From NCBI GenBank assembly GCA_013334335.1, contig JAAXXR010000006.1:1-58884 (forward strand): a stretch of DNA of 58,884 nucleotides, given 5' to 3'. Numbering within the stretch: position 1 is the first letter of the stretch; each line of letters opens with the position of its first letter. The translations under genes and the position numbers were made by a program. Shown here one piece after another: positions 1 through 58,884 of the stretch. This DNA is from Chlorobiaceae bacterium. GTDB lineage: Bacteria; Bacteroidota; Chlorobiia; Chlorobiales; Chlorobiaceae. Under the pieces are notes generated by a model that saw only the letters and a program-made list of their open reading frames with translations, searched no databases and was not told the origin of the DNA.

Positions 1-2
1 AT

Positions 3-194
3 GACTTCGAAAAAACCGATTCCTACAGGATCCTTTCGGAGATGTACCAGAAGAAATACGGAGAGCCCATCTATGCCACCCTGCCGGAGATCAAACTGAG
101 CAGCCCGAAGTTCACGAGCAGGAACCTGTCCACCAAATGGTATGCGATGCGCGTCAAATCGCACTACATACGTTACATGCGGAGAAAAGTATAG
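3..194 (+). CDS. 3' end of an unidentified gene (partial)
   Basis: An open frame enters from the left edge and ends at a TAG at 192-194, giving 63 residues of a C-terminus. It is Lys/Arg/Tyr-rich and ends in a basic tail (HYIRYMRRKV). Codon use looks coding (many G/C third positions) and the frame has no stop back to the window edge. I do not recognise the family: the fragment holds no diagnostic motif. It is convergent with the Mg-chelatase H gene, separated from it by about 500 bp of repeat-bearing DNA. Confidence 0.55.
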   Translation, partial: DFEKTDSYRILSEMYQKKYGEPIYATLPEIKLSSPKFTSRNLSTKWYAMRVKSHYIRYMRRKV

Positions 195-240
195 ACCCTA
201 ACAAGGGCCAGGATTTCCGTAAGCTCTTTAAAGGAATAAA

Positions 241-548
241 GATACCATTGGAGTTCGCCTGGGAACGCCGAGCTCCAGCTCGGCATGGCGCCGCACGGCG
301 CCTACTTTCTTAACAACTTGGCAGCAACCGGTCTCACCGGTCATGCCCGACGTAGGACATCGGAGTAAAACAAGCTCTTCCGGTAAGAAAATAAGATACC
401 ATTGGAGTTCGCCTGGGAGCGCCGAGCTCCAGCTCGGCATGGCGCTGCACGGCGCCGACTATCTTAACAAACTGGCAGCAACCGGTCTCACCGGTCATGC
501 CCGACGTAGGACATCGGAGTAAAACAAGCTCTTCCGGTAAGAAAAAAA
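241..548. repeat. Two tandem copies of a 154-bp repeat unit
   Basis: Unit 1 (241-394) and unit 2 (395-548) both begin GATACCATTGGAGTTCGCCT and end with AAGCTCTTCCGGTAAGAAA; they differ at only a few positions. Each carries a short hairpin (GCCGAGCTCCAGCTCGGC) near its start and the palindrome ACCGGT twice. A head-only inverted copy of the hairpin portion follows at 551-575. No convincing gene is seen here. A related hairpin core recurs at the far end of the window (about 58787-58808), so this looks like a dispersed non-coding repeat family. Confidence 0.85.
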
Positions 549-550
549 GA

Positions 551-575
551 TGCCGAGACGGAGCTCGGCGTTCCC
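551..575 (-). repeat. Inverted partial copy of the repeat head
   Basis: Read on the minus strand this segment matches the GGGAACGCCGAGCTC...CTCGGCA head of the 154-bp unit, with the inner bases changed. It directly follows the second tandem unit in opposite orientation, suggesting rearrangement or a separate insertion of the same family. Confidence 0.6.
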
Positions 576-620
576 AAGTAAAAACAGCGCAGGAAGCTAC
601 AAACCGGTGTTTCCGCCACT

Positions 621-642
621 CCCCCGGGTTGGAACCCGGGGG
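621..642. terminator. GC-rich perfect hairpin downstream of the Mg-chelatase H gene
   Basis: A 10-bp perfect inverted repeat (CCCCCGGGTT, 2-nt loop, AACCCGGGGG) lies 53 bp past the stop of the minus-strand chelatase gene. No T-tract follows on either strand, so it is a possible transcript end or processing site rather than a canonical intrinsic terminator. Confidence 0.4.
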
Positions 643-695
643 TAATGAGCAGTTCAGTCCTGATCGGTCGAGAGCAACAGCGTCAGCGCGTCACC

Positions 696-3600
696 TCAGT
701 CGTCAGCCATGCCTTCCAGGCGATCCTCAAGATCGGCATAGATCTCCTGCAGCTCGTTGATCATGTCCTGATCGGCTTTCCACATGCCCCTGCCGTGGGC
801 TTCGAGCATCCTGCCGACGATGTTCTTGATCGCCTGCGGGTTGAGGTCGGCGAGGCGCTCGCGCATGTTCGGATCGAGTGCGTAGGTTTCGGCGGTCTTC
901 TTGTAGACCCAGTCGTCAACGCTCTTGGTGACGGCGTCCCAGCCGAGCATGTAGGTGACCCGGTTGCTGATCTCGCCCGCGCCGCTGTGGCCGTGCTTGA
1001 GCATGCCTTCGAACCACTTCGGGTTCAGCAGCTTGGAACGGTACTCCACGCGAAGCGACTTGTCGGCGTCGTCGAGCTTGATGTCCGAGGTGAACGACTC
1101 GACATAGTTGAGCTTGATGTCCGAGGTCTTCGAGTTCCTGCGGCGTGCGGCCAGCTGCAGCGATCCCGACGAGGAGAAGTAGTGGTCGATGTCGGAGATG
1201 CCGAATTCGGTGGAGTCCACCTGGTGCACCACGCGGTCCACCGAGCCGAGCAGCTTCTGCAGGATCTCGGACTGCTTTTCACCCTTCCGGTTACCGCCGT
1301 AGGCGCAGCTGTTTCTGCGGATGAACAGGTCGTCGAGATCGCTCTCGTTGTCCCATGCCGAATCCTCGATCATGTCGTCCACATAGGTGCCGTAGGCGCC
1401 CGGCGCCTGCGTAAACTGACGCGAGGTCGCCGTCTCGAAGTCCGCCCCTTCGGCCATGGCTTCGTCGACATGCTTTTTGATGTAGTTCATCTCATGCGGT
1501 TCATCGGCCTTGGCCGCATCCTTCACGAGACGGTCAAGCTGGTCCATCAGGATACCGAAGGCATCCCGGAAGATCGGGCTCAGCTGCATGAGCACGTCGA
1601 CACGCGGACGTCCCAGCTTGGCGAGCGGCGTGAGGTTGTAATGGCTGATCTTTCCGAAAGCGTCGTAGGCCGGTTCCGCGCCCATGAGCCTGATGCACAC
1701 GGCAACGGCCTCACCCTTGGTTTTAATGGTGTCGAGACCCCAGATCACCTCGGCGATCGTTTCGGGATACTGGCCATCATTCTCGGCGAGATGCTTTTTG
1801 ATGAGTCCGTCAGCGATCAGCGAACCGCGCTTGAATGCGGTCTCCGAGGGAATGCGCCACGGGTCGATCGAGTGGATGTTGCGGCCGGAGGGCAGGACGT
1901 TCATGCCGTCCCTGACCAGGTCGCCGCCGGGACCTGAGGGGATGTAACCGCCCTTGAGCACCTTGACCAGCGCCTCCATTTCCCCCTTGTTGTCGGAGAG
2001 CGCCTGGATCATCTGGCTCCCCTCACGGATGATCTGCTGGATGAAGGGCACGTCTTCCTGGGAAAGCCTCTGGCCACCGGTCAGGGACTCAAACACGGAA
2101 GACGGGTTCTTGTGGTCGAACATGACCTGCCTGACAAACTCCCTGCAGGCGTCTTCGGCCCACTCACGCAGCCTGATGGCCTCGTCGTCCCCTTTTCGGG
2201 AGAGGCTGGAGAGCTCTTCGTAACTCTCGTAATGCCCGTTCTTTCCCGACGTCGTCAGGAGGATGTAGGGAAGCGTACGGCCGTTCTCCCCTCTGTTCTT
2301 GACGGTTTCGGTGATCGTGATGATCTGGGAGTCGATCGGGCTCGACTCGCCGAACACATGCAGCGAGTTGGAGATCAGGCGGTTTTCAAGTTCGAGGATG
2401 TAGATGTACAGGCGGCTCACGAAGTCGCTGAACGCCTCGTCTGCCTTTCGCGGGCAGTCGTCGGTCAGGTTGAGCAGTTCGGCCTTGTTCATGATCGCCT
2501 CCTGGACGGTATCGATGTCCTCGGCGTCCGCACGGTTCCGCTCACGGTAATCGGTCAGGAGATCCTTGAGCGCCGGCAGCTCCTTGTAGAGGCCTGCCCT
2601 GGCCAGAGGAGGAACCACGTGCGACACCATCGTGGCAAGGCCGCGACGCTTGGCAATGGTCGACTCGCTCGGGTTGTTGACCGGGTAGATATAGAAGTGG
2701 GGCACCTCGCCGAGCAGGGCGTCGGGCCAGCAGTCGCCGGTCAGGCCAGTCTGGAGGCCTGGCATCCATTCGACCGAGCCGTGCATGCCGACATGCACCA
2801 GGGCATGGGCTTCGAACACGCGGCTGATCCAGCGGTAGAAGGAGATATACTGGTGGTGCGGCGTGTTGGCCTTGTCGAAGAGCAGCTTCATGGGGTCGCC
2901 CTGCACGCCCATGCGGGGCTGGACGCCGATGAAGACGTTCCCGAAGCGCACGCCGCCGATGAAGACCTCTTCGGAGCCGCACGGCACGATCTCGCCCGGG
3001 AATCCCTGCCAGCGCTCTTCGATCCGTTCGCGTTCGCGGTAGGACGCCAGCTCCTGATACTTTTCACGGTTGATCTTGATCGCATCAGGCTTGTTCTGCA
3101 TGATCTGGTGATCGGTCGCCCGGTCAAGCGCCGCGAACAGCTGTTCAGGCGTCTCCGGAAGAGTTCCGACGTTGTAGCCCTCCTTCTTGAGGCGATTCAG
3201 GATCTGCAGCAGCGAGCGGGGCACGTCGAGAAGGGCCGCGCTGGCTTTCTTACCGAGACCGGGAGGATAGTCGTAGACCACGAAGGCGACCTTTTTCTCC
3301 TTGTTCGGCGTGGCGCGCAACCGCAACCACTGCTTCGACATATGGGCGAGACGGTCAAGCCGCTCCTGCACGGTTTCGATCTTGCCGTCCTGCAGCGCGC
3401 CGAGCACGATCGGCGAAATCGCGCCGTCCATCTCGGGAATCGAGTAGGTGAAGGTGACCTGCATGGGCGACACCCCGAGCTCGTGCCACGACTCGAAGTC
3501 CTGGATGAGCAGCGGCTGGGAAACGATATAGGGCACATCGAGTCCGGTGAGGATCTCGTGACGGGCCTCCGCTGCCGTGCCAGGCTTGGTCGATCCTGCC

Positions 3601-4511
3601 GGTCCGCCGACAAGGCCGAAACCCATCATGTTGACGAGCAGGTCGATGTTCTCCTTCATGAGCCAGTCGCGGACAAGCACGTGGCCCTCGACGCCCATGA
3701 CGAAGGCGGGAAAAACGCTGAGCCCCTGCTTTTCGAGCGTCCTGATGGTGCTGTCGATATAGCTTTTTTCCTGGAGGAGGTGCTTGCGGAAAAAGAGCAG
3801 GGCCAGTTTCTGGGACTTGTCGAAGTTGATGCCGCGTTTCTTGGCCCAGGCCTTGTAGCTCTTGACATCCTTGAAATAGGCGGGAGCGTCGGGATGGTAA
3901 AGACCCATGTTGGGGACATCGACAATCGGTTCGACGTGCAGGGGCATATTGAAATACTCGCGGAGAATGAGCCTGAACATGTTGGCGATGTTCTCGGGAG
4001 TGGGCTGCAGCCAGTAGGAGTAAACCATCAGCCAGTTCTTGAAATCCTTCGCCTTGTTGGGCACGAGGGGCAGGATGGTCCTCATGATCTTCATGAGCTT
4101 CATGTAGCCGTAGAGGGCATCCTCGTCGCGACCCTTGACCAGCATCTTGGCGATCTTCTTGACCATGTCCGGCATGCCGGCCTTGCCATCGCCCACGGCG
4201 TAACTCCCTACCTTGGTGAGCGCCATGGCCTCGGGCATCGACTCGAAAATGAAGATCGTCTTTTCGTTGGTGCCCTGGTCGAGCTGCTCCTTGAACCAGT
4301 CGATCTGCTCCTTGAAATTGATCATGCTCATGAACACGCAATCCGCATCGCGTATGGCCGCCGCGGCTTCGGGATTCTTTTTTTCAAGATCGACGTCGCT
4401 GAGCTGGACAAGATCCGCGTCCTTTTCGAGCATCCCCTTGATTTTCTTCCAGAGGCCGGCATTGTACTGCTCCAGACCTACGATGGCCGTGATTTTACGA
4501 CGTGTTGACAT
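696..4511 (-). CDS. bchH: Magnesium chelatase large subunit (BchH-type; probably the BchT paralogue)
   Basis: This is the porphyrin-binding subunit of magnesium chelatase, which inserts Mg2+ into protoporphyrin IX with the BchI/BchD ATPase: the first committed step of (bacterio)chlorophyll synthesis. At 1271 residues it has the usual CobN/BchH length. Family-type stretches include VYDYPPGLGKKASAALLDVP and HVGMHGSVEWMPG, with several conserved His and Glu residues. The start is ATG with no strong Shine-Dalgarno. It lies 150 bp downstream of bchD in the same direction. Green sulfur bacteria carry three H-type paralogues (BchH, BchS, BchT). From memory, the copy beside bchI-bchD is the one called BchT in Chlorobaculum tepidum; the family is certain, the paralogue is inferred. 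Confidence 0.95.
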   Translation of the reverse strand: MSTRRKITAIVGLEQYNAGLWKKIKGMLEKDADLVQLSDVDLEKKNPEAAAAIRDADCVFMSMINFKEQIDWFKEQLDQGTNEKTIFIFESMPEAMALTKVGSYAVGDGKAGMPDMVKKIAKMLVKGRDEDALYGYMKLMKIMRTILPLVPNKAKDFKNWLMVYSYWLQPTPENIANMFRLILREYFNMPLHVEPIVDVPNMGLYHPDAPAYFKDVKSYKAWAKKRGINFDKSQKLALLFFRKHLLQEKSYIDSTIRTLEKQGLSVFPAFVMGVEGHVLVRDWLMKENIDLLVNMMGFGLVGGPAGSTKPGTAAEARHEILTGLDVPYIVSQPLLIQDFESWHELGVSPMQVTFTYSIPEMDGAISPIVLGALQDGKIETVQERLDRLAHMSKQWLRLRATPNKEKKVAFVVYDYPPGLGKKASAALLDVPRSLLQILNRLKKEGYNVGTLPETPEQLFAALDRATDHQIMQNKPDAIKINREKYQELASYRERERIEERWQGFPGEIVPCGSEEVFIGGVRFGNVFIGVQPRMGVQGDPMKLLFDKANTPHHQYISFYRWISRVFEAHALVHVGMHGSVEWMPGLQTGLTGDCWPDALLGEVPHFYIYPVNNPSESTIAKRRGLATMVSHVVPPLARAGLYKELPALKDLLTDYRERNRADAEDIDTVQEAIMNKAELLNLTDDCPRKADEAFSDFVSRLYIYILELENRLISNSLHVFGESSPIDSQIITITETVKNRGENGRTLPYILLTTSGKNGHYESYEELSSLSRKGDDEAIRLREWAEDACREFVRQVMFDHKNPSSVFESLTGGQRLSQEDVPFIQQIIREGSQMIQALSDNKGEMEALVKVLKGGYIPSGPGGDLVRDGMNVLPSGRNIHSIDPWRIPSETAFKRGSLIADGLIKKHLAENDGQYPETIAEVIWGLDTIKTKGEAVAVCIRLMGAEPAYDAFGKISHYNLTPLAKLGRPRVDVLMQLSPIFRDAFGILMDQLDRLVKDAAKADEPHEMNYIKKHVDEAMAEGADFETATSRQFTQAPGAYGTYVDDMIEDSAWDNESDLDDLFIRRNSCAYGGNRKGEKQSEILQKLLGSVDRVVHQVDSTEFGISDIDHYFSSSGSLQLAARRRNSKTSDIKLNYVESFTSDIKLDDADKSLRVEYRSKLLNPKWFEGMLKHGHSGAGEISNRVTYMLGWDAVTKSVDDWVYKKTAETYALDPNMRERLADLNPQAIKNIVGRMLEAHGRGMWKADQDMINELQEIYADLEDRLEGMADD

Positions 4512-4623
4512 AACGGTAATTCGGTAATCATTTAATTAACCCCCTCTCCGTTATCAGAAGAAAAACGGAGACTGCATCTGGTTAATGTATAAAAGAAGAA
4601 AATAATTCCGAAGAGATGATTCA

Positions 4624-4644
4624 CCGGCCCGGAGAAAGGGCCGG
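4624..4644 (-). terminator. Hairpin between bchD and the H-subunit gene
   Basis: A 7-bp perfect stem (CCGGCCC / GGGCCGG, 7-nt loop) sits 18 bp beyond the bchD stop. A T-rich stretch follows on the minus strand about 20 nt later rather than immediately, so this may be a weak terminator or an mRNA-processing element that sets bchI-D against bchH expression. Confidence 0.4.
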
Positions 4645-4661
4645 CGAACGAATCAGGATGG

Positions 4662-6515
4662 TCAGCTCAGGGCAGCTTCGACGATCTGCTCTGCCTTGGC
4701 GTTCGGGAGGTAGAAGTAGCGGCCGCCGAGCTGTTGAGCAAGCTTCGGAGCCTCACCCCTGGAAAGGTAGTTCATCTGGGTGTCGACCACGATCGAGGCG
4801 ATGCCGTCGGCCTGGATGGAGAGCGCAAGCGCTTCGATCTCTTTTTCCAGCTGCTCCTTGGGCGCCTTCTCGGCGTTTGGTTCATAGGCCGCCTGCAGCG
4901 GGATGTTGCCCCTGCCGTCGGTAATCAACACGAACATGATCTGCGTGATCCCCTTGGTGCGGGCCTGCTTGGCCGTCTCCCAACCGGTGAAGAGGGCCGA
5001 GGCCAAAGGTGTTCCTCCTCCAGTAGGCAGCACATCGAGCTCACGCTTGGCGCGGTCAACGCTCTGCGACGGCGGCAGCAACACTTGGGCCTGCTTGCCA
5101 CGGAACGAGATCAGGGCGACCTGGTCGCGGTGCACGTAGGCGTTCTGAAGCAGGCTCGACACGGCACCCTTGGCCTGGCGCATGCGGTTCAGCGCCATGG
5201 AGCCTGAAGCATCGACCATGAAGATGAAGAGCGTGCCGGATTTATCCCGGAAACGCTTGATTTTGACATCCTCCTTGTTGATGACCAGGGCTCCGGTCTT
5301 GATACCCTTCTTCGCCTTCTCCGCCTTGCGGGTGGCCTGCCAGGGCGCGGCCGATATGAGGGTCGGAATCAGGGCGACCTTGCCGCTCTTCATCTCCCCC
5401 TGCTGTGCCCGCACGAAGCGGCCCCGCTTGTTGTTCAGCGCCTCTCCGCGGCTACCGGACTTGGCCTTCTTTTTCGAGGCGAGCGAAATATTCAGGATGT
5501 TGTCGGGCAGTTCGGTCTCGATTGCGTCCATCATGAGCTCCTCGATCATGTCGGGAGTCTCTTCCTGCTCCTCCTCGGCATCGGCGTCCGGGGTTTCTGC
5601 CGGCGCATCCTCGTCCTCCGGCTCCTGCTCGTCCGGCGGAGGAGGCTCATCCTGGGACTGCATCTCCTCATCGGTCGCCTCCCTCTCGGGCATGCGGGTT
5701 GCCCTCGGCACCAGCACGAGCTTCATGGCAAGCTTCAGGTCCTCGTCTTCGACCTCGGTGCGCTGATTGAGCGCGGCGTTCGCGATGGCGGCGCGAATGG
5801 CGAAGATGTCGACGCGGTTGCCCTCGACGCCAAGGCTGATGGCGGTCTGGATGAGGCCCTTGATCTGCTCACTGGTCATGGAGACCTTGGGCAACTGCTC
5901 CTTGGCGGCATTAATCAGCCCCCTGAGCATTCGCAGTTCGTCTTCGGTATCCTCGAGGTCACGAGTGCCCATCACGACGCTGACGATCTGCTTGCGTGCA
6001 CGGTAGTCGTTCTGGGAAGTGAACGGGACGATGATGCCGATCCGGTCGAGCAGACCCATGCGCACCTCTCCGTCGCTCGGGTCGTAGGTGCCGACCAGCA
6101 TGAAATCGGCAGGATGCACCTCGCTGAGCCCTTCACGCTCCACGATGACCGCACGGCGTGACATGGCATCCATGACATGCGACACGGCCGAGCTGTCGAG
6201 CAGGCTGAGCGAGTCGACGTACAGCACACCCTTGTGCGCCCTGGAGAGCACCCCGTGCTGCACCACTCGCTGGCCTGCGGCCAGGGTCGCCTCGAGATCG
6301 ACACCGCCGATCAGGCGATCCTCGGTCACGTTCAGCGGCAGCTCGACAAACGGAGTGCCTTCCGGCAGAATACCGGCAAACGCCCTTGCCAGAGTCGACT
6401 TTCCGGAGCCTACGGCAGACGGAATGACCACACCGCCAAGGGAGGGATCGACGGCCAGCAGCATCAGCGCCTGCTTGGCCAGATCCATTCCAATGATATC
6501 GGTGAATGCTATCAT
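4662..6515 (-). CDS. bchD: Magnesium chelatase subunit D
   Basis: BchD forms the two-tiered AAA+ motor with BchI and contacts the H subunit. The 617 residues show three parts: an N-terminal AAA+ module (about 1-280) with a slightly degenerate P-loop (SAVGSGKST), a Pro/Glu/Asp-rich acidic linker (about 285-330) and a C-terminal von Willebrand A domain. The MIDAS motif DASGS is near residue 431, with TGGGTP further on. The ATG overlaps the bchI stop by four bases (ATGA), implying translational coupling and balanced stoichiometry. The degenerate P-loop fits the known role of D as a poor or non-hydrolysing partner of I. Confidence 0.96.
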   Translation of the reverse strand: MIAFTDIIGMDLAKQALMLLAVDPSLGGVVIPSAVGSGKSTLARAFAGILPEGTPFVELPLNVTEDRLIGGVDLEATLAAGQRVVQHGVLSRAHKGVLYVDSLSLLDSSAVSHVMDAMSRRAVIVEREGLSEVHPADFMLVGTYDPSDGEVRMGLLDRIGIIVPFTSQNDYRARKQIVSVVMGTRDLEDTEDELRMLRGLINAAKEQLPKVSMTSEQIKGLIQTAISLGVEGNRVDIFAIRAAIANAALNQRTEVEDEDLKLAMKLVLVPRATRMPEREATDEEMQSQDEPPPPDEQEPEDEDAPAETPDADAEEEQEETPDMIEELMMDAIETELPDNILNISLASKKKAKSGSRGEALNNKRGRFVRAQQGEMKSGKVALIPTLISAAPWQATRKAEKAKKGIKTGALVINKEDVKIKRFRDKSGTLFIFMVDASGSMALNRMRQAKGAVSSLLQNAYVHRDQVALISFRGKQAQVLLPPSQSVDRAKRELDVLPTGGGTPLASALFTGWETAKQARTKGITQIMFVLITDGRGNIPLQAAYEPNAEKAPKEQLEKEIEALALSIQADGIASIVVDTQMNYLSRGEAPKLAQQLGGRYFYLPNAKAEQIVEAALS

Positions 6516-7666
6516 GCTGCTGCTTCGGCTTCTCCCAGTACTTTTGCCAGTTCGCGCTCGATCTTCTCGCCGGCGTCGACCGTCTCGAGAGGATCCTTGC
6601 GCAGGCGGTGGCGGAGGCAGAGGCCGGCGATCTTGCGGACGTGATCCATCGTCACCTTCTTGTCGCCCTGCAGCGCAGCATAGGCGTAAGCGGTCCTGGT
6701 GATGGTCAGTTCGCCGCGGTGGCCGTCGATGCCGAGGTTCATGCAGAGCCTGGCGATGTCGGTCAGCACCGAGTCGTCCATGCTGACCTCGGTGAGGAAT
6801 GCCTTGGCAGCCTCGATCTTCTTCTGAAGCTTCTGCTGCTCGCGGGTCGACTTCTTCAGGAACGCGTCCGGATCCTCGTCGTATTCCCGACGGAGCTTGA
6901 CGATCTGCACCCTCTTGGCCACATCGTTGATCGTGATGATCCGGGCATGGAGGCCAAAGCGGTCAAGCAGCTGCGGACGGAGCTCACCCTCTTCCGGGTT
7001 GCCCGAGCCGACCAGCACGAAGCGGGCGGGGTGGCGGATGCTGATACCTTCACGTTCGACGACGTTCTTGCCGCTGGCCGCAACGTCGAGCAGCACGTCG
7101 ACCAGGTGGTCGTCGAGCAGGTTGACCTCGTCGATGTAGAGGAAGCCGCGGTTGGACTGGGCGAGCAGGCCGGGTTCAAAGGCCTTGACGCCGCTGGTGA
7201 GCGCCTTTTCGATGTCGATGGTGCCGCAGACGCGGTCTTCGGTGGCGCCGAGCGGAAGGTCGACGACCGGCACGGGGATCTGCTCAAGCTTGACGTCTTC
7301 AGGCTTGATGGCCGCTGCACCCTTCGCGCCGGACTCCATTTCGAGGTACTGCTCGACGGTGCGGTTGTAGATATCGCCCTTGACCCGGTCGATGAACGGC
7401 AGCACTTCGGCCAGCGCCCTGACAGTGGTGCTCTTGCCGGTACCACGGTGACCCATGACCAGAACGCCGCCGATCCTCGGATCGATGATGTTCAGGATCA
7501 GACTGAGTTTCATCTCCTCCTGGCCGACGATGGCAGTAAAAGGAAATGCCTGTGCCTGCTTCTTCTTGGAGGTCGGCTTCTTCACTGCAGGCGCAGCCTT
7601 GGCTTCGGCGGTTACCGCTGCCTTGGCGGAAGAGGTTTTTTTCGCAGCTTTCGCAGTCTGGGTCAT
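6512..7666 (-). CDS. bchI: Magnesium chelatase ATPase subunit I
   Basis: BchI is the AAA+ ATPase that powers Mg2+ insertion. The 384 residues contain Walker A (GHRGTGKST, about 66-74), Walker B (FLYIDEVNLLDD) and sensor/arginine-finger regions (LVGSGNPEEGELRPQLLDRFG). The first about 40 residues are an Ala/Lys/Thr-rich leader outside the AAA+ core, which begins at FPFTAIVGQEE. The ATG lacks a clear Shine-Dalgarno. It is the first gene of the bchI-bchD(-bchH) run; a 185-bp gap separates it from the lpd gene upstream, and a promoter is expected there but none stands out. Confidence 0.97.
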   Translation of the reverse strand: MTQTAKAAKKTSSAKAAVTAEAKAAPAVKKPTSKKKQAQAFPFTAIVGQEEMKLSLILNIIDPRIGGVLVMGHRGTGKSTTVRALAEVLPFIDRVKGDIYNRTVEQYLEMESGAKGAAAIKPEDVKLEQIPVPVVDLPLGATEDRVCGTIDIEKALTSGVKAFEPGLLAQSNRGFLYIDEVNLLDDHLVDVLLDVAASGKNVVEREGISIRHPARFVLVGSGNPEEGELRPQLLDRFGLHARIITINDVAKRVQIVKLRREYDEDPDAFLKKSTREQQKLQKKIEAAKAFLTEVSMDDSVLTDIARLCMNLGIDGHRGELTITRTAYAYAALQGDKKVTMDHVRKIAGLCLRHRLRKDPLETVDAGEKIERELAKVLGEAEAAA

Positions 7667-7851
7667 AGTGAATTTGGATGGTTAATACCCGGCCCGGGAC
7701 CTGCAGAACATTTCGACTATCCCGGCTGAGGCGTGCTTGGTTAAGAATAAAATTCAATAATGAACTCTGAATTTATGCTTTTGACTTAGACATAACAAAC
7801 GGTTTTCAAGAATGTTCCTCGATCCTGGAACGCACCTGCCGCCAGGAATCA

Positions 7852-9264
7852 TCAGGCCGGCGGCAAGGCGTTGAACGCCGCCTCCCGGATGCTCTCCGAA
7901 AGGGTCGGATGGGCATGCACCGTGCCGACGAGATCGGTGGCGGTCAGGCCGAAGCGGCAGGCCAGTCCGAGTTCACCGACAAGCTCCACGGCATCATGGC
8001 CGACGAGGTGGCCGCCGAGCATTCGGCCGGTCCCTGCGTCAAACACGAGTTTGACCATACCCTCGAGCTGGCCAAAGGCGTTGGCCTTGCCTGAAGCGGC
8101 GAACATCGCCCTGCCGACCCGGACTTCATGACCGGCATTCACGGCAGCCTCTTCGGTGAGGCCGATCGAGGCTACCGAAGGCTGGGCATAGACGCATCGG
8201 GGAACAAGGGCTTCGGCGAGGGGCTCGGGGGAGGCTCCTGCAATGGCTTCGACCGCGATCGAGGCTTCGGCCGAAGCCTTGTGGGCCAGCAGCATGCCGC
8301 CGCGCACGTCTCCGATGGCATAAATACCCTGGACGGAGGTGCGGCACAGGGTATCGGTCACGATGAATCCGCGTTCGACCGCCACTCCGGCCGTTTCAAG
8401 CCCCAGGTTGTCGACAGCTCCGGTCACCCCGATGGCCACGAGCAGGTAGTCGGCCTCTGCCATGCGCGACTCCTGACCGTCCTGAAGGATCACGGCCGAA
8501 ACCCCGGATTCGTCCCGCTGCACGTCGCCGAGCCGTGCACCGCACAGCACCTTGATTCCCGACTTCTCGAAGGAGCGCCGGAGAACTTCGGAGATCTCCG
8601 CATCCTCGAGCGGCAGCAGCCGCGGCATCATCTCCACCATCGTCACCTGTGCCCCTGCCTTCGCATAGAACCAGGCCATCTCGACTCCGATAGCGCCACC
8701 GCCGACGACGATCATTGATGATGGCACCTCTTTCATAATAAGAGCCTCCCGGCTGGTAATGACCCGCTTACCGTCGGTCTCGAGACCCTGCAGGACCCTT
8801 GGCTGCGACCCGGTCGCCACAATGATGTTGCGCGCCTCGAGTCCGGAAGTCGAGCCGTCGGAGGCGGTGACGCTCATCGTCCGCTCCCCGGTCAGCTTCG
8901 CCTCCCCCTGCCGCACCTCGACTCCGGCTTTCCGCAGCATGTACTCCACCGCCTTGGAGCTTTTCAGGGCGACATTCCTGCTTCGCTTGACCGCCTGGGC
9001 AAGGTCGAAGGAGACTTCGGAGACCGATACGCCGAACAGGGACGGATGTTTCACAAGTTCGTACACCTCGGCGCTCCGGAGCAGCGCCTTGGTCGGAATG
9101 CACCCCCAGTTGACGCATATGCCGCCGAGTGCTCCTTTTTCGACCAGGCAGACCTTCATGCCGTGGCGAGCGGCATGGAGGGCAGCCTCGTAACCGCCGG
9201 GACCGGAGCCGATAACGACGACATCGAACTGTGTTTGACCGGGAATGACGGGTGGGTGCTGCAT
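7852..9264 (-). CDS. lpdA: Dihydrolipoamide dehydrogenase (E3)
   Basis: This is an FAD-dependent pyridine-nucleotide disulfide oxidoreductase that reoxidises dihydrolipoyl groups of 2-oxoacid dehydrogenase or glycine-cleavage complexes using NAD+. The 470 residues are typical. An N-terminal FAD Rossmann motif (VIGSGPGGYEA) precedes the redox disulfide GGICVNWGCIPTK (Cys near 46 and 51), then a second Rossmann motif (VVGGGAIGVEMA) and the C-terminal dimer domain with active-site HAHPTLSE. Trp in CVNWGC is a known variant of the commoner CLNVGC. It is oriented like bchI but probably transcribed separately; no E1/E2 gene is adjacent. A TGCCGCC/GGCGGCA inverted repeat spans its stop codon. Confidence 0.95.
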   Translation of the reverse strand: MQHPPVIPGQTQFDVVVIGSGPGGYEAALHAARHGMKVCLVEKGALGGICVNWGCIPTKALLRSAEVYELVKHPSLFGVSVSEVSFDLAQAVKRSRNVALKSSKAVEYMLRKAGVEVRQGEAKLTGERTMSVTASDGSTSGLEARNIIVATGSQPRVLQGLETDGKRVITSREALIMKEVPSSMIVVGGGAIGVEMAWFYAKAGAQVTMVEMMPRLLPLEDAEISEVLRRSFEKSGIKVLCGARLGDVQRDESGVSAVILQDGQESRMAEADYLLVAIGVTGAVDNLGLETAGVAVERGFIVTDTLCRTSVQGIYAIGDVRGGMLLAHKASAEASIAVEAIAGASPEPLAEALVPRCVYAQPSVASIGLTEEAAVNAGHEVRVGRAMFAASGKANAFGQLEGMVKLVFDAGTGRMLGGHLVGHDAVELVGELGLACRFGLTATDLVGTVHAHPTLSESIREAAFNALPPA

Positions 9265-9328
9265 AGGGCCTGATGGATTAGAGGTGATGCGGTGGAGCTA
9301 TTCTTTATTATATTGTATTTCGAATCAG

Positions 9329-9354
9329 GTGCCCGTCCGATGGGCACTTTTTTT
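9329..9354 (+). terminator. Intrinsic-terminator-like hairpin in the rluD leader
   Basis: GTGCCC, a 7-nt loop and GGGCAC are followed directly by seven T residues: the form of a rho-independent terminator reading toward rluD. It sits immediately upstream of the preferred rluD ATG (9361), where no plus-strand gene precedes it. An AT-rich stretch (TTTATTATATTGTATTT) just before it could be a promoter. It may therefore act as an attenuator or end a short leader RNA. Confidence 0.6.
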
Positions 9355-9360
9355 ACGTAC

Positions 9361-10422
9361 ATGAAAATGCAAAAAGAGCTCCTAAAAAACGAACAGGATG
9401 CGCTGGCTCAACCCGAGCCGGAACCGAAGAAAATGACCCTGCAGGTCAGCAGGGTGCAGACGCCGATGCGTATCGACCGGTATCTCGCGCAACAGGTCGA
9501 AAACGCCACGCGCAACAAGGTGCAGGAGGCGATCGAGGAGCACCGGGTGCTGGTCAACGGCCACCCGGTCAAATCCAACTACCGGATCAAGTCCTGCGAC
9601 CTCATCCAGATCACCTTCCTTCGGCCGCCGGCACCTGAAATGGCGCCTGAAGAGATCCCGATCGACATCGTTTACGAGGACGCCGACCTGCTGGTGGTCA
9701 ACAAGGCTCCCGGCATGGTCGTGCACCCGGCATTCGGGAACTGGACGGGCACGCTGGCCAACGCCATCCTCCACCATATCGGCAAGGAGGCAGACGAGCT
9801 CGACAAATCCAGCCTGAGGCCTGGCATCGTGCACCGGCTCGACAAGGATACCTCCGGCCTGATCATCGTCGCCAAGAATCCGACAGCCCTGCACCGGCTC
9901 GCCACCCAGTTTGCCAGGCGCCAGGTGGAGAAGGTCTACAAAGCTATCGTCTGGGGAGTGCCCGCTCCTCCATCCGGCACGATCAGGACCAACATCGGAC
10001 GGTCGAGAAAAAACCGGAAGGTGATGGCCAATTTCCCCTTCGAGGGGCTCGAGGGAAAACATGCCATCACGGACTACGAGCTTGCCGAGGACCTTCGCTA
10101 CTTCTCCCTGGTCAGCCTCACGCTGCACACGGGTCGAACGCACCAGATCAGGGTGCATCTCCAGCACCTCGGCCACCCGATACTCGGCGACGTAACCTAT
10201 GGCGGAGGCAACCCTCGAACCCTCGACTTCAGCAAAAGCGAACCGTTCACGAAAAACCTTCTGGAAACGATGCCCCGCCAGGCGCTCCATGCCGAAACGC
10301 TCAGGTTCAGGCAACCCACCACCGGTGAGCAACTCTCCCTTACCGCCCCCCTCCCCGATGACATGCAGGCCGCACTGGACAAGATCAGAAACATCGCGTC
10401 CGGGTCGCACATCATGCATTGA
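9361..10422 (+). CDS. rluD: 23S rRNA pseudouridine synthase, RluD/RluA family
   Basis: RluA-family enzymes convert uridines of rRNA to pseudouridine; RluD acts on helix 69 of 23S rRNA. An N-terminal S4 RNA-binding domain (MRIDRYLAQQ...VLVNG) is followed by the catalytic motif HRLDKDTSGL, whose Asp is the nucleophile, and the late motif GRTHQIRVHL. The ATG at 9361 (353 aa) is preferred. A GTG at 9292 would extend the frame through the terminator hairpin, adding a hydrophobic segment not expected in this family, and an ATG at 9340 lies inside the hairpin. No good Shine-Dalgarno precedes any of them. Family assignment is firm; RluD versus another RluA member is inferred. Confidence 0.9.
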   Translation: MKMQKELLKNEQDALAQPEPEPKKMTLQVSRVQTPMRIDRYLAQQVENATRNKVQEAIEEHRVLVNGHPVKSNYRIKSCDLIQITFLRPPAPEMAPEEIPIDIVYEDADLLVVNKAPGMVVHPAFGNWTGTLANAILHHIGKEADELDKSSLRPGIVHRLDKDTSGLIIVAKNPTALHRLATQFARRQVEKVYKAIVWGVPAPPSGTIRTNIGRSRKNRKVMANFPFEGLEGKHAITDYELAEDLRYFSLVSLTLHTGRTHQIRVHLQHLGHPILGDVTYGGGNPRTLDFSKSEPFTKNLLETMPRQALHAETLRFRQPTTGEQLSLTAPLPDDMQAALDKIRNIASGSHIMH

Positions 10423-10584
10423 GCGGGTGACGTGGTTCACTGGCCATTTGTTCTCCAGCCGTTTTGTATATTGAGCTCTGTCGCCGTTGCTTCACCATGC
10501 CTCTCCCCAGGCGCTGCAAGGGCCATGTCCGGAAGCCCCCCATGATCAGATGCAGAGTATAGTTGTAACCATTCGCAGGATACC

Positions 10585-11049
10585 ATGAATAAAAGAACCT
10601 TCTTTACCACCGCCCTGATGGCCGCCACCATGTGGCCGATCGGGCAGGAGGCCTCAGCTGGGGTCAACATTGACATCAATATCGGCCAGCCCGCCCCCGT
10701 CATCGTCGCGCCGATGCCTCCCCGGCATGCCCCGCACCGAATCGTTGTCGAACGCCGGCCACGATTCATGTATACCCCGTCCCTCGGGTTCTATGTCTCG
10801 GTGGACAGCCCTTATGACATCGTTTACTACGGCAGCCGGTACTACGTCTACGACGATGGAGGCTGGTACTGGGCGCGCTCCTACGACGGCCCGTGGGTTT
10901 TCGTGGAGGGGCACCGCCTTCCGCACCGGATCAGCCGGTTCCGGCACGAAGAGATCCGTCGCCATCGAGACGAGGAGTTCCGCCGTTATCCCGACGACCG
11001 GGATCGTCAGGACCGCGGTCGAGGCCGTGGCCATGACCGCTGGCACTGA
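10585..11049 (+). CDS. Small exported Tyr/Arg-rich protein, function unknown
   Basis: The 154 residues start with a plausible signal peptide (MNKRTFFTTALMAATMWPIG, cleavage near ASA-G at 25-26). A Pro/Val-rich segment follows, then an aromatic stretch (YVYDDGGWYWARSYDGPWVF) and a very basic/acidic Arg-Asp-His tail (RRHRDEEFRRYPDDRDRQDRG). AGGA sits 6 nt upstream of the ATG. The YxW-type aromatic pattern resembles small envelope proteins of unknown role in many Gram-negative bacteria; I cannot assign a function. It lies 17 bp upstream of the flavoprotein gene, perhaps cotranscribed. Confidence 0.8.
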   Translation: MNKRTFFTTALMAATMWPIGQEASAGVNIDINIGQPAPVIVAPMPPRHAPHRIVVERRPRFMYTPSLGFYVSVDSPYDIVYYGSRYYVYDDGGWYWARSYDGPWVFVEGHRLPHRISRFRHEEIRRHRDEEFRRYPDDRDRQDRGRGRGHDRWH

Positions 11050-11066
11050 ACCATGAATCCTGAACC

Positions 11067-11657
11067 ATGAAACAGCTGAAAGTCATCGGCATCAACGGAA
11101 GCCCGCGCCGCGAGGGCAATACCTCCCGCATGCTCGGGGTTCTCTTTGAGACGCTTCGCCAGGAGGGTATCGATACCGAAACGGTGCAGGTCGGTGGCAC
11201 CGACATCAGGGGCTGCCTCTCCTGCTACGCCTGCATCCGGAACAAAGACCGGCAGTGCTCGTCGAAAAAGGACTGCTTCAACGGCATTTTTGAAAAGATG
11301 ATCGCCGCTGACGGCATGGTGCTTGCTTCACCGACCTATTTCGCAGACATCACCCCCGAGCTCAAAGCCCTGATCGACCGGGCAGGGTTCGTGTCGAGGG
11401 CCAATGGCGGCCTGTTCCGCCACAAAACCGGCGCAGCGGTCATCAGCCTGAGGCGGGGCGGAGGCATCCATGCCTACGACAGCATCAACCACCTTTTCCA
11501 GATCTGCCAGATGTTCATCGTTGGATCAACCTACTGGAACCTCGGGTTTGGCGGTCGTGAAGGGGACGAAGTGCTCAGGGACGAGGAGGGGCTGGAAAAC
11601 ATGCGCGACCTCGGCAGATCGATGGCATACCTGCTCCGGAAGCTCCATGGCAACTGA
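11067..11657 (+). CDS. NADPH-dependent FMN reductase / iron-sulfur flavoprotein family
   Basis: A flavodoxin-fold protein of 196 residues. The FMN phosphate-binding loop INGSPRREGNTS is at the N-terminus, and CLSCYACIRNKDRQC (about 50-65) resembles the Cys cluster of iron-sulfur flavoproteins. ASPTYFADITPELKALIDR is the typical second flavin-contact region. Such proteins reduce quinones, metals or other acceptors; the physiological substrate cannot be told. It is followed after 42 bp by the oligopeptidase gene on the same strand. Confidence 0.85.
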   Translation: MKQLKVIGINGSPRREGNTSRMLGVLFETLRQEGIDTETVQVGGTDIRGCLSCYACIRNKDRQCSSKKDCFNGIFEKMIAADGMVLASPTYFADITPELKALIDRAGFVSRANGGLFRHKTGAAVISLRRGGGIHAYDSINHLFQICQMFIVGSTYWNLGFGGREGDEVLRDEEGLENMRDLGRSMAYLLRKLHGN

Positions 11658-11699
11658 ACAAGAACGCGTTACGTTAACGATCCCAGACCGTATTGCCAC

Positions 11700-13919
11700 A
11701 TGAAGGACCGATACCTGCCCCTCTGCCGAATTCTGGCCCTGCTGTTCCTTTCGTCCATCACCGTTGTGTCAGCATCTGAGGCATCTGAGGAGGAACATCC
11801 GGCCCGTATCGAGCCGCCGGAAAGCCGTATTGCCGAGACCGTATGCGGCAGGAGCATCCCCGACCCGTACCGGCCTCTCGAAAACCTTCAGCACCCGATC
11901 GTCAGGAGATGGTTCCGCCAGGAGTCCGACCGGGCACGCACCGTGCTCGACGCCATCCCGGGTCGGGAGGGGCTGGTCCACATGATGAACGAATTTGACC
12001 GGCGGAGAGCCGCCAAGGTGTACGATCTGTCCATCACGGACAATGACCGGTACTTCTATCTGAAACAGACCCCGTCGGACGAAACCGGAAGACTTTTTTT
12101 CAGGAAAGGTTTCAAGGGCACTGAACGTGAGCTGTTCAACCCCGCCGACTTGTCGGGAAACAAGGAGGTCAGCTATGTCATCAGCAGCGCAACTCCGAAC
12201 ATCGACGGCACGAAAGTCGCCCTGACGGTCTCTCCGAACGGCTCCGAAAACTCGTTGCTGCTCATCCTCGACGTAGAGAACGGACGGCTTTACCCGGAGA
12301 GGATTGACCGCTGCTGGTTCGCCTCGCCGTCATGGCTGCCGGACGGCAAGTCGTTCCTCTATAACCGGCTGAACCCAGGCGCATTGCACGACATCGAGCG
12401 TGAAAAAAACAGCCGCATCTTCCTGCACGTAGCCGGCAGCGATCCGGCGACCGACCGTGAGGTCTTTTCACGGTCGACAAACCCCGAACTGGGCATCAGC
12501 CCGGATGATATCCCCGCACTCCACTTCGACAGGAAAAGCGGAAAACTCTTCGCGTTCACTGAAAACGTCGACCCGAGGCTGAACGGCTGGTATGCTTCCA
12601 TCGACGAGCTTTCCCGGCCAAAAATCTCCTGGAAGCGACTCTTCAGGCCGGAAGACGAGGTGTACGATTTCGCTGCCACGAAAAGCGAGCTTTATCTGTA
12701 TACACCGAAGAACGCACCACGATACCGGCTGCTCAAAACCCCGCTCGACTCCCCGGATATCCGGAACGCGGAGACCGTGATCCCAGAGCGGCCCGACGCC
12801 GCCCTGACCGGATTCGCCATGACCAGTGACGGCGTCTTTTATACCCTCTCGTTCAACGGGGTCAGGGAGGAGCTGCACCTGAAAGGGTATGGCAACGCTC
12901 CGGATGAACAGATCCCGCTGCCGTTCGAAGCCGGTACGGCGAACCTCTCATCGAAGGGATTCGACCAGCCGGAACTGTGGGCTGTCATCGCAGGCTGGAA
13001 CCACGATTTCCGCCGCTACCGTTACGACAGGAAGGAGAAGCGTTTCCTCAATGAAACCCTCTCTTCCCCTGCAGAATATCCGGAATACCGTGACCTGGTG
13101 GTCGAAGAGGTGATGGTTCCGTCTCATGACGGCGTCATGGTCCCCCTGTCGATCATCCACGGCAGGGAGATTGCCAGGAACGGGAAGAACCCGGTTCTGA
13201 TTTACGGCTACGGCGCCTATGGTAAACCGGTCACCCCGTTTTTCAGCCCTTCGATGCTGCTCTGGACCCTCAAGGGTGGTGTTTTTGCCGTTGCACACGT
13301 CCGGGGAGGCGGTGAGATGGGAGACGCATGGCACAAGCAGGGCATGAAAACCACCAAACCGAACACCTGGAAAGACCTGATCGCCTGCGCGGAATATCTC
13401 ATCCGTGAACGCTACACGTCACCGCAGCACATCGCCATCAACGCAGCGAGCGCCGGCGGCATCCTGGTCGGCAGGGCCATGACCGAGCGCCCGGAACTCT
13501 TCGCCGCCGTCATGCCACAGGTCGGCGTCATGAATCCGCTGCGCGGAGAACAGACCCCCAATGGCCCGGTGAATGTCCCCGAATTCGGTACCGTCAGAAA
13601 CCCTGTCGAGTGCCGGGCACTCATCGAAATGGATGCGTACCTGCATCTGCGCAAAGGTGTCAGTTATCCGGCTGCACTGGTTACGGCGGGTATGAACGAC
13701 CCGAGGGTCATCGCCTGGCAGCCGGCAAAATTCGCCGCGCGCATGCAGGCGTCGACTTCATCCGGCAAACCGGTCCTCCTCTTCACCGACGACAAGGCGG
13801 GACATGGCATCGGTGACAAAAAAAGCAAACAGTTCGAATCCCTGGCCGACATCCTCAGTTTCGGCCTCTGGCAGACCGGACACCCTGAATTCCAGTTGAA
13901 GGATACTGCTCCTCAGTGA
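11700..13919 (+). CDS. Secreted prolyl oligopeptidase-family serine peptidase (S9A)
   Basis: A 739-residue S9 peptidase that cleaves short peptides, probably after proline. An N-terminal hydrophobic signal (LCRILALLFLSSITVVSAS) points to periplasmic export. The middle is the beta-propeller. The C-terminal alpha/beta-hydrolase carries the catalytic Ser in NAASAGGILVG (about 584), Asp in GMNDPRV (about 666) and His in KAGHGIG (about 702). FGTVRNP and GYGAYGKP are typical of S9A. The nucleophile elbow is ASAGG rather than the usual GSNGG, so substrate range could differ. An inverted repeat overlaps the stop codon. Confidence 0.92.
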   Translation: MKDRYLPLCRILALLFLSSITVVSASEASEEEHPARIEPPESRIAETVCGRSIPDPYRPLENLQHPIVRRWFRQESDRARTVLDAIPGREGLVHMMNEFDRRRAAKVYDLSITDNDRYFYLKQTPSDETGRLFFRKGFKGTERELFNPADLSGNKEVSYVISSATPNIDGTKVALTVSPNGSENSLLLILDVENGRLYPERIDRCWFASPSWLPDGKSFLYNRLNPGALHDIEREKNSRIFLHVAGSDPATDREVFSRSTNPELGISPDDIPALHFDRKSGKLFAFTENVDPRLNGWYASIDELSRPKISWKRLFRPEDEVYDFAATKSELYLYTPKNAPRYRLLKTPLDSPDIRNAETVIPERPDAALTGFAMTSDGVFYTLSFNGVREELHLKGYGNAPDEQIPLPFEAGTANLSSKGFDQPELWAVIAGWNHDFRRYRYDRKEKRFLNETLSSPAEYPEYRDLVVEEVMVPSHDGVMVPLSIIHGREIARNGKNPVLIYGYGAYGKPVTPFFSPSMLLWTLKGGVFAVAHVRGGGEMGDAWHKQGMKTTKPNTWKDLIACAEYLIRERYTSPQHIAINAASAGGILVGRAMTERPELFAAVMPQVGVMNPLRGEQTPNGPVNVPEFGTVRNPVECRALIEMDAYLHLRKGVSYPAALVTAGMNDPRVIAWQPAKFAARMQASTSSGKPVLLFTDDKAGHGIGDKKSKQFESLADILSFGLWQTGHPEFQLKDTAPQ

Positions 13920-13945
13920 TCCTGAGCCGCCGCCTGATCACTGAG
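13912..13945 (+). terminator. Hairpin over the oligopeptidase stop codon
   Basis: Perfect 10-bp arms (CTCAGTGATC / GATCACTGAG) flank a 14-nt GC-rich loop and include the TGA. There is no T-run afterwards, so it may end the transcript through rho or simply stabilise the mRNA 3' end. Confidence 0.45.
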
Positions 13946-14588
13946 ACGCTTCCGGCTCGATCGTCGTACGTGCCAGCTTGAGGGAAACTTCTGGACACTT
14001 CGCCTGACTTCTCGACCCTCAAGCTTGCTCACAATGAGACTGCTCAGCTGTCCCATGGTGGGTTATTAGCACGCCATCGAAAATAGCACCCCCGGCAAAT
14101 TCTTTTTAAACCATTATTTTAGATATATTTAAGTAAATACGCCGCCCCAACCCCTTACTCTGGCACGAATATTGATGAATGATTAATCGACAAGGGAACA
14201 AGACCGGAACGAAGCAGACCGAAAGCACGATCCGGATTTGTAAATTATGATGTTCGACAGCAAATGGACCGCGGCCCGAGTTTAGACAGAAAAAGAGATT
14301 CAAAACCTGAATCAACAAAAGGAATCCGAACTGCCCGACACGAGGTGATATAATTTTTTTATAAATTATTGAGTCACGGAACCGTATATATGTAAAAGAT
14401 ATTCTTTTCGTACCTTTGTGGAGACAGTGCTGAAACTGACGGCCTTTCCCGGAGATCATCGAAAAACGTTGGTGCATTTCGTCCTGAATAGTAGATCTGG
14501 TTCATAAGGTTATTGGAAAAGAATTGCCGAAAAGGCTCATATTTTTCTCAACAAGCATTATTTCAAAAAAAGATCAGGGGCTGTTATC
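13920..14588. other. 669-bp intergenic region before the polysaccharide locus
   Basis: No convincing gene. After the oligopeptidase hairpin there is a second inverted repeat (AGCTTGAGGG at 13975-13984 with CCCTCAAGCT at 14016-14025). From about 14100 the DNA is AT-rich. Possible promoter elements: a sigma-54-like TGGCACG-N4-TTGA (14161-14176), a TATAAT at 14349-14354 without a good -35, and TACCTTTG at 14411-14418, which resembles the Bacteroidetes -7 box TAnnTTTG. The long leader to the first locus gene at 14589 suggests control at this point. Confidence 0.6.
14161..14176 (+). promoter_or_regulatory. Candidate sigma-54 (-24/-12) promoter
   Basis: TGGCACG AATA TTGAT matches the -24 block exactly and has the correct spacing to the -12 block, where GA replaces the consensus GC. 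It points toward the polysaccharide genes that begin 413 bp downstream. Sigma-54 control of exopolysaccharide clusters is known in several bacteria. One mismatch at the critical -12 dinucleotide keeps this tentative. Confidence 0.35.
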
Positions 14589-15131
14589 ATGAACATAGCG
14601 ATCAAGCGTATCATCTCTACCGTTGCCATCACCCAGGTTCTGGCACTTTCAACACTTCAGGTTGATGCAATTGCAGCGCCGCCATTCGATGCTCTCAATG
14701 CACCGGCCCCTGCATCGACAAGCTCGGCGCCAGCAGGATCACCTTCTGCACCGATCCATACGGCGTCTTATTTCACGGACAGTTATGGGAATATCCTCAT
14801 GAATGTCAACATTTGGGGAAACGTCCTGCGCTCTGGCCCGATAGCAGTCCCCGAGGGTGCGGATATCGGCACGGCCATTTCACTGGCAGGCGGACCCGCC
14901 AATGCCGCCAATCTGAAAAAAGTGCGTGTCAATCGGGCGTCTCCTGATGAAAACGGCAAAATCACCTATGAGGTCAATCTCGCTGAGTATGCAAAAAAAG
15001 GGGATCAGTCCGTGCTTCTCGAATTGAGACCAAACGATACGATTATTGTTCCCGAGAGCAAGAGTATACGTTTCCTTGAGGCGATCGGCTTGATCGCAAC
15101 GGGCGCCACGGTTTATTCAGTCACCCGCTAA
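14589..15131 (+). CDS. SLBB-domain polysaccharide export protein
   Basis: A 180-residue protein with an N-terminal export signal (AITQVLALSTLQVDAIA), an Ala/Pro/Ser-rich spacer (about 35-60) and one SLBB-type domain (NVNIWGNVLRSGPIAVPEGADI...AGGPANAANLKKVRV...LRPNDTIIVPES). A short hydrophobic segment (FLEAIGLIATGATVYSVT) lies at the C-terminus. It lacks the N-terminal Poly_export domain of full Wza, so it may partner with another export component. An AGGGG sequence precedes the ATG. It is the first gene of the plus-strand arm, 68 bp before the Wzz-type gene. Confidence 0.85.
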   Translation: MNIAIKRIISTVAITQVLALSTLQVDAIAAPPFDALNAPAPASTSSAPAGSPSAPIHTASYFTDSYGNILMNVNIWGNVLRSGPIAVPEGADIGTAISLAGGPANAANLKKVRVNRASPDENGKITYEVNLAEYAKKGDQSVLLELRPNDTIIVPESKSIRFLEAIGLIATGATVYSVTR

Positions 15132-15199
15132 GTCTTTTGAATTTATAATGATGTCACTTTCTCTCATACTCTCATTCTAATATCAACAAGGAGTCTTAA

Positions 15200-16618
15200 A
15201 TGGTTGACTTGAATCAACAGGCCCCGCCAGACAACAATCTTAAGGATATGTTGAATACCCTCTGGAAAGGCAAGTTCATTATCGCTGCTGTTGCGATACT
15301 CGCAACTGCCGGAGCTCTTGCTCATTACTATATTTCGATGCCGTCCTATAAAGCCCAGGCACTGATTATGGTCAAGTCTCCTGTGAAGGAGAAATTCATG
15401 AGCGAGACCGAAAGCCGCACCGCAGAGTACGAACTGCCCACAAGCATCGAACTGCTGAAGTCTTACCCGCTCGCAGAAACGGCCGTAAAAACCCTCCTGG
15501 ACAGCGCCTCGGGGAACCAACTCGAACTGTTTGGCACCCGGGGGACAAAAGGCGGCTCGTCAGGATCCGCACTGAAAGCGCCTGACAGCACGAAAACCCG
15601 GAAATATGCGGAAATTCTTCAGCACCGGATTAAAACCGATAATATCCGGGGTACGAACCTGGTCGAAATATCGGTGACGAGCCCCTACCCCGACGAGGCG
15701 GCCCTCTTGACCAATACCGTCTGCGAAACCTATCAGAGGAAAAACGCTGAGTGGAACGCAGCTATGGATATTTCGGTCAGCAAGACCATTGAACAGCAGA
15801 TCACCGAACAGGAAGAAAAAGTCAGGCAGGCAGAAGCCGCGTTGCGGGATTTCATGCAGTCCAATGAAGTCTATGAAGCCACAGGCAATGTCCTGGACCT
15901 CCAGAAAACATATGCGTCTGCGTCATCAGAGTACGATGCGAATCGTGTGCAATACGAAATCCTGAGGAAGCAGCTGGCGTTCATCGAACAGACCCTCTCC
16001 GATGATGAGCGGACATTCAGCAGGAATCTCCAGCAGAACATTGGGACGCAGCTTCGGTCGATGCGCGAAACGATCAGGGAGAAGGAAAATGCCTATATCG
16101 CGCTGGCGATACAGAAAGGCCCCAACGCACCTGAGGTCCAGGCCGCCCAGAACAGTCTCACGAATCTGAAGACACAGTATGAGCAGGTCAACCGGACAAA
16201 ATTGGCCGGGGAAATCGCAAACTCGACCAATGCCCAGAAATACCGTTTCGACCTCCTTGCCTCGAAAATGCAGGCGAACGTCCGCCTGGCTGAACTGGAC
16301 AATAGCGCACGCGAATACCAGAGGCTCAAAGACTATTACCAGGGACAGTTGAACGCACTGCCGGCCAAGCAGATCACCTATTCGAAGCTGGCCTTGGACA
16401 GCGACATCGCCAAGAAAACCTATGCGTTCCTTAAAGAAAAACTTGACGAATCCCGAATCAAAACCGCATCGAACAGCGGAGGCGTGGTGATCATCAAGAA
16501 AGCTTTTGTGCCTTTGGCTCCTGAATCTCCGAATCTGCTGCAGAATCTCGCGATCGGTATTGGTGGAGGCTTGCTCATCGGTATGCTCGCGGTCATCATG
16601 AAGGAAAAAATGGTCTGA
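15200..16618 (+). CDS. Wzz/GumC-type chain-length determinant, without kinase domain
   Basis: An inner-membrane polysaccharide co-polymerase that sets chain length with Wzy. TM1 lies at about 26-46 (KFIIAAVAILATAGALAHYY), a long periplasmic coiled-coil-rich region follows (EQQITEQEEKVRQAEAALRD onward), and TM2 is near the C-terminus (LAIGIGGGLLIGMLAVIM). A Pro-containing motif precedes TM2 (VPLAPESPNLLQN). At 472 residues it ends after TM2, so it has no BY-kinase Walker domain. A strong AAGGAG lies 7 nt before the ATG. The pairing with the SLBB protein is the usual export arrangement. Confidence 0.9.
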   Translation: MVDLNQQAPPDNNLKDMLNTLWKGKFIIAAVAILATAGALAHYYISMPSYKAQALIMVKSPVKEKFMSETESRTAEYELPTSIELLKSYPLAETAVKTLLDSASGNQLELFGTRGTKGGSSGSALKAPDSTKTRKYAEILQHRIKTDNIRGTNLVEISVTSPYPDEAALLTNTVCETYQRKNAEWNAAMDISVSKTIEQQITEQEEKVRQAEAALRDFMQSNEVYEATGNVLDLQKTYASASSEYDANRVQYEILRKQLAFIEQTLSDDERTFSRNLQQNIGTQLRSMRETIREKENAYIALAIQKGPNAPEVQAAQNSLTNLKTQYEQVNRTKLAGEIANSTNAQKYRFDLLASKMQANVRLAELDNSAREYQRLKDYYQGQLNALPAKQITYSKLALDSDIAKKTYAFLKEKLDESRIKTASNSGGVVIIKKAFVPLAPESPNLLQNLAIGIGGGLLIGMLAVIMKEKMV

Positions 16619-16950
16619 TGATCTTGGCCAGGAACTGATTGGATCAACATCGCCTCATTTCAGCAGTGCACAGCCGGCAGACCCGCAAATCGCATGAACT
16701 GCCGGCTGGATTGCACTTCCCCCTGAAGCCTGTTCTCTGATCGTTTCCAGACAGTCTGAATCCCATAAGTCTCACGGTTTCTTTCTCATTTAATTTTCTC
16801 ATCCGAGCCCCCATCTGACACCGCCGATCATTTCCCTTGAAGAGGACGTTGACGGTGATGCCGGGGGCATTGCCTGGAAAAGCCGCTAACCGCTTAACCT
16901 ATGCGTGAACAGTTTGCCGCTTTAATGTAACTCTATCACTTTGACAACTC
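16619..16950. other. 332-bp intergenic region after the chain-length gene
   Basis: Holds one clear inverted repeat (16671-16708) and otherwise no gene I can support. A possible promoter for the next transcript is expected here, but I see no convincing -10/-35 pair. Confidence 0.6.
16671..16708 (+). terminator. Inverted repeat downstream of the chain-length gene
   Basis: Perfect 10-bp arms CAGCCGGCAG / CTGCCGGCTG with an 18-nt loop, 53 bp past the stop. There is no T-tract, so it is a candidate transcription end or mRNA stabiliser only. Confidence 0.4.
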
Positions 16951-17514
16951 GTGGAACAGATCATCAGGGATATTACTCCCCATATCCATTTTCGCCTGGT
17001 CGACACGAATGACACGGAATTCATTCTGTCGTTACGTACTGATCCGCAGAAAAGCCGCTTCATTTCCCACGTCAGAAATGACCTCGATGCGCAGATCCGA
17101 TGGATAAACGATTACAAGGAACGGGAGCAACAGGGCACTGAATATTACTTCATCATCGAAGACACCCACGCAGTAAAAATCGGAACCATCCGGCTCTACG
17201 ACTTCAGAGGGGACTCTTTCTGCTGGGGGAGCTGGATCCTGAAAGACGATGCGCCGGCCTATGCCGCCATCGAATCAGTCCTGTTCGTCTATGAAATAGG
17301 ATTGTACCGTCTTGGATTCATGCAGTCGCATACCGACGTCAGAAAAGACAATCATACCGTTGTCACATTCCTGAAAAACTTCGGCGCGGTGATCACCCAC
17401 GAAGACGAACTCAACTACTATTTCAGGATGACCCGTGATATCTACGAAACCACAAAGGCGCGCTACCGGAGATTCCTGAAGTCTCCGATGGTCCCGGCTG
17501 GAACCCCAGCCTGA
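16951..17514 (+). CDS. GNAT-family acyltransferase (paralogue of the gene at 47752-48288)
   Basis: A 187-residue GNAT-fold protein resembling RimJ/RimL and sugar-acetylating GNATs. Recognisable parts are FRLVDTNDTEFILSLRTDP, YYFIIEDTHAVKIGTIRLYD and SFCWGSWI, then a region binding the acyl donor. About half of its residues match the 178-aa GNAT at the other end of the locus. It starts with GTG without a clear Shine-Dalgarno; no better start is visible. It lies 34 bp before the asparagine-synthase gene, which suggests it transfers an acyl group made by the ACP/AMP-ligase cassette to an amino sugar. That role is inference. Confidence 0.8.
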   Translation: MEQIIRDITPHIHFRLVDTNDTEFILSLRTDPQKSRFISHVRNDLDAQIRWINDYKEREQQGTEYYFIIEDTHAVKIGTIRLYDFRGDSFCWGSWILKDDAPAYAAIESVLFVYEIGLYRLGFMQSHTDVRKDNHTVVTFLKNFGAVITHEDELNYYFRMTRDIYETTKARYRRFLKSPMVPAGTPA

Positions 17515-17548
17515 AACCTGCGCCACTCAGAACTCTAACCAAATTATA

Positions 17549-19447
17549 ATGTGCGGTATTGCCGGCTGGTTTAACGCTCCCCCAGACAGGGATCGCCTGA
17601 ATAACATGCTTCGAAGCATCAGGCATCGCGGACCTGAAGGAAGCGGAATCCATGAAAGCGAATTCGTAAATTTTGGCAATACACGGCTTGCATTCGTGGA
17701 TCTCGAACAGGGTCAGCAGCCACTTTGCAACGAAACCGGATCCCTTTGGCTCACGTGCAACGGCGAGATTTTCAACCACACCGAGCTCCGCGCCAGGCTG
17801 GCGGGCAAGCACACCTTCAGGACTGAATGCGATGTCGAAGTCATCCTGCACCTTTACGAAGAGTATGGGGTCGACGGCTTCCAGCATCTGAACGGCCAGT
17901 ATGCGTTCGCCCTCTGGGACAGTTCCCTGCAACGCTTCATTCTGTGCAGGGACCGACTCGGCATCTGCCCTTTTTTCTATACATTCAGCGGAAACACGCT
18001 CTACTTCGCCTCTGAAATCAAAGCGCTGCTCACGGTTCCGGATATTTCGAGGGAACCAGACCTGTCGGTTCTCCGTGACATCTGGACATTCTGGACGCCG
18101 CTTCCCGGCACCACACCGTTCAAGAACATCTTCGAGGTGCTGCCAGCCCACCATTATTCCATTACGCCCGGGAACACGCAATTCAGCAAGGCGTGCTACT
18201 GGCAGCTGGATTTCACGCAGAAGGCCTGGCGCGAAGAGGATGCCATGGAGGCATTCGAAGAGATATTCGACGATGCCGTGAGCATTCGCCTGAAGGCCGA
18301 CGTCCCGATCGCATCTTACCTCAGTGGCGGTGTGGACTCATCGTTGATCGGGGCTTTCGCCAATCGCCATGCCTCCGAACTTCATACGTTCTCGATCGCG
18401 TTCCAGCACCCCGACTACGATGAAAGCGCCCAGCAGTTGCAGGTAGCCCACCACCTCAACACAAAACACCATGTAACCAGATGCACGGCAGACGATCTTG
18501 CTTCGTCTTTGCGCAAAATGGTGTGGCATACCGAGGTACCTCAGCTCCGGGCTGGTCCGGTATCCATGCTGCCGTTGTCCGAAAATGTCAACAAACATGG
18601 CCTCAAAGCCGTACTGACGGGAGAGGGGGCTGACGAGTTTTTCATGGGTTACGACCTGTTCAAGGAAACAGCAGTCCGGAGGTTCATGGCAAAAGACCCT
18701 GACTCGAGCATGCGTCGAGCTCTCGTCCAGCGCCTCTACCCCTACCTTCCCGGCAGGGACAAGTTCAGAAGCCTCGAACTCGCCATGCAGGAGGGCCTCG
18801 ACCAGAGTGACCACCCGCTTTTCAGCCATCTGTTCAGATGGAACAACACCGCTCGGCTACTTGGCTATTTCCATCCCGATGTGCGCCAAACTTTCCTGCC
18901 GAGCCCCTACGAAAAACGGCTTGAAGGAATCCTGCCGGAAGGCTTCATAAGCTGGAGCTCACCGTCGAGGGCTCAAACTCTTGAGATCCTGACGTTCATG
19001 AGCCCATACCTGCTCTCGTCACAGGGTGACCGGGTCGCCATGGCGAACGCCATCGAAGGGCGGTTCCCCTTCCTCGACCACCGACTGGTGGAGTTCGCCA
19101 ACTCACTTCCGCAGCATCTCAAGCTCAGAAGCCTCAGACAGGACAAATACATCGTCCGCAAAACAGCGGAAAAAATGTTGCCGAAGGAGATCGCCTGCAG
19201 GACAAAATTCCCTTACCGGGCTCCGATCCATGACATTTTCAAAAGCGAGGCGTTCAGGGAAACCTTGGAGTTGCTCTCAGAAGAAAACCTGCGGAAAACA
19301 GGTATTTTCTCACCGGGTCCAGCCATGAAACTGCTCGCCAAAGCCCGGAATGAGGCGTCGAGCAGCGAAATGGAGCAGATGGCACTCATGGGTATCGTCA
19401 CGACCCAACTCTGGTATTATCTTTTTATTCAGAACAATTATCAATGA
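17549..19447 (+). CDS. asnB: Asparagine synthase (glutamine-hydrolysing)-type amidotransferase
   Basis: A class-II glutamine amidotransferase fused to an ATP-pyrophosphatase domain, 632 residues. The Cys2 nucleophile is in MCGIAGWF, the Gln-binding loop is at about 50-100, and the PP-loop SGGVDSS is near 258-264, followed by GEGADEFFMGYD. True AsnB makes asparagine; paralogues in O-antigen loci (WbpS-type) amidate uronic acids or other sugar carboxylates. Its neighbours, an NadE-like enzyme overlapping its stop by four bases, an ACP and an AMP ligase, argue for a polysaccharide-modification role here. The amidated substrate is unknown. Confidence 0.9.
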   Translation: MCGIAGWFNAPPDRDRLNNMLRSIRHRGPEGSGIHESEFVNFGNTRLAFVDLEQGQQPLCNETGSLWLTCNGEIFNHTELRARLAGKHTFRTECDVEVILHLYEEYGVDGFQHLNGQYAFALWDSSLQRFILCRDRLGICPFFYTFSGNTLYFASEIKALLTVPDISREPDLSVLRDIWTFWTPLPGTTPFKNIFEVLPAHHYSITPGNTQFSKACYWQLDFTQKAWREEDAMEAFEEIFDDAVSIRLKADVPIASYLSGGVDSSLIGAFANRHASELHTFSIAFQHPDYDESAQQLQVAHHLNTKHHVTRCTADDLASSLRKMVWHTEVPQLRAGPVSMLPLSENVNKHGLKAVLTGEGADEFFMGYDLFKETAVRRFMAKDPDSSMRRALVQRLYPYLPGRDKFRSLELAMQEGLDQSDHPLFSHLFRWNNTARLLGYFHPDVRQTFLPSPYEKRLEGILPEGFISWSSPSRAQTLEILTFMSPYLLSSQGDRVAMANAIEGRFPFLDHRLVEFANSLPQHLKLRSLRQDKYIVRKTAEKMLPKEIACRTKFPYRAPIHDIFKSEAFRETLELLSEENLRKTGIFSPGPAMKLLAKARNEASSSEMEQMALMGIVTTQLWYYLFIQNNYQ

Positions 19448-20412
19448 CAACGAACATGACAATGAACACTGGTTTTAATCCCGTTGCTGAAGCAGGACGA
19501 CTGGTCGAGTGGGTCAGAACGACCTGTATCTCTACCCTTAAACGTGAAGGTGGCGTCATCGGGGTCAGCGGTGGAATCGACTCCGCAACCGTGTTGCAGC
19601 TCGCCGTAAACGCCCTCGGCCCCGACAAGGTTATCGTGCTGATGCTTCCCGACAGGGATTCAAGCCCGGACAGCGCCGTGCTCGCCGAAGAGATGGCCCG
19701 CAAGCTCGGCGTGAAAGCATTCGTCCGGGACATCACCCCGGCGCTCGAAGGTTTCGGCTGCTACGAGAGCCGTGACCTCGCCGTCAAGTCGGCCGTTCCG
19801 GAGTTCGATCCTGCGACGGACAAGTTCAAGATCGTCCTGCCGCAGAACCTCCTTGGCGAGGCCTCGCTGAACATCTTCAGCGCCGTCGTGATCAAGCCGG
19901 ACGGAAGGCAGATCCGCCGCAGGCTGAGCCCGACACAGGTCAACGAGATCGTTGCTGCATCAAACCTGAAACAGCGTGCGAGAATGATGACCCTCTACCA
20001 CGAGGCTGAACGCCGGAACTATGCCGTCATTGGAACAGGCAACAAAAACGAGCATGATCTTGGATTCTTCGTCAAATATGGTGATGGCGGAGTCGACATG
20101 CAACCGATCAGACACCTGTTCAAGACCCAGGTCTATGCAATCGCCAGAGAGATCGGCGTCCCCGAAGAGATCATCAAACGACCGCCGACAACTGACACCT
20201 ACCCGGCTGACACCACCCAGGAAGAGTTCTTCTACCGGTTGCCGTTTGAACTTCTTGACGGCATCTGGGAAGCCTTTGAAAAGGAGGTGCCCGCAGAGAA
20301 GATCGCCTCCACGTTCAATTTGCAGGTTGGGCAGGTCAATAATGTCATTGCCGACCTCAAGGACAAACAGCGCACGACGGAGTACCTCCGGCTTGCCCCA
20401 CTCGTACCCTGA
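19444..20412 (+). CDS. NAD synthetase-like ATP-dependent amidating ligase
   Basis: Related to NadE, which adenylates and amidates nicotinate adenine dinucleotide. Seen: PP-loop VSGGIDSATV (about 40-49), RARMMTLYHEAE, GTGNKNEHDLGFFVKYGDGG and PIRHLFKTQVYAIA. At 322 residues it is longer than usual bacterial NadE, with extra sequence around 100-170. The normally conserved TADLWxGQTDExE block reads TTDTYPADTTQEEFF, so substrate recognition may have changed. The ATG overlaps the asnB stop (ATGA). A real NAD synthetase is possible, but the context suggests a dedicated ligase of the polysaccharide pathway. Confidence 0.8.
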   Translation: MTTNMTMNTGFNPVAEAGRLVEWVRTTCISTLKREGGVIGVSGGIDSATVLQLAVNALGPDKVIVLMLPDRDSSPDSAVLAEEMARKLGVKAFVRDITPALEGFGCYESRDLAVKSAVPEFDPATDKFKIVLPQNLLGEASLNIFSAVVIKPDGRQIRRRLSPTQVNEIVAASNLKQRARMMTLYHEAERRNYAVIGTGNKNEHDLGFFVKYGDGGVDMQPIRHLFKTQVYAIAREIGVPEEIIKRPPTTDTYPADTTQEEFFYRLPFELLDGIWEAFEKEVPAEKIASTFNLQVGQVNNVIADLKDKQRTTEYLRLAPLVP

Positions 20413-20443
20413 AAATCTTAGACAACAAAATGGAGCCTCTATC

Positions 20444-20701
20444 ATGACCATACCGACTACCGATACCATACGAGAACATATTGTCGGCTACCTCGCCGAA
20501 TCGTTCCCCTTGTTCATGTCTGACACTGCCGACGATACCCCTCTTGCTGATCAGGGCGTCGATTCCCTCGGCATGACCAACATCGTCGTGTATCTTGAGC
20601 AACAGTTCCAGATCGCCATTGACGACGCAGAGATCACCCGGAAAAATCTTGGTTCAGTACAGGGGATCGTCAATTTCGTCAACAACAAACTCAGCGTCTG
20701 A
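20444..20701 (+). CDS. Acyl carrier protein
   Basis: An 85-residue carrier protein with the phosphopantetheine site GVDSLGM (Ser41) and the usual four-helix pattern. It begins 31 bp after the NadE-like gene with an ATG; a GGAG lies upstream. Location between an amidating ligase and an acyl-AMP ligase indicates a dedicated carrier for an activated acyl or aminoacyl group, not the fatty-acid synthesis AcpP. Confidence 0.9.
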   Translation: MTIPTTDTIREHIVGYLAESFPLFMSDTADDTPLADQGVDSLGMTNIVVYLEQQFQIAIDDAEITRKNLGSVQGIVNFVNNKLSV

Positions 20702-20767
20702 ACCAGACAGACCCACCCGGTTCAGCCACTGAACCGGGTGATCCGCTCATGAACAGCAACCAGAACG

Positions 20768-22255
20768 ATGAATCTGTTCGATTTCCTCTCAGCATCTGCA
20801 GACCGGAACAGGATTGCCATCATCCAGGACGGCAAGGAGTTCACCTATGACGATGTCCTTCGACTGGCTGACAACATTGCCGGGCAACTGATCGCCAGCG
20901 GCGCCGCATTTCAGAAACCGGTTGGCATACTTGCCGAAAACTCGCCCTTCTGGGTATCCAGTTACCTCGCCATCATCAAGATAGGAGCTGTCGCCGCGCC
21001 ACTGCCGTCACGACTCACGTCCGGAGAGCTCTGGCACTACATCCGGACACTCAACCTGTCGACGCTTTGCGTTGACGACCGATTGTTGCCCAGATACCGT
21101 GATCTCGTGAATGAAATAGAACATCTCGTCCTGAAAAGCAAAACCGCTCCAGCTGCGGGAAGCGGTGAGAACGATCTTGCCGGAAGTGAAGCGGTTGATG
21201 AAATGCACGACCTCGCAGCCCTGATGTTCACTTCCGGTTCGACCGGATCGCCAAACGCCGTTAAGGTGACACACCGGAACATCATGGCCAACACGAACGC
21301 CATCATCTCCTATGTGGGCCTGTCAGCGGATGACCGAATGATGGTGATCCTGCCCTTTCATTACTGTTTCGGGACCTCCCTGCTGCACACGCATCTCCGG
21401 ATGGGCGCCTCCCTCGTCCTGAACAACTATTTCCAGTACGTCGAAGATGTGCTTGAGGAGATGGAGGCATGTGCATGCACCGGGTTTGCCGGTGTACCAA
21501 GCACCTACCAGAGCCTGCTGAACAACAGAAGTTTCAGGAGCCGCCACTTCCCCTCCCTTCGCCACATGCAGCAGGCAGGCGGACGGCTCGCCGACCGTTA
21601 CATCCGGGAACTTCGAGCCATTCTTCCCCCACAGGTTAACCTGCTGGTCGGCTATGGGCAGACCGAAGCTACGGCAAGACTATCCTGCCTTCCCCCCGGG
21701 ATGCTCGACCTGAAGAGCGGATCCATTGGGAAGGGCATTTCCGGAGTCACCCTGAAGATCTTGGACGAAAACGGTCATCTGGCACCACAAGGTCAAGTCG
21801 GCGAAATAGTCGCAGAAGGCGACAACGTCACTTCTGGGTACCTGCTGCCTGATCCGGCAAAAGATCCGTTCAGGGAGGGAAAGCTCTTCACGGGTGACCT
21901 TGCCTACGCGGACGAAGACGGCTACCTCTATATTGTCGGAAGGGCGAAAGATTTCATCAAACCCAACGGCTATAAGGTCATGACCGCAAGCATCGAACAG
22001 GTGTTGCTCGAACTGCCGGAGATTGCGGAAGCAGCCGTCATCGGTGTGCCACACGACCAGCTTGGTGAAGCCGCAAAGGCATGGGTCGTCCTGCAAGAAG
22101 GTGCTGAGCTGCCCGCATCACTGATCCTTGAGCAGTGTCGGGCCAAGCTCCCGGCATATGCCGTACCTTGCAGTATTGAATACAGCAAGGCTCTGCCGAA
22201 GAACATGGCGGGCAAAATCATGAAGCAAGCCCTGAAACAACAGGAAGAGAGCTGA
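20768..22255 (+). CDS. Acyl-AMP ligase (class I adenylate-forming enzyme)
   Basis: A 495-residue ANL-superfamily enzyme that activates a carboxylic acid as acyl-AMP and probably loads it on the adjacent ACP. Motifs: LMFTSGSTGSPNAVKVTH (P-loop, about 150-168), GYGQTEATAR, GDLAYADEDGYLYIVGRAKDFIK (hinge region) and the C-terminal catalytic Lys in LPKNMAGKIMK. The closest overall type is long-chain acyl/aryl-CoA ligase or O-succinylbenzoate-like enzymes. The acyl substrate cannot be read from sequence. It starts 66 bp after the ACP stop. Confidence 0.9.
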   Translation: MNLFDFLSASADRNRIAIIQDGKEFTYDDVLRLADNIAGQLIASGAAFQKPVGILAENSPFWVSSYLAIIKIGAVAAPLPSRLTSGELWHYIRTLNLSTLCVDDRLLPRYRDLVNEIEHLVLKSKTAPAAGSGENDLAGSEAVDEMHDLAALMFTSGSTGSPNAVKVTHRNIMANTNAIISYVGLSADDRMMVILPFHYCFGTSLLHTHLRMGASLVLNNYFQYVEDVLEEMEACACTGFAGVPSTYQSLLNNRSFRSRHFPSLRHMQQAGGRLADRYIRELRAILPPQVNLLVGYGQTEATARLSCLPPGMLDLKSGSIGKGISGVTLKILDENGHLAPQGQVGEIVAEGDNVTSGYLLPDPAKDPFREGKLFTGDLAYADEDGYLYIVGRAKDFIKPNGYKVMTASIEQVLLELPEIAEAAVIGVPHDQLGEAAKAWVVLQEGAELPASLILEQCRAKLPAYAVPCSIEYSKALPKNMAGKIMKQALKQQEES

Positions 22256-22276
22256 ACTGACGGAAATCCTGAGCTT

Positions 22277-23140
22277 ATGCATATCATGGTTACCGGCAGT
22301 GGCGGTCAGCTCGGGTCTGAATTCCGGGCCATCGCTGACAGATATCCTTGCTCTCAACTCTTTTTTTTCGATCACGGAGAGCTTGATATCGCCTCAGAAA
22401 GCGCTGTGGAAGCGGCGATGCGAAGGTGTTGCGCAGACGTGGTGGTCAACTGCGCGGCGTTTACCTCGGTAGACAGGGCAGAAACCGATCCAGACGCCGC
22501 ATTCCGGGCCAACCGGGATGGCGCGGGAGTCCTGGCGAGGAGCGCCAGGCGCCATGACGCCCTTCTCGTCCATTTTTCCACCTATTATGTGTTTGACGGC
22601 CGCTCACCGAAACCTTACCGGGAAGACGATCCCGCGTCTCCAGACAGCGTCTACGGAAAATCCAAGCTGCAGGGTGAAGCGCTGGTCCGCCAGGTCAACC
22701 CATCCCACCTGATCATCAGGACAGGATGGCTGTATTCGAGGTTCGGGGAGAATTTCGTCAAAACCATGCTCCGGCTCGGTCGTGAACGCGACCAGCTCGA
22801 TGTGGTCTCTGACCGGATCGGTTCCCCGACCCATGCAGAAGGCCTGGCCTCCGCCGTAATGCGAATCATCGAACAGTCGGGATCACTGGCGGGTCTGGCG
22901 GCAACCTGCCACTATTGCGACGAAGGGGTTGCATCATGGTTTGACCTCGCCGTAGCCGTCATGGCCAAAGCAAATCTGCCCTGCAACGTGCGTCCAGTCG
23001 AAAGCTCGGCGTTTCCGGTTCATGGACCAAGGCCATGGTACAGCGTCATGGGTAAGCAGATACTCAAAAGCCAATGGGGCATCGAAACGCCCCATTGGCA
23101 ATCAGCTCTCGGCGCCATGCTTGACCGGCGCATCGATTGA
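22277..23140 (+). CDS. rmlD: dTDP-4-dehydrorhamnose reductase family protein (RmlD-like)
   Basis: An extended SDR of 287 residues. It has the Rossmann motif TGSGGQLGSEF, STYYVFDG, the catalytic YGKSK (Tyr/Lys) and the typical RmlD ending. RmlD reduces dTDP-4-keto-L-rhamnose to dTDP-L-rhamnose. STYYVFDG differs from the common STDYVFDG at the Asp position. No rmlA, rmlB or rmlC is in the window, so either those lie elsewhere or this enzyme reduces another 4-keto sugar. It is the last plus-strand gene, convergent with the DegT gene 52 bp away, and has an 11-bp-arm hairpin inside its 3' end. Confidence 0.85.
   Translation: MHIMVTGSGGQLGSEFRAIADRYPCSQLFFFDHGELDIASESAVEAAMRRCCADVVVNCAAFTSVDRAETDPDAAFRANRDGAGVLARSARRHDALLVHFSTYYVFDGRSPKPYREDDPASPDSVYGKSKLQGEALVRQVNPSHLIIRTGWLYSRFGENFVKTMLRLGRERDQLDVVSDRIGSPTHAEGLASAVMRIIEQSGSLAGLAATCHYCDEGVASWFDLAVAVMAKANLPCNVRPVESSAFPVHGPRPWYSVMGKQILKSQWGIETPHWQSALGAMLDRRID
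23070..23099. repeat. Hairpin inside the 3' end of the RmlD-like gene
   Basis: Perfect 11-bp arms GCCAATGGGGC / GCCCCATTGGC with an 8-nt loop lie about 40 bp before the stop codon at a convergent gene junction. It could help transcription end in both directions, but there is no T-tract. Confidence 0.5.
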
Positions 23141-23192
23141 CCGGAGGGAGGTTCTTCTGCCGACTCCCCACCCCGGCAAACCTCCAGGCTCT

Positions 23193-24326
23193 CTATTCCC
23201 CGTGCAGTAGCCCGTTCACCGTCAGCGCGATAAAGGAGACATCTTCACTGGTCATCCTCGAATACATCGGAAGCGTGATCAGGCGATCAGCCACGCTTTC
23301 GGTAACCGGTAACGGCACTGAATAGCCGGTGAAAATGGAGAACCGGTGAACTGGCGGATAGTGCATGCTGGTCTGTATGCCCGCCTTGTGCAGGTTGTCC
23401 CGTATTTCATCGCGCCGGTGACCATGGGCCTCGTCGAGAACCACGGCAAAAATGTAGTTCGAAACGAACCCTTCGTGCGCCCTGAATGGAACGATCACTC
23501 CGGGGACCTCAGCAAAAGCATCTTCATACCAACGCCTGACCTGGGATCGTCGCCTCAGGTCCAGCTCGAGCTTGTCGAGCTGGACGATGCCGATGGATGC
23601 ACGGATATCGTCCATACGATAGTTGTACCCTGATTCAACAACGTCGTATCCGGTGCTGTGGCCTTTGGAACGCTCGTAGGAGAGCGTCGTCATGCCATGG
23701 GAGCGCAACAGTTTTGCATGATCATATAACCGGTCGTCACCGGTCACCAGCATGCCCCCTTCTCCGGTGCTGATATTCTTGTTGGAGAAAAAGCTGAAAC
23801 ACCCTACATCCCCTATGGTCCCGAGCTTTTGCCCGAGGTATTCCGACAACGGGCCATGACAGGCATCCTCGACCACCTTGAGCCCATGTTCATGCGCAAT
23901 CTTCATGATTTCATCCATAGCACAGGGAAAGCCGGCATAATGCATGACGATGATGGCCCTGGTGCGGCTGGTGATCTTGCGCCGGATATCGACCGGGTCA
24001 ATCGTCAGGTCCGACTCGCCGACAATATCCGCGAATACCGGCACGGCATCAACATAGCGGATGGCGTTGACCGTGGCGACAAAAGTCAGGGAGGGACAGA
24101 TCACCTCATCGCCGGGGCCGATGCCGAGAATTTTCATGGCCAGGTGCAGGGCAACCGTGCAATTGGACACTGCCAGGGCATGGCCGGCTCCGAGCATTGC
24201 CGAAAATTTTTCTTCGAACGCCGTGTTCTTCGGACCAGTGGAGATCCATTTGCTGCGAAGGGTTTCCAGGACCGCCTGCTCCTCCTCGACACCGAAATTC
24301 AGATCGAATAATGGAATCTTGAACAT
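23193..24326 (-). CDS. DegT/DnrJ/EryC1 family sugar aminotransferase
   Basis: A PLP-dependent aminotransferase of nucleotide keto-sugars, 377 residues. KWISTGP near the start, VVEDACHG and FSFFSNKNISTGEGGMLVT (the Lys binds PLP) are typical, as is the late Arg/His-containing region with MHYPPVHRFSIF. It is the last gene of the long minus-strand run and directly follows the SDR (11 bp). With the SDR, the LhgO-like enzyme and the nucleotidyltransferase it forms a small sugar cassette; the amino sugar made is not deducible. Confidence 0.93.
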   Translation of the reverse strand: MFKIPLFDLNFGVEEEQAVLETLRSKWISTGPKNTAFEEKFSAMLGAGHALAVSNCTVALHLAMKILGIGPGDEVICPSLTFVATVNAIRYVDAVPVFADIVGESDLTIDPVDIRRKITSRTRAIIVMHYAGFPCAMDEIMKIAHEHGLKVVEDACHGPLSEYLGQKLGTIGDVGCFSFFSNKNISTGEGGMLVTGDDRLYDHAKLLRSHGMTTLSYERSKGHSTGYDVVESGYNYRMDDIRASIGIVQLDKLELDLRRRSQVRRWYEDAFAEVPGVIVPFRAHEGFVSNYIFAVVLDEAHGHRRDEIRDNLHKAGIQTSMHYPPVHRFSIFTGYSVPLPVTESVADRLITLPMYSRMTSEDVSFIALTVNGLLHGE

Positions 24327-24337
24327 GATTGATGAAT

Positions 24338-25315
24338 TCAGCTGTTTCTGTACTCGTTGGTGTCCGGGTTCGAGATGAAACCGTCCTGCACCACCTGGAT
24401 GATCTGCCTGATACCATCGGGAACCGTCTTGGTGATCCTGAAACCCAGACGCTCCCTGATCTTTTCGAACGTCACCCGGTAATCCCTCGGATCTTCATTT
24501 TTAGAGACGTAACGAATCGTGCTCTCGGGCAACTGTTTGAGAATTTCATCGACGATCATCTGCTTCTGGTAGTTTTCGGAGGTGTCGCCGACGTTGAAGA
24601 CGTCGAATGCAACCTTCTCTTCTTCGGCCTCAAGCACGGCAAGTACCGAACGGCAGAGATCGACAACATGGCAATAGGGACGCCAGAACTGCTCGCCGAA
24701 CACAACGAGCTCACGGCCGAGAGCGAGCTCTTTGGTGAACTCGTTGACCGTCAGGTCGAACCGGGGCCTCGGAGAGAGTCCATACACCGTCGAGAAACGT
24801 AACGATGTCGGCTTGCAAGGATTGGTCTTGGGCTGCGAAAGCAGATACTGTTCCACAGCCACCTTCGTTTCGGCATACAGGGAGACCGGCGCCAGCGCCG
24901 ACTGTTCATTGACGAAAGAATCGGGATCCTCCATCTTTCCATAGTTGCTGCAGGTCGATGCAAACACAAACCGCTTCAACCCGAGCTCGTTGGCAACAGC
25001 ATACATCCTCTTGCTTCCCTCAAGATTGACCTCACGGGCCAGTTCAGGCTGTTTGGCGCAGGCCGGATCGCCGACGATGGCCGCCAGGTGAACGACATGA
25101 TCCATCCCCTGCAACGCCCGGCGGATATCCTCCTCGTTGCGGACATCACCTTTGACAAACTCGAAATCATCGTTATTCAGCAAATCGATAATGGGCACTC
25201 CCCCGAACGACAGGTTGTCCATCACCCTGACCCGGTATCCATTTTCAAGCATCAGCCTTACCAGTACGGAGCCGATATATCCGGCGCCACCGCTTACCAG
25301 CACATGTTCCTTCAT
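24338..25315 (-). CDS. NAD-dependent epimerase/dehydratase (SDR)
   Basis: A nucleotide-sugar SDR of about 325 residues with SGGAGYIGSVLV (NAD-binding), ASTCSNYGKM and the catalytic YAETK. The ATG at 25315 is chosen: it begins with MKEHVLVSGGAG, as the family does, and leaves a 16-bp gap to the gene upstream, whereas the frame extended to 25426 would overlap that gene and add a non-homologous leader. It may be an epimerase, dehydratase or 4-keto reductase; the exact reaction cannot be fixed. Confidence 0.9.
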   Translation of the reverse strand: MKEHVLVSGGAGYIGSVLVRLMLENGYRVRVMDNLSFGGVPIIDLLNNDDFEFVKGDVRNEEDIRRALQGMDHVVHLAAIVGDPACAKQPELAREVNLEGSKRMYAVANELGLKRFVFASTCSNYGKMEDPDSFVNEQSALAPVSLYAETKVAVEQYLLSQPKTNPCKPTSLRFSTVYGLSPRPRFDLTVNEFTKELALGRELVVFGEQFWRPYCHVVDLCRSVLAVLEAEEEKVAFDVFNVGDTSENYQKQMIVDEILKQLPESTIRYVSKNEDPRDYRVTFEKIRERLGFRITKTVPDGIRQIIQVVQDGFISNPDTNEYRNS

Positions 25316-25331
25316 GAGATTCGATTTTATG

Positions 25332-26531
25332 TTATTCGATATAATGGTCGACAATATGGGCAGCAATGGCCAGCGATGCCGTTGCTCCCGGAGAAGGTGC
25401 ATTGAGGACATGGATCTGACTTCCATGCCTCAAAATCCTGAAATCCATGACCAGGCTTCCATCCGCAGCGACTGCCTGCGCTCTGACTCCCGCCGTGCCG
25501 GGCACGAGCTGATCGAGAGAGATCTCGGGAATCATTTTCCTGGCCTTACCGAGAAATGCCTGGTCAGAAAGGGAGCTGGCGAACTCGCCAGCCGTAAAAC
25601 GCAGGTTTTTTGACACGAACCGGAGGAATCCGGGATAGGCAAGCGCATCAATGGTATCCGGCAGCGAAATGTCGCTTTTGCGGTACCCTTCCCGCTTGAG
25701 CGCCAGAACGGCGTTGGGCCCGATTTCACGGCCACCATGCACGAGACGCGTGAAATGCACCCCAAGGAAGGGATACTGGGGGTCGGGAACCGGATAGACC
25801 AGATGGTTGACCATTTTTTCAGCTTCGGGACGAAGCATGCGATACTCACCGCGAAACGGAACAATTCTCAACGGAGGTCTCAAACCGGTACACTGTCGAT
25901 AGAGCCTGTCTGCGTGAAGACCTGCACAACAAACCATGAGATCAACAGGATACTCCCCAAGTAAGGTGGCAACAACTGCCCCCTCGGCACCGTGAGCGGA
26001 TTTCTGCCCGGTCACGCGGCTGCCATAGAAGATCGAACCGCCCCGGTTCATGATGAGCGTTGCAAGCGTATTCATGACCGCCTGATAATCGACAATACCC
26101 TCTTCCGGAACAAGCAGTGATGCCGCAGCACGAACGAAGGGCTCCCTGCGCCTCAGCGCAGCCTGATCGAGAAACGCGAGCCCCTGGAGACCGTTGGCGG
26201 CTCCCCGCCCGGCAAGGTCGTCGAGAAAACGCCGTTCACGCTCATCAGAAGCCACGACCACTTTGCCGCATACCTCGTGGGGAATGTCATGCTGACGACA
26301 GAATCCGATCATGGAACGAATGCCGTCAACGGCAAGACGAGCCTTCAGTGAGCCTGGCTGATAATAGAGTCCACAGTGCAGCACTCCGCTGTTGTGACTG
26401 CTCTGATGACGTCCCGGGCCGGGCTCTTTCTCGAAAACCATGACCTGCGCTCGAGGAAAGCGCTCCTGAAGCTTCCACGCCACCGCAAGCCCCAGTATTC
26501 CCGATCCGACGACTCCTATTCGCTGTTTCAA
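25332..26531 (-). CDS. LhgO-type FAD-dependent oxidoreductase
   Basis: A DAO-family flavoprotein of 399 residues that resembles L-2-hydroxyglutarate oxidase: N-terminal GVVGSGILGLAVAWKL (FAD site), SSHNSGVLHCGLYYQPGSLKA, and late GVRAQAV and ILNAPSPGATASLAIA-type C-terminus. The start appears to be TTG (26529-26531), since the family's N-terminus begins there and no ATG is available. It sits between a sugar nucleotidyltransferase (14 bp) and an SDR (16 bp), so it probably oxidises a hydroxy acid or sugar-derived substrate of this pathway rather than serving general metabolism. Confidence 0.88.
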   Translation of the reverse strand: MKQRIGVVGSGILGLAVAWKLQERFPRAQVMVFEKEPGPGRHQSSHNSGVLHCGLYYQPGSLKARLAVDGIRSMIGFCRQHDIPHEVCGKVVVASDERERRFLDDLAGRGAANGLQGLAFLDQAALRRREPFVRAAASLLVPEEGIVDYQAVMNTLATLIMNRGGSIFYGSRVTGQKSAHGAEGAVVATLLGEYPVDLMVCCAGLHADRLYRQCTGLRPPLRIVPFRGEYRMLRPEAEKMVNHLVYPVPDPQYPFLGVHFTRLVHGGREIGPNAVLALKREGYRKSDISLPDTIDALAYPGFLRFVSKNLRFTAGEFASSLSDQAFLGKARKMIPEISLDQLVPGTAGVRAQAVAADGSLVMDFRILRHGSQIHVLNAPSPGATASLAIAAHIVDHYIE

Positions 26532-26545
26532 CCAATCGCCCCGTT

Positions 26546-27247
26546 TTACTTCGAACTATTGAAGTGGCTGTTGTAATCGCTCTGCGCGGTATAATAGTCG
26601 TCAATCCGGCCGATATCCAGCCAGTAGTCCTTCAGGTCGAATTTCGAAATAACCTCCCCCTGGTCAAGCATCGACTTGATCAACATGTCCATGCCAAAAA
26701 ACTTGTTTTCGGGAAAGAAGCGGAAGATTTCGGGCTTCATGACATAGATGCCCGCAAGGATGTACATGACAATGTCCGGCTTCTCCTCGATGCCGGTCAC
26801 CCGGTTCCCGTCAAAAAAAATGTTGCCGAAATCGAACGGAGTGATCTCTTTTTTTATGGTCAGCGTCAGCAGCGAATCCTGAGAGCATGCGAAATCATAG
26901 AGGTTTCCGAAATCAATCAGGCTCAGAATGTCGCCATTCATGACGACGAAAGGCGAGTCGAGCTGATCCCTGAGCAGATGCAATGGCCCTGCGGTCCCGA
27001 GAGGCGTCTCCTCCCTGCTGATCTTCAGGCTGACACCGAAATCTGATCCGTCTCCGAAAAAACGCTCGATATATTCAGACTTGTAGTTGGTAGCAAGAAA
27101 AATCTCCTTGAACCCGTATTTCGCCAGCCGCTCGATCTGGATCTGCAGCATGGACTTCTCCCCGATAGGAAGAAGTGGTTTTGGAATGACCTGGGTGAAT
27201 GGCTTCAGACGCAACCCTAAGCCCCCGGCGAGAATGACAGCTTTCAT
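26546..27247 (-). CDS. Sugar-1-phosphate nucleotidyltransferase
   Basis: A 233-residue NTP_transferase enzyme that activates a sugar 1-phosphate. The N-terminal signature is LAGGLGLRLKPFTQVIPKPLLPIG-like (GxGxRL...PK); metal-binding NGDI is near residue 105, with GTAGPL and GIEEKP further along. It lacks a C-terminal hexapeptide domain. This length resembles mannose/heptose-1-phosphate guanylyltransferases and RmlA-like short forms; the nucleotide and sugar are unknown. It is the first gene of the four-gene sugar cassette, 125 bp after the WecG-type gene. Confidence 0.9.
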   Translation of the reverse strand: MKAVILAGGLGLRLKPFTQVIPKPLLPIGEKSMLQIQIERLAKYGFKEIFLATNYKSEYIERFFGDGSDFGVSLKISREETPLGTAGPLHLLRDQLDSPFVVMNGDILSLIDFGNLYDFACSQDSLLTLTIKKEITPFDFGNIFFDGNRVTGIEEKPDIVMYILAGIYVMKPEIFRFFPENKFFGMDMLIKSMLDQGEVISKFDLKDYWLDIGRIDDYYTAQSDYNSHFNSSK

Positions 27248-27372
27248 GATTTTGCTCTCTATGGAAGAATTAAAACCCCGACTGAGCCAATTCAGGACAG
27301 GAGGCGAACTACCTCAGCCTGATTGCCACATGTGATCGTCAGCGCAATGAGTTGTTGTTTTCAGAAAATGCA

Positions 27373-28140
27373 TCATGTCCCGATTTTCCTTGTCAGCAGC
27401 AACTCCTTGAAAATCCACAGGAACGGCTTGACAACCCGCTGGACGTTACGAGGCTGCTGCATCAGCCTGAACACACCTTCCAGACCAGTTCTCTGCATCC
27501 ATACCGGAGCCCTGGTCACCGTGCCTGCGATATACTCGAACGCGAGTCCGACCCCTGCAGAGACGGTCGCCACTAACTTCGGCTGCAGCATGGCCATCAG
27601 TCGCTCCTGTTTGGGGGCACCAAGGCCGCACCAGAAAAAAGTGGGCCGGATCCTGTTCAGTTCCTCCGCAAGAACATCGACATCAAACGCTTCGAGAGGT
27701 TGGAACGGAGGCGATACTATTCCAGCAATTTGTATGCCAGGATATCTGGCCACGAGATTTTTTTCGATGCGGCTTATCGTTTCGGGTGTACTTCCAAAAA
27801 AATAGTGTGAATATCCTTCGCGGACCGATACCGAAAACACCAGATCCATGAAATCCTTTCCGGACATTTTCCTGAGCTGATGGTGTCCTGAACGTCTCGC
27901 GAACCAGATCATCGAAATACCGTCCGGAAAGGTCAACAGCGAATGATTCTGGATGTCACCGTACTCCCGGTCATGATTAGCCATATAGGCGGTCCTGCTT
28001 TCCAGAAAACACAGATAACCCGGCTTGCCGACTCTTATTGACTCCCCGATCACCGCAAGAGCATCCGGCCCGGATACCATACTGACATTCACTTCACCGA
28101 TTCGGAAGCTGTTTTCATTTCTTTTTGCCTCTGTCACCAT
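27373..28140 (-). CDS. WecG/TagA/CpsF family glycosyltransferase
   Basis: A 255-residue GT26-family enzyme transferring a hexosamine or similar sugar to a lipid-linked intermediate. Seen: INVSMVSGPDAL-type start, FPDGISMIW (catalytic Asp in DG) and WCGLGAPKQERLM, the family signature. TagA/WecG act second, after WecA-type initiation, which fits the wecA gene at 49729-50958. Gaps of about 125-130 bp on each side separate it from neighbours. Confidence 0.93.
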   Translation of the reverse strand: MVTEAKRNENSFRIGEVNVSMVSGPDALAVIGESIRVGKPGYLCFLESRTAYMANHDREYGDIQNHSLLTFPDGISMIWFARRSGHHQLRKMSGKDFMDLVFSVSVREGYSHYFFGSTPETISRIEKNLVARYPGIQIAGIVSPPFQPLEAFDVDVLAEELNRIRPTFFWCGLGAPKQERLMAMLQPKLVATVSAGVGLAFEYIAGTVTRAPVWMQRTGLEGVFRLMQQPRNVQRVVKPFLWIFKELLLTRKIGT

Positions 28141-28270
28141 TTTTTCAATATTGTTGACAAACCATAATCTGCGACCAGAGCGCTTCAGCGAAGAGCCTGA
28201 TGACCGAAATTAATCTCAAGATGTGGACGAGCCCGTCTCATATGCTGCTCCATATTGAGATACTGGGCTT

Positions 28271-29467
28271 TCAAACCGCACCCGTGCCCGATGCGATACC
28301 CCTTCGGGCAAGACCGGACACGATGGACATGTAAAGTTGGTACCAGACCTCACTGTTGTATTCAGCCAGCAGGATCTCCCGTCCTTTCTCGCCATACCTT
28401 ACTGCACGAAGCGGCTCTGATTCAAATGCCCTGATTGTCTCGGCAAGGGCTTCCGGATTTCCGGGTGAAAACAGGCTGCCATTGATGCCGTCCCTGACAA
28501 TCTCAGGGTATCCTGCCATATCAGGCGCTATTACCGGCAAGGACTGCTGCATGGCTTCAAGGAATACCATCGGAAAACCTTCGTATGACTGACTTGCAAA
28601 CAACAGGGCTCTTGCCTGCTGTAACGCTTCGGTCTTCTCCTTCTCACCGATCACGCCAAGCCATTTGACGTTCGGCGGCAACGACCCGGTATCGATAAAT
28701 GACGTGTCGACCGAACCGGCAAACCTGAATGGAATGTCGGGGCAAAGGCGTGCGGCATTAACGATCACATCGATGCCTTTCTGGCGGTTAAGGCGGCCGA
28801 TAAACAGAAATCCCTTCCGCTGGTGACGCGTATCACTGCCACAGGCAGGCGTATCCTCAGTTTCAATGAAATTAGGCAGGACATGGCAACGGCTGGCAGG
28901 AAAACCATTCTCCACCAGTTTCCGTTTCTGAAATTCGGTAAGGCAGAGATAGGCATCGACGTTACGGATGTAGTACCCTGCGACTCTTGCCCATGCGTTG
29001 CGCAAGGCATATCCGAGACTCTTCGGGATGGACTCTTCGCAATTCATGAACACGCAGTTCCACTCCCTGCCACCAGAACAATGCTCACATATCCCCTGCT
29101 TGTTGTAGAACAATCCGTTGGGGCAGACCAGGCGATAGTTATGCACCGTCATGACGACAGGAATTCCCGCCCGGCGAATTTCAGGAAGGACCGACGGCGA
29201 AAGAAACGGATACATATTATGAATATGGACGACATCAGGTTTATGCTGCTGCAGTATCATGCGCACCTTGCTGATTGAAGATGGGCTGTACAGTGCAGAA
29301 AAAAAAGCCGTTGCTTTGCCCGACTTCATATCATTCATTTCAACGCTGCTTCGGGTGTATGCCACCACTTCATGTCCATTTTTCTCAAGCAAAGCATGAT
29401 GTACGTCGAGTACCGTCGACTCACCTGAATGACTGCCGTAATGGTTATGCAGTTGAAGAATCTTCAT
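28271..29467 (-). CDS. Glycosyltransferase, family 4 (GT-B)
   Basis: A 398-residue GT-B glycosyltransferase. The N-terminus MKILQLHNHYGSHSGES has the Gly-rich acceptor loop; the C-terminal donor domain has GFLFIGRLNRQKGIDV and SYEGFPMVFLEAM (E-x7-E motif). The ATG at 29467 is chosen over a longer frame to 29656 because it matches the family start and leaves just one base to the upstream gene's stop. It probably adds a sugar to the lipid-linked repeat at the cytoplasmic face. Confidence 0.93.
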   Translation of the reverse strand: MKILQLHNHYGSHSGESTVLDVHHALLEKNGHEVVAYTRSSVEMNDMKSGKATAFFSALYSPSSISKVRMILQQHKPDVVHIHNMYPFLSPSVLPEIRRAGIPVVMTVHNYRLVCPNGLFYNKQGICEHCSGGREWNCVFMNCEESIPKSLGYALRNAWARVAGYYIRNVDAYLCLTEFQKRKLVENGFPASRCHVLPNFIETEDTPACGSDTRHQRKGFLFIGRLNRQKGIDVIVNAARLCPDIPFRFAGSVDTSFIDTGSLPPNVKWLGVIGEKEKTEALQQARALLFASQSYEGFPMVFLEAMQQSLPVIAPDMAGYPEIVRDGINGSLFSPGNPEALAETIRAFESEPLRAVRYGEKGREILLAEYNSEVWYQLYMSIVSGLARRGIASGTGAV

Positions 29468-29468
29468 A

Positions 29469-30686
29469 TCATGTCGGACAATAGCGCCCGTTCCAGTAGT
29501 TAACAATGTTGCGCCCAGCCAATGTCCCTTTTCGTTTCCCATGAGACTGTGCGAAGGAGACGGCATCCCACATGCCCTGGCAGAAACGCTCCAGCCCCCA
29601 ATCATCAATGAGTCTTCGGGAAGCGTTGCCCATGTCCACTCGTGAATCGACATCAAGTAAAAAAAACTTCAACAGGGTCTGCTCGATCGACCGGATATTG
29701 TCCGGATCGAACAGAAATCCGTTCACTCCATCCCGAACCAGGGTTTCAGAACTGCCGCATTTTCTGCTGACCAGCACCGGGATTCCGGATGCCATCGCTT
29801 CGTTGACGACCAACCCCCAGGTTTCCCCATAAAGACTTGGCAGCACGAGGGCCGCGGCTGCATGGTAATAATACACCAGCTCCTCCTGGGTTTTGAACGG
29901 GAGAAAGTGTACCCGCTGATCAAGCAGATCACCCGCAATCCCGAGCAGGGCCTCATGTTCCGGTCCGTCTCCGAGAAACACCATTGACCATCCGCTCGCC
30001 TCGGTATGTCCGGCAATGTTTCTGAACGCTTCGAGCAACTGCTTCCAGTTTTTTTTGGGGATCTGCCGTCCGACGCAAAGCAGGCATCGGCTTGCCTTGA
30101 AAAAGTCCGGTAAACAGGGTGCGGCGGCGGCATCAGGAGAGGCAAAAAAGTGGTTATCAATGACATTGACACCGTAAAAAAGCTGCTGTTGCCCCAATCC
30201 GAAATAACGGTAGGTCGAATCATGTGAGGCGGCAGGAATGACCATGGCATCAACCTGGCTGTATACCTGTTTCTTGATCCAGTCGATGTACCATGGGCGA
30301 GGTACGTCGTCAAGCCGTGCATCATCAAACACGACGAGCGGCTTCCCGTTTCGGGAGCACCATCGTGTCGACGCTGCTCCTGAAGGAAACGCTATCGGTC
30401 CTGAAATAACCACATCCGGGGCAAGATCGTCAAGTTTGTCGCAAACTGCCCTGACGGCTTCGGCAGCATCAATCTCTTCCATCCGATGATCACGGAATAT
30501 CCGGGTCCATGCAATACCCGAGTCGTCAACAGAACCACCGGCAAAACTGTAGGGCGATCCTTGACCTGATACTTCAACGACAAACAGGGTGATCCCTTTC
30601 CGTGCCAGAAAGTCACTCAACGACCTGAGCCTCGATGGCCAATACAGCCTGAAATCTGTATGGACAATGGCAATGCGTGCAATCAT
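29469..30686 (-). CDS. Glycosyltransferase, family 4 (GT-B)
   Basis: 405 residues. The donor-binding half shows CLLCVGRQIPKKNWKQLLEAF and PSLYGETWGLVVNEAMASGIPVL, the E-x7-E type motif of GT4 retaining enzymes. The N-terminal half (IAIVHTDFRLYWPSRLRSL) has no obvious hydrophobic anchor. It starts six bases after the GT2 gene upstream and ends one base before the next gene, so it is part of a tight operon. Confidence 0.92.
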   Translation of the reverse strand: MIARIAIVHTDFRLYWPSRLRSLSDFLARKGITLFVVEVSGQGSPYSFAGGSVDDSGIAWTRIFRDHRMEEIDAAEAVRAVCDKLDDLAPDVVISGPIAFPSGAASTRWCSRNGKPLVVFDDARLDDVPRPWYIDWIKKQVYSQVDAMVIPAASHDSTYRYFGLGQQQLFYGVNVIDNHFFASPDAAAAPCLPDFFKASRCLLCVGRQIPKKNWKQLLEAFRNIAGHTEASGWSMVFLGDGPEHEALLGIAGDLLDQRVHFLPFKTQEELVYYYHAAAALVLPSLYGETWGLVVNEAMASGIPVLVSRKCGSSETLVRDGVNGFLFDPDNIRSIEQTLLKFFLLDVDSRVDMGNASRRLIDDWGLERFCQGMWDAVSFAQSHGKRKGTLAGRNIVNYWNGRYCPT

Positions 30687-30692
30687 CTGGTC

Positions 30693-31628
30693 CTATGAAC
30701 GTCCGAATTTTTTGAAGATGTCCCTGGTCAACACAGAGGGAGTGGCGCACAACAGCAGATAGATATACAGCTTGCTGTTCGACGGCTGCGCGAGCAACCC
30801 TTTGAGGATTTCCCGTATCGCACGCATCCTCAGCCCAAGCCTTAAAAAAATGGAAGCGCGCATCTTGTACCACATCGACAGATAACTGTCGATATCATTG
30901 ACCAGAGCACCAGGCGTCTGCTTCAAGCCGGCGATCGCTTTTCCTACAGGATCCCCCGACTCTGGCTCTCGGTTAGGTTTGTCATCGTAGGTGTGTGCCT
31001 TATCCTGCCAGAATGTAGCCAGGGGCCGTATACTGTATACCGGATGTTTCCTGACGGCAAGGCGTGCCCAGGTGAGAAGGTCCTCACCTGAACGGATACC
31101 CAGGGGAAACCCGCCGATCTGGCGTAATGCCTCCTTGCTGATGCATACGGCAGAAGACCAGATCGGAGGAGCGGAACATGCACCAACCTCGAAATAATTG
31201 TCCAATATGCCCTGCTCACCATCAAACCGAATCCGGTTCAGGATAATGTTCCTCTTCTCTCCGAGATAGTCGCCGGCATAGTAAGCGGTGGCATAAACTT
31301 CATGCCCGGGATACGCCTCGTGCATCCTGACGATCGTACGGAGAAAATCAGGATCCCACTCGTCGTCGCCGTCAAGGAATGCCACCCAATCACAAACTGC
31401 GCTCTCTATTCCTTTGTTGCGGGCAGCTGCAACGCCCTGATTTGTCTGATCAATCAGGCGAAGACCCTGACGGGCTATCGCCTGTACGACTTTCTCAGAT
31501 CCATCTCGTGAACCATCATTGACAACAACAATCTCATGCGCCCCATAACTCTGCCTACAGACGGAATCGATAGCCCGTTCAATGGTATCCCGTTTGTTAT
31601 ACAATGGGATGACGACAGAGATCTTCAT
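30693..31628 (-). CDS. Glycosyltransferase, family 2 (GT-A)
   Basis: 311 residues with the GT2 start SVVIPLYNKRDTIERAI, the nucleotide-binding VVNDGSRDGS and the DXD-type FLDGDDEWDPDF. The C-terminal about 100 residues carry basic helices (LGLRMRAIREILKGLL) often found in polysaccharide GT2s. The ATG overlaps the stop of the Wzy-like gene by four bases, so expression is coupled. Confidence 0.93.
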   Translation of the reverse strand: MKISVVIPLYNKRDTIERAIDSVCRQSYGAHEIVVVNDGSRDGSEKVVQAIARQGLRLIDQTNQGVAAARNKGIESAVCDWVAFLDGDDEWDPDFLRTIVRMHEAYPGHEVYATAYYAGDYLGEKRNIILNRIRFDGEQGILDNYFEVGACSAPPIWSSAVCISKEALRQIGGFPLGIRSGEDLLTWARLAVRKHPVYSIRPLATFWQDKAHTYDDKPNREPESGDPVGKAIAGLKQTPGALVNDIDSYLSMWYKMRASIFLRLGLRMRAIREILKGLLAQPSNSKLYIYLLLCATPSVLTRDIFKKFGRS

Positions 31629-32812
31629 AGCGATGTCTCATTGGCTTTCTTGACAAAAGACAAGCCGATCAGAGCAAAAAACATATCGGGGAAAAATATC
31701 GTATACTTGAGAATGTTGTCCGAATACATAAACAGCAAAAATGGTATAAAAAGGGTGGCCGCCACCGACGATATCAAAAATCCATAGTTGTCGCCGGATT
31801 TTCTATATTCAAGAACCTTCATGTATAAACTTGCAAATGTCCCAACTACACCAAACAGAAACAGGGACAATCCCACATAACCATAATTGTATACAACTGA
31901 CAAATAATCGTTATGGGCGTCATTCAAAGATGAAAACGACTGCATAACATGATAGTCTGCACGCGGCCCGTTCCCCAACAGAGGCGACTCCTTCAGGCCT
32001 CTTTCAAAATGCTTATAAAAATTCACCCTTCCACTGGTATTCATGGTGGGGCTCTCTTCATAATAGTTCAAAGAGATATCAGAAATCTCTCCCTGTCCGC
32101 CAAAAAAGGTTTTTTCCTGAAATTCCCTCGAATTGAATACCACCACCATCATAAGAAGAGCAAAAACAAGATAATATATCCTCAAGAAAAACCTCCGGTT
32201 CGCAAAATGCAACAGCAACATCGCAACATAAGCAAACACGCCCATCCTGGTTACATTCATGAATGGTATAGCAAAAAACACGCCATAGGCAATCAGATAC
32301 CATAAGCTTCCGGATATAAAGTAAATCCCCAGGGCCATACTCGCCGTTATCGTGATAAACATTGAAGACGCAGCCCACTGACCTGAAAGAAAACCTATAC
32401 CAAGCCGTTCAAGAATAAACGTCATCAGCAGAACAACCGAAACAAGGAAGAGATATCTGTAAAACCATTTCACTGAAGCAGCATCATACTGCATGTTGGA
32501 GGCCACGACCCCGATAAGTATCGGCAATATATACTGCAAGGTAAGCTGCACACCGAAAAAGGTCATGTCAAACACCATATAAATCAACAAGTATACAACC
32601 CATGGCAACCAGTACTGGTAAGGGAAATTGCCTGCGCCCTGTTTTATCAGATAGTATATCGTAACCGCGTACATGGTAATCCAGGACCATCCCGTCGTAT
32701 TGAACCCGCCAATAGTGTTGGGAATAAACGGCATCAATACCGAAACATAGGGCAATGAAAACGTGATCAACAGCCACGAAAAATAGTAATAAAATGTTTT
32801 ATCTTTCTTCAT
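31625..32812 (-). CDS. wzy: O-antigen polymerase/ligase-type membrane protein (Wzy)
   Basis: 395 residues with about ten to twelve hydrophobic segments spread over the length and a large loop before the last ones (about 245-310, containing GNGPRADYHVMQSFSSLNDAHNDYLSVVYNYG). The H-N-D-Y element in that loop is typical of the Wzy_C/WaaL superfamily. It would polymerise repeat units or ligate polymer to an acceptor in the periplasm. The gene is clearly more AT-rich than the flanks, as is common for wzy. Overlaps of four bases on both sides tie it to the adjacent glycosyltransferases. Confidence 0.88.
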   Translation of the reverse strand: MKKDKTFYYYFSWLLITFSLPYVSVLMPFIPNTIGGFNTTGWSWITMYAVTIYYLIKQGAGNFPYQYWLPWVVYLLIYMVFDMTFFGVQLTLQYILPILIGVVASNMQYDAASVKWFYRYLFLVSVVLLMTFILERLGIGFLSGQWAASSMFITITASMALGIYFISGSLWYLIAYGVFFAIPFMNVTRMGVFAYVAMLLLHFANRRFFLRIYYLVFALLMMVVVFNSREFQEKTFFGGQGEISDISLNYYEESPTMNTSGRVNFYKHFERGLKESPLLGNGPRADYHVMQSFSSLNDAHNDYLSVVYNYGYVGLSLFLFGVVGTFASLYMKVLEYRKSGDNYGFLISSVAATLFIPFLLFMYSDNILKYTIFFPDMFFALIGLSFVKKANETSL

Positions 32813-33954
32813 AGCAAAACTCCATATAGTTCTTTGATTTTTCTATTGTAAATTCCCGTATCGAAATCCATTGCCCTTTTTTTTGCATTTTCAGAAAGAA
32901 CAGCACGAAAAGGTCCGTCCGTATATATTGAAATCATCGCCCGAGCAAGTTCATCGATGTTTCCGTTTTCAAAAAGAATGCCGGATTGTTTATTTTGCAC
33001 AACCTCTTTAAGACCTCCCGCATCACTCGCAATCACGGGAATCGACGCGGACATCGCCTCTATCGCCACAAGACCGAACCCCTCAAATCGTGATGGCACG
33101 ATCAATACATCCATCAATCCATAATATTTTACGGCCTGCTCCCATGTCTTGCCACCAACAAACACAATTCTGTCCCAGCACTTTTCGTTTTTATATTTAT
33201 CAACGATATTCACCTTATCCGGGCCATCACCAACAACCAGCAGACGTACCTCGGGATTTTTTTCACTCACCATCCTGAACGCATCGACAAGAATATCAAA
33301 TCCCTTCTCATAACGCAACCGGCCTACGTAACCAAAAACAAAATCCGAGCCCAGCAACCCTCCAAGACTTGTATAATGCTCCTCTTTGGCTGCCTCATTT
33401 TGTAAAAAGGTAATCTGTTTGACATCAACGGTATTGTGCAAAGTAAAATGCCTCACCTTCTTTTTGCCAATCAACTCTATATTAAAATCATTGGTACTGC
33501 CGAACCAGGACAGTTCAGCGACAGATGATACCGATATAAAATAATCGGACAACAGTGATGCGGCCCTCAACAGAACTTTCGCATGTACTCCATGTTCATC
33601 CGTATAGGGCTGATGAACCGTAGCCAATATATTTCTCACCCCGGCAAGTCGTGCTGCAGCGACAGCCATTGCTCCAGGAGCCATATACTGCACATGGATC
33701 ACATCAGGCGTCCTCACCAGGAATGCTTGTTTGAGGGTCATTATTTTTCTCAAAAATCCTACACTTCTGTCGACACCAAGTAAAGACACAGCACAGCCGG
33801 CAGCCTCAAATTCCCGCACAACGTCCGGAGAAAACTCGAAATAGCATACGATCTCAACAGAATGATGCGCAGTCACCAATGCCTTAGCAAGGTAGAGCGT
33901 TTGAATTTCAGTCCCGCCCTGCAAAAGGCAGGGTATCGCAATGATAACTTTCAA
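32809..33954 (-). CDS. Glycosyltransferase, family 4 (GT-B)
   Basis: 381 residues with IPCLLQGGTEIQTLYLAKAL (acceptor Gly loop), FVFGYVGRLRYEKGFDIL and PSRFEGFGLVAIEAMSASIPVI (E-x7-E). It begins with TTG (33952-33954), preceded by a GGAA; no ATG is in position. AT-rich like the overlapping wzy, suggesting both came together. It follows a 128-bp gap with no feature I can name. Confidence 0.92.
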   Translation of the reverse strand: MKVIIAIPCLLQGGTEIQTLYLAKALVTAHHSVEIVCYFEFSPDVVREFEAAGCAVSLLGVDRSVGFLRKIMTLKQAFLVRTPDVIHVQYMAPGAMAVAAARLAGVRNILATVHQPYTDEHGVHAKVLLRAASLLSDYFISVSSVAELSWFGSTNDFNIELIGKKKVRHFTLHNTVDVKQITFLQNEAAKEEHYTSLGGLLGSDFVFGYVGRLRYEKGFDILVDAFRMVSEKNPEVRLLVVGDGPDKVNIVDKYKNEKCWDRIVFVGGKTWEQAVKYYGLMDVLIVPSRFEGFGLVAIEAMSASIPVIASDAGGLKEVVQNKQSGILFENGNIDELARAMISIYTDGPFRAVLSENAKKRAMDFDTGIYNRKIKELYGVLL

Positions 33955-34082
33955 TTTTATTCCAATACGATTCTTTATGAATGATCATCAATATTTTCAT
34001 CGATCCTGTACTGACATGTAAACATATAAAACAGCCTGTTCGTCGACCTTGAAATCATACACCAGGAATACGTGTTAAAAAA

Positions 34083-35153
34083 TCAGGACTTAAGCTTCTC
34101 CATCGCTAAAAACGCCTGCTGCCGGAGCCGGCTGTCAATCCGCCCGGACTCCCGGGCATAACGATAAAGTTGTATTTCCTTATCCGTCCAGCTGCCCTTG
34201 TAATCATGTGCTCCCCTGAGAAAATCGAAAATACGCAACCCCTGAGCGAAGCTGTCCTTGATAAGATAAGACAAATGGATTTTACCGGGCGAATAATTCT
34301 TGTATGCCTCGTCTTCGGACAGCGCCGGGATATAATGATAGAACCTTGATTTGAACGCAAATCCTAAATGCCAGCTGATTGCCAATCCATTGAACCTGAG
34401 CTCGGAGAAGTGCACCACATCCGTGGCAAGGGCGCTCTTGAGTATGTTTTCATGCAACCCGGGCGCTTTGTAGGCTTTTGGCCATCGCTTGCGGTGGGCG
34501 TCGAGAAATGAAGGCAAGGCAGCCAACGCCTGATCAAGCTCATCTGCCCCATAGCGCTTGAATTCAATCAAACCTTTTTCGGACATTCTTCGCTCACGTC
34601 TCCCGAGGTCCTGTCTCAGTCCACCTTTCAGCTGGCTGAAATAGGCCTGATGATCCTTAAAGAGGCTCAAGTCGATATATGGACACGCATCGACATCGGC
34701 ATCCCACTGGCTACTCTTGCCGGGTATATGCATGCCAGGAAGCGACACCTCATCGTAACTGTTATTATTATCAATAAATACGTATTTCTCAACAGCATCC
34801 CAGAACGCGCAGATCTCTTCCCTGGTCGCAAGGCCGGTTATGATGGGATCATGGTAATCAAAATCGGAAAAACCTGCGGGAACAATCATTCTCAGGAATG
34901 CGTTCTTCCAGTTTCTTTTCCACAGAATCAGCGGGAGAAAAAAAGTCAGGTCACCCGAACAGGCAACGACATACCATGGTTGAATGTCCTGGAGTGTTCG
35001 GTACGTATCCGTCCAGGCCTTCAGTATTGAGGGATGATAAAACGCATGTCCTTCCGGCGCTGCTTCGATCCATCTCGACCACTGGTCGAGAAATGCCTTG
35101 CCATCAACCTCATCCCAGGACCGATAGATTTGAAATTTCCATGATTTGCTCAT
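34083..35153 (-). CDS. GNAT/FemAB-like acyltransferase (CelD/BcsL type)
   Basis: A 356-residue protein of the Acetyltransf_6 (CelD/BcsL-like) GNAT group, often found in exopolysaccharide loci. PWYVVACSGDLTFFLPLILWK and LRQDLGRRERRMSEKG match the first GNAT-like half, and FKSRFYHYIPALSEDEAYKNYSPGKIHLSYLI the second, with the F-L-R-G-A-H-D-YK ending. It presumably acylates a polysaccharide or its precursor; donor and acceptor are unknown. A 225-bp non-coding gap lies upstream. Confidence 0.8.
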   Translation of the reverse strand: MSKSWKFQIYRSWDEVDGKAFLDQWSRWIEAAPEGHAFYHPSILKAWTDTYRTLQDIQPWYVVACSGDLTFFLPLILWKRNWKNAFLRMIVPAGFSDFDYHDPIITGLATREEICAFWDAVEKYVFIDNNNSYDEVSLPGMHIPGKSSQWDADVDACPYIDLSLFKDHQAYFSQLKGGLRQDLGRRERRMSEKGLIEFKRYGADELDQALAALPSFLDAHRKRWPKAYKAPGLHENILKSALATDVVHFSELRFNGLAISWHLGFAFKSRFYHYIPALSEDEAYKNYSPGKIHLSYLIKDSFAQGLRIFDFLRGAHDYKGSWTDKEIQLYRYARESGRIDSRLRQQAFLAMEKLKS

Positions 35154-35378
35154 ATGGACTTGCTTCCGTTATGCGGTAATCGCGCTGATTATTCAATGCT
35201 TCGGATATACACCCGATGAAAAAAATCGCCATGACAAAAACAATCTCACCGTCCGGCCTTGCCCTGATTCCCGGAATCATTCCGGTGCCCATTACATGAC
35301 CCTGCAAAAACCGATCCTCAAGCGTGGTACTTCATACACTTTTTTTCGACAGTATGGCCTTCCGCCACCTTGAGCTGT

Positions 35379-36143
35379 TCAGAACCGTTCCGTCACTTCA
35401 AAAGGGTACATGAATGGCCTGGTCATGGCATGCGGCAAAACGCCACTCCATGGCCTCCCGTTGGGGGCCTGTGGCGTCAGATAGATACCCATCAGTTCCC
35501 GCTTCTTCTGAAGCTCTTCATGCACGGGAATCCGAACTATCCCTCGCCAGCCCAGTTTAGGCAACTGCCGAAGCGGCATGGAGTACCAGAGCCACACCCA
35601 GTAACCATAGAGGTCGCATGGCGAAGACGAGCGTTTCAAGGCTTCCGAAACGATATCGAATGCTGCAACATGATCATATGGCCAGGTCTCCTGGGGATGC
35701 GTGACAAACATCGCGTCAGGATCGACCTCCCTGGCAATAGCGGCAATCCGGTCAACAGCTGCATCAAAACCCTGAGCGCCCCGCCCCGGCACAGCACCAT
35801 CCGGGAAACCACACCAAACTGCCAGTCCGGATGCCAGCCCAAGCTCCTCCTGAACGGCGGCCCCCAATCTGCGCCGCTGTTCGGCGACAATCTCGGGTGC
35901 GATCTCCTCAAGGCTTTTCTCTCCATTCGTCAGATAGACAAGGACCACCCGACATCCAAGTGCGAGTTGCCTTATCAGATATCCCCCAAGTCCCAGTATT
36001 TCATCATCGGGATGGGGAGCGACGACCATGATGGTCCGATAACCCGGCAAAACCGATAATGGTCTCGTCGCAAGCCAAAGGCGAAGCGAGAGGCGTTTTG
36101 ACCACAAATAGAGCGGTTTGACCAGTTTGCGCAGTCCCATCAT
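35379..36143 (-). CDS. PIG-L (LmbE-like) N-deacetylase
   Basis: A 254-residue zinc-dependent deacetylase. The metal-binding AHPDDE follows VV at about 42-47, and THPQETWPYDHVAAF supplies the later His residues. PIG-L proteins remove N-acetyl groups from GlcNAc-type substrates. It directly abuts the glycosyltransferase upstream (no gap), so it may deacetylate a lipid-linked sugar added by that enzyme, exposing an amine for other acylation. That sequence of events is inferred. Confidence 0.92.
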   Translation of the reverse strand: MMGLRKLVKPLYLWSKRLSLRLWLATRPLSVLPGYRTIMVVAPHPDDEILGLGGYLIRQLALGCRVVLVYLTNGEKSLEEIAPEIVAEQRRRLGAAVQEELGLASGLAVWCGFPDGAVPGRGAQGFDAAVDRIAAIAREVDPDAMFVTHPQETWPYDHVAAFDIVSEALKRSSSPCDLYGYWVWLWYSMPLRQLPKLGWRGIVRIPVHEELQKKRELMGIYLTPQAPNGRPWSGVLPHAMTRPFMYPFEVTERF

Positions 36144-37268
36144 TCACATGTTTTCAAGATAGAAATCAACATACGTTCGAGCTGTCTTTTCCCAGGTAAA
36201 ACGGGCGGCATGACTGTACGAACGTTCGACAAGCTCATCGTATCGGCTGAAACCCCGGTCAAATGTGATCATGAGCTCCGCCATTGCATCGACATCATCA
36301 GGCTCGACATAGAGCGCAGCGTCGCCTCCCACCTCGGAGAGTGAGCTGTTCCTGCACGTCACGACCGGCGTTCCGCAAGCCATGGATTCAAGCACCGGGA
36401 GCCCAAAACCCTCGTATCGGGAGGGAAACCAGCTGACGGTTGAGGCGCCATACAATTGCCGGAGCAGGGTGTCATCCACATGAGCGACAAAATGAATTCT
36501 CCCTGCGTTAATTTCGGATGCGAATTCATTGAGATACTCGGCAGGCGGATTTCCCCATACGAGCACAAGATCATGCTCCAGGCCACGCTTCAGGGCAATA
36601 CGGTACGCCTGTAAGAGCGCAATGGTGTTTTTCCGGCCTATATCGCATGATACCGAGACGTAAAACGGCCGCTCAAGGCCCAATCCTGCTGCCAGGGCAC
36701 TCCGCGCCGCTGCTTTGTCGACCTTGAAAAAAACCTCACGGTTGACACCCCAGAGCGCCACCGTGACCTTCTCCGGAGGGATTCCCATATAGTGAACGAT
36801 GTCGTCTTTGGAATTCCTGGAACAGGTTATGATGGCTTTACACGATTTGGCAATGCGAGGATAATGGGATATGGCAAAATCGTGCCCGAGAAACTGCTCC
36901 GGATAACTGAAAAACAGGGTATCATGAATCGTTACCAGGGTCTTCTCAGGCCGGTGCACCGGAGCGTAATTGTGCGGGATATGCAGCACATCATGCCGAA
37001 CGGCAATATCGAGAATCGGATATTTCTGCATCAACGCATCAGATATCTGGCCGGAAAACATGGGGAAATTCACATTCCGGAATGGCAGCCTGCCCTCAGG
37101 CATCCTTCCCCGGATACGCTGCGTGAACATGACCACCTCGAACGGAAGGGGGCCGAGTCTGGCCAGAGCGCTCAAAAGATCCCTCGTTGTCCTGCCAATC
37201 CCTGCAAGGTGAGTCATGCCGCGGCGCAATACCATGGAATTGCAATCTATGACGACCCTTTTGTTCAT
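36144..37268 (-). CDS. Glycosyltransferase, family 4 (mannosyltransferase-like)
   Basis: 374 residues. GMTHLAGIGRTTRDLLSAL is the N-terminal acceptor loop and PSRYEGFGLPVLESMACGTPVV the E-x7-E donor motif; LVTIHDTLFFSYPEQF and ITCSRNSKDDI resemble WbaZ/MtfB-type mannosyltransferases. Upstream spacing to the GT2 is 46 bp; downstream it touches the PIG-L gene. Confidence 0.92.
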   Translation of the reverse strand: MNKRVVIDCNSMVLRRGMTHLAGIGRTTRDLLSALARLGPLPFEVVMFTQRIRGRMPEGRLPFRNVNFPMFSGQISDALMQKYPILDIAVRHDVLHIPHNYAPVHRPEKTLVTIHDTLFFSYPEQFLGHDFAISHYPRIAKSCKAIITCSRNSKDDIVHYMGIPPEKVTVALWGVNREVFFKVDKAAARSALAAGLGLERPFYVSVSCDIGRKNTIALLQAYRIALKRGLEHDLVLVWGNPPAEYLNEFASEINAGRIHFVAHVDDTLLRQLYGASTVSWFPSRYEGFGLPVLESMACGTPVVTCRNSSLSEVGGDAALYVEPDDVDAMAELMITFDRGFSRYDELVERSYSHAARFTWEKTARTYVDFYLENM

Positions 37269-37314
37269 CTTGATTTATTGTCTTTGAGCAGAGTGGAGCC
37301 CGATATCCAAAATC

Positions 37315-38256
37315 TCAGAGCAGCTTCTTCATGTAAGCAATTACCGCCTTTTCATTCGCGATCGCCATTCTGAAATACGCCCTCGTCTTCTTGCCAAACA
37401 GCAGATACTTGATCCAGGCTGTCGCCAGGACGATACGAGACATGATAATGGATGTTCTCAGTCCTACCGTATGCTGCTGCAACGTACTATACCGCCTCAT
37501 GGCACCGACCTGATCATGCAAAAAAGGTGCATACTCCTGTCCGCTTGATTTTCCGCCGAGATGGACTATCGTGGCATCATGCACCAACCACGTTTCATAA
37601 CCTTTCCGGTCAAGCCTCATGCAGAACTCAGGCTCCTCGCCATAAAACTCAAGCGCTTCGTTCAGGCCCCCAAAAGCCTTGTAGACATCGCTCCTGATCA
37701 GCATGCAGCATCCGGAAATCCAGCCCACCTGATGGTCGGCTTCATAGAGGCCAGGAATTCCTGCAGGCAGCACTCTTCTGGCAATGAAGCGCGGCAGCAA
37801 ACGGTTCAGATACAGCACCATGGAGATTCTTTCAGCAATGGAGGGAAGGGCGTATCCGGCACTCTGCCGGCTCTTGTCATCGTTCAGGACAACCGGCCCG
37901 ACACAGGCTATCTTTGATGGCGCATCATCGAGGAAGCGAACCAGCTTTTCAATATTTCCCCTGTCTACGAGTGTATCGCTGTTCAGCAGGAGCAAATACT
38001 CGCCGCTCGCCAAATCCGCTCCCTGATTGTTTGCCGCTGCAAACAGCTTGTTCTGGTCATTGGCAACAAGCATGAGATCAGGATATTCCTCTCTGACCAT
38101 CTCGCAAGAGCCGTCGATCGAGTTGTTGTCGACGATGATGATCTCATAATTGAATCCAAGTTCCGCACGCCGGATAGAGACCAGACAATCCCTGAGAATC
38201 TCCCTCGCATTGAACGACACAATGATAATTGAAACCTTGACCGCTCCCCCGTTCAT
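37315..38256 (-). CDS. Glycosyltransferase, family 2 (rhamnosyltransferase-like)
   Basis: 313 residues with VSIIIVSFNAREILRDCL, IIVDNNSIDGS and LLLNSDTLVD (DXD), then GWISGCCMLIRSDVYKAFGG and FYGEEPEFCMRLDRKGYE. This is the pattern of rhamnosyl/dTDP-sugar GT2 enzymes. A hydrophobic stretch near the C-terminus may anchor it. Its ATG overlaps the stop of the upstream GT4 by four bases. Confidence 0.93.
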   Translation of the reverse strand: MNGGAVKVSIIIVSFNAREILRDCLVSIRRAELGFNYEIIIVDNNSIDGSCEMVREEYPDLMLVANDQNKLFAAANNQGADLASGEYLLLLNSDTLVDRGNIEKLVRFLDDAPSKIACVGPVVLNDDKSRQSAGYALPSIAERISMVLYLNRLLPRFIARRVLPAGIPGLYEADHQVGWISGCCMLIRSDVYKAFGGLNEALEFYGEEPEFCMRLDRKGYETWLVHDATIVHLGGKSSGQEYAPFLHDQVGAMRRYSTLQQHTVGLRTSIIMSRIVLATAWIKYLLFGKKTRAYFRMAIANEKAVIAYMKKLL

Positions 38257-39557
38257 GCGCCATGCCTCCTTATCGCTTTGTCGATCATTTTGAGAAGATC
38301 CTCCACATGCTCCTGCATCGAAACCACGCCACTGGCAGCAACGGCCTTCATCCCAGCCACAAGCTCAGGCTCTTCGATGCACCTCTCCATCGCTCCCCTC
38401 AACGCAAGGGCACTGTCCGGATCGACCAGAAACCCGTTGACACCATCCCTGATCTGCATCTCCGGACCGCCAGAGCGGGTCGCAATAACCGGTTTTCCAG
38501 CAGCGAGCGCCTCGGCTATGTTCAGACCGAACACCTCCAGACAAATCGTTGGGTGAACCATAACGTCATATCCTTTGGTCAACTCATACAGCCGGTCGTT
38601 CTCGATTTTCCCATGCCAGAAAACCCTCGGATCATCGCGACAGGTCTGTTTCAAACGGTCCTGGTAACGATGTTCCGCATGGCTCGAGGGTTCACCGACA
38701 ATATGCAGCTCCGCACTGCCAGCAGAGATTCCCGAAAATGCTTCGACGAGCCGGTGCACGCCCTTGACATGACAAATGCGTCCGACAAAATAAAAACGGA
38801 CTTTTCCAGAACGGGCTGCATCTGCAACCGCAAGAGCATTCGGAAGCGGAATACCATGTGACAAGACCTTCACCTGCTCTGGTTTCGCGCCGTTGCGCAC
38901 CAGGCATTCAGCCATTGCCTGCGATGGCGACACGAGCAGGGTAGCATAACTGCTGATCGCTGCCCAGGCATCCAACGTATTCCGTATCGACAGGGCTGCC
39001 GTGACCACCGGAGTGAAATAGATGACAAATGGCAACCGAAGCATCAAGTTTGCGGCACCGATCAGCACGCCAGTAGGGATATAACGAAATAAATACCATG
39101 ACACGATGCCGCCCCTTACATTTTTGAGGACACAAGGCAGGCATTCCCGGTCACTTGCCGCAACACGGCAAATACGGTCCTGATGATTCAAAAGAGCCCC
39201 GGCCGGGCAGAGTATTCCGCCATGATGCACCGTAACCACACACGGAGTGCCGGCCTCATGGCAGGCGATGGCAAACGCCGCCTTGTCGCCATGGACATGC
39301 ACGACATCCGGCTTGACAAGCCGAAGTAATGACCCAGGACTCCCCTTACCTTGACCGATTGCGGAAGGGTCATAGACATGAACAGGAACACCGCGATACT
39401 GAGCTGTAGCCGTCGTCCGACCGTCAATGCTTACCGGCATGGCGATGACAATATCCGCCCCCCGACCGATAAGCTCGTCGACAAGGTTTTTGACATATAT
39501 CTGGCCACCACCGAAGGTTGAAAAAAAATCTCCAGATGAGACAATCAGGATCTTCAT
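38253..39557 (-). CDS. Glycosyltransferase, family 4 (GT-B)
   Basis: 434 residues. STFGGGQIYVKNLVDELI is the N-terminal Gly loop and RFYFVGRICHVKGVHRLVEAF the donor-domain entry; HPTICLEVFGLNIAEALAAGKPVI holds the E-x7-E. A Cys-rich middle stretch (CRVAASDRECLPCVLKNVRGG) resembles that in other GT4 enzymes of polysaccharide loci. It is longer than its GT4 neighbours by about 40 residues, largely in this middle region. Confidence 0.92.
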   Translation of the reverse strand: MKILIVSSGDFFSTFGGGQIYVKNLVDELIGRGADIVIAMPVSIDGRTTATAQYRGVPVHVYDPSAIGQGKGSPGSLLRLVKPDVVHVHGDKAAFAIACHEAGTPCVVTVHHGGILCPAGALLNHQDRICRVAASDRECLPCVLKNVRGGIVSWYLFRYIPTGVLIGAANLMLRLPFVIYFTPVVTAALSIRNTLDAWAAISSYATLLVSPSQAMAECLVRNGAKPEQVKVLSHGIPLPNALAVADAARSGKVRFYFVGRICHVKGVHRLVEAFSGISAGSAELHIVGEPSSHAEHRYQDRLKQTCRDDPRVFWHGKIENDRLYELTKGYDVMVHPTICLEVFGLNIAEALAAGKPVIATRSGGPEMQIRDGVNGFLVDPDSALALRGAMERCIEEPELVAGMKAVAASGVVSMQEHVEDLLKMIDKAIRRHGA

Positions 39558-39672
39558 GTCTGCCCCTCCCCGGCATGATCTGTACCGGTGAAAAGCGGCA
39601 TCAACAGATGCCCTGGTACCGCTTTTGGCTGTAAATCAGGACAGCCGTGCTCGGGCAGCGAATGTTTCATGC

Positions 39673-40599
39673 TCAATGTCCATCTTTGCTCAACAGTTTT
39701 CGAAAAGCCATGCCATAATAGACTGGAGAGAGCAATGACAAGGTGGTTCGAGCCAGCCGGGCGCCAAATCCGCCATCCTTCGGAAACTTCCTTCTGAGAG
39801 AGACAACCTGGAAATGCCAGTACTGGAGATACATCCTGTTTTTCAGTAGCAGACCTGGTATTACTTCGTCACGAAACTGTTGTGATGAATCTGAAAAACT
39901 GCTGTTGAAGCTGAGTGAAACATTGCTGTCGTGTACTCGATAACGGACCAATGAGCTGTTCAGGAAATGGACCCGATAACCCTGGCTGTATATTTTGACA
40001 AAGATCGGGTAATCCTCGATCAAACGATACCGTTCATCGAACCCGCCAAGGCTTTTTATGATATCGAGATTGAAAAACACCGATGGCCCAAGAATGAAAT
40101 TGCCCTTGGTCAACAGGTGCTGGAACTGCTTCCTCTGTGGAAGTGCAAAAATCCCCTCATCAACCGACACCAGCCCACACTTCTCTTCGTCGTCACTGAA
40201 CACCGTCACCCGGGCGGAGACGAAATTGATGTCGGAACCTGAAGCGATGAAGTCCATGTATCCGGCCACACACCCTTGCTCAAGTATGTCGTCGCCAGCG
40301 ATCATTTTCGTCCATGATGCTTTCGCGGCATTCACACCTCTGTTGCAGTTGGCAGGAATACCGGTATTGACCCCGACAGTCAGCAGTTCAGCACGTTGAA
40401 AGCGCTCGCGGTTTTCTTCGATCCATCTGTTACACAACGCAACCGTATCATCCTTTGAACCATCGTCGCTTACGATCAATTCAAGATGGTCATACGTTTG
40501 CGCCTTGATGCTCTCGAGAGTTTCGAGTACGTATTTCGCAGAGTTATAGGTAATGACAATGACCGACACCAACGGCAACTCTCGTGTACTATGCGCCAT
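39673..40599 (-). CDS. Glycosyltransferase, family 2 (GT-A)
   Basis: 308 residues with LVSVIVITYNSAKYVLETL, LIVSDDGSKDDT and the acceptor-side KMIAGDDILEQGC. The ATG at 40599 is preferred because AGGGAG lies 9 nt upstream; a TTG at 40623 would lengthen the overlap with the wzx gene. It overlaps the wzx 3' end by 11 bp. A 115-bp gap follows before the next gene. Confidence 0.92.
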   Translation of the reverse strand: MAHSTRELPLVSVIVITYNSAKYVLETLESIKAQTYDHLELIVSDDGSKDDTVALCNRWIEENRERFQRAELLTVGVNTGIPANCNRGVNAAKASWTKMIAGDDILEQGCVAGYMDFIASGSDINFVSARVTVFSDDEEKCGLVSVDEGIFALPQRKQFQHLLTKGNFILGPSVFFNLDIIKSLGGFDERYRLIEDYPIFVKIYSQGYRVHFLNSSLVRYRVHDSNVSLSFNSSFSDSSQQFRDEVIPGLLLKNRMYLQYWHFQVVSLRRKFPKDGGFGARLARTTLSLLSPVYYGMAFRKLLSKDGH

Positions 40600-42100
40600 G
40601 TTCCGAATCTCCCTGTTTGACAAACCGGTTTTTCACCTTGTTGACGATCTGCTTCAAGTCTATCCGCTGATCCATCTCCCTGATCGAATAAAGGGTCGAT
40701 GCGACGATCAGAAGGATACCGGCGACATATGGCCAGAATGACGGCAGGATTTTTACGCTCACGAAACAAAGCAACCCGGCAAGCAACTGCACCATGTAAA
40801 TCGTGAAAAACCCGGAACTGAAAGAAAAACCATATCTTGACCTGGCAAGCAGAAACACCTGAATAAGATAGAGGACATACCCCGCAAGGAAAGCGATTCC
40901 CAGGCCGTCGAGCCCGGCTAGCCTGTAGCCGATCAGGCTCAGGGCCAGCGTATAAACGTTGGCAAACAGTTCGTTCCAGAAAAAAATCTTCGATTCGCCT
41001 TTGGCGAGCAGAATGAACGCAACGGACCAACTCGCCGCCTTGAAATACATGCCGAGCGCCGCCCAGTGAATCATGCCGTTCACCGCAATGAACTTTGTCG
41101 AGTATAGCAGAACGACCACCCAATCGATGAATATCAAAAAAACTGAAAGAATGGGCGCCAGAATCAGGATTGCAACCTCCGCCTGCTGGTTGATCAGGAG
41201 ATTTGCCTGTTGATCGTCATGAGCAACCCCCGACAGCCTGGGATAGTAATCAGTGCCCATCGATGAAAAGACAAGTCCGGTGTAGGTGTTGATGATCGCA
41301 AAGCCAGCGTTGTACAACCCGACCTCGGAAACCCCTCCATGGGCACCGATATATACTCTGATGACATATGAGCTGAGGGTGGTGATCAGACCGCTGACCG
41401 TCAGCATGAATCCCATCTGGAGCATCTCCCGGCCTTCAACCATGAGCGTAGTCAGACTGACGGGCACCTGCCGGACCGGAATCCTCCGGCCGTAATACCA
41501 TTCAAGAAACAACCCGAGGGCCGAACTGATGATCAATGCCGGAACAATGGCGTCCACGCGCCAGAAATAATACATCGGTGCTGAGAACACGAGGCTTACC
41601 AGTGCGCCGATCATGCTTGCTGAGGCCAGATACTGCAGCTTCCTCATCGACTGGAGCATGACATTCTGGCCGATACTCAACTGGTTGAAAAGGAGCGTTA
41701 TCGAGAGCCAGACAAACCCCATGGTATATTGCCGGCTTCCGAATGTCAACTCGCTCAGCCAGGGGCTGAAAACAAGAACCACCAACGCACCGATCAGGCC
41801 GGTTAGCCAGACAAGGCGGCGAAACACCGACACGACGAGTTCGACCCGTGCCTGGTCACCCGATGCCTCTGCTGCCGAAATATTTTTAATCGCACTTGTC
41901 CCAAGCCCCATACCGGTGAAACCGGCAATGAGTGAGGTCGTCGATGTGAACAGGCCTGATATGCCCATGCCAGCCGGACCGAGCAGCACGGCAATGATTT
42001 TGGAACGGACAATGCTGATCAGGATCTGGAATACCTGGACACCGCCAAACAGCGAGGTTGCCTTGAGAATCTGTCGAAAAGATGACTTTTGGTCGCTCAT
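40589..42100 (-). CDS. wzx: Polysaccharide flippase (Wzx, O-antigen translocase)
   Basis: 503 residues with 12 or more hydrophobic segments from the N-terminus ([33 protein letters not shown]) through the end. This is the MOP-superfamily pattern of lipid-linked repeat-unit flippases. [20 protein letters not shown] closely resembles WzxE/WzxC-type starts. It moves the undecaprenyl-linked unit to the periplasmic face for Wzy. It overlaps the FdtB-type gene by four bases, suggesting the 3-amino-sugar genes and flippase entered together. Confidence 0.92.
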
Positions 42101-43251
42101 GCTTGAAGGCCCTGGGATATGGAAAACGAGTGCGCGGAATAGTTGTTAACTGCTGAAACGACCCTCTCGACTTCGATGTCGGTCATCACAGGACTAATTG
42201 GCAGACTGAGCACCGTCTCATGCATCCGATCGGTCACCGGAAGGCTCAGCGCTGCCATCTCGCTGAACGCTCCCTGACGATGAGGAGGAATAGGATAATG
42301 GATGAGCGTCTGCACCCCCTCGGCTTCGAGGTGACGACGCAGCAAATCCCGCGCCTCTGAACGAATGACAAACAGGTGCCAAACGTGCTCTTCTTCATCG
42401 AAAACAGCCGCGTGGCCACGCCCAGCCGGAAGGACGATGGCCGAATTGTCGATAAACCGGCAATATGCATTGGCGATTTCCCGCCTTCGGCGATTTTCGA
42501 TGTCAAGATACTTCAGTTTAACATCAAGAAACGCTGCCTGAATTTCGTCGAGGCGGCTATTGAGACCCTTGAATTCATTGACATACTTGACCCGGGAACC
42601 GTAATTTGCAAGAGCCCTGACGACGTCAGCGAGCTCGGCATCATCCGTGGCCACCGCACCGGAATCACCCAAGGCACCAAGATTTTTGCCGGGATAAAAA
42701 CTGAAACCGGCAGCATCGCCAAGGGAGCCGGTTTTTCTTCCTCTCCATGACGCACCAATAGCCTGTGCATTGTCCTCGATAACCCTGAGGTTGTATTGCG
42801 CTGCAAGTGACTCAAGCCCTTCCGACCAGCAAACCCGTCCATAGAGATGAACCACCATGATTGCCCTGGTCCTGGAGGTAATATGACGTTCGAGCTGAGA
42901 AAGATCGAGATTATAGGTATTGGTGTCCGGTTCGACCAAAACCGGCTTCAAGCCATTGTCGGCGATGGCCAGGATGGTCGCGATATAGGTATTCGCCGGC
43001 ACGAGGACCTCGTCTCCAACGGCCATCACCCCCAGCTCGATATACCCTCTGAGAATGAGTCGCAAAGCATCCAGACCGTTTCCGACCCCGATGGCATGTT
43101 CGACTCCAACGTATTTCGAGAGATTACTCTCGAATTTCGAGACTCTTTCACCGAGCAAGTACCATCCTGACGCGATGACATCTCGCGCGGCCTGGCTGAG
43201 TTCCTCGAGGTATTGCTGGTTGATCTGTTTCAGGTTGAGGAATGAAATCAT
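42097..43251 (-). CDS. fdtB: dTDP-3-amino-3,6-dideoxyhexose transaminase (FdtB/QdtB type)
   Basis: A PLP-dependent DegT-family aminotransferase of 384 residues. [14 protein letters not shown] is the usual start; [25 protein letters not shown] and [18 protein letters not shown] (PLP Lys in PGKN) follow. This subgroup aminates C3 of dTDP-3-keto-6-deoxyhexoses. The ATG at 43251 gives an ATGA overlap with the gene upstream. Two FdtA/QdtA-type isomerases at 45717-46591 supply the 3-keto substrate, so the product is dTDP-Fuc3N or dTDP-Qui3N; which one depends on the isomerase stereochemistry. Confidence 0.9.
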
Positions 43252-44276
43252 ACTGGCAACATTAAGCAATTATCGAATAGCATGTTTTCAGCGAATCGCG
43301 CTCCTTGACACATGACACTGAACAAGAAGCCCGGGATATATCTGATCAGGGAGAGTTTGGATCCAACCTCGCAACCAAGGCTATCCTTGAAGTCGCACAA
43401 CCCGTAGTTCGGGATCGAATGTTCGGACGAGGGACCCACGTCGACCATTTTCTTTCCTGCGCTCTTGTAGAAATCGAAAAGCCGGAAGGCCAGGAAATTT
43501 ACCGATCTCAAGTGGCTGTATTCCGGGAGGTTGCCCCAATAAATCACCTGGACGATCGTGTCCGTGACATGAAAAACAATAGCCGACGCAACTGGCGAAC
43601 CGGATTCGTTCCTGACCAGGAAAAAGTCCGACTCGATGATATCGGCGGTATTCATCACATCAGCCATCGACATTTTCAGCGGATATCCCTTTGCCGCCCG
43701 GTTTTGCCTGATGATCTCATAGGCAAGAACCTTCTCCTCCCGTTGCTGGCAGCGGGAGAACTGCAGGTTGTGGTCATGGGCTTTTTTCAGGTTCTTTCGG
43801 GCACTGTGGTGCATGACCCTGTCGTAATCACCAACAAACGCATCCATTGACAGATAATAGTTCAAATCGATATGAGCGATACTGAACCCATTTCTCAACA
43901 GGCTGTTGGTGACCTTCGAAATGACCGTCTCCTGATAAATGAATGGCGGCATCACGATCTTGATCTGATCCATGCCCTGACATTTCACCCAATCGACAAA
44001 CAGGGAAATCGCCTCGTCGACATAAGCCATATGCATATGCTCCCCTGAAAATACAAACCCACCGAAAGGAGCTGAAAACGGTGAAGCGAACACGCTACCC
44101 AACTTTCCACCAACGATCCCGAGTCTGAACTTCTTGCTTCTTGCGCAGAGGTAATACACCTTCTCACATTTTCCGGCGTTCAGCAGATTGAACTGATGAG
44201 CACCGTAAACAAAGGAGGCTTCCTGGAAAATTCCGGCATACGCTTCAGCACTCATTTCCATAAATTCCATAATCAT
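43248..44276 (-). CDS. GNAT/FemAB-like acyltransferase
   Basis: A 342-residue protein with a FemAB/GNAT-like fold signature in the second half ([65 protein letters not shown]). The first half ([35 protein letters not shown]) is typical of sugar-locus members of this group. It may transfer an acyl or aminoacyl group to an amino sugar. Two in-frame ATGs (44276, 44270) are possible starts. It ends in a four-base overlap with fdtB. Confidence 0.75.
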
Positions 44277-44318
44277 TCCATAGCTAAGGTTCGTCGTATT
44301 GAACGCACAGAGAGCACC

Positions 44319-45293
44319 CTAAGCGAACACCTCGGAAATCCGATAGTGGTTTCCTGTTTCGACATCAAAAAACTTCTGGACATACGAGCGAGCACCGAAC
44401 CCCTCCTTCCACGACAGGAGGCCATGATTGATGCGCATCCCGTTCTCGGTGTTCGAATTGCCGAAATCTAAATAGTTCTTGTCCTTGAAAAACTCGCTTA
44501 TCAGCCTGTAGACGAGGTAATCCAGAGAACCGTTGGCTCTTCCCTCGTCGCATCCGGAAAAATACTGCACCTTGGCTACCCTGCCGACATCAAAAATCGT
44601 ACATCCGGCCATTATCCGCCCCTTATGCAGCGCGTTGAACTGCCGTATCCTGCCTTTATTGGCTTCGCACAGGCTCCGGATCTCATCAACGGTATGCACC
44701 GGGGCCGCCGAATGTCGCAGTTCGAGGTTAGGGATGAGAATGGATGACCAGAACTCCTGGAAATCAGATGTCTCAACCACCTCGATTTCGTTCTGCTCTG
44801 CGGTCCTTATGCCCGTTTTTCTTCTTCGCTGCAGCGGCAACCTGTTGCCGAGATCGATCGCAGAGTTCAGGTTGACACGGAAAACCGATGCTCCCGCGAG
44901 AAAAAGGGCATAATTCATTTCATCACAAGGAACCGTTGCGTAAAACGCGGGCATCTGTCGCAACACCAGCCGATCGAAACCGGATTCATGATAGTATTTC
45001 AAAACGGCCGCCAGATATCTGATGGTTTGATCCGAGTACTCCTCAGTCCTGACCAGCAACCCCCCATAGGAAAGCCCTTCATGCGAAGAGACGACATCGT
45101 CGTTCCTGATGCATGCCGGAAACAAGGCGACAAGACGGTCGTGGCAATAGATCATGAGGGAAACATCCCTGAACCGATCCTGGTGGTAATCCATGTAACT
45201 TCTCAAGAACAGGAAGGAAGAATTTCGGCACATGGGCACGAACGAATTCCACTCGTGGCGAAATTCAGGACGATATTGCACGATATGTATCAC
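44319..45293 (-). CDS. GNAT/FemAB-like acyltransferase
   Basis: 324 residues resembling the adjacent protein only at the fold level: a first half with FLFLRSYMDYHQDRFRDVSL and ALFPACI, then IRTAEQNEIEVVETSDFQEFW and a GNAT half with LHKGRIMAGCTIFDVGRVAKVQYFSGCDEG and DYLVYRLISEFFKDKNYLDFGNSN. The start is GTG (45291-45293) with no strong Shine-Dalgarno. Substrate unknown; the tandem pair suggests two acylations on the same sugar or subunits of one activity. Confidence 0.75.
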   Translation of the reverse strand: MIHIVQYRPEFRHEWNSFVPMCRNSSFLFLRSYMDYHQDRFRDVSLMIYCHDRLVALFPACIRNDDVVSSHEGLSYGGLLVRTEEYSDQTIRYLAAVLKYYHESGFDRLVLRQMPAFYATVPCDEMNYALFLAGASVFRVNLNSAIDLGNRLPLQRRRKTGIRTAEQNEIEVVETSDFQEFWSSILIPNLELRHSAAPVHTVDEIRSLCEANKGRIRQFNALHKGRIMAGCTIFDVGRVAKVQYFSGCDEGRANGSLDYLVYRLISEFFKDKNYLDFGNSNTENGMRINHGLLSWKEGFGARSYVQKFFDVETGNHYRISEVFA

Positions 45294-45716
45294 GAGGCTA
45301 ATTTCATGGATTCATTATCACCGTTGCGAGCCGAGATCACTACCGGAAAGATCATCAGTATTCATCTGCCATTCCGCCGGCATCGAGAAAATGGCTGATC
45401 GAAAAAAAACCGTGTATACTTGAGCCGTTCAGCAGCAGTTCTGTCTGCTTGTTTACTGGCAATACCATCCTTCTTCGAACGTTTAACTGTTCTTTTGCCG
45501 GCTCAAGCCCACCCTGCACCTGTCGGAACGAGAGGCCGGTTTTATGCATCATGCGCATGTTCATGGACCTTTTTTCCGGAGCATCCGCACCTATCGTGAC
45601 CGGGGCAGGCATAGGGGCGTTCGACCCTATGCCTGCCCCGGTCCTGACGCTTGAACCCATGCTGGAGATCAGCTGCGCTTTGGGGCGAAGAACCAGGGAT
45701 AACGCAGGCCTGTCCG
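45294..45716. other. 423-bp stretch with a gene remnant and a large palindrome
   Basis: No intact gene of known family. It contains the probable acyltransferase remnant described separately (45355-45720) and a 19-bp-arm perfect palindrome (45598-45643). The first 60 bp form the leader of the GNAT-like gene to the left. Confidence 0.6.
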
Positions 45717-45720
45717 TCAT
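45355..45720 (-). pseudogene. Probable remnant of a hexapeptide-repeat (LbetaH) sugar acyltransferase
   Basis: A 121-codon frame starts with an ATG overlapping the fdtA stop by four bases (ATGA), as a real coupled gene would. Its middle reads VRTGAGIGSNAPMPAPVTIG, the spacing of hexapeptide repeats ([LIV]-G-x4) seen in FdtC/WxcM-type acetyltransferases. The rest of that domain is missing: far too short for an enzyme of about 150-200 residues, and the GAGSVV-type continuation is absent. A 19-bp perfect palindrome lies exactly over the hexapeptide section. The remnant reading is inference, and part of the repeat-like look could come from the palindrome itself. Confidence 0.35.
45598..45643. repeat. 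Perfect palindrome, 19-bp arms and 8-nt loop
   Basis: GACCGGGGCAGGCATAGGG (45598-45616) is matched exactly by its reverse complement at 45625-45643. No T-tract follows on either strand, so it does not look like a standard terminator. It is the strongest hairpin within the polysaccharide locus. Confidence 0.85.
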
Positions 45721-46163
45721 CCTTCTGTTGAACCCGTGAACGCCCTGAATTCCCCAAACTCTTTATAGTCCCTGATGTAATCCTGTTCATCATATTTCTC
45801 TGATGCCAGAACGAGGCAGATTGCCCCGGATGAAAAATCGATGATTTCGCGCCATATCCCGGGAACGATATGCAGGCCGATATATGGTCGATCAAGCCGA
45901 ACAATCTTCTTGTTCGTTCCATCGTCGAGCAATACATCAAAAGCCCCGCTCACAGAAACGATAAACTGCTGCAAATTCCGGTGCGCGTGCCCACCTCTGT
46001 CTGCACCTCCGGGAACGTCGTAGAGGTAATACACTCGATTCACGCTGAACGGGATTGTCTTTCCGTTTTCAAGCGCCGTTATATTTCCCGTCCGATTGTG
46101 AACTTTCGGCAGATGGACAATACTGCAATCGTATACCGATGACGTAACTGAAATCTTCTCCAT
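45717..46163 (-). CDS. fdtA: WxcM-like cupin: dTDP-4-keto-6-deoxyglucose 3,4-ketoisomerase (FdtA/QdtA type)
   Basis: A 148-residue cupin. RVYYLYDVPGGADRGGHAHRNLQQ holds the metal/substrate His cluster; YIGLHIVPGIWREI and KYDEQDYIRDYKEF are typical of FdtA/QdtA. It shifts the keto group from C4 to C3 of the dTDP sugar for the FdtB-type transaminase. ATG 46163 is chosen (GAGGTG about 6 nt upstream) over two in-frame TTG codons. The stop is five bases from its paralogue's... neighbour: the second isomerase gene lies 11 bp upstream in the direction of transcription. Confidence 0.9.
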   Translation of the reverse strand: MEKISVTSSVYDCSIVHLPKVHNRTGNITALENGKTIPFSVNRVYYLYDVPGGADRGGHAHRNLQQFIVSVSGAFDVLLDDGTNKKIVRLDRPYIGLHIVPGIWREIIDFSSGAICLVLASEKYDEQDYIRDYKEFGEFRAFTGSTEG

Positions 46164-46174
46164 CAACAATCACC

Positions 46175-46591
46175 TCACTTTTGCATTGTTTTTTTATAGA
46201 GAAGATAGTCATCGAAGTCCCTGATATAATCGTGCTCATCGTAATATGTCGATGAAAGCACCAACGCCGTTGAATTGGTACTGAAATTATCAAAATGACG
46301 CCAGAGGCCATTCGGGATATACAACCCATAATAGGATCTGTTCAGATGGATTCTCTGCGAGCCGAGCCCATGTTTCACTTCGACATCAAAACTGCCGCTG
46401 AGGGCTACGATCAGTTCCTCTTGCTCCCTGAACGCATGCCCGCCTCTGGCCTGTCCACCCGGCACGTCATAGATCCAGTAAACCCTTTTGATCTCAAAAG
46501 GGATATGCATCTCTGCTTCAATGAACGTAAGGTTGCCGCGCGGATCTTCGATCTTGGGAAGATGGATCAGTTCTGGGAGAAGATTTTTCAT
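46175..46591 (-). CDS. Second WxcM-like 3,4-ketoisomerase (FdtA/QdtA type)
   Basis: A 138-residue cupin with RVYWIYDVPGGQARGGHAFREQEE, YYGLYIPNGLWRHF and YYDEHDYIRDFDDYL. It is clearly homologous to the next gene but well diverged, so it is not a recent duplication. FdtA and QdtA differ in stereochemistry at C4; two copies could make two sugars (Fuc3N and Qui3N) or form a hetero-oligomer. Note HAF in place of the HAH seen in the partner: one candidate ligand or active-site His is replaced. Confidence 0.88.
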   Translation of the reverse strand: MKNLLPELIHLPKIEDPRGNLTFIEAEMHIPFEIKRVYWIYDVPGGQARGGHAFREQEELIVALSGSFDVEVKHGLGSQRIHLNRSYYGLYIPNGLWRHFDNFSTNSTALVLSSTYYDEHDYIRDFDDYLLYKKTMQK

Positions 46592-46615
46592 GAGTTTGTT
46601 CTTTACATGATGCGA

Positions 46616-47719
46616 TCACGAGGCGTAGAATCGGTACATCCTTGAGATACCCTCTTCAAGTTCTACGGTATGGTGCCAACCGAGCTGTGCCAACCGGTCG
46701 ACATTCTGGAGCTTTCTGGGTGTTCCATCCGGCTTGGTCGCGTCGAACGCAACGCCGCCCCGGAACCCGACCACCCGCATGACCGTTTCGGCCAGATCGC
46801 GGATCGAAAGGTCTTTTCCGCTGCCGATGTTGATCTGAGTGTTTCGCACCTCTCTGCTCCCCTTCTCGAACGTATCGGCAAACCTGACGTTTTCCATGAT
46901 GAAAACACAGGCATCAGCGAGATCATCACTGTACAGGAACTCACGTCGGGGGGTGCCCGAGCCCCAAAGCGTCACGGTGACGGGGACTGGCGCTTCAGCG
47001 CCGGCCGGATCGATGGCCACGCCATATCTCGCAAGTACTGAAAGAAGATCGGATTCGGAAGCGTCACCACGCAACCCGTCGACTGGACGCCGGTCGAAAT
47101 CTTTTCGCAGGGACTCCCAGTCGCCTTCCATCAGGCACTTGCCGAGATGAAATTTCCGCAGCATCGCGGGCAGGACATGTGATTTTTCAAGATCGAAATT
47201 GTCGTTCGGGCCGTAAAGGTTGGTCGGCATGACCGAAAGGTAATTCGTACCGTACTGCAGGTTGTAGCTTTCACAGAGTTTGATACCGGCGATCTTGGCG
47301 ATCGCATACGGTTCGTTCGTATATTCGAGTTCGCCAGTGAGAAGACATGACTCAGGCATCGGCTGGGGGGCCTGTTTCGGGTAGATGCAGGATGAGCCCA
47401 GAAACAGCAGGTTCCTTACCCCGGCGAGCCATGACCCATGGATCAGGTTGGTTTCAATGACCAGATTTTCATAGATGAATTCGGCCCTGTAGGTATTGTT
47501 TGCAAGGATACCTCCGACTTTGGCCGCAGCGATGACCACATAGTCCGGCTTGTGACGGCCCAGGAAAGAAAAAACCGATTGCTGATCTGCAAGATCCAGA
47601 TCGAATCGGTCGGCTGTAAGCAGATTGGTATAACCAGAGGATACGAGTTTTCTTACAATAGCAGAACCAACCATTCCATTATGTCCCGCCACATATATTA
47701 CTCCATCACGATTGAGCAT
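46616..47719 (-). CDS. fcl: GDP-L-fucose synthase
   Basis: A 3,5-epimerase/4-reductase of the SDR family that converts GDP-4-keto-6-deoxymannose to GDP-L-fucose. Seen: YVAGHNGMVGSAI, the LGSSCIYPK catalytic Ser region, YAIAKIAG (Tyr/Lys) and NLYGPNDNFD. At 367 residues it is longer than E. coli Fcl (about 320), with an insertion near 195-250 (LMEGDWESLRKDFDRRPVDG). It pairs with Gmd at 48377-49414; the GNAT gene lies between them. Confidence 0.95.
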   Translation of the reverse strand: MLNRDGVIYVAGHNGMVGSAIVRKLVSSGYTNLLTADRFDLDLADQQSVFSFLGRHKPDYVVIAAAKVGGILANNTYRAEFIYENLVIETNLIHGSWLAGVRNLLFLGSSCIYPKQAPQPMPESCLLTGELEYTNEPYAIAKIAGIKLCESYNLQYGTNYLSVMPTNLYGPNDNFDLEKSHVLPAMLRKFHLGKCLMEGDWESLRKDFDRRPVDGLRGDASESDLLSVLARYGVAIDPAGAEAPVPVTVTLWGSGTPRREFLYSDDLADACVFIMENVRFADTFEKGSREVRNTQINIGSGKDLSIRDLAETVMRVVGFRGGVAFDATKPDGTPRKLQNVDRLAQLGWHHTVELEEGISRMYRFYAS

Positions 47720-47751
47720 CAGGTAAACGATTAGTCTGGCTTATAGGTAAT

Positions 47752-48288
47752 TCAACAGTAAAAACGACCGTACTTCTTCTTCACCGCCTCATAATCATAC
47801 CGGTTGTATTCAAGATAATAATTGAGGTCATCCTCTCCGGTAATCTTGCTACCAAAGCGAAGGTGATTATTTAAAACAGAATGATTTCCTTTTCTGACAT
47901 CTCCATGGGAACGCGTGAAACCAAGCTGATAAAAGCCTATTTCCAATGCCATAAGCAAAGACTCTATAGCCATGTAGTAGGGACTGCCATCTTTCATGAT
48001 CCAGCTTCCCCAACAAAAGGAATCCTCCCTGAAATCATAAATCCTGAGCGTGCCGTACTTTTCAGCCTTGTTGTCCTCGATTATATAATAGTACTCAAGC
48101 CCCTTGTCCTGTCGCTCCAGATAAGACGCAATCCATTTCCGTTGAACGTCAACATCATTGTCGGTGTAAGAAATGTAACGGGATTTGGATGGAGAGGTCC
48201 GTAAAGAAACTATGAATTCAGCATCATCAATTTCAACCAAACGAAAACACACATGCCTTACGATATTAGCGATCACAGTGCTCTTCAT
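47752..48288 (-). CDS. GNAT-family acyltransferase (paralogue of the gene at 16951-17514)
   Basis: 178 residues with FRLVEIDDAEFIVSLRTSP, YYYIIEDNKAEKYGTLRIYD and SFCWGSWIMKDGSPYYMAIES, about half identical to the 187-aa protein at the opposite end of the locus. It is placed between the two GDP-fucose genes, 32 bp from fcl and 88 bp from gmd. It likely N- or O-acylates a nucleotide sugar such as a 3-amino-3,6-dideoxyhexose; this is inferred from fold and context. Confidence 0.82.
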   Translation of the reverse strand: MKSTVIANIVRHVCFRLVEIDDAEFIVSLRTSPSKSRYISYTDNDVDVQRKWIASYLERQDKGLEYYYIIEDNKAEKYGTLRIYDFREDSFCWGSWIMKDGSPYYMAIESLLMALEIGFYQLGFTRSHGDVRKGNHSVLNNHLRFGSKITGEDDLNYYLEYNRYDYEAVKKKYGRFYC

Positions 48289-48376
48289 AAATTGAACCCC
48301 CGTATTTATTTAAGGACAGTGATGCCCATCATTAAAAAACACCATTCCCGACATAATTCCTATTACTCCCGTGTGT

Positions 48377-49414
48377 TCAAAATCCCCGTTTTTGAACTTT
48401 TTCCCAGTCTGACTTCGCCATCAGCCTGACAAGCTCTTCAAACTTGACCTTTGGCTCCCAGCCCAGTTGGTCTTTCGCCTTTTGCGGATTACCGATCAGC
48501 AGATCGACCTCGGTAGGGCGATAATACGCCGGATCGATGGCGACAAGCACCTTGCCGGTCGCATTGTCGACGCCCTTGGTGTCGGCGCCCTCGCCCTGCC
48601 ACTCGAGATCTATGCCGAGTTCCCTGAAGGTCAGCTCCACGAACTCCCTGACGGTATGGGTTTCCCCGGTGGCAAGCACATAATCGTCGGGCTCCGGTTG
48701 CTGCAACATGCGCCACATCCCCTCGACAAACTCCGGAGCATAACCCCAGTCACGCTTGGCATCGAGATTACCGAGAAGCAGGTCCTCCTGAAGCCCCTCC
48801 TTGATCCTTGCTGCAGCGCGGGTGATCTTGCGGGTCACGAACGTCTCGCCTCTGCGGGGGGACTCGTGATTGAACAGGATCCCGTTGCATGCGTAAAGGT
48901 TATAGGCCTCACGATAGTTGACCATGATCCAGTATGCGTACAGCTTGGCGACGCCATAGGGCGAACGGGGGTAGAAAGGTGTCTTTTCCGTTTGCGGGAT
49001 CTCCTGCACCTTGCCGAACAGCTCACTGGTGGATGCCTGGTAGAACCGGGTATTGATATGGGTTTCCCTGATGGCGTCAAGAAACCGGAGCGTACCAAGG
49101 GCATCGACCTGGGCGGTATAGTCCGGCATGTCGAAAGAGACCTTCACATGGCTCTGGGCGGCAAGATTGTAGATTTCGTCCGGCTGGATCTTCTCAAGCA
49201 GGCGATTCAGGTTGCTCGCATCGGTGAGGTCACCGTGGTGGAAGAAAAATCGATCTTCAGCTTCCCGGTCATGGATGATGTGGTCAATCCTCCCGGTGTT
49301 GAAACTGCTGCTCCTGCGGATGATACCATGAACCTCATAATTCTTTTCAAGCAAGAGTTCGGCGAGGTAAGAGCCGTCCTGACCAGTAACACCCGTGATA
49401 AGAGCTTTTTTCAT
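48377..49414 (-). CDS. gmd: GDP-mannose 4,6-dehydratase
   Basis: 345 residues, the standard length. [21 protein letters not shown]-type start with the NADP-binding Gly motif, [34 protein letters not shown] (Tyr/Lys) and [16 protein letters not shown] are diagnostic. It makes GDP-4-keto-6-deoxy-D-mannose, the precursor of GDP-fucose and related sugars. As the first gene of the minus-strand run, after a terminated wecA, it should have its own promoter in 49415-49676. Confidence 0.97.
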
Positions 49415-49728
49415 GAAATGAGCAAGGGGAGGTTGACAAGTTTATACAGAAAATAAATATACGGAATGAAATACATATTTACCCCGCCGATCGGCTTTGT
49501 TTTTCGCAACGTCAATCATTGTGGTGCTTTAGTGACAAAGAGCAAAAAGACTTCACACCGCTGCACCGCATCCTGTCGATACTCGAAGCACTCGGCATGG
49601 TTGAAACGACGACAGACTTGCAGGACAAAAGAGAGGAATCTGGCATCAATAATGACCGATGAACCAGAAAAACAGGAAAAACCCGGAAAGAGCCGTACAG
49701 ACCCTTTCCGGGCGCAGTTCAGGAGTCC
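49415..49728. other. 314-bp intergenic region between wecA and gmd
   Basis: Holds the wecA terminator (49677-49712). The rest should carry the promoter of the polysaccharide run: on the minus strand an AT-rich patch (TATATTTATTTTCTGTATAAAC, about 49448-49470) is the best candidate, without a clear -35. I see no gene here that I can support. Confidence 0.5.
49677..49712 (-). terminator. Rho-independent terminator of wecA
   Basis: On the minus strand a 9-bp perfect stem (CCCGGAAAG/CTTTCCGGG, 13-nt loop) begins 16 nt after the wecA stop and is followed at once by TTTTTCCTGTTTTT. This is a canonical intrinsic terminator and separates wecA from gmd. Confidence 0.82.
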
Positions 49729-50958
49729 TTATTTTCCAGCAGGCAGAACTTCAGTGCAAGCGATGACATGATGCCGCTGCAACCACTCGATCCCGCTGAA
49801 AAGACCCTTTCTGGTTGTCGAAGAGACGAAGTAGAACACAAACCAGCTGGCGAAGAGACCGAACAGGATGTAGTCGGGAATATGCAGCACGGTGGCGGCA
49901 ATCGCGAACAGTGAAAACAGGGTGGCAATGCTCATGATAATGATCACGACACCTGCGTGGTTGAACCCCATATCCCTGAGGATGTGGTGGAAATGGGTCT
50001 TGTCCGGCGAGAACGGGCTCTTACCTGACAGGATCCTCTTGGTCATGACGGTCACCGTGTCAGTCACCGGAACGGCAAGCACGATCAGCACGGCGACTGG
50101 GGAGATAATACCGTCAGGCTTCTGGCTCAGCTCGATCGAGAAAAATGCCAGGACAAATCCCAGAGTCATGCTGCCGGCATCACCCATGAAGAGCCTGGAG
50201 GGATACCAGTTGAATCGCAGGAATGCGGCAAGCGCACCGGCGAAGGCAAGGCTCAGGAGCATGAAGGAGCCCATATCGTTTATCCAGGCGAGAACCGCGA
50301 ATGTGGTGAAGGCGATAAGCGACGTGGTGCCTGCAAGACCGTCGAGACCGTCGATCATGTTGATGGCGTTCATCACGCCGAGTGCGCAGAACACCGTGAC
50401 CGGAATAACCAGCATACCGGTGTAGACCTCTCCGAGCCCGAACAGATTACCGAAGGAGAGCAGGTGCATACCGGGGAAATAGTTCATGGTGATGACGGTC
50501 GCGGTGACCTGGACGACAAGGCGAATCTTGAAACTGATGTCGAAGCGGTCATCGATGGCCCCCATGATCAGCACCATCAGGATCGAAATGATAAGGCTCA
50601 GGTATTTGTCGACCGGGAAGAACATCACCATGGTAACCAGAACACCGGCAACGATGCCGAGTCCGCCGACCAGCGGCTTGGCCACCGTATGGACCTTGCG
50701 GTTGTTGTCAGGCCTGTCGACCAGGTTCAGCTTTTCAGCAACCGAAGAGAGCGCCCAGATGGAGAGATGGGCCACGAAAAGCGAAACGATATAGACTCTT
50801 CCGTGATCAAGGGAGGCGGTGAAGAAATCAGACCATGAAGAGGAATCACCGTTGCCAAAAACAAGCTGACCATCGGTAGCTCCAAAAGCGAGGTGGCCCG
50901 TTGCCGAAAGTCCGGCAAGGAAAAGGCCAAGCAGTAAAATCAAAATATTGTGTGACAT
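49729..50958 (-). CDS. wecA: Undecaprenyl-phosphate sugar-1-phosphate transferase (WecA/MraY-like)
   Basis: A polytopic membrane enzyme, 409 residues, that transfers GlcNAc-1-P or another hexosamine-1-P to undecaprenyl phosphate and starts repeat-unit assembly. Diagnostic: AIDDRFD, NAINMIDGLDGLAG (catalytic Asp pair), RLFMGDAGS and KTHFHHIL. About ten membrane segments are visible. An N-terminal extension with one hydrophobic segment and a periplasmic-looking stretch (about 20-55) precedes the core. An AGGAA lies upstream of the ATG. Flanked by a terminator and a 450-bp upstream gap, it is its own unit. Confidence 0.94.
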   Translation of the reverse strand: MSHNILILLLGLFLAGLSATGHLAFGATDGQLVFGNGDSSSWSDFFTASLDHGRVYIVSLFVAHLSIWALSSVAEKLNLVDRPDNNRKVHTVAKPLVGGLGIVAGVLVTMVMFFPVDKYLSLIISILMVLIMGAIDDRFDISFKIRLVVQVTATVITMNYFPGMHLLSFGNLFGLGEVYTGMLVIPVTVFCALGVMNAINMIDGLDGLAGTTSLIAFTTFAVLAWINDMGSFMLLSLAFAGALAAFLRFNWYPSRLFMGDAGSMTLGFVLAFFSIELSQKPDGIISPVAVLIVLAVPVTDTVTVMTKRILSGKSPFSPDKTHFHHILRDMGFNHAGVVIIIMSIATLFSLFAIAATVLHIPDYILFGLFASWFVFYFVSSTTRKGLFSGIEWLQRHHVIACTEVLPAGK

Positions 50959-51405
50959 GAGTGTGTTCCTGGTAAGCTTGTCGGTCGATCTCCGACATAC
51001 TTAAGGCAACAATCATGCCATAACATCTAACTACATATTATATAATATTTTAAATCATATTAAAAGTCGCACTTCCAGGACATGAAACAGCTATGGAATC
51101 AAAATGACACAACGGAACCGTCTCACCTTAAGACAGGTTGATCACCGTCTCACCCGCAAACCCTCTCAAACCGGACGTTTCTGGGCATTGCCGGTTCAGG
51201 CAAGAACCGCTGGAAAGGAGGGTGAACGGGAAAGTAAACCGGGCGTGACGGGGAGGGGGCAATGCCTCACCTGCGTGAGGAGCAGCTCGGGTGGAAAACG
51301 GAAAAACAGGGTGGAAACAGGGCGTGGACCGAGGGTCAGAACGCGGAGGTAAGCGACTCAAGCAACAGAGCCCTTCAGGCGACGCAAGCGGTTCGGCTGC
51401 CGACT
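50959..51405. other. 447-bp intergenic region upstream of wecA
   Basis: Contains an AT-rich island (about 51020-51065, ACATATTATATAATATTTT) that probably holds the wecA promoter. Between 51116 and 51153 the 11-mer ACCGTCTCACC occurs twice. The GC-rich remainder has a small hairpin (CCTCAC/GTGAGG near 51263-51278) but no gene I can support. The alkD-like stop lies at its right edge. Confidence 0.55.
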
Positions 51406-52107
51406 CTAGACAAGCCCCTTCAGATACGCCTGCCGGCGGCCTGCTTCAAAACGTTCGATAGCGTAACGAAGCATGACTCTCGGCATCTGCCGGTAATTGC
51501 GTTCGAGAAACGCCTCCAGGACGGCGCGGTCACGCTTGCCGACCTCACGCAGCATCCAGCCACAGGCCTTGTGGATGAGCTCTTCGGAGTCACCAAGCAG
51601 CATGCCGCAGATGGAGAGGGTATCGTCAAACTCGCTCTGCCGGATGAAATGGAACGTGGACACGATGGCGATGCGCCGTTCCCAGATGTTTGCCGAACTG
51701 GCGAAGCGGTACAGCGGGGAGCGGTCAAGGCCGGAGAGGTGACGGCCGGGAATGTTCGGAGCAGAGAGGTCGACCAGGTCCCAGTTGTTGATTCTCGAGG
51801 TGTGCGAACAGTAGAGCTCGTAGATCGCCTGGCGACCGGCCTGGTTCATGGAGTCGTACTGGACGACCAGCAGGAGAAGGCCGAGTAACCGATCCTCGTG
51901 CCATGGCGAGGCGAGCAGCCCGGCAGCTGTTCCCGGGCCGCAATGGGCAAATTCGCGGCAGAGCCTGCGGAGCACCGGCACCCGTATCCCCCTGAAACGG
52001 TCACCCTCGCCGTACTCACCCGGTCCGGTTTTGAAAAACCGCATCAGAACGGTTGCGGTCGCATCGTCCGAAAGGGCTTCGAGCCGTGCAAGAATGGTTG
52101 CCGTCAT
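51406..52107 (-). CDS. DNA alkylation repair protein (AlkD-like, HEAT repeats)
   Basis: 233 residues of helical HEAT-like repeats. NNWDLVDLSAPNIPG and HKACGWMLREVGKRD are hallmark stretches of AlkD DNA glycosylases, which remove N3- and N7-alkylpurines; the Trp and Asp in WDLVD match catalytic-site residues. It follows uup by 28 bp in the same direction and may be cotranscribed. Confidence 0.92.
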   Translation of the reverse strand: MTATILARLEALSDDATATVLMRFFKTGPGEYGEGDRFRGIRVPVLRRLCREFAHCGPGTAAGLLASPWHEDRLLGLLLLVVQYDSMNQAGRQAIYELYCSHTSRINNWDLVDLSAPNIPGRHLSGLDRSPLYRFASSANIWERRIAIVSTFHFIRQSEFDDTLSICGMLLGDSEELIHKACGWMLREVGKRDRAVLEAFLERNYRQMPRVMLRYAIERFEAGRRQAYLKGLV

Positions 52108-52135
52108 GACGGATGTCCGGTTATGCAGATGATCT

Positions 52136-54025
52136 TCAGGCGATCTCGGCCAGTTCTGACCAACGCGCCATGTCTCTGTCGTGTTTTGCCTGCAGTTCGT
52201 GCAACTCGGCGCTCAGTTCCTGGACACGCTGGAAATCCGATCCTGCTGCCGCAAGCCTTGCCCCGATATCGGCCTGCCGGGCTTCTGCCGTGGCGATCGC
52301 CTGTTCGAGCTGCTCCATCTCCTTCTTCTCCCTGCTGTTGAGTTTCCTCTGATTCGATGGTGGCGGCAAGGCCGGTTTCAGTGCCTCGGGCACCTTTTTG
52401 GGCGGCACAACCTCCTCTTTGGATGCCGCCGCCTTCATTTCGAGATAAACGCTGTAGTTGCCGGGATAGCGCTTGATGACGCCGTCGCCTTCGAATACAA
52501 AGACATGTTCGACCGTCCGGTCAAGGAAATAGCGGTCGTGGCTTACCACGATGAGGCATCCGCTGTAGGAGTCCAGGTAATCCTCGAGTACCCGCAGCGT
52601 CGGAATGTCGAGGTCGTTGGTCGGCTCGTCGAGCAGGAGGACGTTCGGAGAGGCGATCAGCTGTCTGAGGAGGTACAATCTGCGACGCTCGCCCCCCGAG
52701 AGGGTTCGGATGTAGTTGTACTGGGCAGCAGGTGAGAACAGGAACCGTTCGAGCATCTTCGACGCCGAGACCTGGGATCCGTCCTTCGTCGTGATCTGCT
52801 CGGCGATCTCCTTGATATACTCGATCACCCGTTTTGAATCGTCGAGTTCACGGCTCTCCTGATCGTAATAACCGAGCCTTACGGTCGATCCGATCTCGAC
52901 CCGGCCGCTGTCAGGCATGACCCGTCCGGCGATCATGTCGAACAGCGTTGTCTTGCCTGAACCATTCGGGCCAATGATGCCGATCCGGTCCCCCTTTTCC
53001 AGGAGGTACTCGAAATTGTGCAGCAATCGCCTTGCGCCGTAGGATTTCGAAACCCGGTGAAACTCCACGATCCGGTTGCCGAGCCGTTCCGAGCCGAAAC
53101 CGATCTCGAGCTCCTGTTTCTTCTCTTTGCCGGGGGCGTACACCAGCGACTCGGCCCGCTGCATCCTCGCTTTCTGCTTGGTCGTTCTCGCCTTGGCTCC
53201 GGTGCGCATCCACTCCAGTTCCTGACGGGTGAGCGCGTTGCGCTTGCGCTCGTCCCTGGCCTCCTGCTCCTCCATTTCAGCCTTCTGCACAAGGTAACTC
53301 GCATAGCCACCGGAAAAGGTCAGCGCCGTCTTTCCATCGAGTTCGATCATCCGCGTCGCCACCCTATCCAGGAAATAACGGTCGTGCGTGATCAGCAGCA
53401 CCGCGCCTGAGTAGCGCCGGATATAGTTTTCCAGCCATTCGACGCTGTCGGCATCGAGATGGTTCGTCGGTTCGTCGAGAATCAGCGCATCGCTCGGCAC
53501 CACCAGCGCGTGCGCGAGAGCCACGCGTTTGCGCTGCCCACCCGACAGCGTCCCCATGCGGGCCGTCAGATCGTTGAGGCCCAGTTTGCCAAGCACCACC
53601 TTGGCGTTTGACTCGAGCTCCCACCCCCCGCAGGCGTCGATTTCGTGGGAAAGATAGCTCATCCGCTCGATCAGGGCCATATGGTCGCACTCAGCGTCCT
53701 CCAGCTTCGTGCAGACAAGTTCGTACTCGCAGATCAGCTCCATGGTACGGTCACTTGACTTCAGCACTGCTTCCAGAACGGTGTCCTCAGGTTCAAATAT
53801 TGAATCCTGAGGAAGATAGACGATCCGTTTCTCTTTCGAGACCATCACCTTGCCGCTGTCGGTCGTTTCGATGCCGGCCAGAATCTTGAGCAGGGTACTC
53901 TTACCGCTGCCGTTGGCGCCGATGACGCCGATCTTGTCGCTATCGTCGATACCGAACGACACCTCCCCGAAAAGCCTCTTCAGACCGTAGGTCTTGCTTA
54001 TCCCTTCAACCGTCAGAAGCACCAT
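52136..54025 (-). CDS. uup: ABC-F family ATPase (Uup type)
   Basis: A soluble protein of 629 residues with two ABC ATPase domains and no membrane part. Domain 1: GANGSGKST, LSGGQRKRVALA, LILDEPTNHLD. Domain 2: GPNGSGKTT, LSGGERRRLYLL, LLLDEPTNDLD. The inter-domain linker is basic and helical (about 240-310), and the C-terminus (about 560-629) is a coiled coil, the Uup hallmark. Uup-type proteins act on ribosomes or on branched DNA. It is the first gene of the uup-alkD pair. Confidence 0.94.
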   Translation of the reverse strand: MVLLTVEGISKTYGLKRLFGEVSFGIDDSDKIGVIGANGSGKSTLLKILAGIETTDSGKVMVSKEKRIVYLPQDSIFEPEDTVLEAVLKSSDRTMELICEYELVCTKLEDAECDHMALIERMSYLSHEIDACGGWELESNAKVVLGKLGLNDLTARMGTLSGGQRKRVALAHALVVPSDALILDEPTNHLDADSVEWLENYIRRYSGAVLLITHDRYFLDRVATRMIELDGKTALTFSGGYASYLVQKAEMEEQEARDERKRNALTRQELEWMRTGAKARTTKQKARMQRAESLVYAPGKEKKQELEIGFGSERLGNRIVEFHRVSKSYGARRLLHNFEYLLEKGDRIGIIGPNGSGKTTLFDMIAGRVMPDSGRVEIGSTVRLGYYDQESRELDDSKRVIEYIKEIAEQITTKDGSQVSASKMLERFLFSPAAQYNYIRTLSGGERRRLYLLRQLIASPNVLLLDEPTNDLDIPTLRVLEDYLDSYSGCLIVVSHDRYFLDRTVEHVFVFEGDGVIKRYPGNYSVYLEMKAAASKEEVVPPKKVPEALKPALPPPSNQRKLNSREKKEMEQLEQAIATAEARQADIGARLAAAGSDFQRVQELSAELHELQAKHDRDMARWSELAEIA

Positions 54026-54307
54026 AACCGCTCCGCCCTCATATGATTATTACCTGAAAAGCACCAATATATGCCATCCCCCTGCATTTGAAAGGGTTTT
54101 ACTTCCGTATCAGAGATATTTTCAATAAAATGGACTTTTATCACCCGGAGCGTCAATACCAGTGATGCAAGGTTCGCGGAAAGGCTGGACCGAGTGCGGA
54201 ACCCCGGCTGTTCAGCATGACTGAATGTGCGGCACCAGTAGGGCCTCTGACCAGTTGGCACCTATTATTAAAATCAGTTAACGAGACCCCAACAAGACCC
54301 GCATCGC

Positions 54308-54868
54308 ATGAGCATACTTGAAGAATCGCTCGCCTGGACCGGCGTACCTGTTCCCCTGACCCTGAAAGAGCTCGGCCTCGACGAGCAGCAGACGATCGCA
54401 GAGTATACCAGGGCCGTGGTCGACAAAAAGACCGACGGTTTGGACGACCTCTACCACGCCATCGGTACGATCGTCAGGTACATCCCGCATTTCATCGTCA
54501 TTCCCCTCATGGTGGAGCACATCAGACCGCAGATCTCAGCCGGCGTCTGCAATAAAATGGGCGTGGAGCAGGCGGTCCACTACGCCAACGACCTGCCTGT
54601 CGACTATTTCAGTGAGGTCTCGAAGCATATCGACAACGAAACGATGGCCCGCATCCTTGAAAAGATGAAACGGCACCATGCGGAAAAAGTCGTCCAGTAC
54701 GAGCTTCGGCATCACCTGATCCACATGCTCGACATCGCGGCCCACCTCGACCATCACCTGCTCAAGTTCATTGCCGGCCAGGTCACGCTGCCGGAACATC
54801 CTGAGGAGCTCGACAACCATCCCCAGCGCGAGATCATCGAAAAGATCCGCGGCTTTCAGCGAAAGTGA
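54308..54868 (+). CDS. Conserved-looking helical protein, function unknown
   Basis: 186 residues, mostly helical, with no signal peptide or membrane segment long enough for a TM. It has a regular pattern of hydrophobic residues (IVRYIPHFIVIPLMVEHI, NETMARILEKMKRHHAEKVVQ, LDIAAHLDHHLLKFI); NETMARILEKM recalls the MgtE N-terminal / FliG-like superhelix, but I cannot claim homology. Many His residues lie in the second half (RHHLIHMLDIAAHLDHHLL). The ATG is at 54308 with no clear Shine-Dalgarno. It is convergent with the glutaminase-partner gene. Confidence 0.75.
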   Translation: MSILEESLAWTGVPVPLTLKELGLDEQQTIAEYTRAVVDKKTDGLDDLYHAIGTIVRYIPHFIVIPLMVEHIRPQISAGVCNKMGVEQAVHYANDLPVDYFSEVSKHIDNETMARILEKMKRHHAEKVVQYELRHHLIHMLDIAAHLDHHLLKFIAGQVTLPEHPEELDNHPQREIIEKIRGFQRK

Positions 54869-54911
54869 TCCGCCCCCTGTTGTTCACGACAGTCCCTGCG
54901 CCACACCCCGG

Positions 54912-55118
54912 TCAGCAAACCTCTTCGATAAGGTCGCTGTCGATGGCATCGAAACAGAGTGTGACGGTCTCCCCTGCCGTCATGGCATCCTTAAGCCTGG
55001 CAAGCATCCCGACATAGTCTGCATTGCCCTTCTGGAGTCGGTAAAACCTTGCCGACTCCAGAAACAGGACTTCGACCACCTCCCCTTCTTCAGGGAATCG
55101 GATATCGGCAACCGTCAT
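54912..55118 (-). CDS. Small protein resembling a protein-glutaminase pro-domain
   Basis: 68 residues from ATG 55118. The stretch VVEVLFLESARFYRLQKGNADYVGML... aligns by eye with the pro-region of Chryseobacterium protein-glutaminase (from memory: F-x-FYEI...YIGML...) and, more weakly, with residues 19-80 of the protein encoded just upstream. It lies 125 bp downstream of that gene on the same strand and lacks any catalytic part. In-frame starts at 55166 and 55208 would give 84 or 98 residues but add an unlike leader. Most likely it inhibits or chaperones the glutaminase; this is inference. Confidence 0.6.
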   Translation of the reverse strand: MTVADIRFPEEGEVVEVLFLESARFYRLQKGNADYVGMLARLKDAMTAGETVTLCFDAIDSDLIEEVC

Positions 55119-55243
55119 CTCACGGCAGTAACGCCTTTGCCCGGAGTGGTTCTGCTCATCCCTCATGGCATGCCCCGGTATTCCGGAATACGCACCGGAC
55201 CGGAGCATCGCCCCGATGTCCCGATCCGGAGGAGAGCGTCGGC

Positions 55244-56182
55244 TTAAGGACAGGTATGCAGGTTTTTATAGGCGACCAGCGTAGCATCGGTTGAGGTGTA
55301 ATTGTTGTCTGTCGAGAATTGTGTGCCTGCATAGTTGGCCGGACTGTAAGCAGAACCCGGCTGGATCGCATACATGGAAACATGGGCATTGGGCGAGCAG
55401 CTCTTGACGGCCTGCGCCGAAAGCCAGGTGCTGAGCGCTACCGGCTGGTTGAACATTCCCGGGTCGATCACCATCGCCCTGATCATGCTGAACTTGCCGA
55501 GCGGGACCTTGACCCGGATGAGCGGAGCGACATGGTACCACCAGGTGACGCAGCATCCACCCCACTTTGTCGCCTGGACCGCAAGGGTATCCATGTTGCT
55601 GTTGGCGAAACTGAAGACCTTTTCACAGCAGTAACCGTACTTGGTGGTGATGATCCAGCGCATCTTGTGCGCCCTCGCATAGCATCCGTCCCTGACGTAC
55701 TGGAACGGAATGCACGGATTGATATCGAAAGGTCCGGGAAGCGAGCAGGTCTGGTTCGCGCAATAATCGAAAATGCTCTTCGCCTTCGCATAGTTGGGAA
55801 GAATCTTGGTGCAGAGCGCAAAAACCGGAAACTTGAGATAATGGTCGACGATGTCGAAGGTGGTGTGATCGATCTTGTCAAGGTCGATCTTCCTGGGCTT
55901 TTGCGGGTTTTCAAGCCTGGGCCGCAGGGCTGCGAACTCCTTCACCTCAGTATCGCTCGGAGCCATGATCTTGCTGACCACTCCCCGTGCCGAATCGATT
56001 TCAAGCTTGATCGGCCGTTTCCTGTCGAATGCTTCGTTGATCCGCGAAACGTTCTGGGCAGCCTCGGCGCGCATATCCCCAAGCCTGAAGACCGACGGGC
56101 TCTCGTTGAACAGATACTCCCTGACCTTGCCGTCCGGTGAAGTGCGGATGGCGGCAACCGTGAAAAGATTCCGTGATGACAT
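55244..56182 (-). CDS. Protein-glutaminase (protein deamidase) homologue
   Basis: 312 residues. The C-terminal half matches bacterial protein-glutaminase, which deamidates protein-bound Gln: CIPFQYVRDGCYARAHKM (Cys167), CCVTWWYHVAPL (His217) and MVIDPGMFNQPV (Asp240), the Cys-His-Asp set in the right order and at similar spacing. The N-terminal part (about 19-85) resembles that enzyme's inhibitory pro-domain. Eleven Cys residues suggest disulfides, yet there is no signal peptide, and an excellent AGGGAGGAAG 7 nt before the ATG fixes the start. Target proteins are unknown. The gene is followed by the small pro-domain-like gene. Confidence 0.82.
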   Translation of the reverse strand: MSSRNLFTVAAIRTSPDGKVREYLFNESPSVFRLGDMRAEAAQNVSRINEAFDRKRPIKLEIDSARGVVSKIMAPSDTEVKEFAALRPRLENPQKPRKIDLDKIDHTTFDIVDHYLKFPVFALCTKILPNYAKAKSIFDYCANQTCSLPGPFDINPCIPFQYVRDGCYARAHKMRWIITTKYGYCCEKVFSFANSNMDTLAVQATKWGGCCVTWWYHVAPLIRVKVPLGKFSMIRAMVIDPGMFNQPVALSTWLSAQAVKSCSPNAHVSMYAIQPGSAYSPANYAGTQFSTDNNYTSTDATLVAYKNLHTCP

Positions 56183-56572
56183 GATGATCTTCCTCCCTGA
56201 AAGTTAAGTCGCTTGACTTCTTGCCTTGATGGGGTACAACACTGCAAAGTGGCAGGAACGGTAACTCCGGGTGACGGACAGGTGGCCCCGATTGACAATC
56301 CTCCGGCCTGGCAGGCTGGAACATGACACGGAAGCAGCGCATGCAACAACCTGCCGGACTACCGGAATAAGCGGGACATTCCGTCCCTGACTACTGAAAA
56401 AAAAGAGTGATCACGTACTTGGGGGTACGTTACAGAAAGGATGGCGACAGCCATATCGACCTGAACAGCAAGAGCAAGTTACCACCCGGGGGCGAGAGAC
56501 TCAAGGGTTTTTTTTCTGCCCGATGGCTTCGGAACCGTTCATGGGACAGCACGGAACCGGAGTGTCGAAGTA
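56183..56572. other. 390-bp intergenic region
   Basis: Contains the glutaminase Shine-Dalgarno at its left edge, a short ACGTAC...GTACGT inverted repeat (56413-56430) and an eight-T run at about 56511-56518 without a convincing stem. No gene that I can support; a promoter for the glutaminase gene should lie here but I cannot place it. Confidence 0.5.
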
Positions 56573-57028
56573 CTATTCAAGATCGCGCTTCTCGGAGCTC
56601 GACACCAGCTTGTGCAGGATACCGATAACCATGAGCGAAGCCAGAAGCAGGCCGTAATGCCAGGCGTTGAACACTTGCTCCGGGGTCTGGCCCGCGGTGG
56701 CCACCTTGACCGGTTCGACGATCAGCTGCCGGAGTAGCGTGATCATGGCCACCTCGATGAACACCACCAGATGGAACACGCCGTTCTGCACATAGTTGAT
56801 TTCGGCCGAAATCAGGCTCGACAGGGTCCAGACGATGAAGAGCGTGCCGAGCGCCTGCAGGAACCCGTGAGAGAGCTGGTTCTTCTGGACGGCATGCACT
56901 ACGGCCATGACAAATTCCCACAGCACCATCATGCTCGCCATGACGAGCGCGATGGCCAGGAGCACGTGGAGAAAATGGTTGAATCCGCGAAGCGCTCTGA
57001 CCAGACGATCCTCGAACAACTCTTTCAT
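56573..57028 (-). CDS. Phosphate-starvation-inducible PsiE family membrane protein
   Basis: 151 residues with four hydrophobic segments (FLHVLLAIALVMASMMVLWEF, FIVWTLSSLISAEI, VVFIEVAMITLLRQLI, WHYGLLLASLMVIGILHKLV), matching the PsiE family. LSSLISAEINYVQNG and FIEVAMITLLRQ are characteristic. The biochemical role is unknown. No Pho box is evident in the 229-bp gap upstream, which it shares with the divergent SDR gene. Confidence 0.88.
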   Translation of the reverse strand: MKELFEDRLVRALRGFNHFLHVLLAIALVMASMMVLWEFVMAVVHAVQKNQLSHGFLQALGTLFIVWTLSSLISAEINYVQNGVFHLVVFIEVAMITLLRQLIVEPVKVATAGQTPEQVFNAWHYGLLLASLMVIGILHKLVSSSEKRDLE

Positions 57029-57257
57029 TTAAAGAATATTCTTGGGTTGATGGAGCATGCGCCTGAAGAAGTGAGTATTTCTCATTATCCTGCCAGCAGC
57101 GACCGTATATAAGCAATGTCGATAAAGCGATCTTCACGGACAAGAATTAAAAAGGCAAAATAGCGCCGGCAGCCTCCCGAGCGGCAAAGATCGCACAAGA
57201 ATCGGTTATATTCCGGTCGCATCGAAAGACAATAACCTCATCTCCGATCGACAACGC

Positions 57258-57968
57258 ATGAGCAGCGAAAACAAGAGAAAGGTAATGATCATTACCGGCG
57301 CCTCAACCGGCATCGGTGAAGCGACCGCCATGCGGGCCGTCGAATCCGGCTGGAACGTGGTACTTGCAGCGCGTTCAGCCGAAAAGCTCCGCAGGGTTGC
57401 CTCCGCCCTCGGCAGCGATCGCGCCTTTGCCGTCACCTGTGACGTTTCGGACTGGCAATCGCAGCGGGAACTGCTCCGGAGATCAATCGAGCGTTTTGGA
57501 AGAATCGACGCGGCATTCGCCAATGCCGGATTTTCAAAAGGTTCGACCTTTTACGGCGGAGAGGACAAACCGGAGGAGTGGCGTGAGATGATCCTGACGA
57601 ACGTCTATGGCGCCGCGGCCACGGCACGGCTCACGTTACCGGAACTGGTGAGGACAAAGGGGCACTTCCTCCTGACCGGTTCGGTCGTCGGCCGCGTCAC
57701 CTCGATCCGGAACCTCTACTCGGCGACGAAATGGGCGGTCACCGGCATGGCCCAGGCGATCCGCAACGAAATGTCCGGCACCGGCGTGCGGGTCACGCTC
57801 GTCGAACCGGGCGTGGTCGACACACCGTTCTGGGAACATCTGCAAAAACCCTGCGAAGCCGAGCTCCAGCCGGACGATATCGCCCGCGCCGTTATCTTCG
57901 CCATCAGCCAGCCGCCGCATGTCGACGTGAACGAGATCCTGATCCGCCCCACAGGCCAGCCGCTCTGA
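57258..57968 (+). CDS. Short-chain dehydrogenase/reductase (SDR)
   Basis: 236 residues of classical SDR: TGASTGIGEA (cofactor), NAGFSK, Ser in LLTGSVVGRV and YSATKWAVTG (Tyr/Lys). An Arg in the ARSAEKLRR stretch after beta-2 favours NADP(H). The substrate is unknown. It ends directly before a large palindrome (57969-58027). Confidence 0.93.
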   Translation: MSSENKRKVMIITGASTGIGEATAMRAVESGWNVVLAARSAEKLRRVASALGSDRAFAVTCDVSDWQSQRELLRRSIERFGRIDAAFANAGFSKGSTFYGGEDKPEEWREMILTNVYGAAATARLTLPELVRTKGHFLLTGSVVGRVTSIRNLYSATKWAVTGMAQAIRNEMSGTGVRVTLVEPGVVDTPFWEHLQKPCEAELQPDDIARAVIFAISQPPHVDVNEILIRPTGQPL

Positions 57969-58027
57969 GGGGACGTCCTTAAATTGCTTAAGTAACGCGG
58001 TTACTTAAGCAATTTAAGGACGTCCCC
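57969..58027. repeat. Perfect palindrome, 28-bp arms and 3-nt loop
   Basis: The left arm begins GGGGACGTCCTTAAATTGCT and the right arm (58000-58027) is its exact reverse complement around a GCG loop. It fills the whole gap between two convergent genes, starting right after the SDR stop. The GGGGACGT...TTAA pattern resembles REP/MITE-type palindromes mobilised by Y1 (RAYT) transposases; it could also serve as a bidirectional transcription stop. Confidence 0.9.
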
Positions 58028-58033
58028 CTCAAC

Positions 58034-58525
58034 TCACCACCGCCGACCTTTGGAGAACCCTCGTCCCTCCTTCATTTTGAGCAGGGTATTGACCTGTTTC
58101 CGGTCAAGCACCAAAGAGAGCTGCTTCAGATGGCGGCTTTCGAGCATTGCCAGCTTCACATGCTGCTGGCCGATCTGACCTGCAAGATCGTCAATCCGCT
58201 TCTCATCGGGTCGTTTTTGCACCGATTCGGCCGCAAGCTCTCCTCTCAGGCGGAAAAGGTCCTGACGCAGGGGTTGTACTTCCCGGAAATGGCTCTGCCG
58301 CATTTCATCAAGACGGCTCGCCTGTTTGTCGCTCAGACCCAGGGCCTGCTGCATGGGAAAGCATCCAGGCCTCATGCCGTCGTTCATATAACCCTGCCTG
58401 AACCCTGCGGCCGCAGGCGGGGGACCGGGTGGCACGGGAGCGGAAGATGTCTCAATAGCGGTGGCCGTCAAACTTCCGGCACAAAGAAACCCGGCAGTAA
58501 GGGCCGAGGCAATAAATCTGTTCAT
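58034..58525 (-). CDS. Spy/CpxP-like periplasmic protein
   Basis: 163 residues from ATG 58525 (an upstream ATG at 58543 would add six). Signal peptide: FIASALTAGFLCAGSLTATA. A Pro/Gly-rich linker is followed by LGLSDKQASRLDEMRQSHFREVQPLRQDLFRLRGEL, the LTxxQ-like helical pattern of Spy/CpxP and periplasmic metal-resistance chaperones. A basic tail ends the protein. It likely acts as a periplasmic chaperone or metal sensor. Its 3' end abuts the 28-bp palindrome. Confidence 0.82.
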   Translation of the reverse strand: MNRFIASALTAGFLCAGSLTATAIETSSAPVPPGPPPAAAGFRQGYMNDGMRPGCFPMQQALGLSDKQASRLDEMRQSHFREVQPLRQDLFRLRGELAAESVQKRPDEKRIDDLAGQIGQQHVKLAMLESRHLKQLSLVLDRKQVNTLLKMKEGRGFSKGRRW

Positions 58526-58543
58526 CGTTTCTTTCGTTTTCAT

Positions 58544-58884
58544 GTTTAAGCGTCAATCAAGCCAGCGAACATCACTGTCCCGAGGCCTGTTCATTCATTG
58601 TGACGCTCTGCGGAATCAAAACCTGCGGAGGAAAACGAAAGATAAAATACGGAAAAGTCCAGAGGGCAGCTGGCGGGTGTGCTGCAGGTCGAGGCACGGT
58701 TCACGGAGGAGTCACGTGTCACGTCTCTCCCCCTCTCGTCATTTGCCGCTGCTTGCTTAAAATGTGGAGCCTTCGGCTTCCCCGGGAACGCCGATCTCCA
58801 GGTCGGCAATTCTCTTGTTTTTCCTGATGCGCTATCTCAATGAGGCATCATCATGAGCGACTCGTCGATAAAATGTGGAGCCTT
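58544..58884. other. Intergenic region at the right edge, with a repeat
   Basis: No gene that I can support. AAAATGTGGAGCCTT occurs at 58759-58773 and again at the window edge (58870-58884), so a 111-bp unit starts to repeat and runs off the end. The unit includes GGGAACGCCGATCTCCAGGTCGGCA, close to the hairpin of the 154-bp repeat at 241-548. Confidence 0.7.
58759..58884. repeat. Start of a 111-bp-period tandem repeat (truncated by the window)
   Basis: Identical 15-mers 111 bp apart mark one full unit (58759-58869) and the first bases of a second. Inside is a GCCGA-type hairpin core shared, with substitutions, with the left-edge repeat. Confidence 0.6.

Follow-up and report, generated by a model that had tools for sequence, protein, structure and literature searches.

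A small gene for what appears to be a free-standing pro-domain lies beside a protein-glutaminase (PG) gene in the window, by which we mean the whole stretch of 58,884 nucleotides from a Chlorobiaceae bacterium that was analyzed here. The enzyme already has a pro-domain of its own. If the small protein is read as an inhibitor, this second copy needs a reason. What, then, is it for?

The minus strand carries both open reading frames, first the enzyme (55244..56182, 312 aa, lacking a signal peptide) and then the small gene. Upstream of the enzyme, on the same strand, is a PsiE-family membrane protein (56573-57028; PF06146, 9.8e-14). The enzyme ATG is preceded by a good Shine-Dalgarno sequence, GGGAGG. 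For the small gene, the first-pass annotation gave a 68-aa product at 54912-55118. An ORF is present there (54912..55118, minus strand), and this minimal conserved frame (MTVADIRF...IEEVC) encodes the stand-alone pro-domain homologue, with the predicted fold beta-beta-beta-alpha-beta-beta. However, 55118 is probably too far downstream to be the start, because in relatives the N-terminus is longer by about 8-20 residues, in several cases with the form RYCR(D/E)-MTV. The longest frame starts at 55208 (98 aa), and no clear Shine-Dalgarno sequence favors 55118, 55166 or 55208. The true start is probably upstream of 55118, with the ATG at 55166 as the better guess. The likelier full gene would then occupy 54912..55166 on the minus strand and encode 84 aa (MRDEQNHSGQRRYCRE-MTV...); its relatives at loci L006 and L003 have 84 and 81 aa. 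The placement of the two genes had been called tight and same-strand. The strand is the same, but the spacing here is moderate (125 nt from 55118 or 77 nt from 55166) and becomes tighter in some relatives, where the gap is 7 nt or the genes overlap by 10 nt. A consensus scan found no terminator-like site between the two genes of the window.

Judged by its sequence, the large ORF is a protein-glutaminase (protein glutamine deamidase), with predicted deamidase activity on protein glutamines. Enzymes of this kind convert glutamines in proteins to glutamates. Its score for the family PF18626 (Gln_deamidase_2) is 85.1 bits, where the curated cut-off is 25 bits. The catalytic domain (residues 134-256; 55415..55783, minus strand) contains Cys167, His217 and Asp240, which are invariant across 13 sequences and are aligned with the triad Cys42/His83/Asp103 of 2zk9. 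The nearest PDB relatives are 2ksv, 3a54, 3a56, 2zk9 and 8z3i. Against NCBIfam NF040782 (PG_glutam_Chrys) the enzyme reaches 125 bits, below the equivalog cut-off of 250, and by this score it is related to the Chryseobacterium equivalog but outside it. The AF2 model of the full-length enzyme has a pLDDT of 69.5, and its catalytic part fits 2zk9 with a TM score of 0.83. The placement of the pro-domain in this model is unreliable, with a whole-chain rmsd of ~17 A relative to 3a56, and we dropped the model as evidence on the interface.

The cis pro-domain of the enzyme spans approximately residues 8-72 (55967..56161, minus strand) and is homologous to the stand-alone protein. By BLASTP, the small protein matches residues 8-64 of the enzyme with 33% identity over 57 aa (E 3e-7). 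The Smith-Waterman score against the enzyme pro-domain is 68, while 5000 shuffles give 25.3 +/- 4.0 with a maximum of 55. When 13 small proteins were compared with 13 cis pro-domains by hhalign, the probability was 98.3 and the E-value 1.5e-14 over 69 columns. A blind search of 177,635 PDB sequences with the small-family profile gave the pro-region of Chryseobacterium pro-PG as the best match (3a56, E 6.5e-5), and a second pro-PG entry, 3a54, followed at E 2.2e-4. The small protein itself is modeled by AF2 with a pLDDT of 94.7. Foldseek ranks 3a56_B (TM 0.78), 3a54_A, 3a56_A and 8z3i as the top four for this model, all of them protein-glutaminase entries with a pro-region or N-terminal domain. 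Owing to the shortness of the domain, these matches have weak E-values (the best is 0.022), though the ranking is clean. Thus, the small protein is a homologue of the enzyme's pro-domain by sequence and predicted fold. The first-pass annotation had suggested resemblance both to the PG pro-region and to the N-terminal domain of the neighboring enzyme, and had named a lack of profile similarity as grounds for giving up the idea. Both resemblances are confirmed and the profile similarity is strong. The enzyme segment that it proposed for alignment, residues 15-85, was nearly right, though the alignable domain lies at about residues 8-72. In Pfam, NCBIfam and PADLOC the small protein has no match above threshold, including none to Pfam I29, and the pair matches no PADLOC defence model. 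Weak matches of the small protein to ExbD, Phd/YefM and TOBE were dismissed as chance.

Since the small gene duplicates a domain of the gene next to it, it could be a functionless relic of a partial gene duplication. We find this hardly credible. Over 67 pairs, the small gene has a median dN/dS of 0.081 (enzyme, 0.073) and is under strong purifying selection. When 44 small proteins and 45 cis pro-domains were placed in one tree, a single split separating these groups was not rejected (AU p 0.54), though the test has little resolving power with 77 columns. A single ancient split would imply that the small gene has been retained for a long time. Repeated, independent and recent duplications were also considered; the tree is compatible with one split, with the same limit on its resolution. 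The small gene is also conserved over five phyla. The selection and conservation results contradict the relic explanation.

This conservation concerns the pair as a unit. Within the Chlorobiaceae, the enzyme is present in 4 of 86 genomes and the small gene in the identical 4 of 86. Eleven genome-contig loci span Chlorobi, Xanthomonadales, Gemmataceae, Verrucomicrobia, Brocadia and Bacteroidetes, and by BLASTP the small gene is directly downstream of the enzyme in 10 of them. The eleventh (L015) has a short, similar-looking downstream frame that was judged by eye only. The pair recurs in Gammaproteobacteria, Planctomycetota, Verrucomicrobiota and Bacteroidota, and overall it is found in five phyla. 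Thus, the co-occurrence in other Chlorobi that had been proposed as a check is observed, and relatives in several phyla keep the pair, whose absence there had been named as evidence against it. The genes around the pair are unrelated between lineages; it is therefore the two genes together that travel or persist. In the Chlorobi genome G041, a caspase-like (metacaspase-type) ORF, named by eye, follows the pair ~3 kb further downstream (L069:6721-7554).

The same association is found in a wider sample. All six genomes of the phylum sample that have the small gene also have the enzyme (6/6). Two of them, G249 and G292, encode a PG of the canonical type, and the small gene follows it after 37 nt in G249 and after 24 nt in G292. 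In the family of G249, which is of the Chryseobacterium type, PF18626 is found in 93 of 299 genomes, and the small-protein/pro-domain profile matches 89 genomes, all among the 93. A separate partner is present in 88 of the 93 enzyme-bearing genomes versus none of the 206 enzyme-less genomes; this 88 is the 89 minus G424, which matches through its cis domain only, and includes a fused partner (G415) and a frameshifted one (G631). The small gene is also present at all 18 additional loci examined later (18/18). In the alignment, the pro-region encoded at L033 and L034 shows no difference from the 3a56 fragment; on that sequence match, these loci are from C. proteolyticum or very near to it. The L033 partner has 102 aa counted from its MKVW start. 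At L062 (G669), a single partner gene lies between two tandem protein-glutaminase genes.

There are exceptions to this association. The partner has decayed to remnants in G587 (L083) and G543 (L084) and is apparently broken by a one-base frameshift in G631 (L085); the enzyme ORF is intact in all three. In G415 (L037:650-1270), the partner is a fusion protein in which a bacterial Ig-like domain (PF20251) follows the pro-domain at the C-terminal end. No partner was detected in the enzyme-bearing genomes G424, G595 and G670. Since the enzyme is kept where the partner is decayed, fused or absent, the partner is not universally essential. No partner was found for the distant PF18626 proteins with no detectable pro-domain (L027, L028, L105-L107), as would be expected if partner and pro-domain go together. 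L105, L106 and L107 are a separate PF18626 lineage with no signal peptide, beside a transglutaminase-like gene (named by eye). A plasmid search gave one distant enzyme, on Sinorhizobium pEMPC1, with no partner detected. The Bacteroidota genome G595 has nine PF18626 matches, several of them in tandem (L061, G595:C2:202000-219500; L063, L064), mixed with papain-family and thiol-activated-cytolysin-like (PF01289) proteins, and with no stand-alone partner detected.

A two-gene unit that looks mobile, is scattered over phyla and has unrelated neighbors could be a toxin-immunity pair, with the deamidase delivered to competitors and the small protein serving strictly for immunity. The array of deamidases beside cytolysin-like and papain-like genes in G595 could be read in the same way. 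Yet this array has no detectable partner, and loss of the partner appears to be tolerated in G543, G587 and G631. No delivery module was seen among the ORFs flanking nine loci, inspected by eye, or among the window genes scanned, and Chryseobacterium secretes its PG freely. We regard a toxin-immunity pair as very unlikely.

The conserved residues of the small protein may point to the active site of the enzyme. In the alignment with the PDB sequences, A23 of the small protein (FLESARFY) is opposite residue 47 of pro-PG (FMLTAQFY), which is Gln in 3a54. The hairpin tip, LESARFY (residues 20-26; 55041..55061, minus strand), is thus aligned with Ala47 of pro-PG. Residue 47 presumably sits in the active site of pro-PG, as we gather from PDB entry names and a paper title. 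The A47Q crystal mutant of Hashizume and colleagues from 2011 reportedly turned the pro-form into an enzyme-substrate complex. That residue 47 of pro-PG enters the substrate site is a well-founded inference. According to its title, as cited in a reference list (PMC9396377), the 2011 structure paper is about the conversion of pro forms to an enzyme-substrate complex. All 44 small proteins have Ser22 (44/44); at position 23, 28 of them have Ala, 10 Pro and 6 Gln. In the cis pro-domains, the same position is Ala in 37, Pro in 4 (Chlorobi, including the enzyme of the window), Gln in 3 and His in 1. At least one partner has Ala at position 23 in each of the 40 aligned cis/stand-alone pairs (40/40). 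Gln at the residue-47 position, as in the A47Q mutant, is found in the cis pro-domains of L007, L009 and L010 and in the stand-alone partners of L016, L032, L036, L053, L062 and L066. It is conceivable, though we think it unlikely, that the hairpin tip is a tunable pseudo-substrate. Locks with a Gln tip could then be deamidated (Gln to Glu) and act as a self-timed or self-reporting switch, with the cis and trans caps differing in role.

These residues also bear on whether the small protein might be a helper rather than an inhibitor, that is, an intermolecular chaperone for the folding or secretion of the catalytic domain. The linkage and co-inheritance of the two genes would fit such a helper equally well. 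Pro-regions often serve as folding aids as well, and this common double role speaks for it. A secretion-related role was also guessed in 2018 for the matching neighbor in C. proteolyticum (PMC6132073). However, all partnered enzymes examined with a complete N-terminus bear their own cis pro-domain, which would make a folding aid in trans redundant. The greatest constraint is at the hairpin tip, aligned with the residue that presumably mimics substrate in the active site, and in some genomes the partner is broken although the enzyme ORF is intact. We consider a folding helper unlikely.

The compartments of the two proteins agree. By a simple hydropathy and motif scan, rather than SignalP, the signals match in every pair examined. 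Neither protein has one in 8 pairs, from Chlorobi, Planctomycetota, Verrucomicrobiota and Xanthomonadales, and both have hydrophobic N-termini in 34 pairs from Bacteroidia, where the partner usually carries a lipoprotein-like motif, ITSC or LQSC. This motif, together with the fusion of the G415 partner to an Ig-like domain, would suit a regulatory or anchoring subunit, a small lipoprotein that forms a stable complex with the processed enzyme, instead of being purely a lock, and tethers it to the membrane or adjusts its choice of substrate. But the partner has no signal or anchor in the four signal-less lineages, and therefore anchoring cannot be the shared function. A subunit of this kind seems quite unlikely to us.

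Homology, fold, linkage, co-inheritance, purifying selection and the agreement of signal peptides are established. As to function, we consider it probable that the small protein is a trans-acting pro-domain inhibitor for self-protection. The system would be a two-gene unit, consisting of a deamidase with an inhibitory N-terminal pro-domain and a free second copy of that pro-domain. Acting in trans, the free copy would bind to the deamidase's catalytic cleft, and the tip of its beta-hairpin (S-A/P/Q-Q/R) would fill the substrate-glutamine site as Ala47 of pro-PG would. Enzyme that is prematurely activated or has leaked would be kept silent in the producer's own compartment. In Bacteroidia this would be the periplasm, with the partner as a lipoprotein; in Chlorobi and the remaining lineages without signals, it would be the cytoplasm. 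It speaks against this reading that Chlorobi show no visible export route for the enzyme, so that self-protection there would mean protection against cytosolic enzyme. PGB becomes ~17-fold more active once its propeptide is removed. After cleavage, the propeptide is purified along with mature PG, and in the C. proteolyticum case 4 M urea is required to strip it off (PMC13139226). Because the cleaved propeptide stays on the mature enzyme, trans-binding of a free PG pro-domain is, by analogy, physically plausible.

The first-pass annotation had not seen such a pair described. In the literature searched, with subscription journals largely outside its scope, we found no inhibitor or immunity protein of protein-glutaminase, no recognition of a PG neighbor as a pro-domain, and no free propeptide-like inhibitor of a protein deamidase. 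A matching neighbor, however, was noted in 2018 as a hypothetical protein. In C. proteolyticum QSH1265, ORF 3589 was described as a 'highly conserved hypothetical protein' with a predicted promoter shared with the PG gene; it has a 22-aa signal and 80 further aa, 102 aa in total, and the authors suggested a role in the secretory pathway and reported no homology to a pro-domain (PMC6132073). It equals the L033 partner in length, 102 aa, and the two are matched by length, not by sequence. Protein-glutaminase is sold for the deamidation of food proteins, with Chryseobacterium as its source, and the pair is also present in the bacteria behind that enzyme. A widespread partner derived from PG's own pro-domain was apparently overlooked until now. 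If it is an inhibitor, it would account for the producers' tolerance of a deamidase with such broad action and could be a natural tool for the control or purification of PG.

The closest structural counterpart of the small protein is found within PG itself. The pro-region of Chryseobacterium proteolyticum PG (3a54/3a56; Hashizume et al. 2011) is a homologous domain, but one that forms the N-terminal portion of the enzyme precursor, whereas the window protein is a separate product beside a cis pro-domain. The nearest likeness in arrangement is Spi of Streptococcus pyogenes, a propeptide analogue encoded beside SpeB and thought to silence prematurely active SpeB inside the producer (PMC2873492, PMC3462683). 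As in the window, a small protein adjoins the gene of a papain-fold cysteine enzyme, and both linkage and pro-region homology are shared. SpeB is a C10 protease, whereas the window target would be a protein deamidase, and the likeness is one of proposed mode of action. Other free-standing relatives of inhibitory pro-regions are the I29 proteins (crammer, CTLA-2, BCPI) and the Plasmodium SUB1 propeptide-like protein (PMC4089206, PMC6993865), which are eukaryotic and act on proteases. With a deamidase as its presumed target and no I29 match, the small protein would fall outside the Spi/SpeB and I29 families. Staphostatins and Bfi inhibitors are co-transcribed beside the papain-fold staphopains and Bfp proteases (PMC2873492), but staphostatins are lipocalin-like and, unlike the small protein of the window, not derived from a pro-domain. 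Thus, free-standing propeptide-like inhibitors are already known for proteases, and one for a protein deamidase appears to be new. If the small protein is an inhibitor, the principle of the propeptide as a separate inhibitor, so far one of proteases, would also hold for a protein-modifying enzyme in several phyla, with an exact structural prediction.
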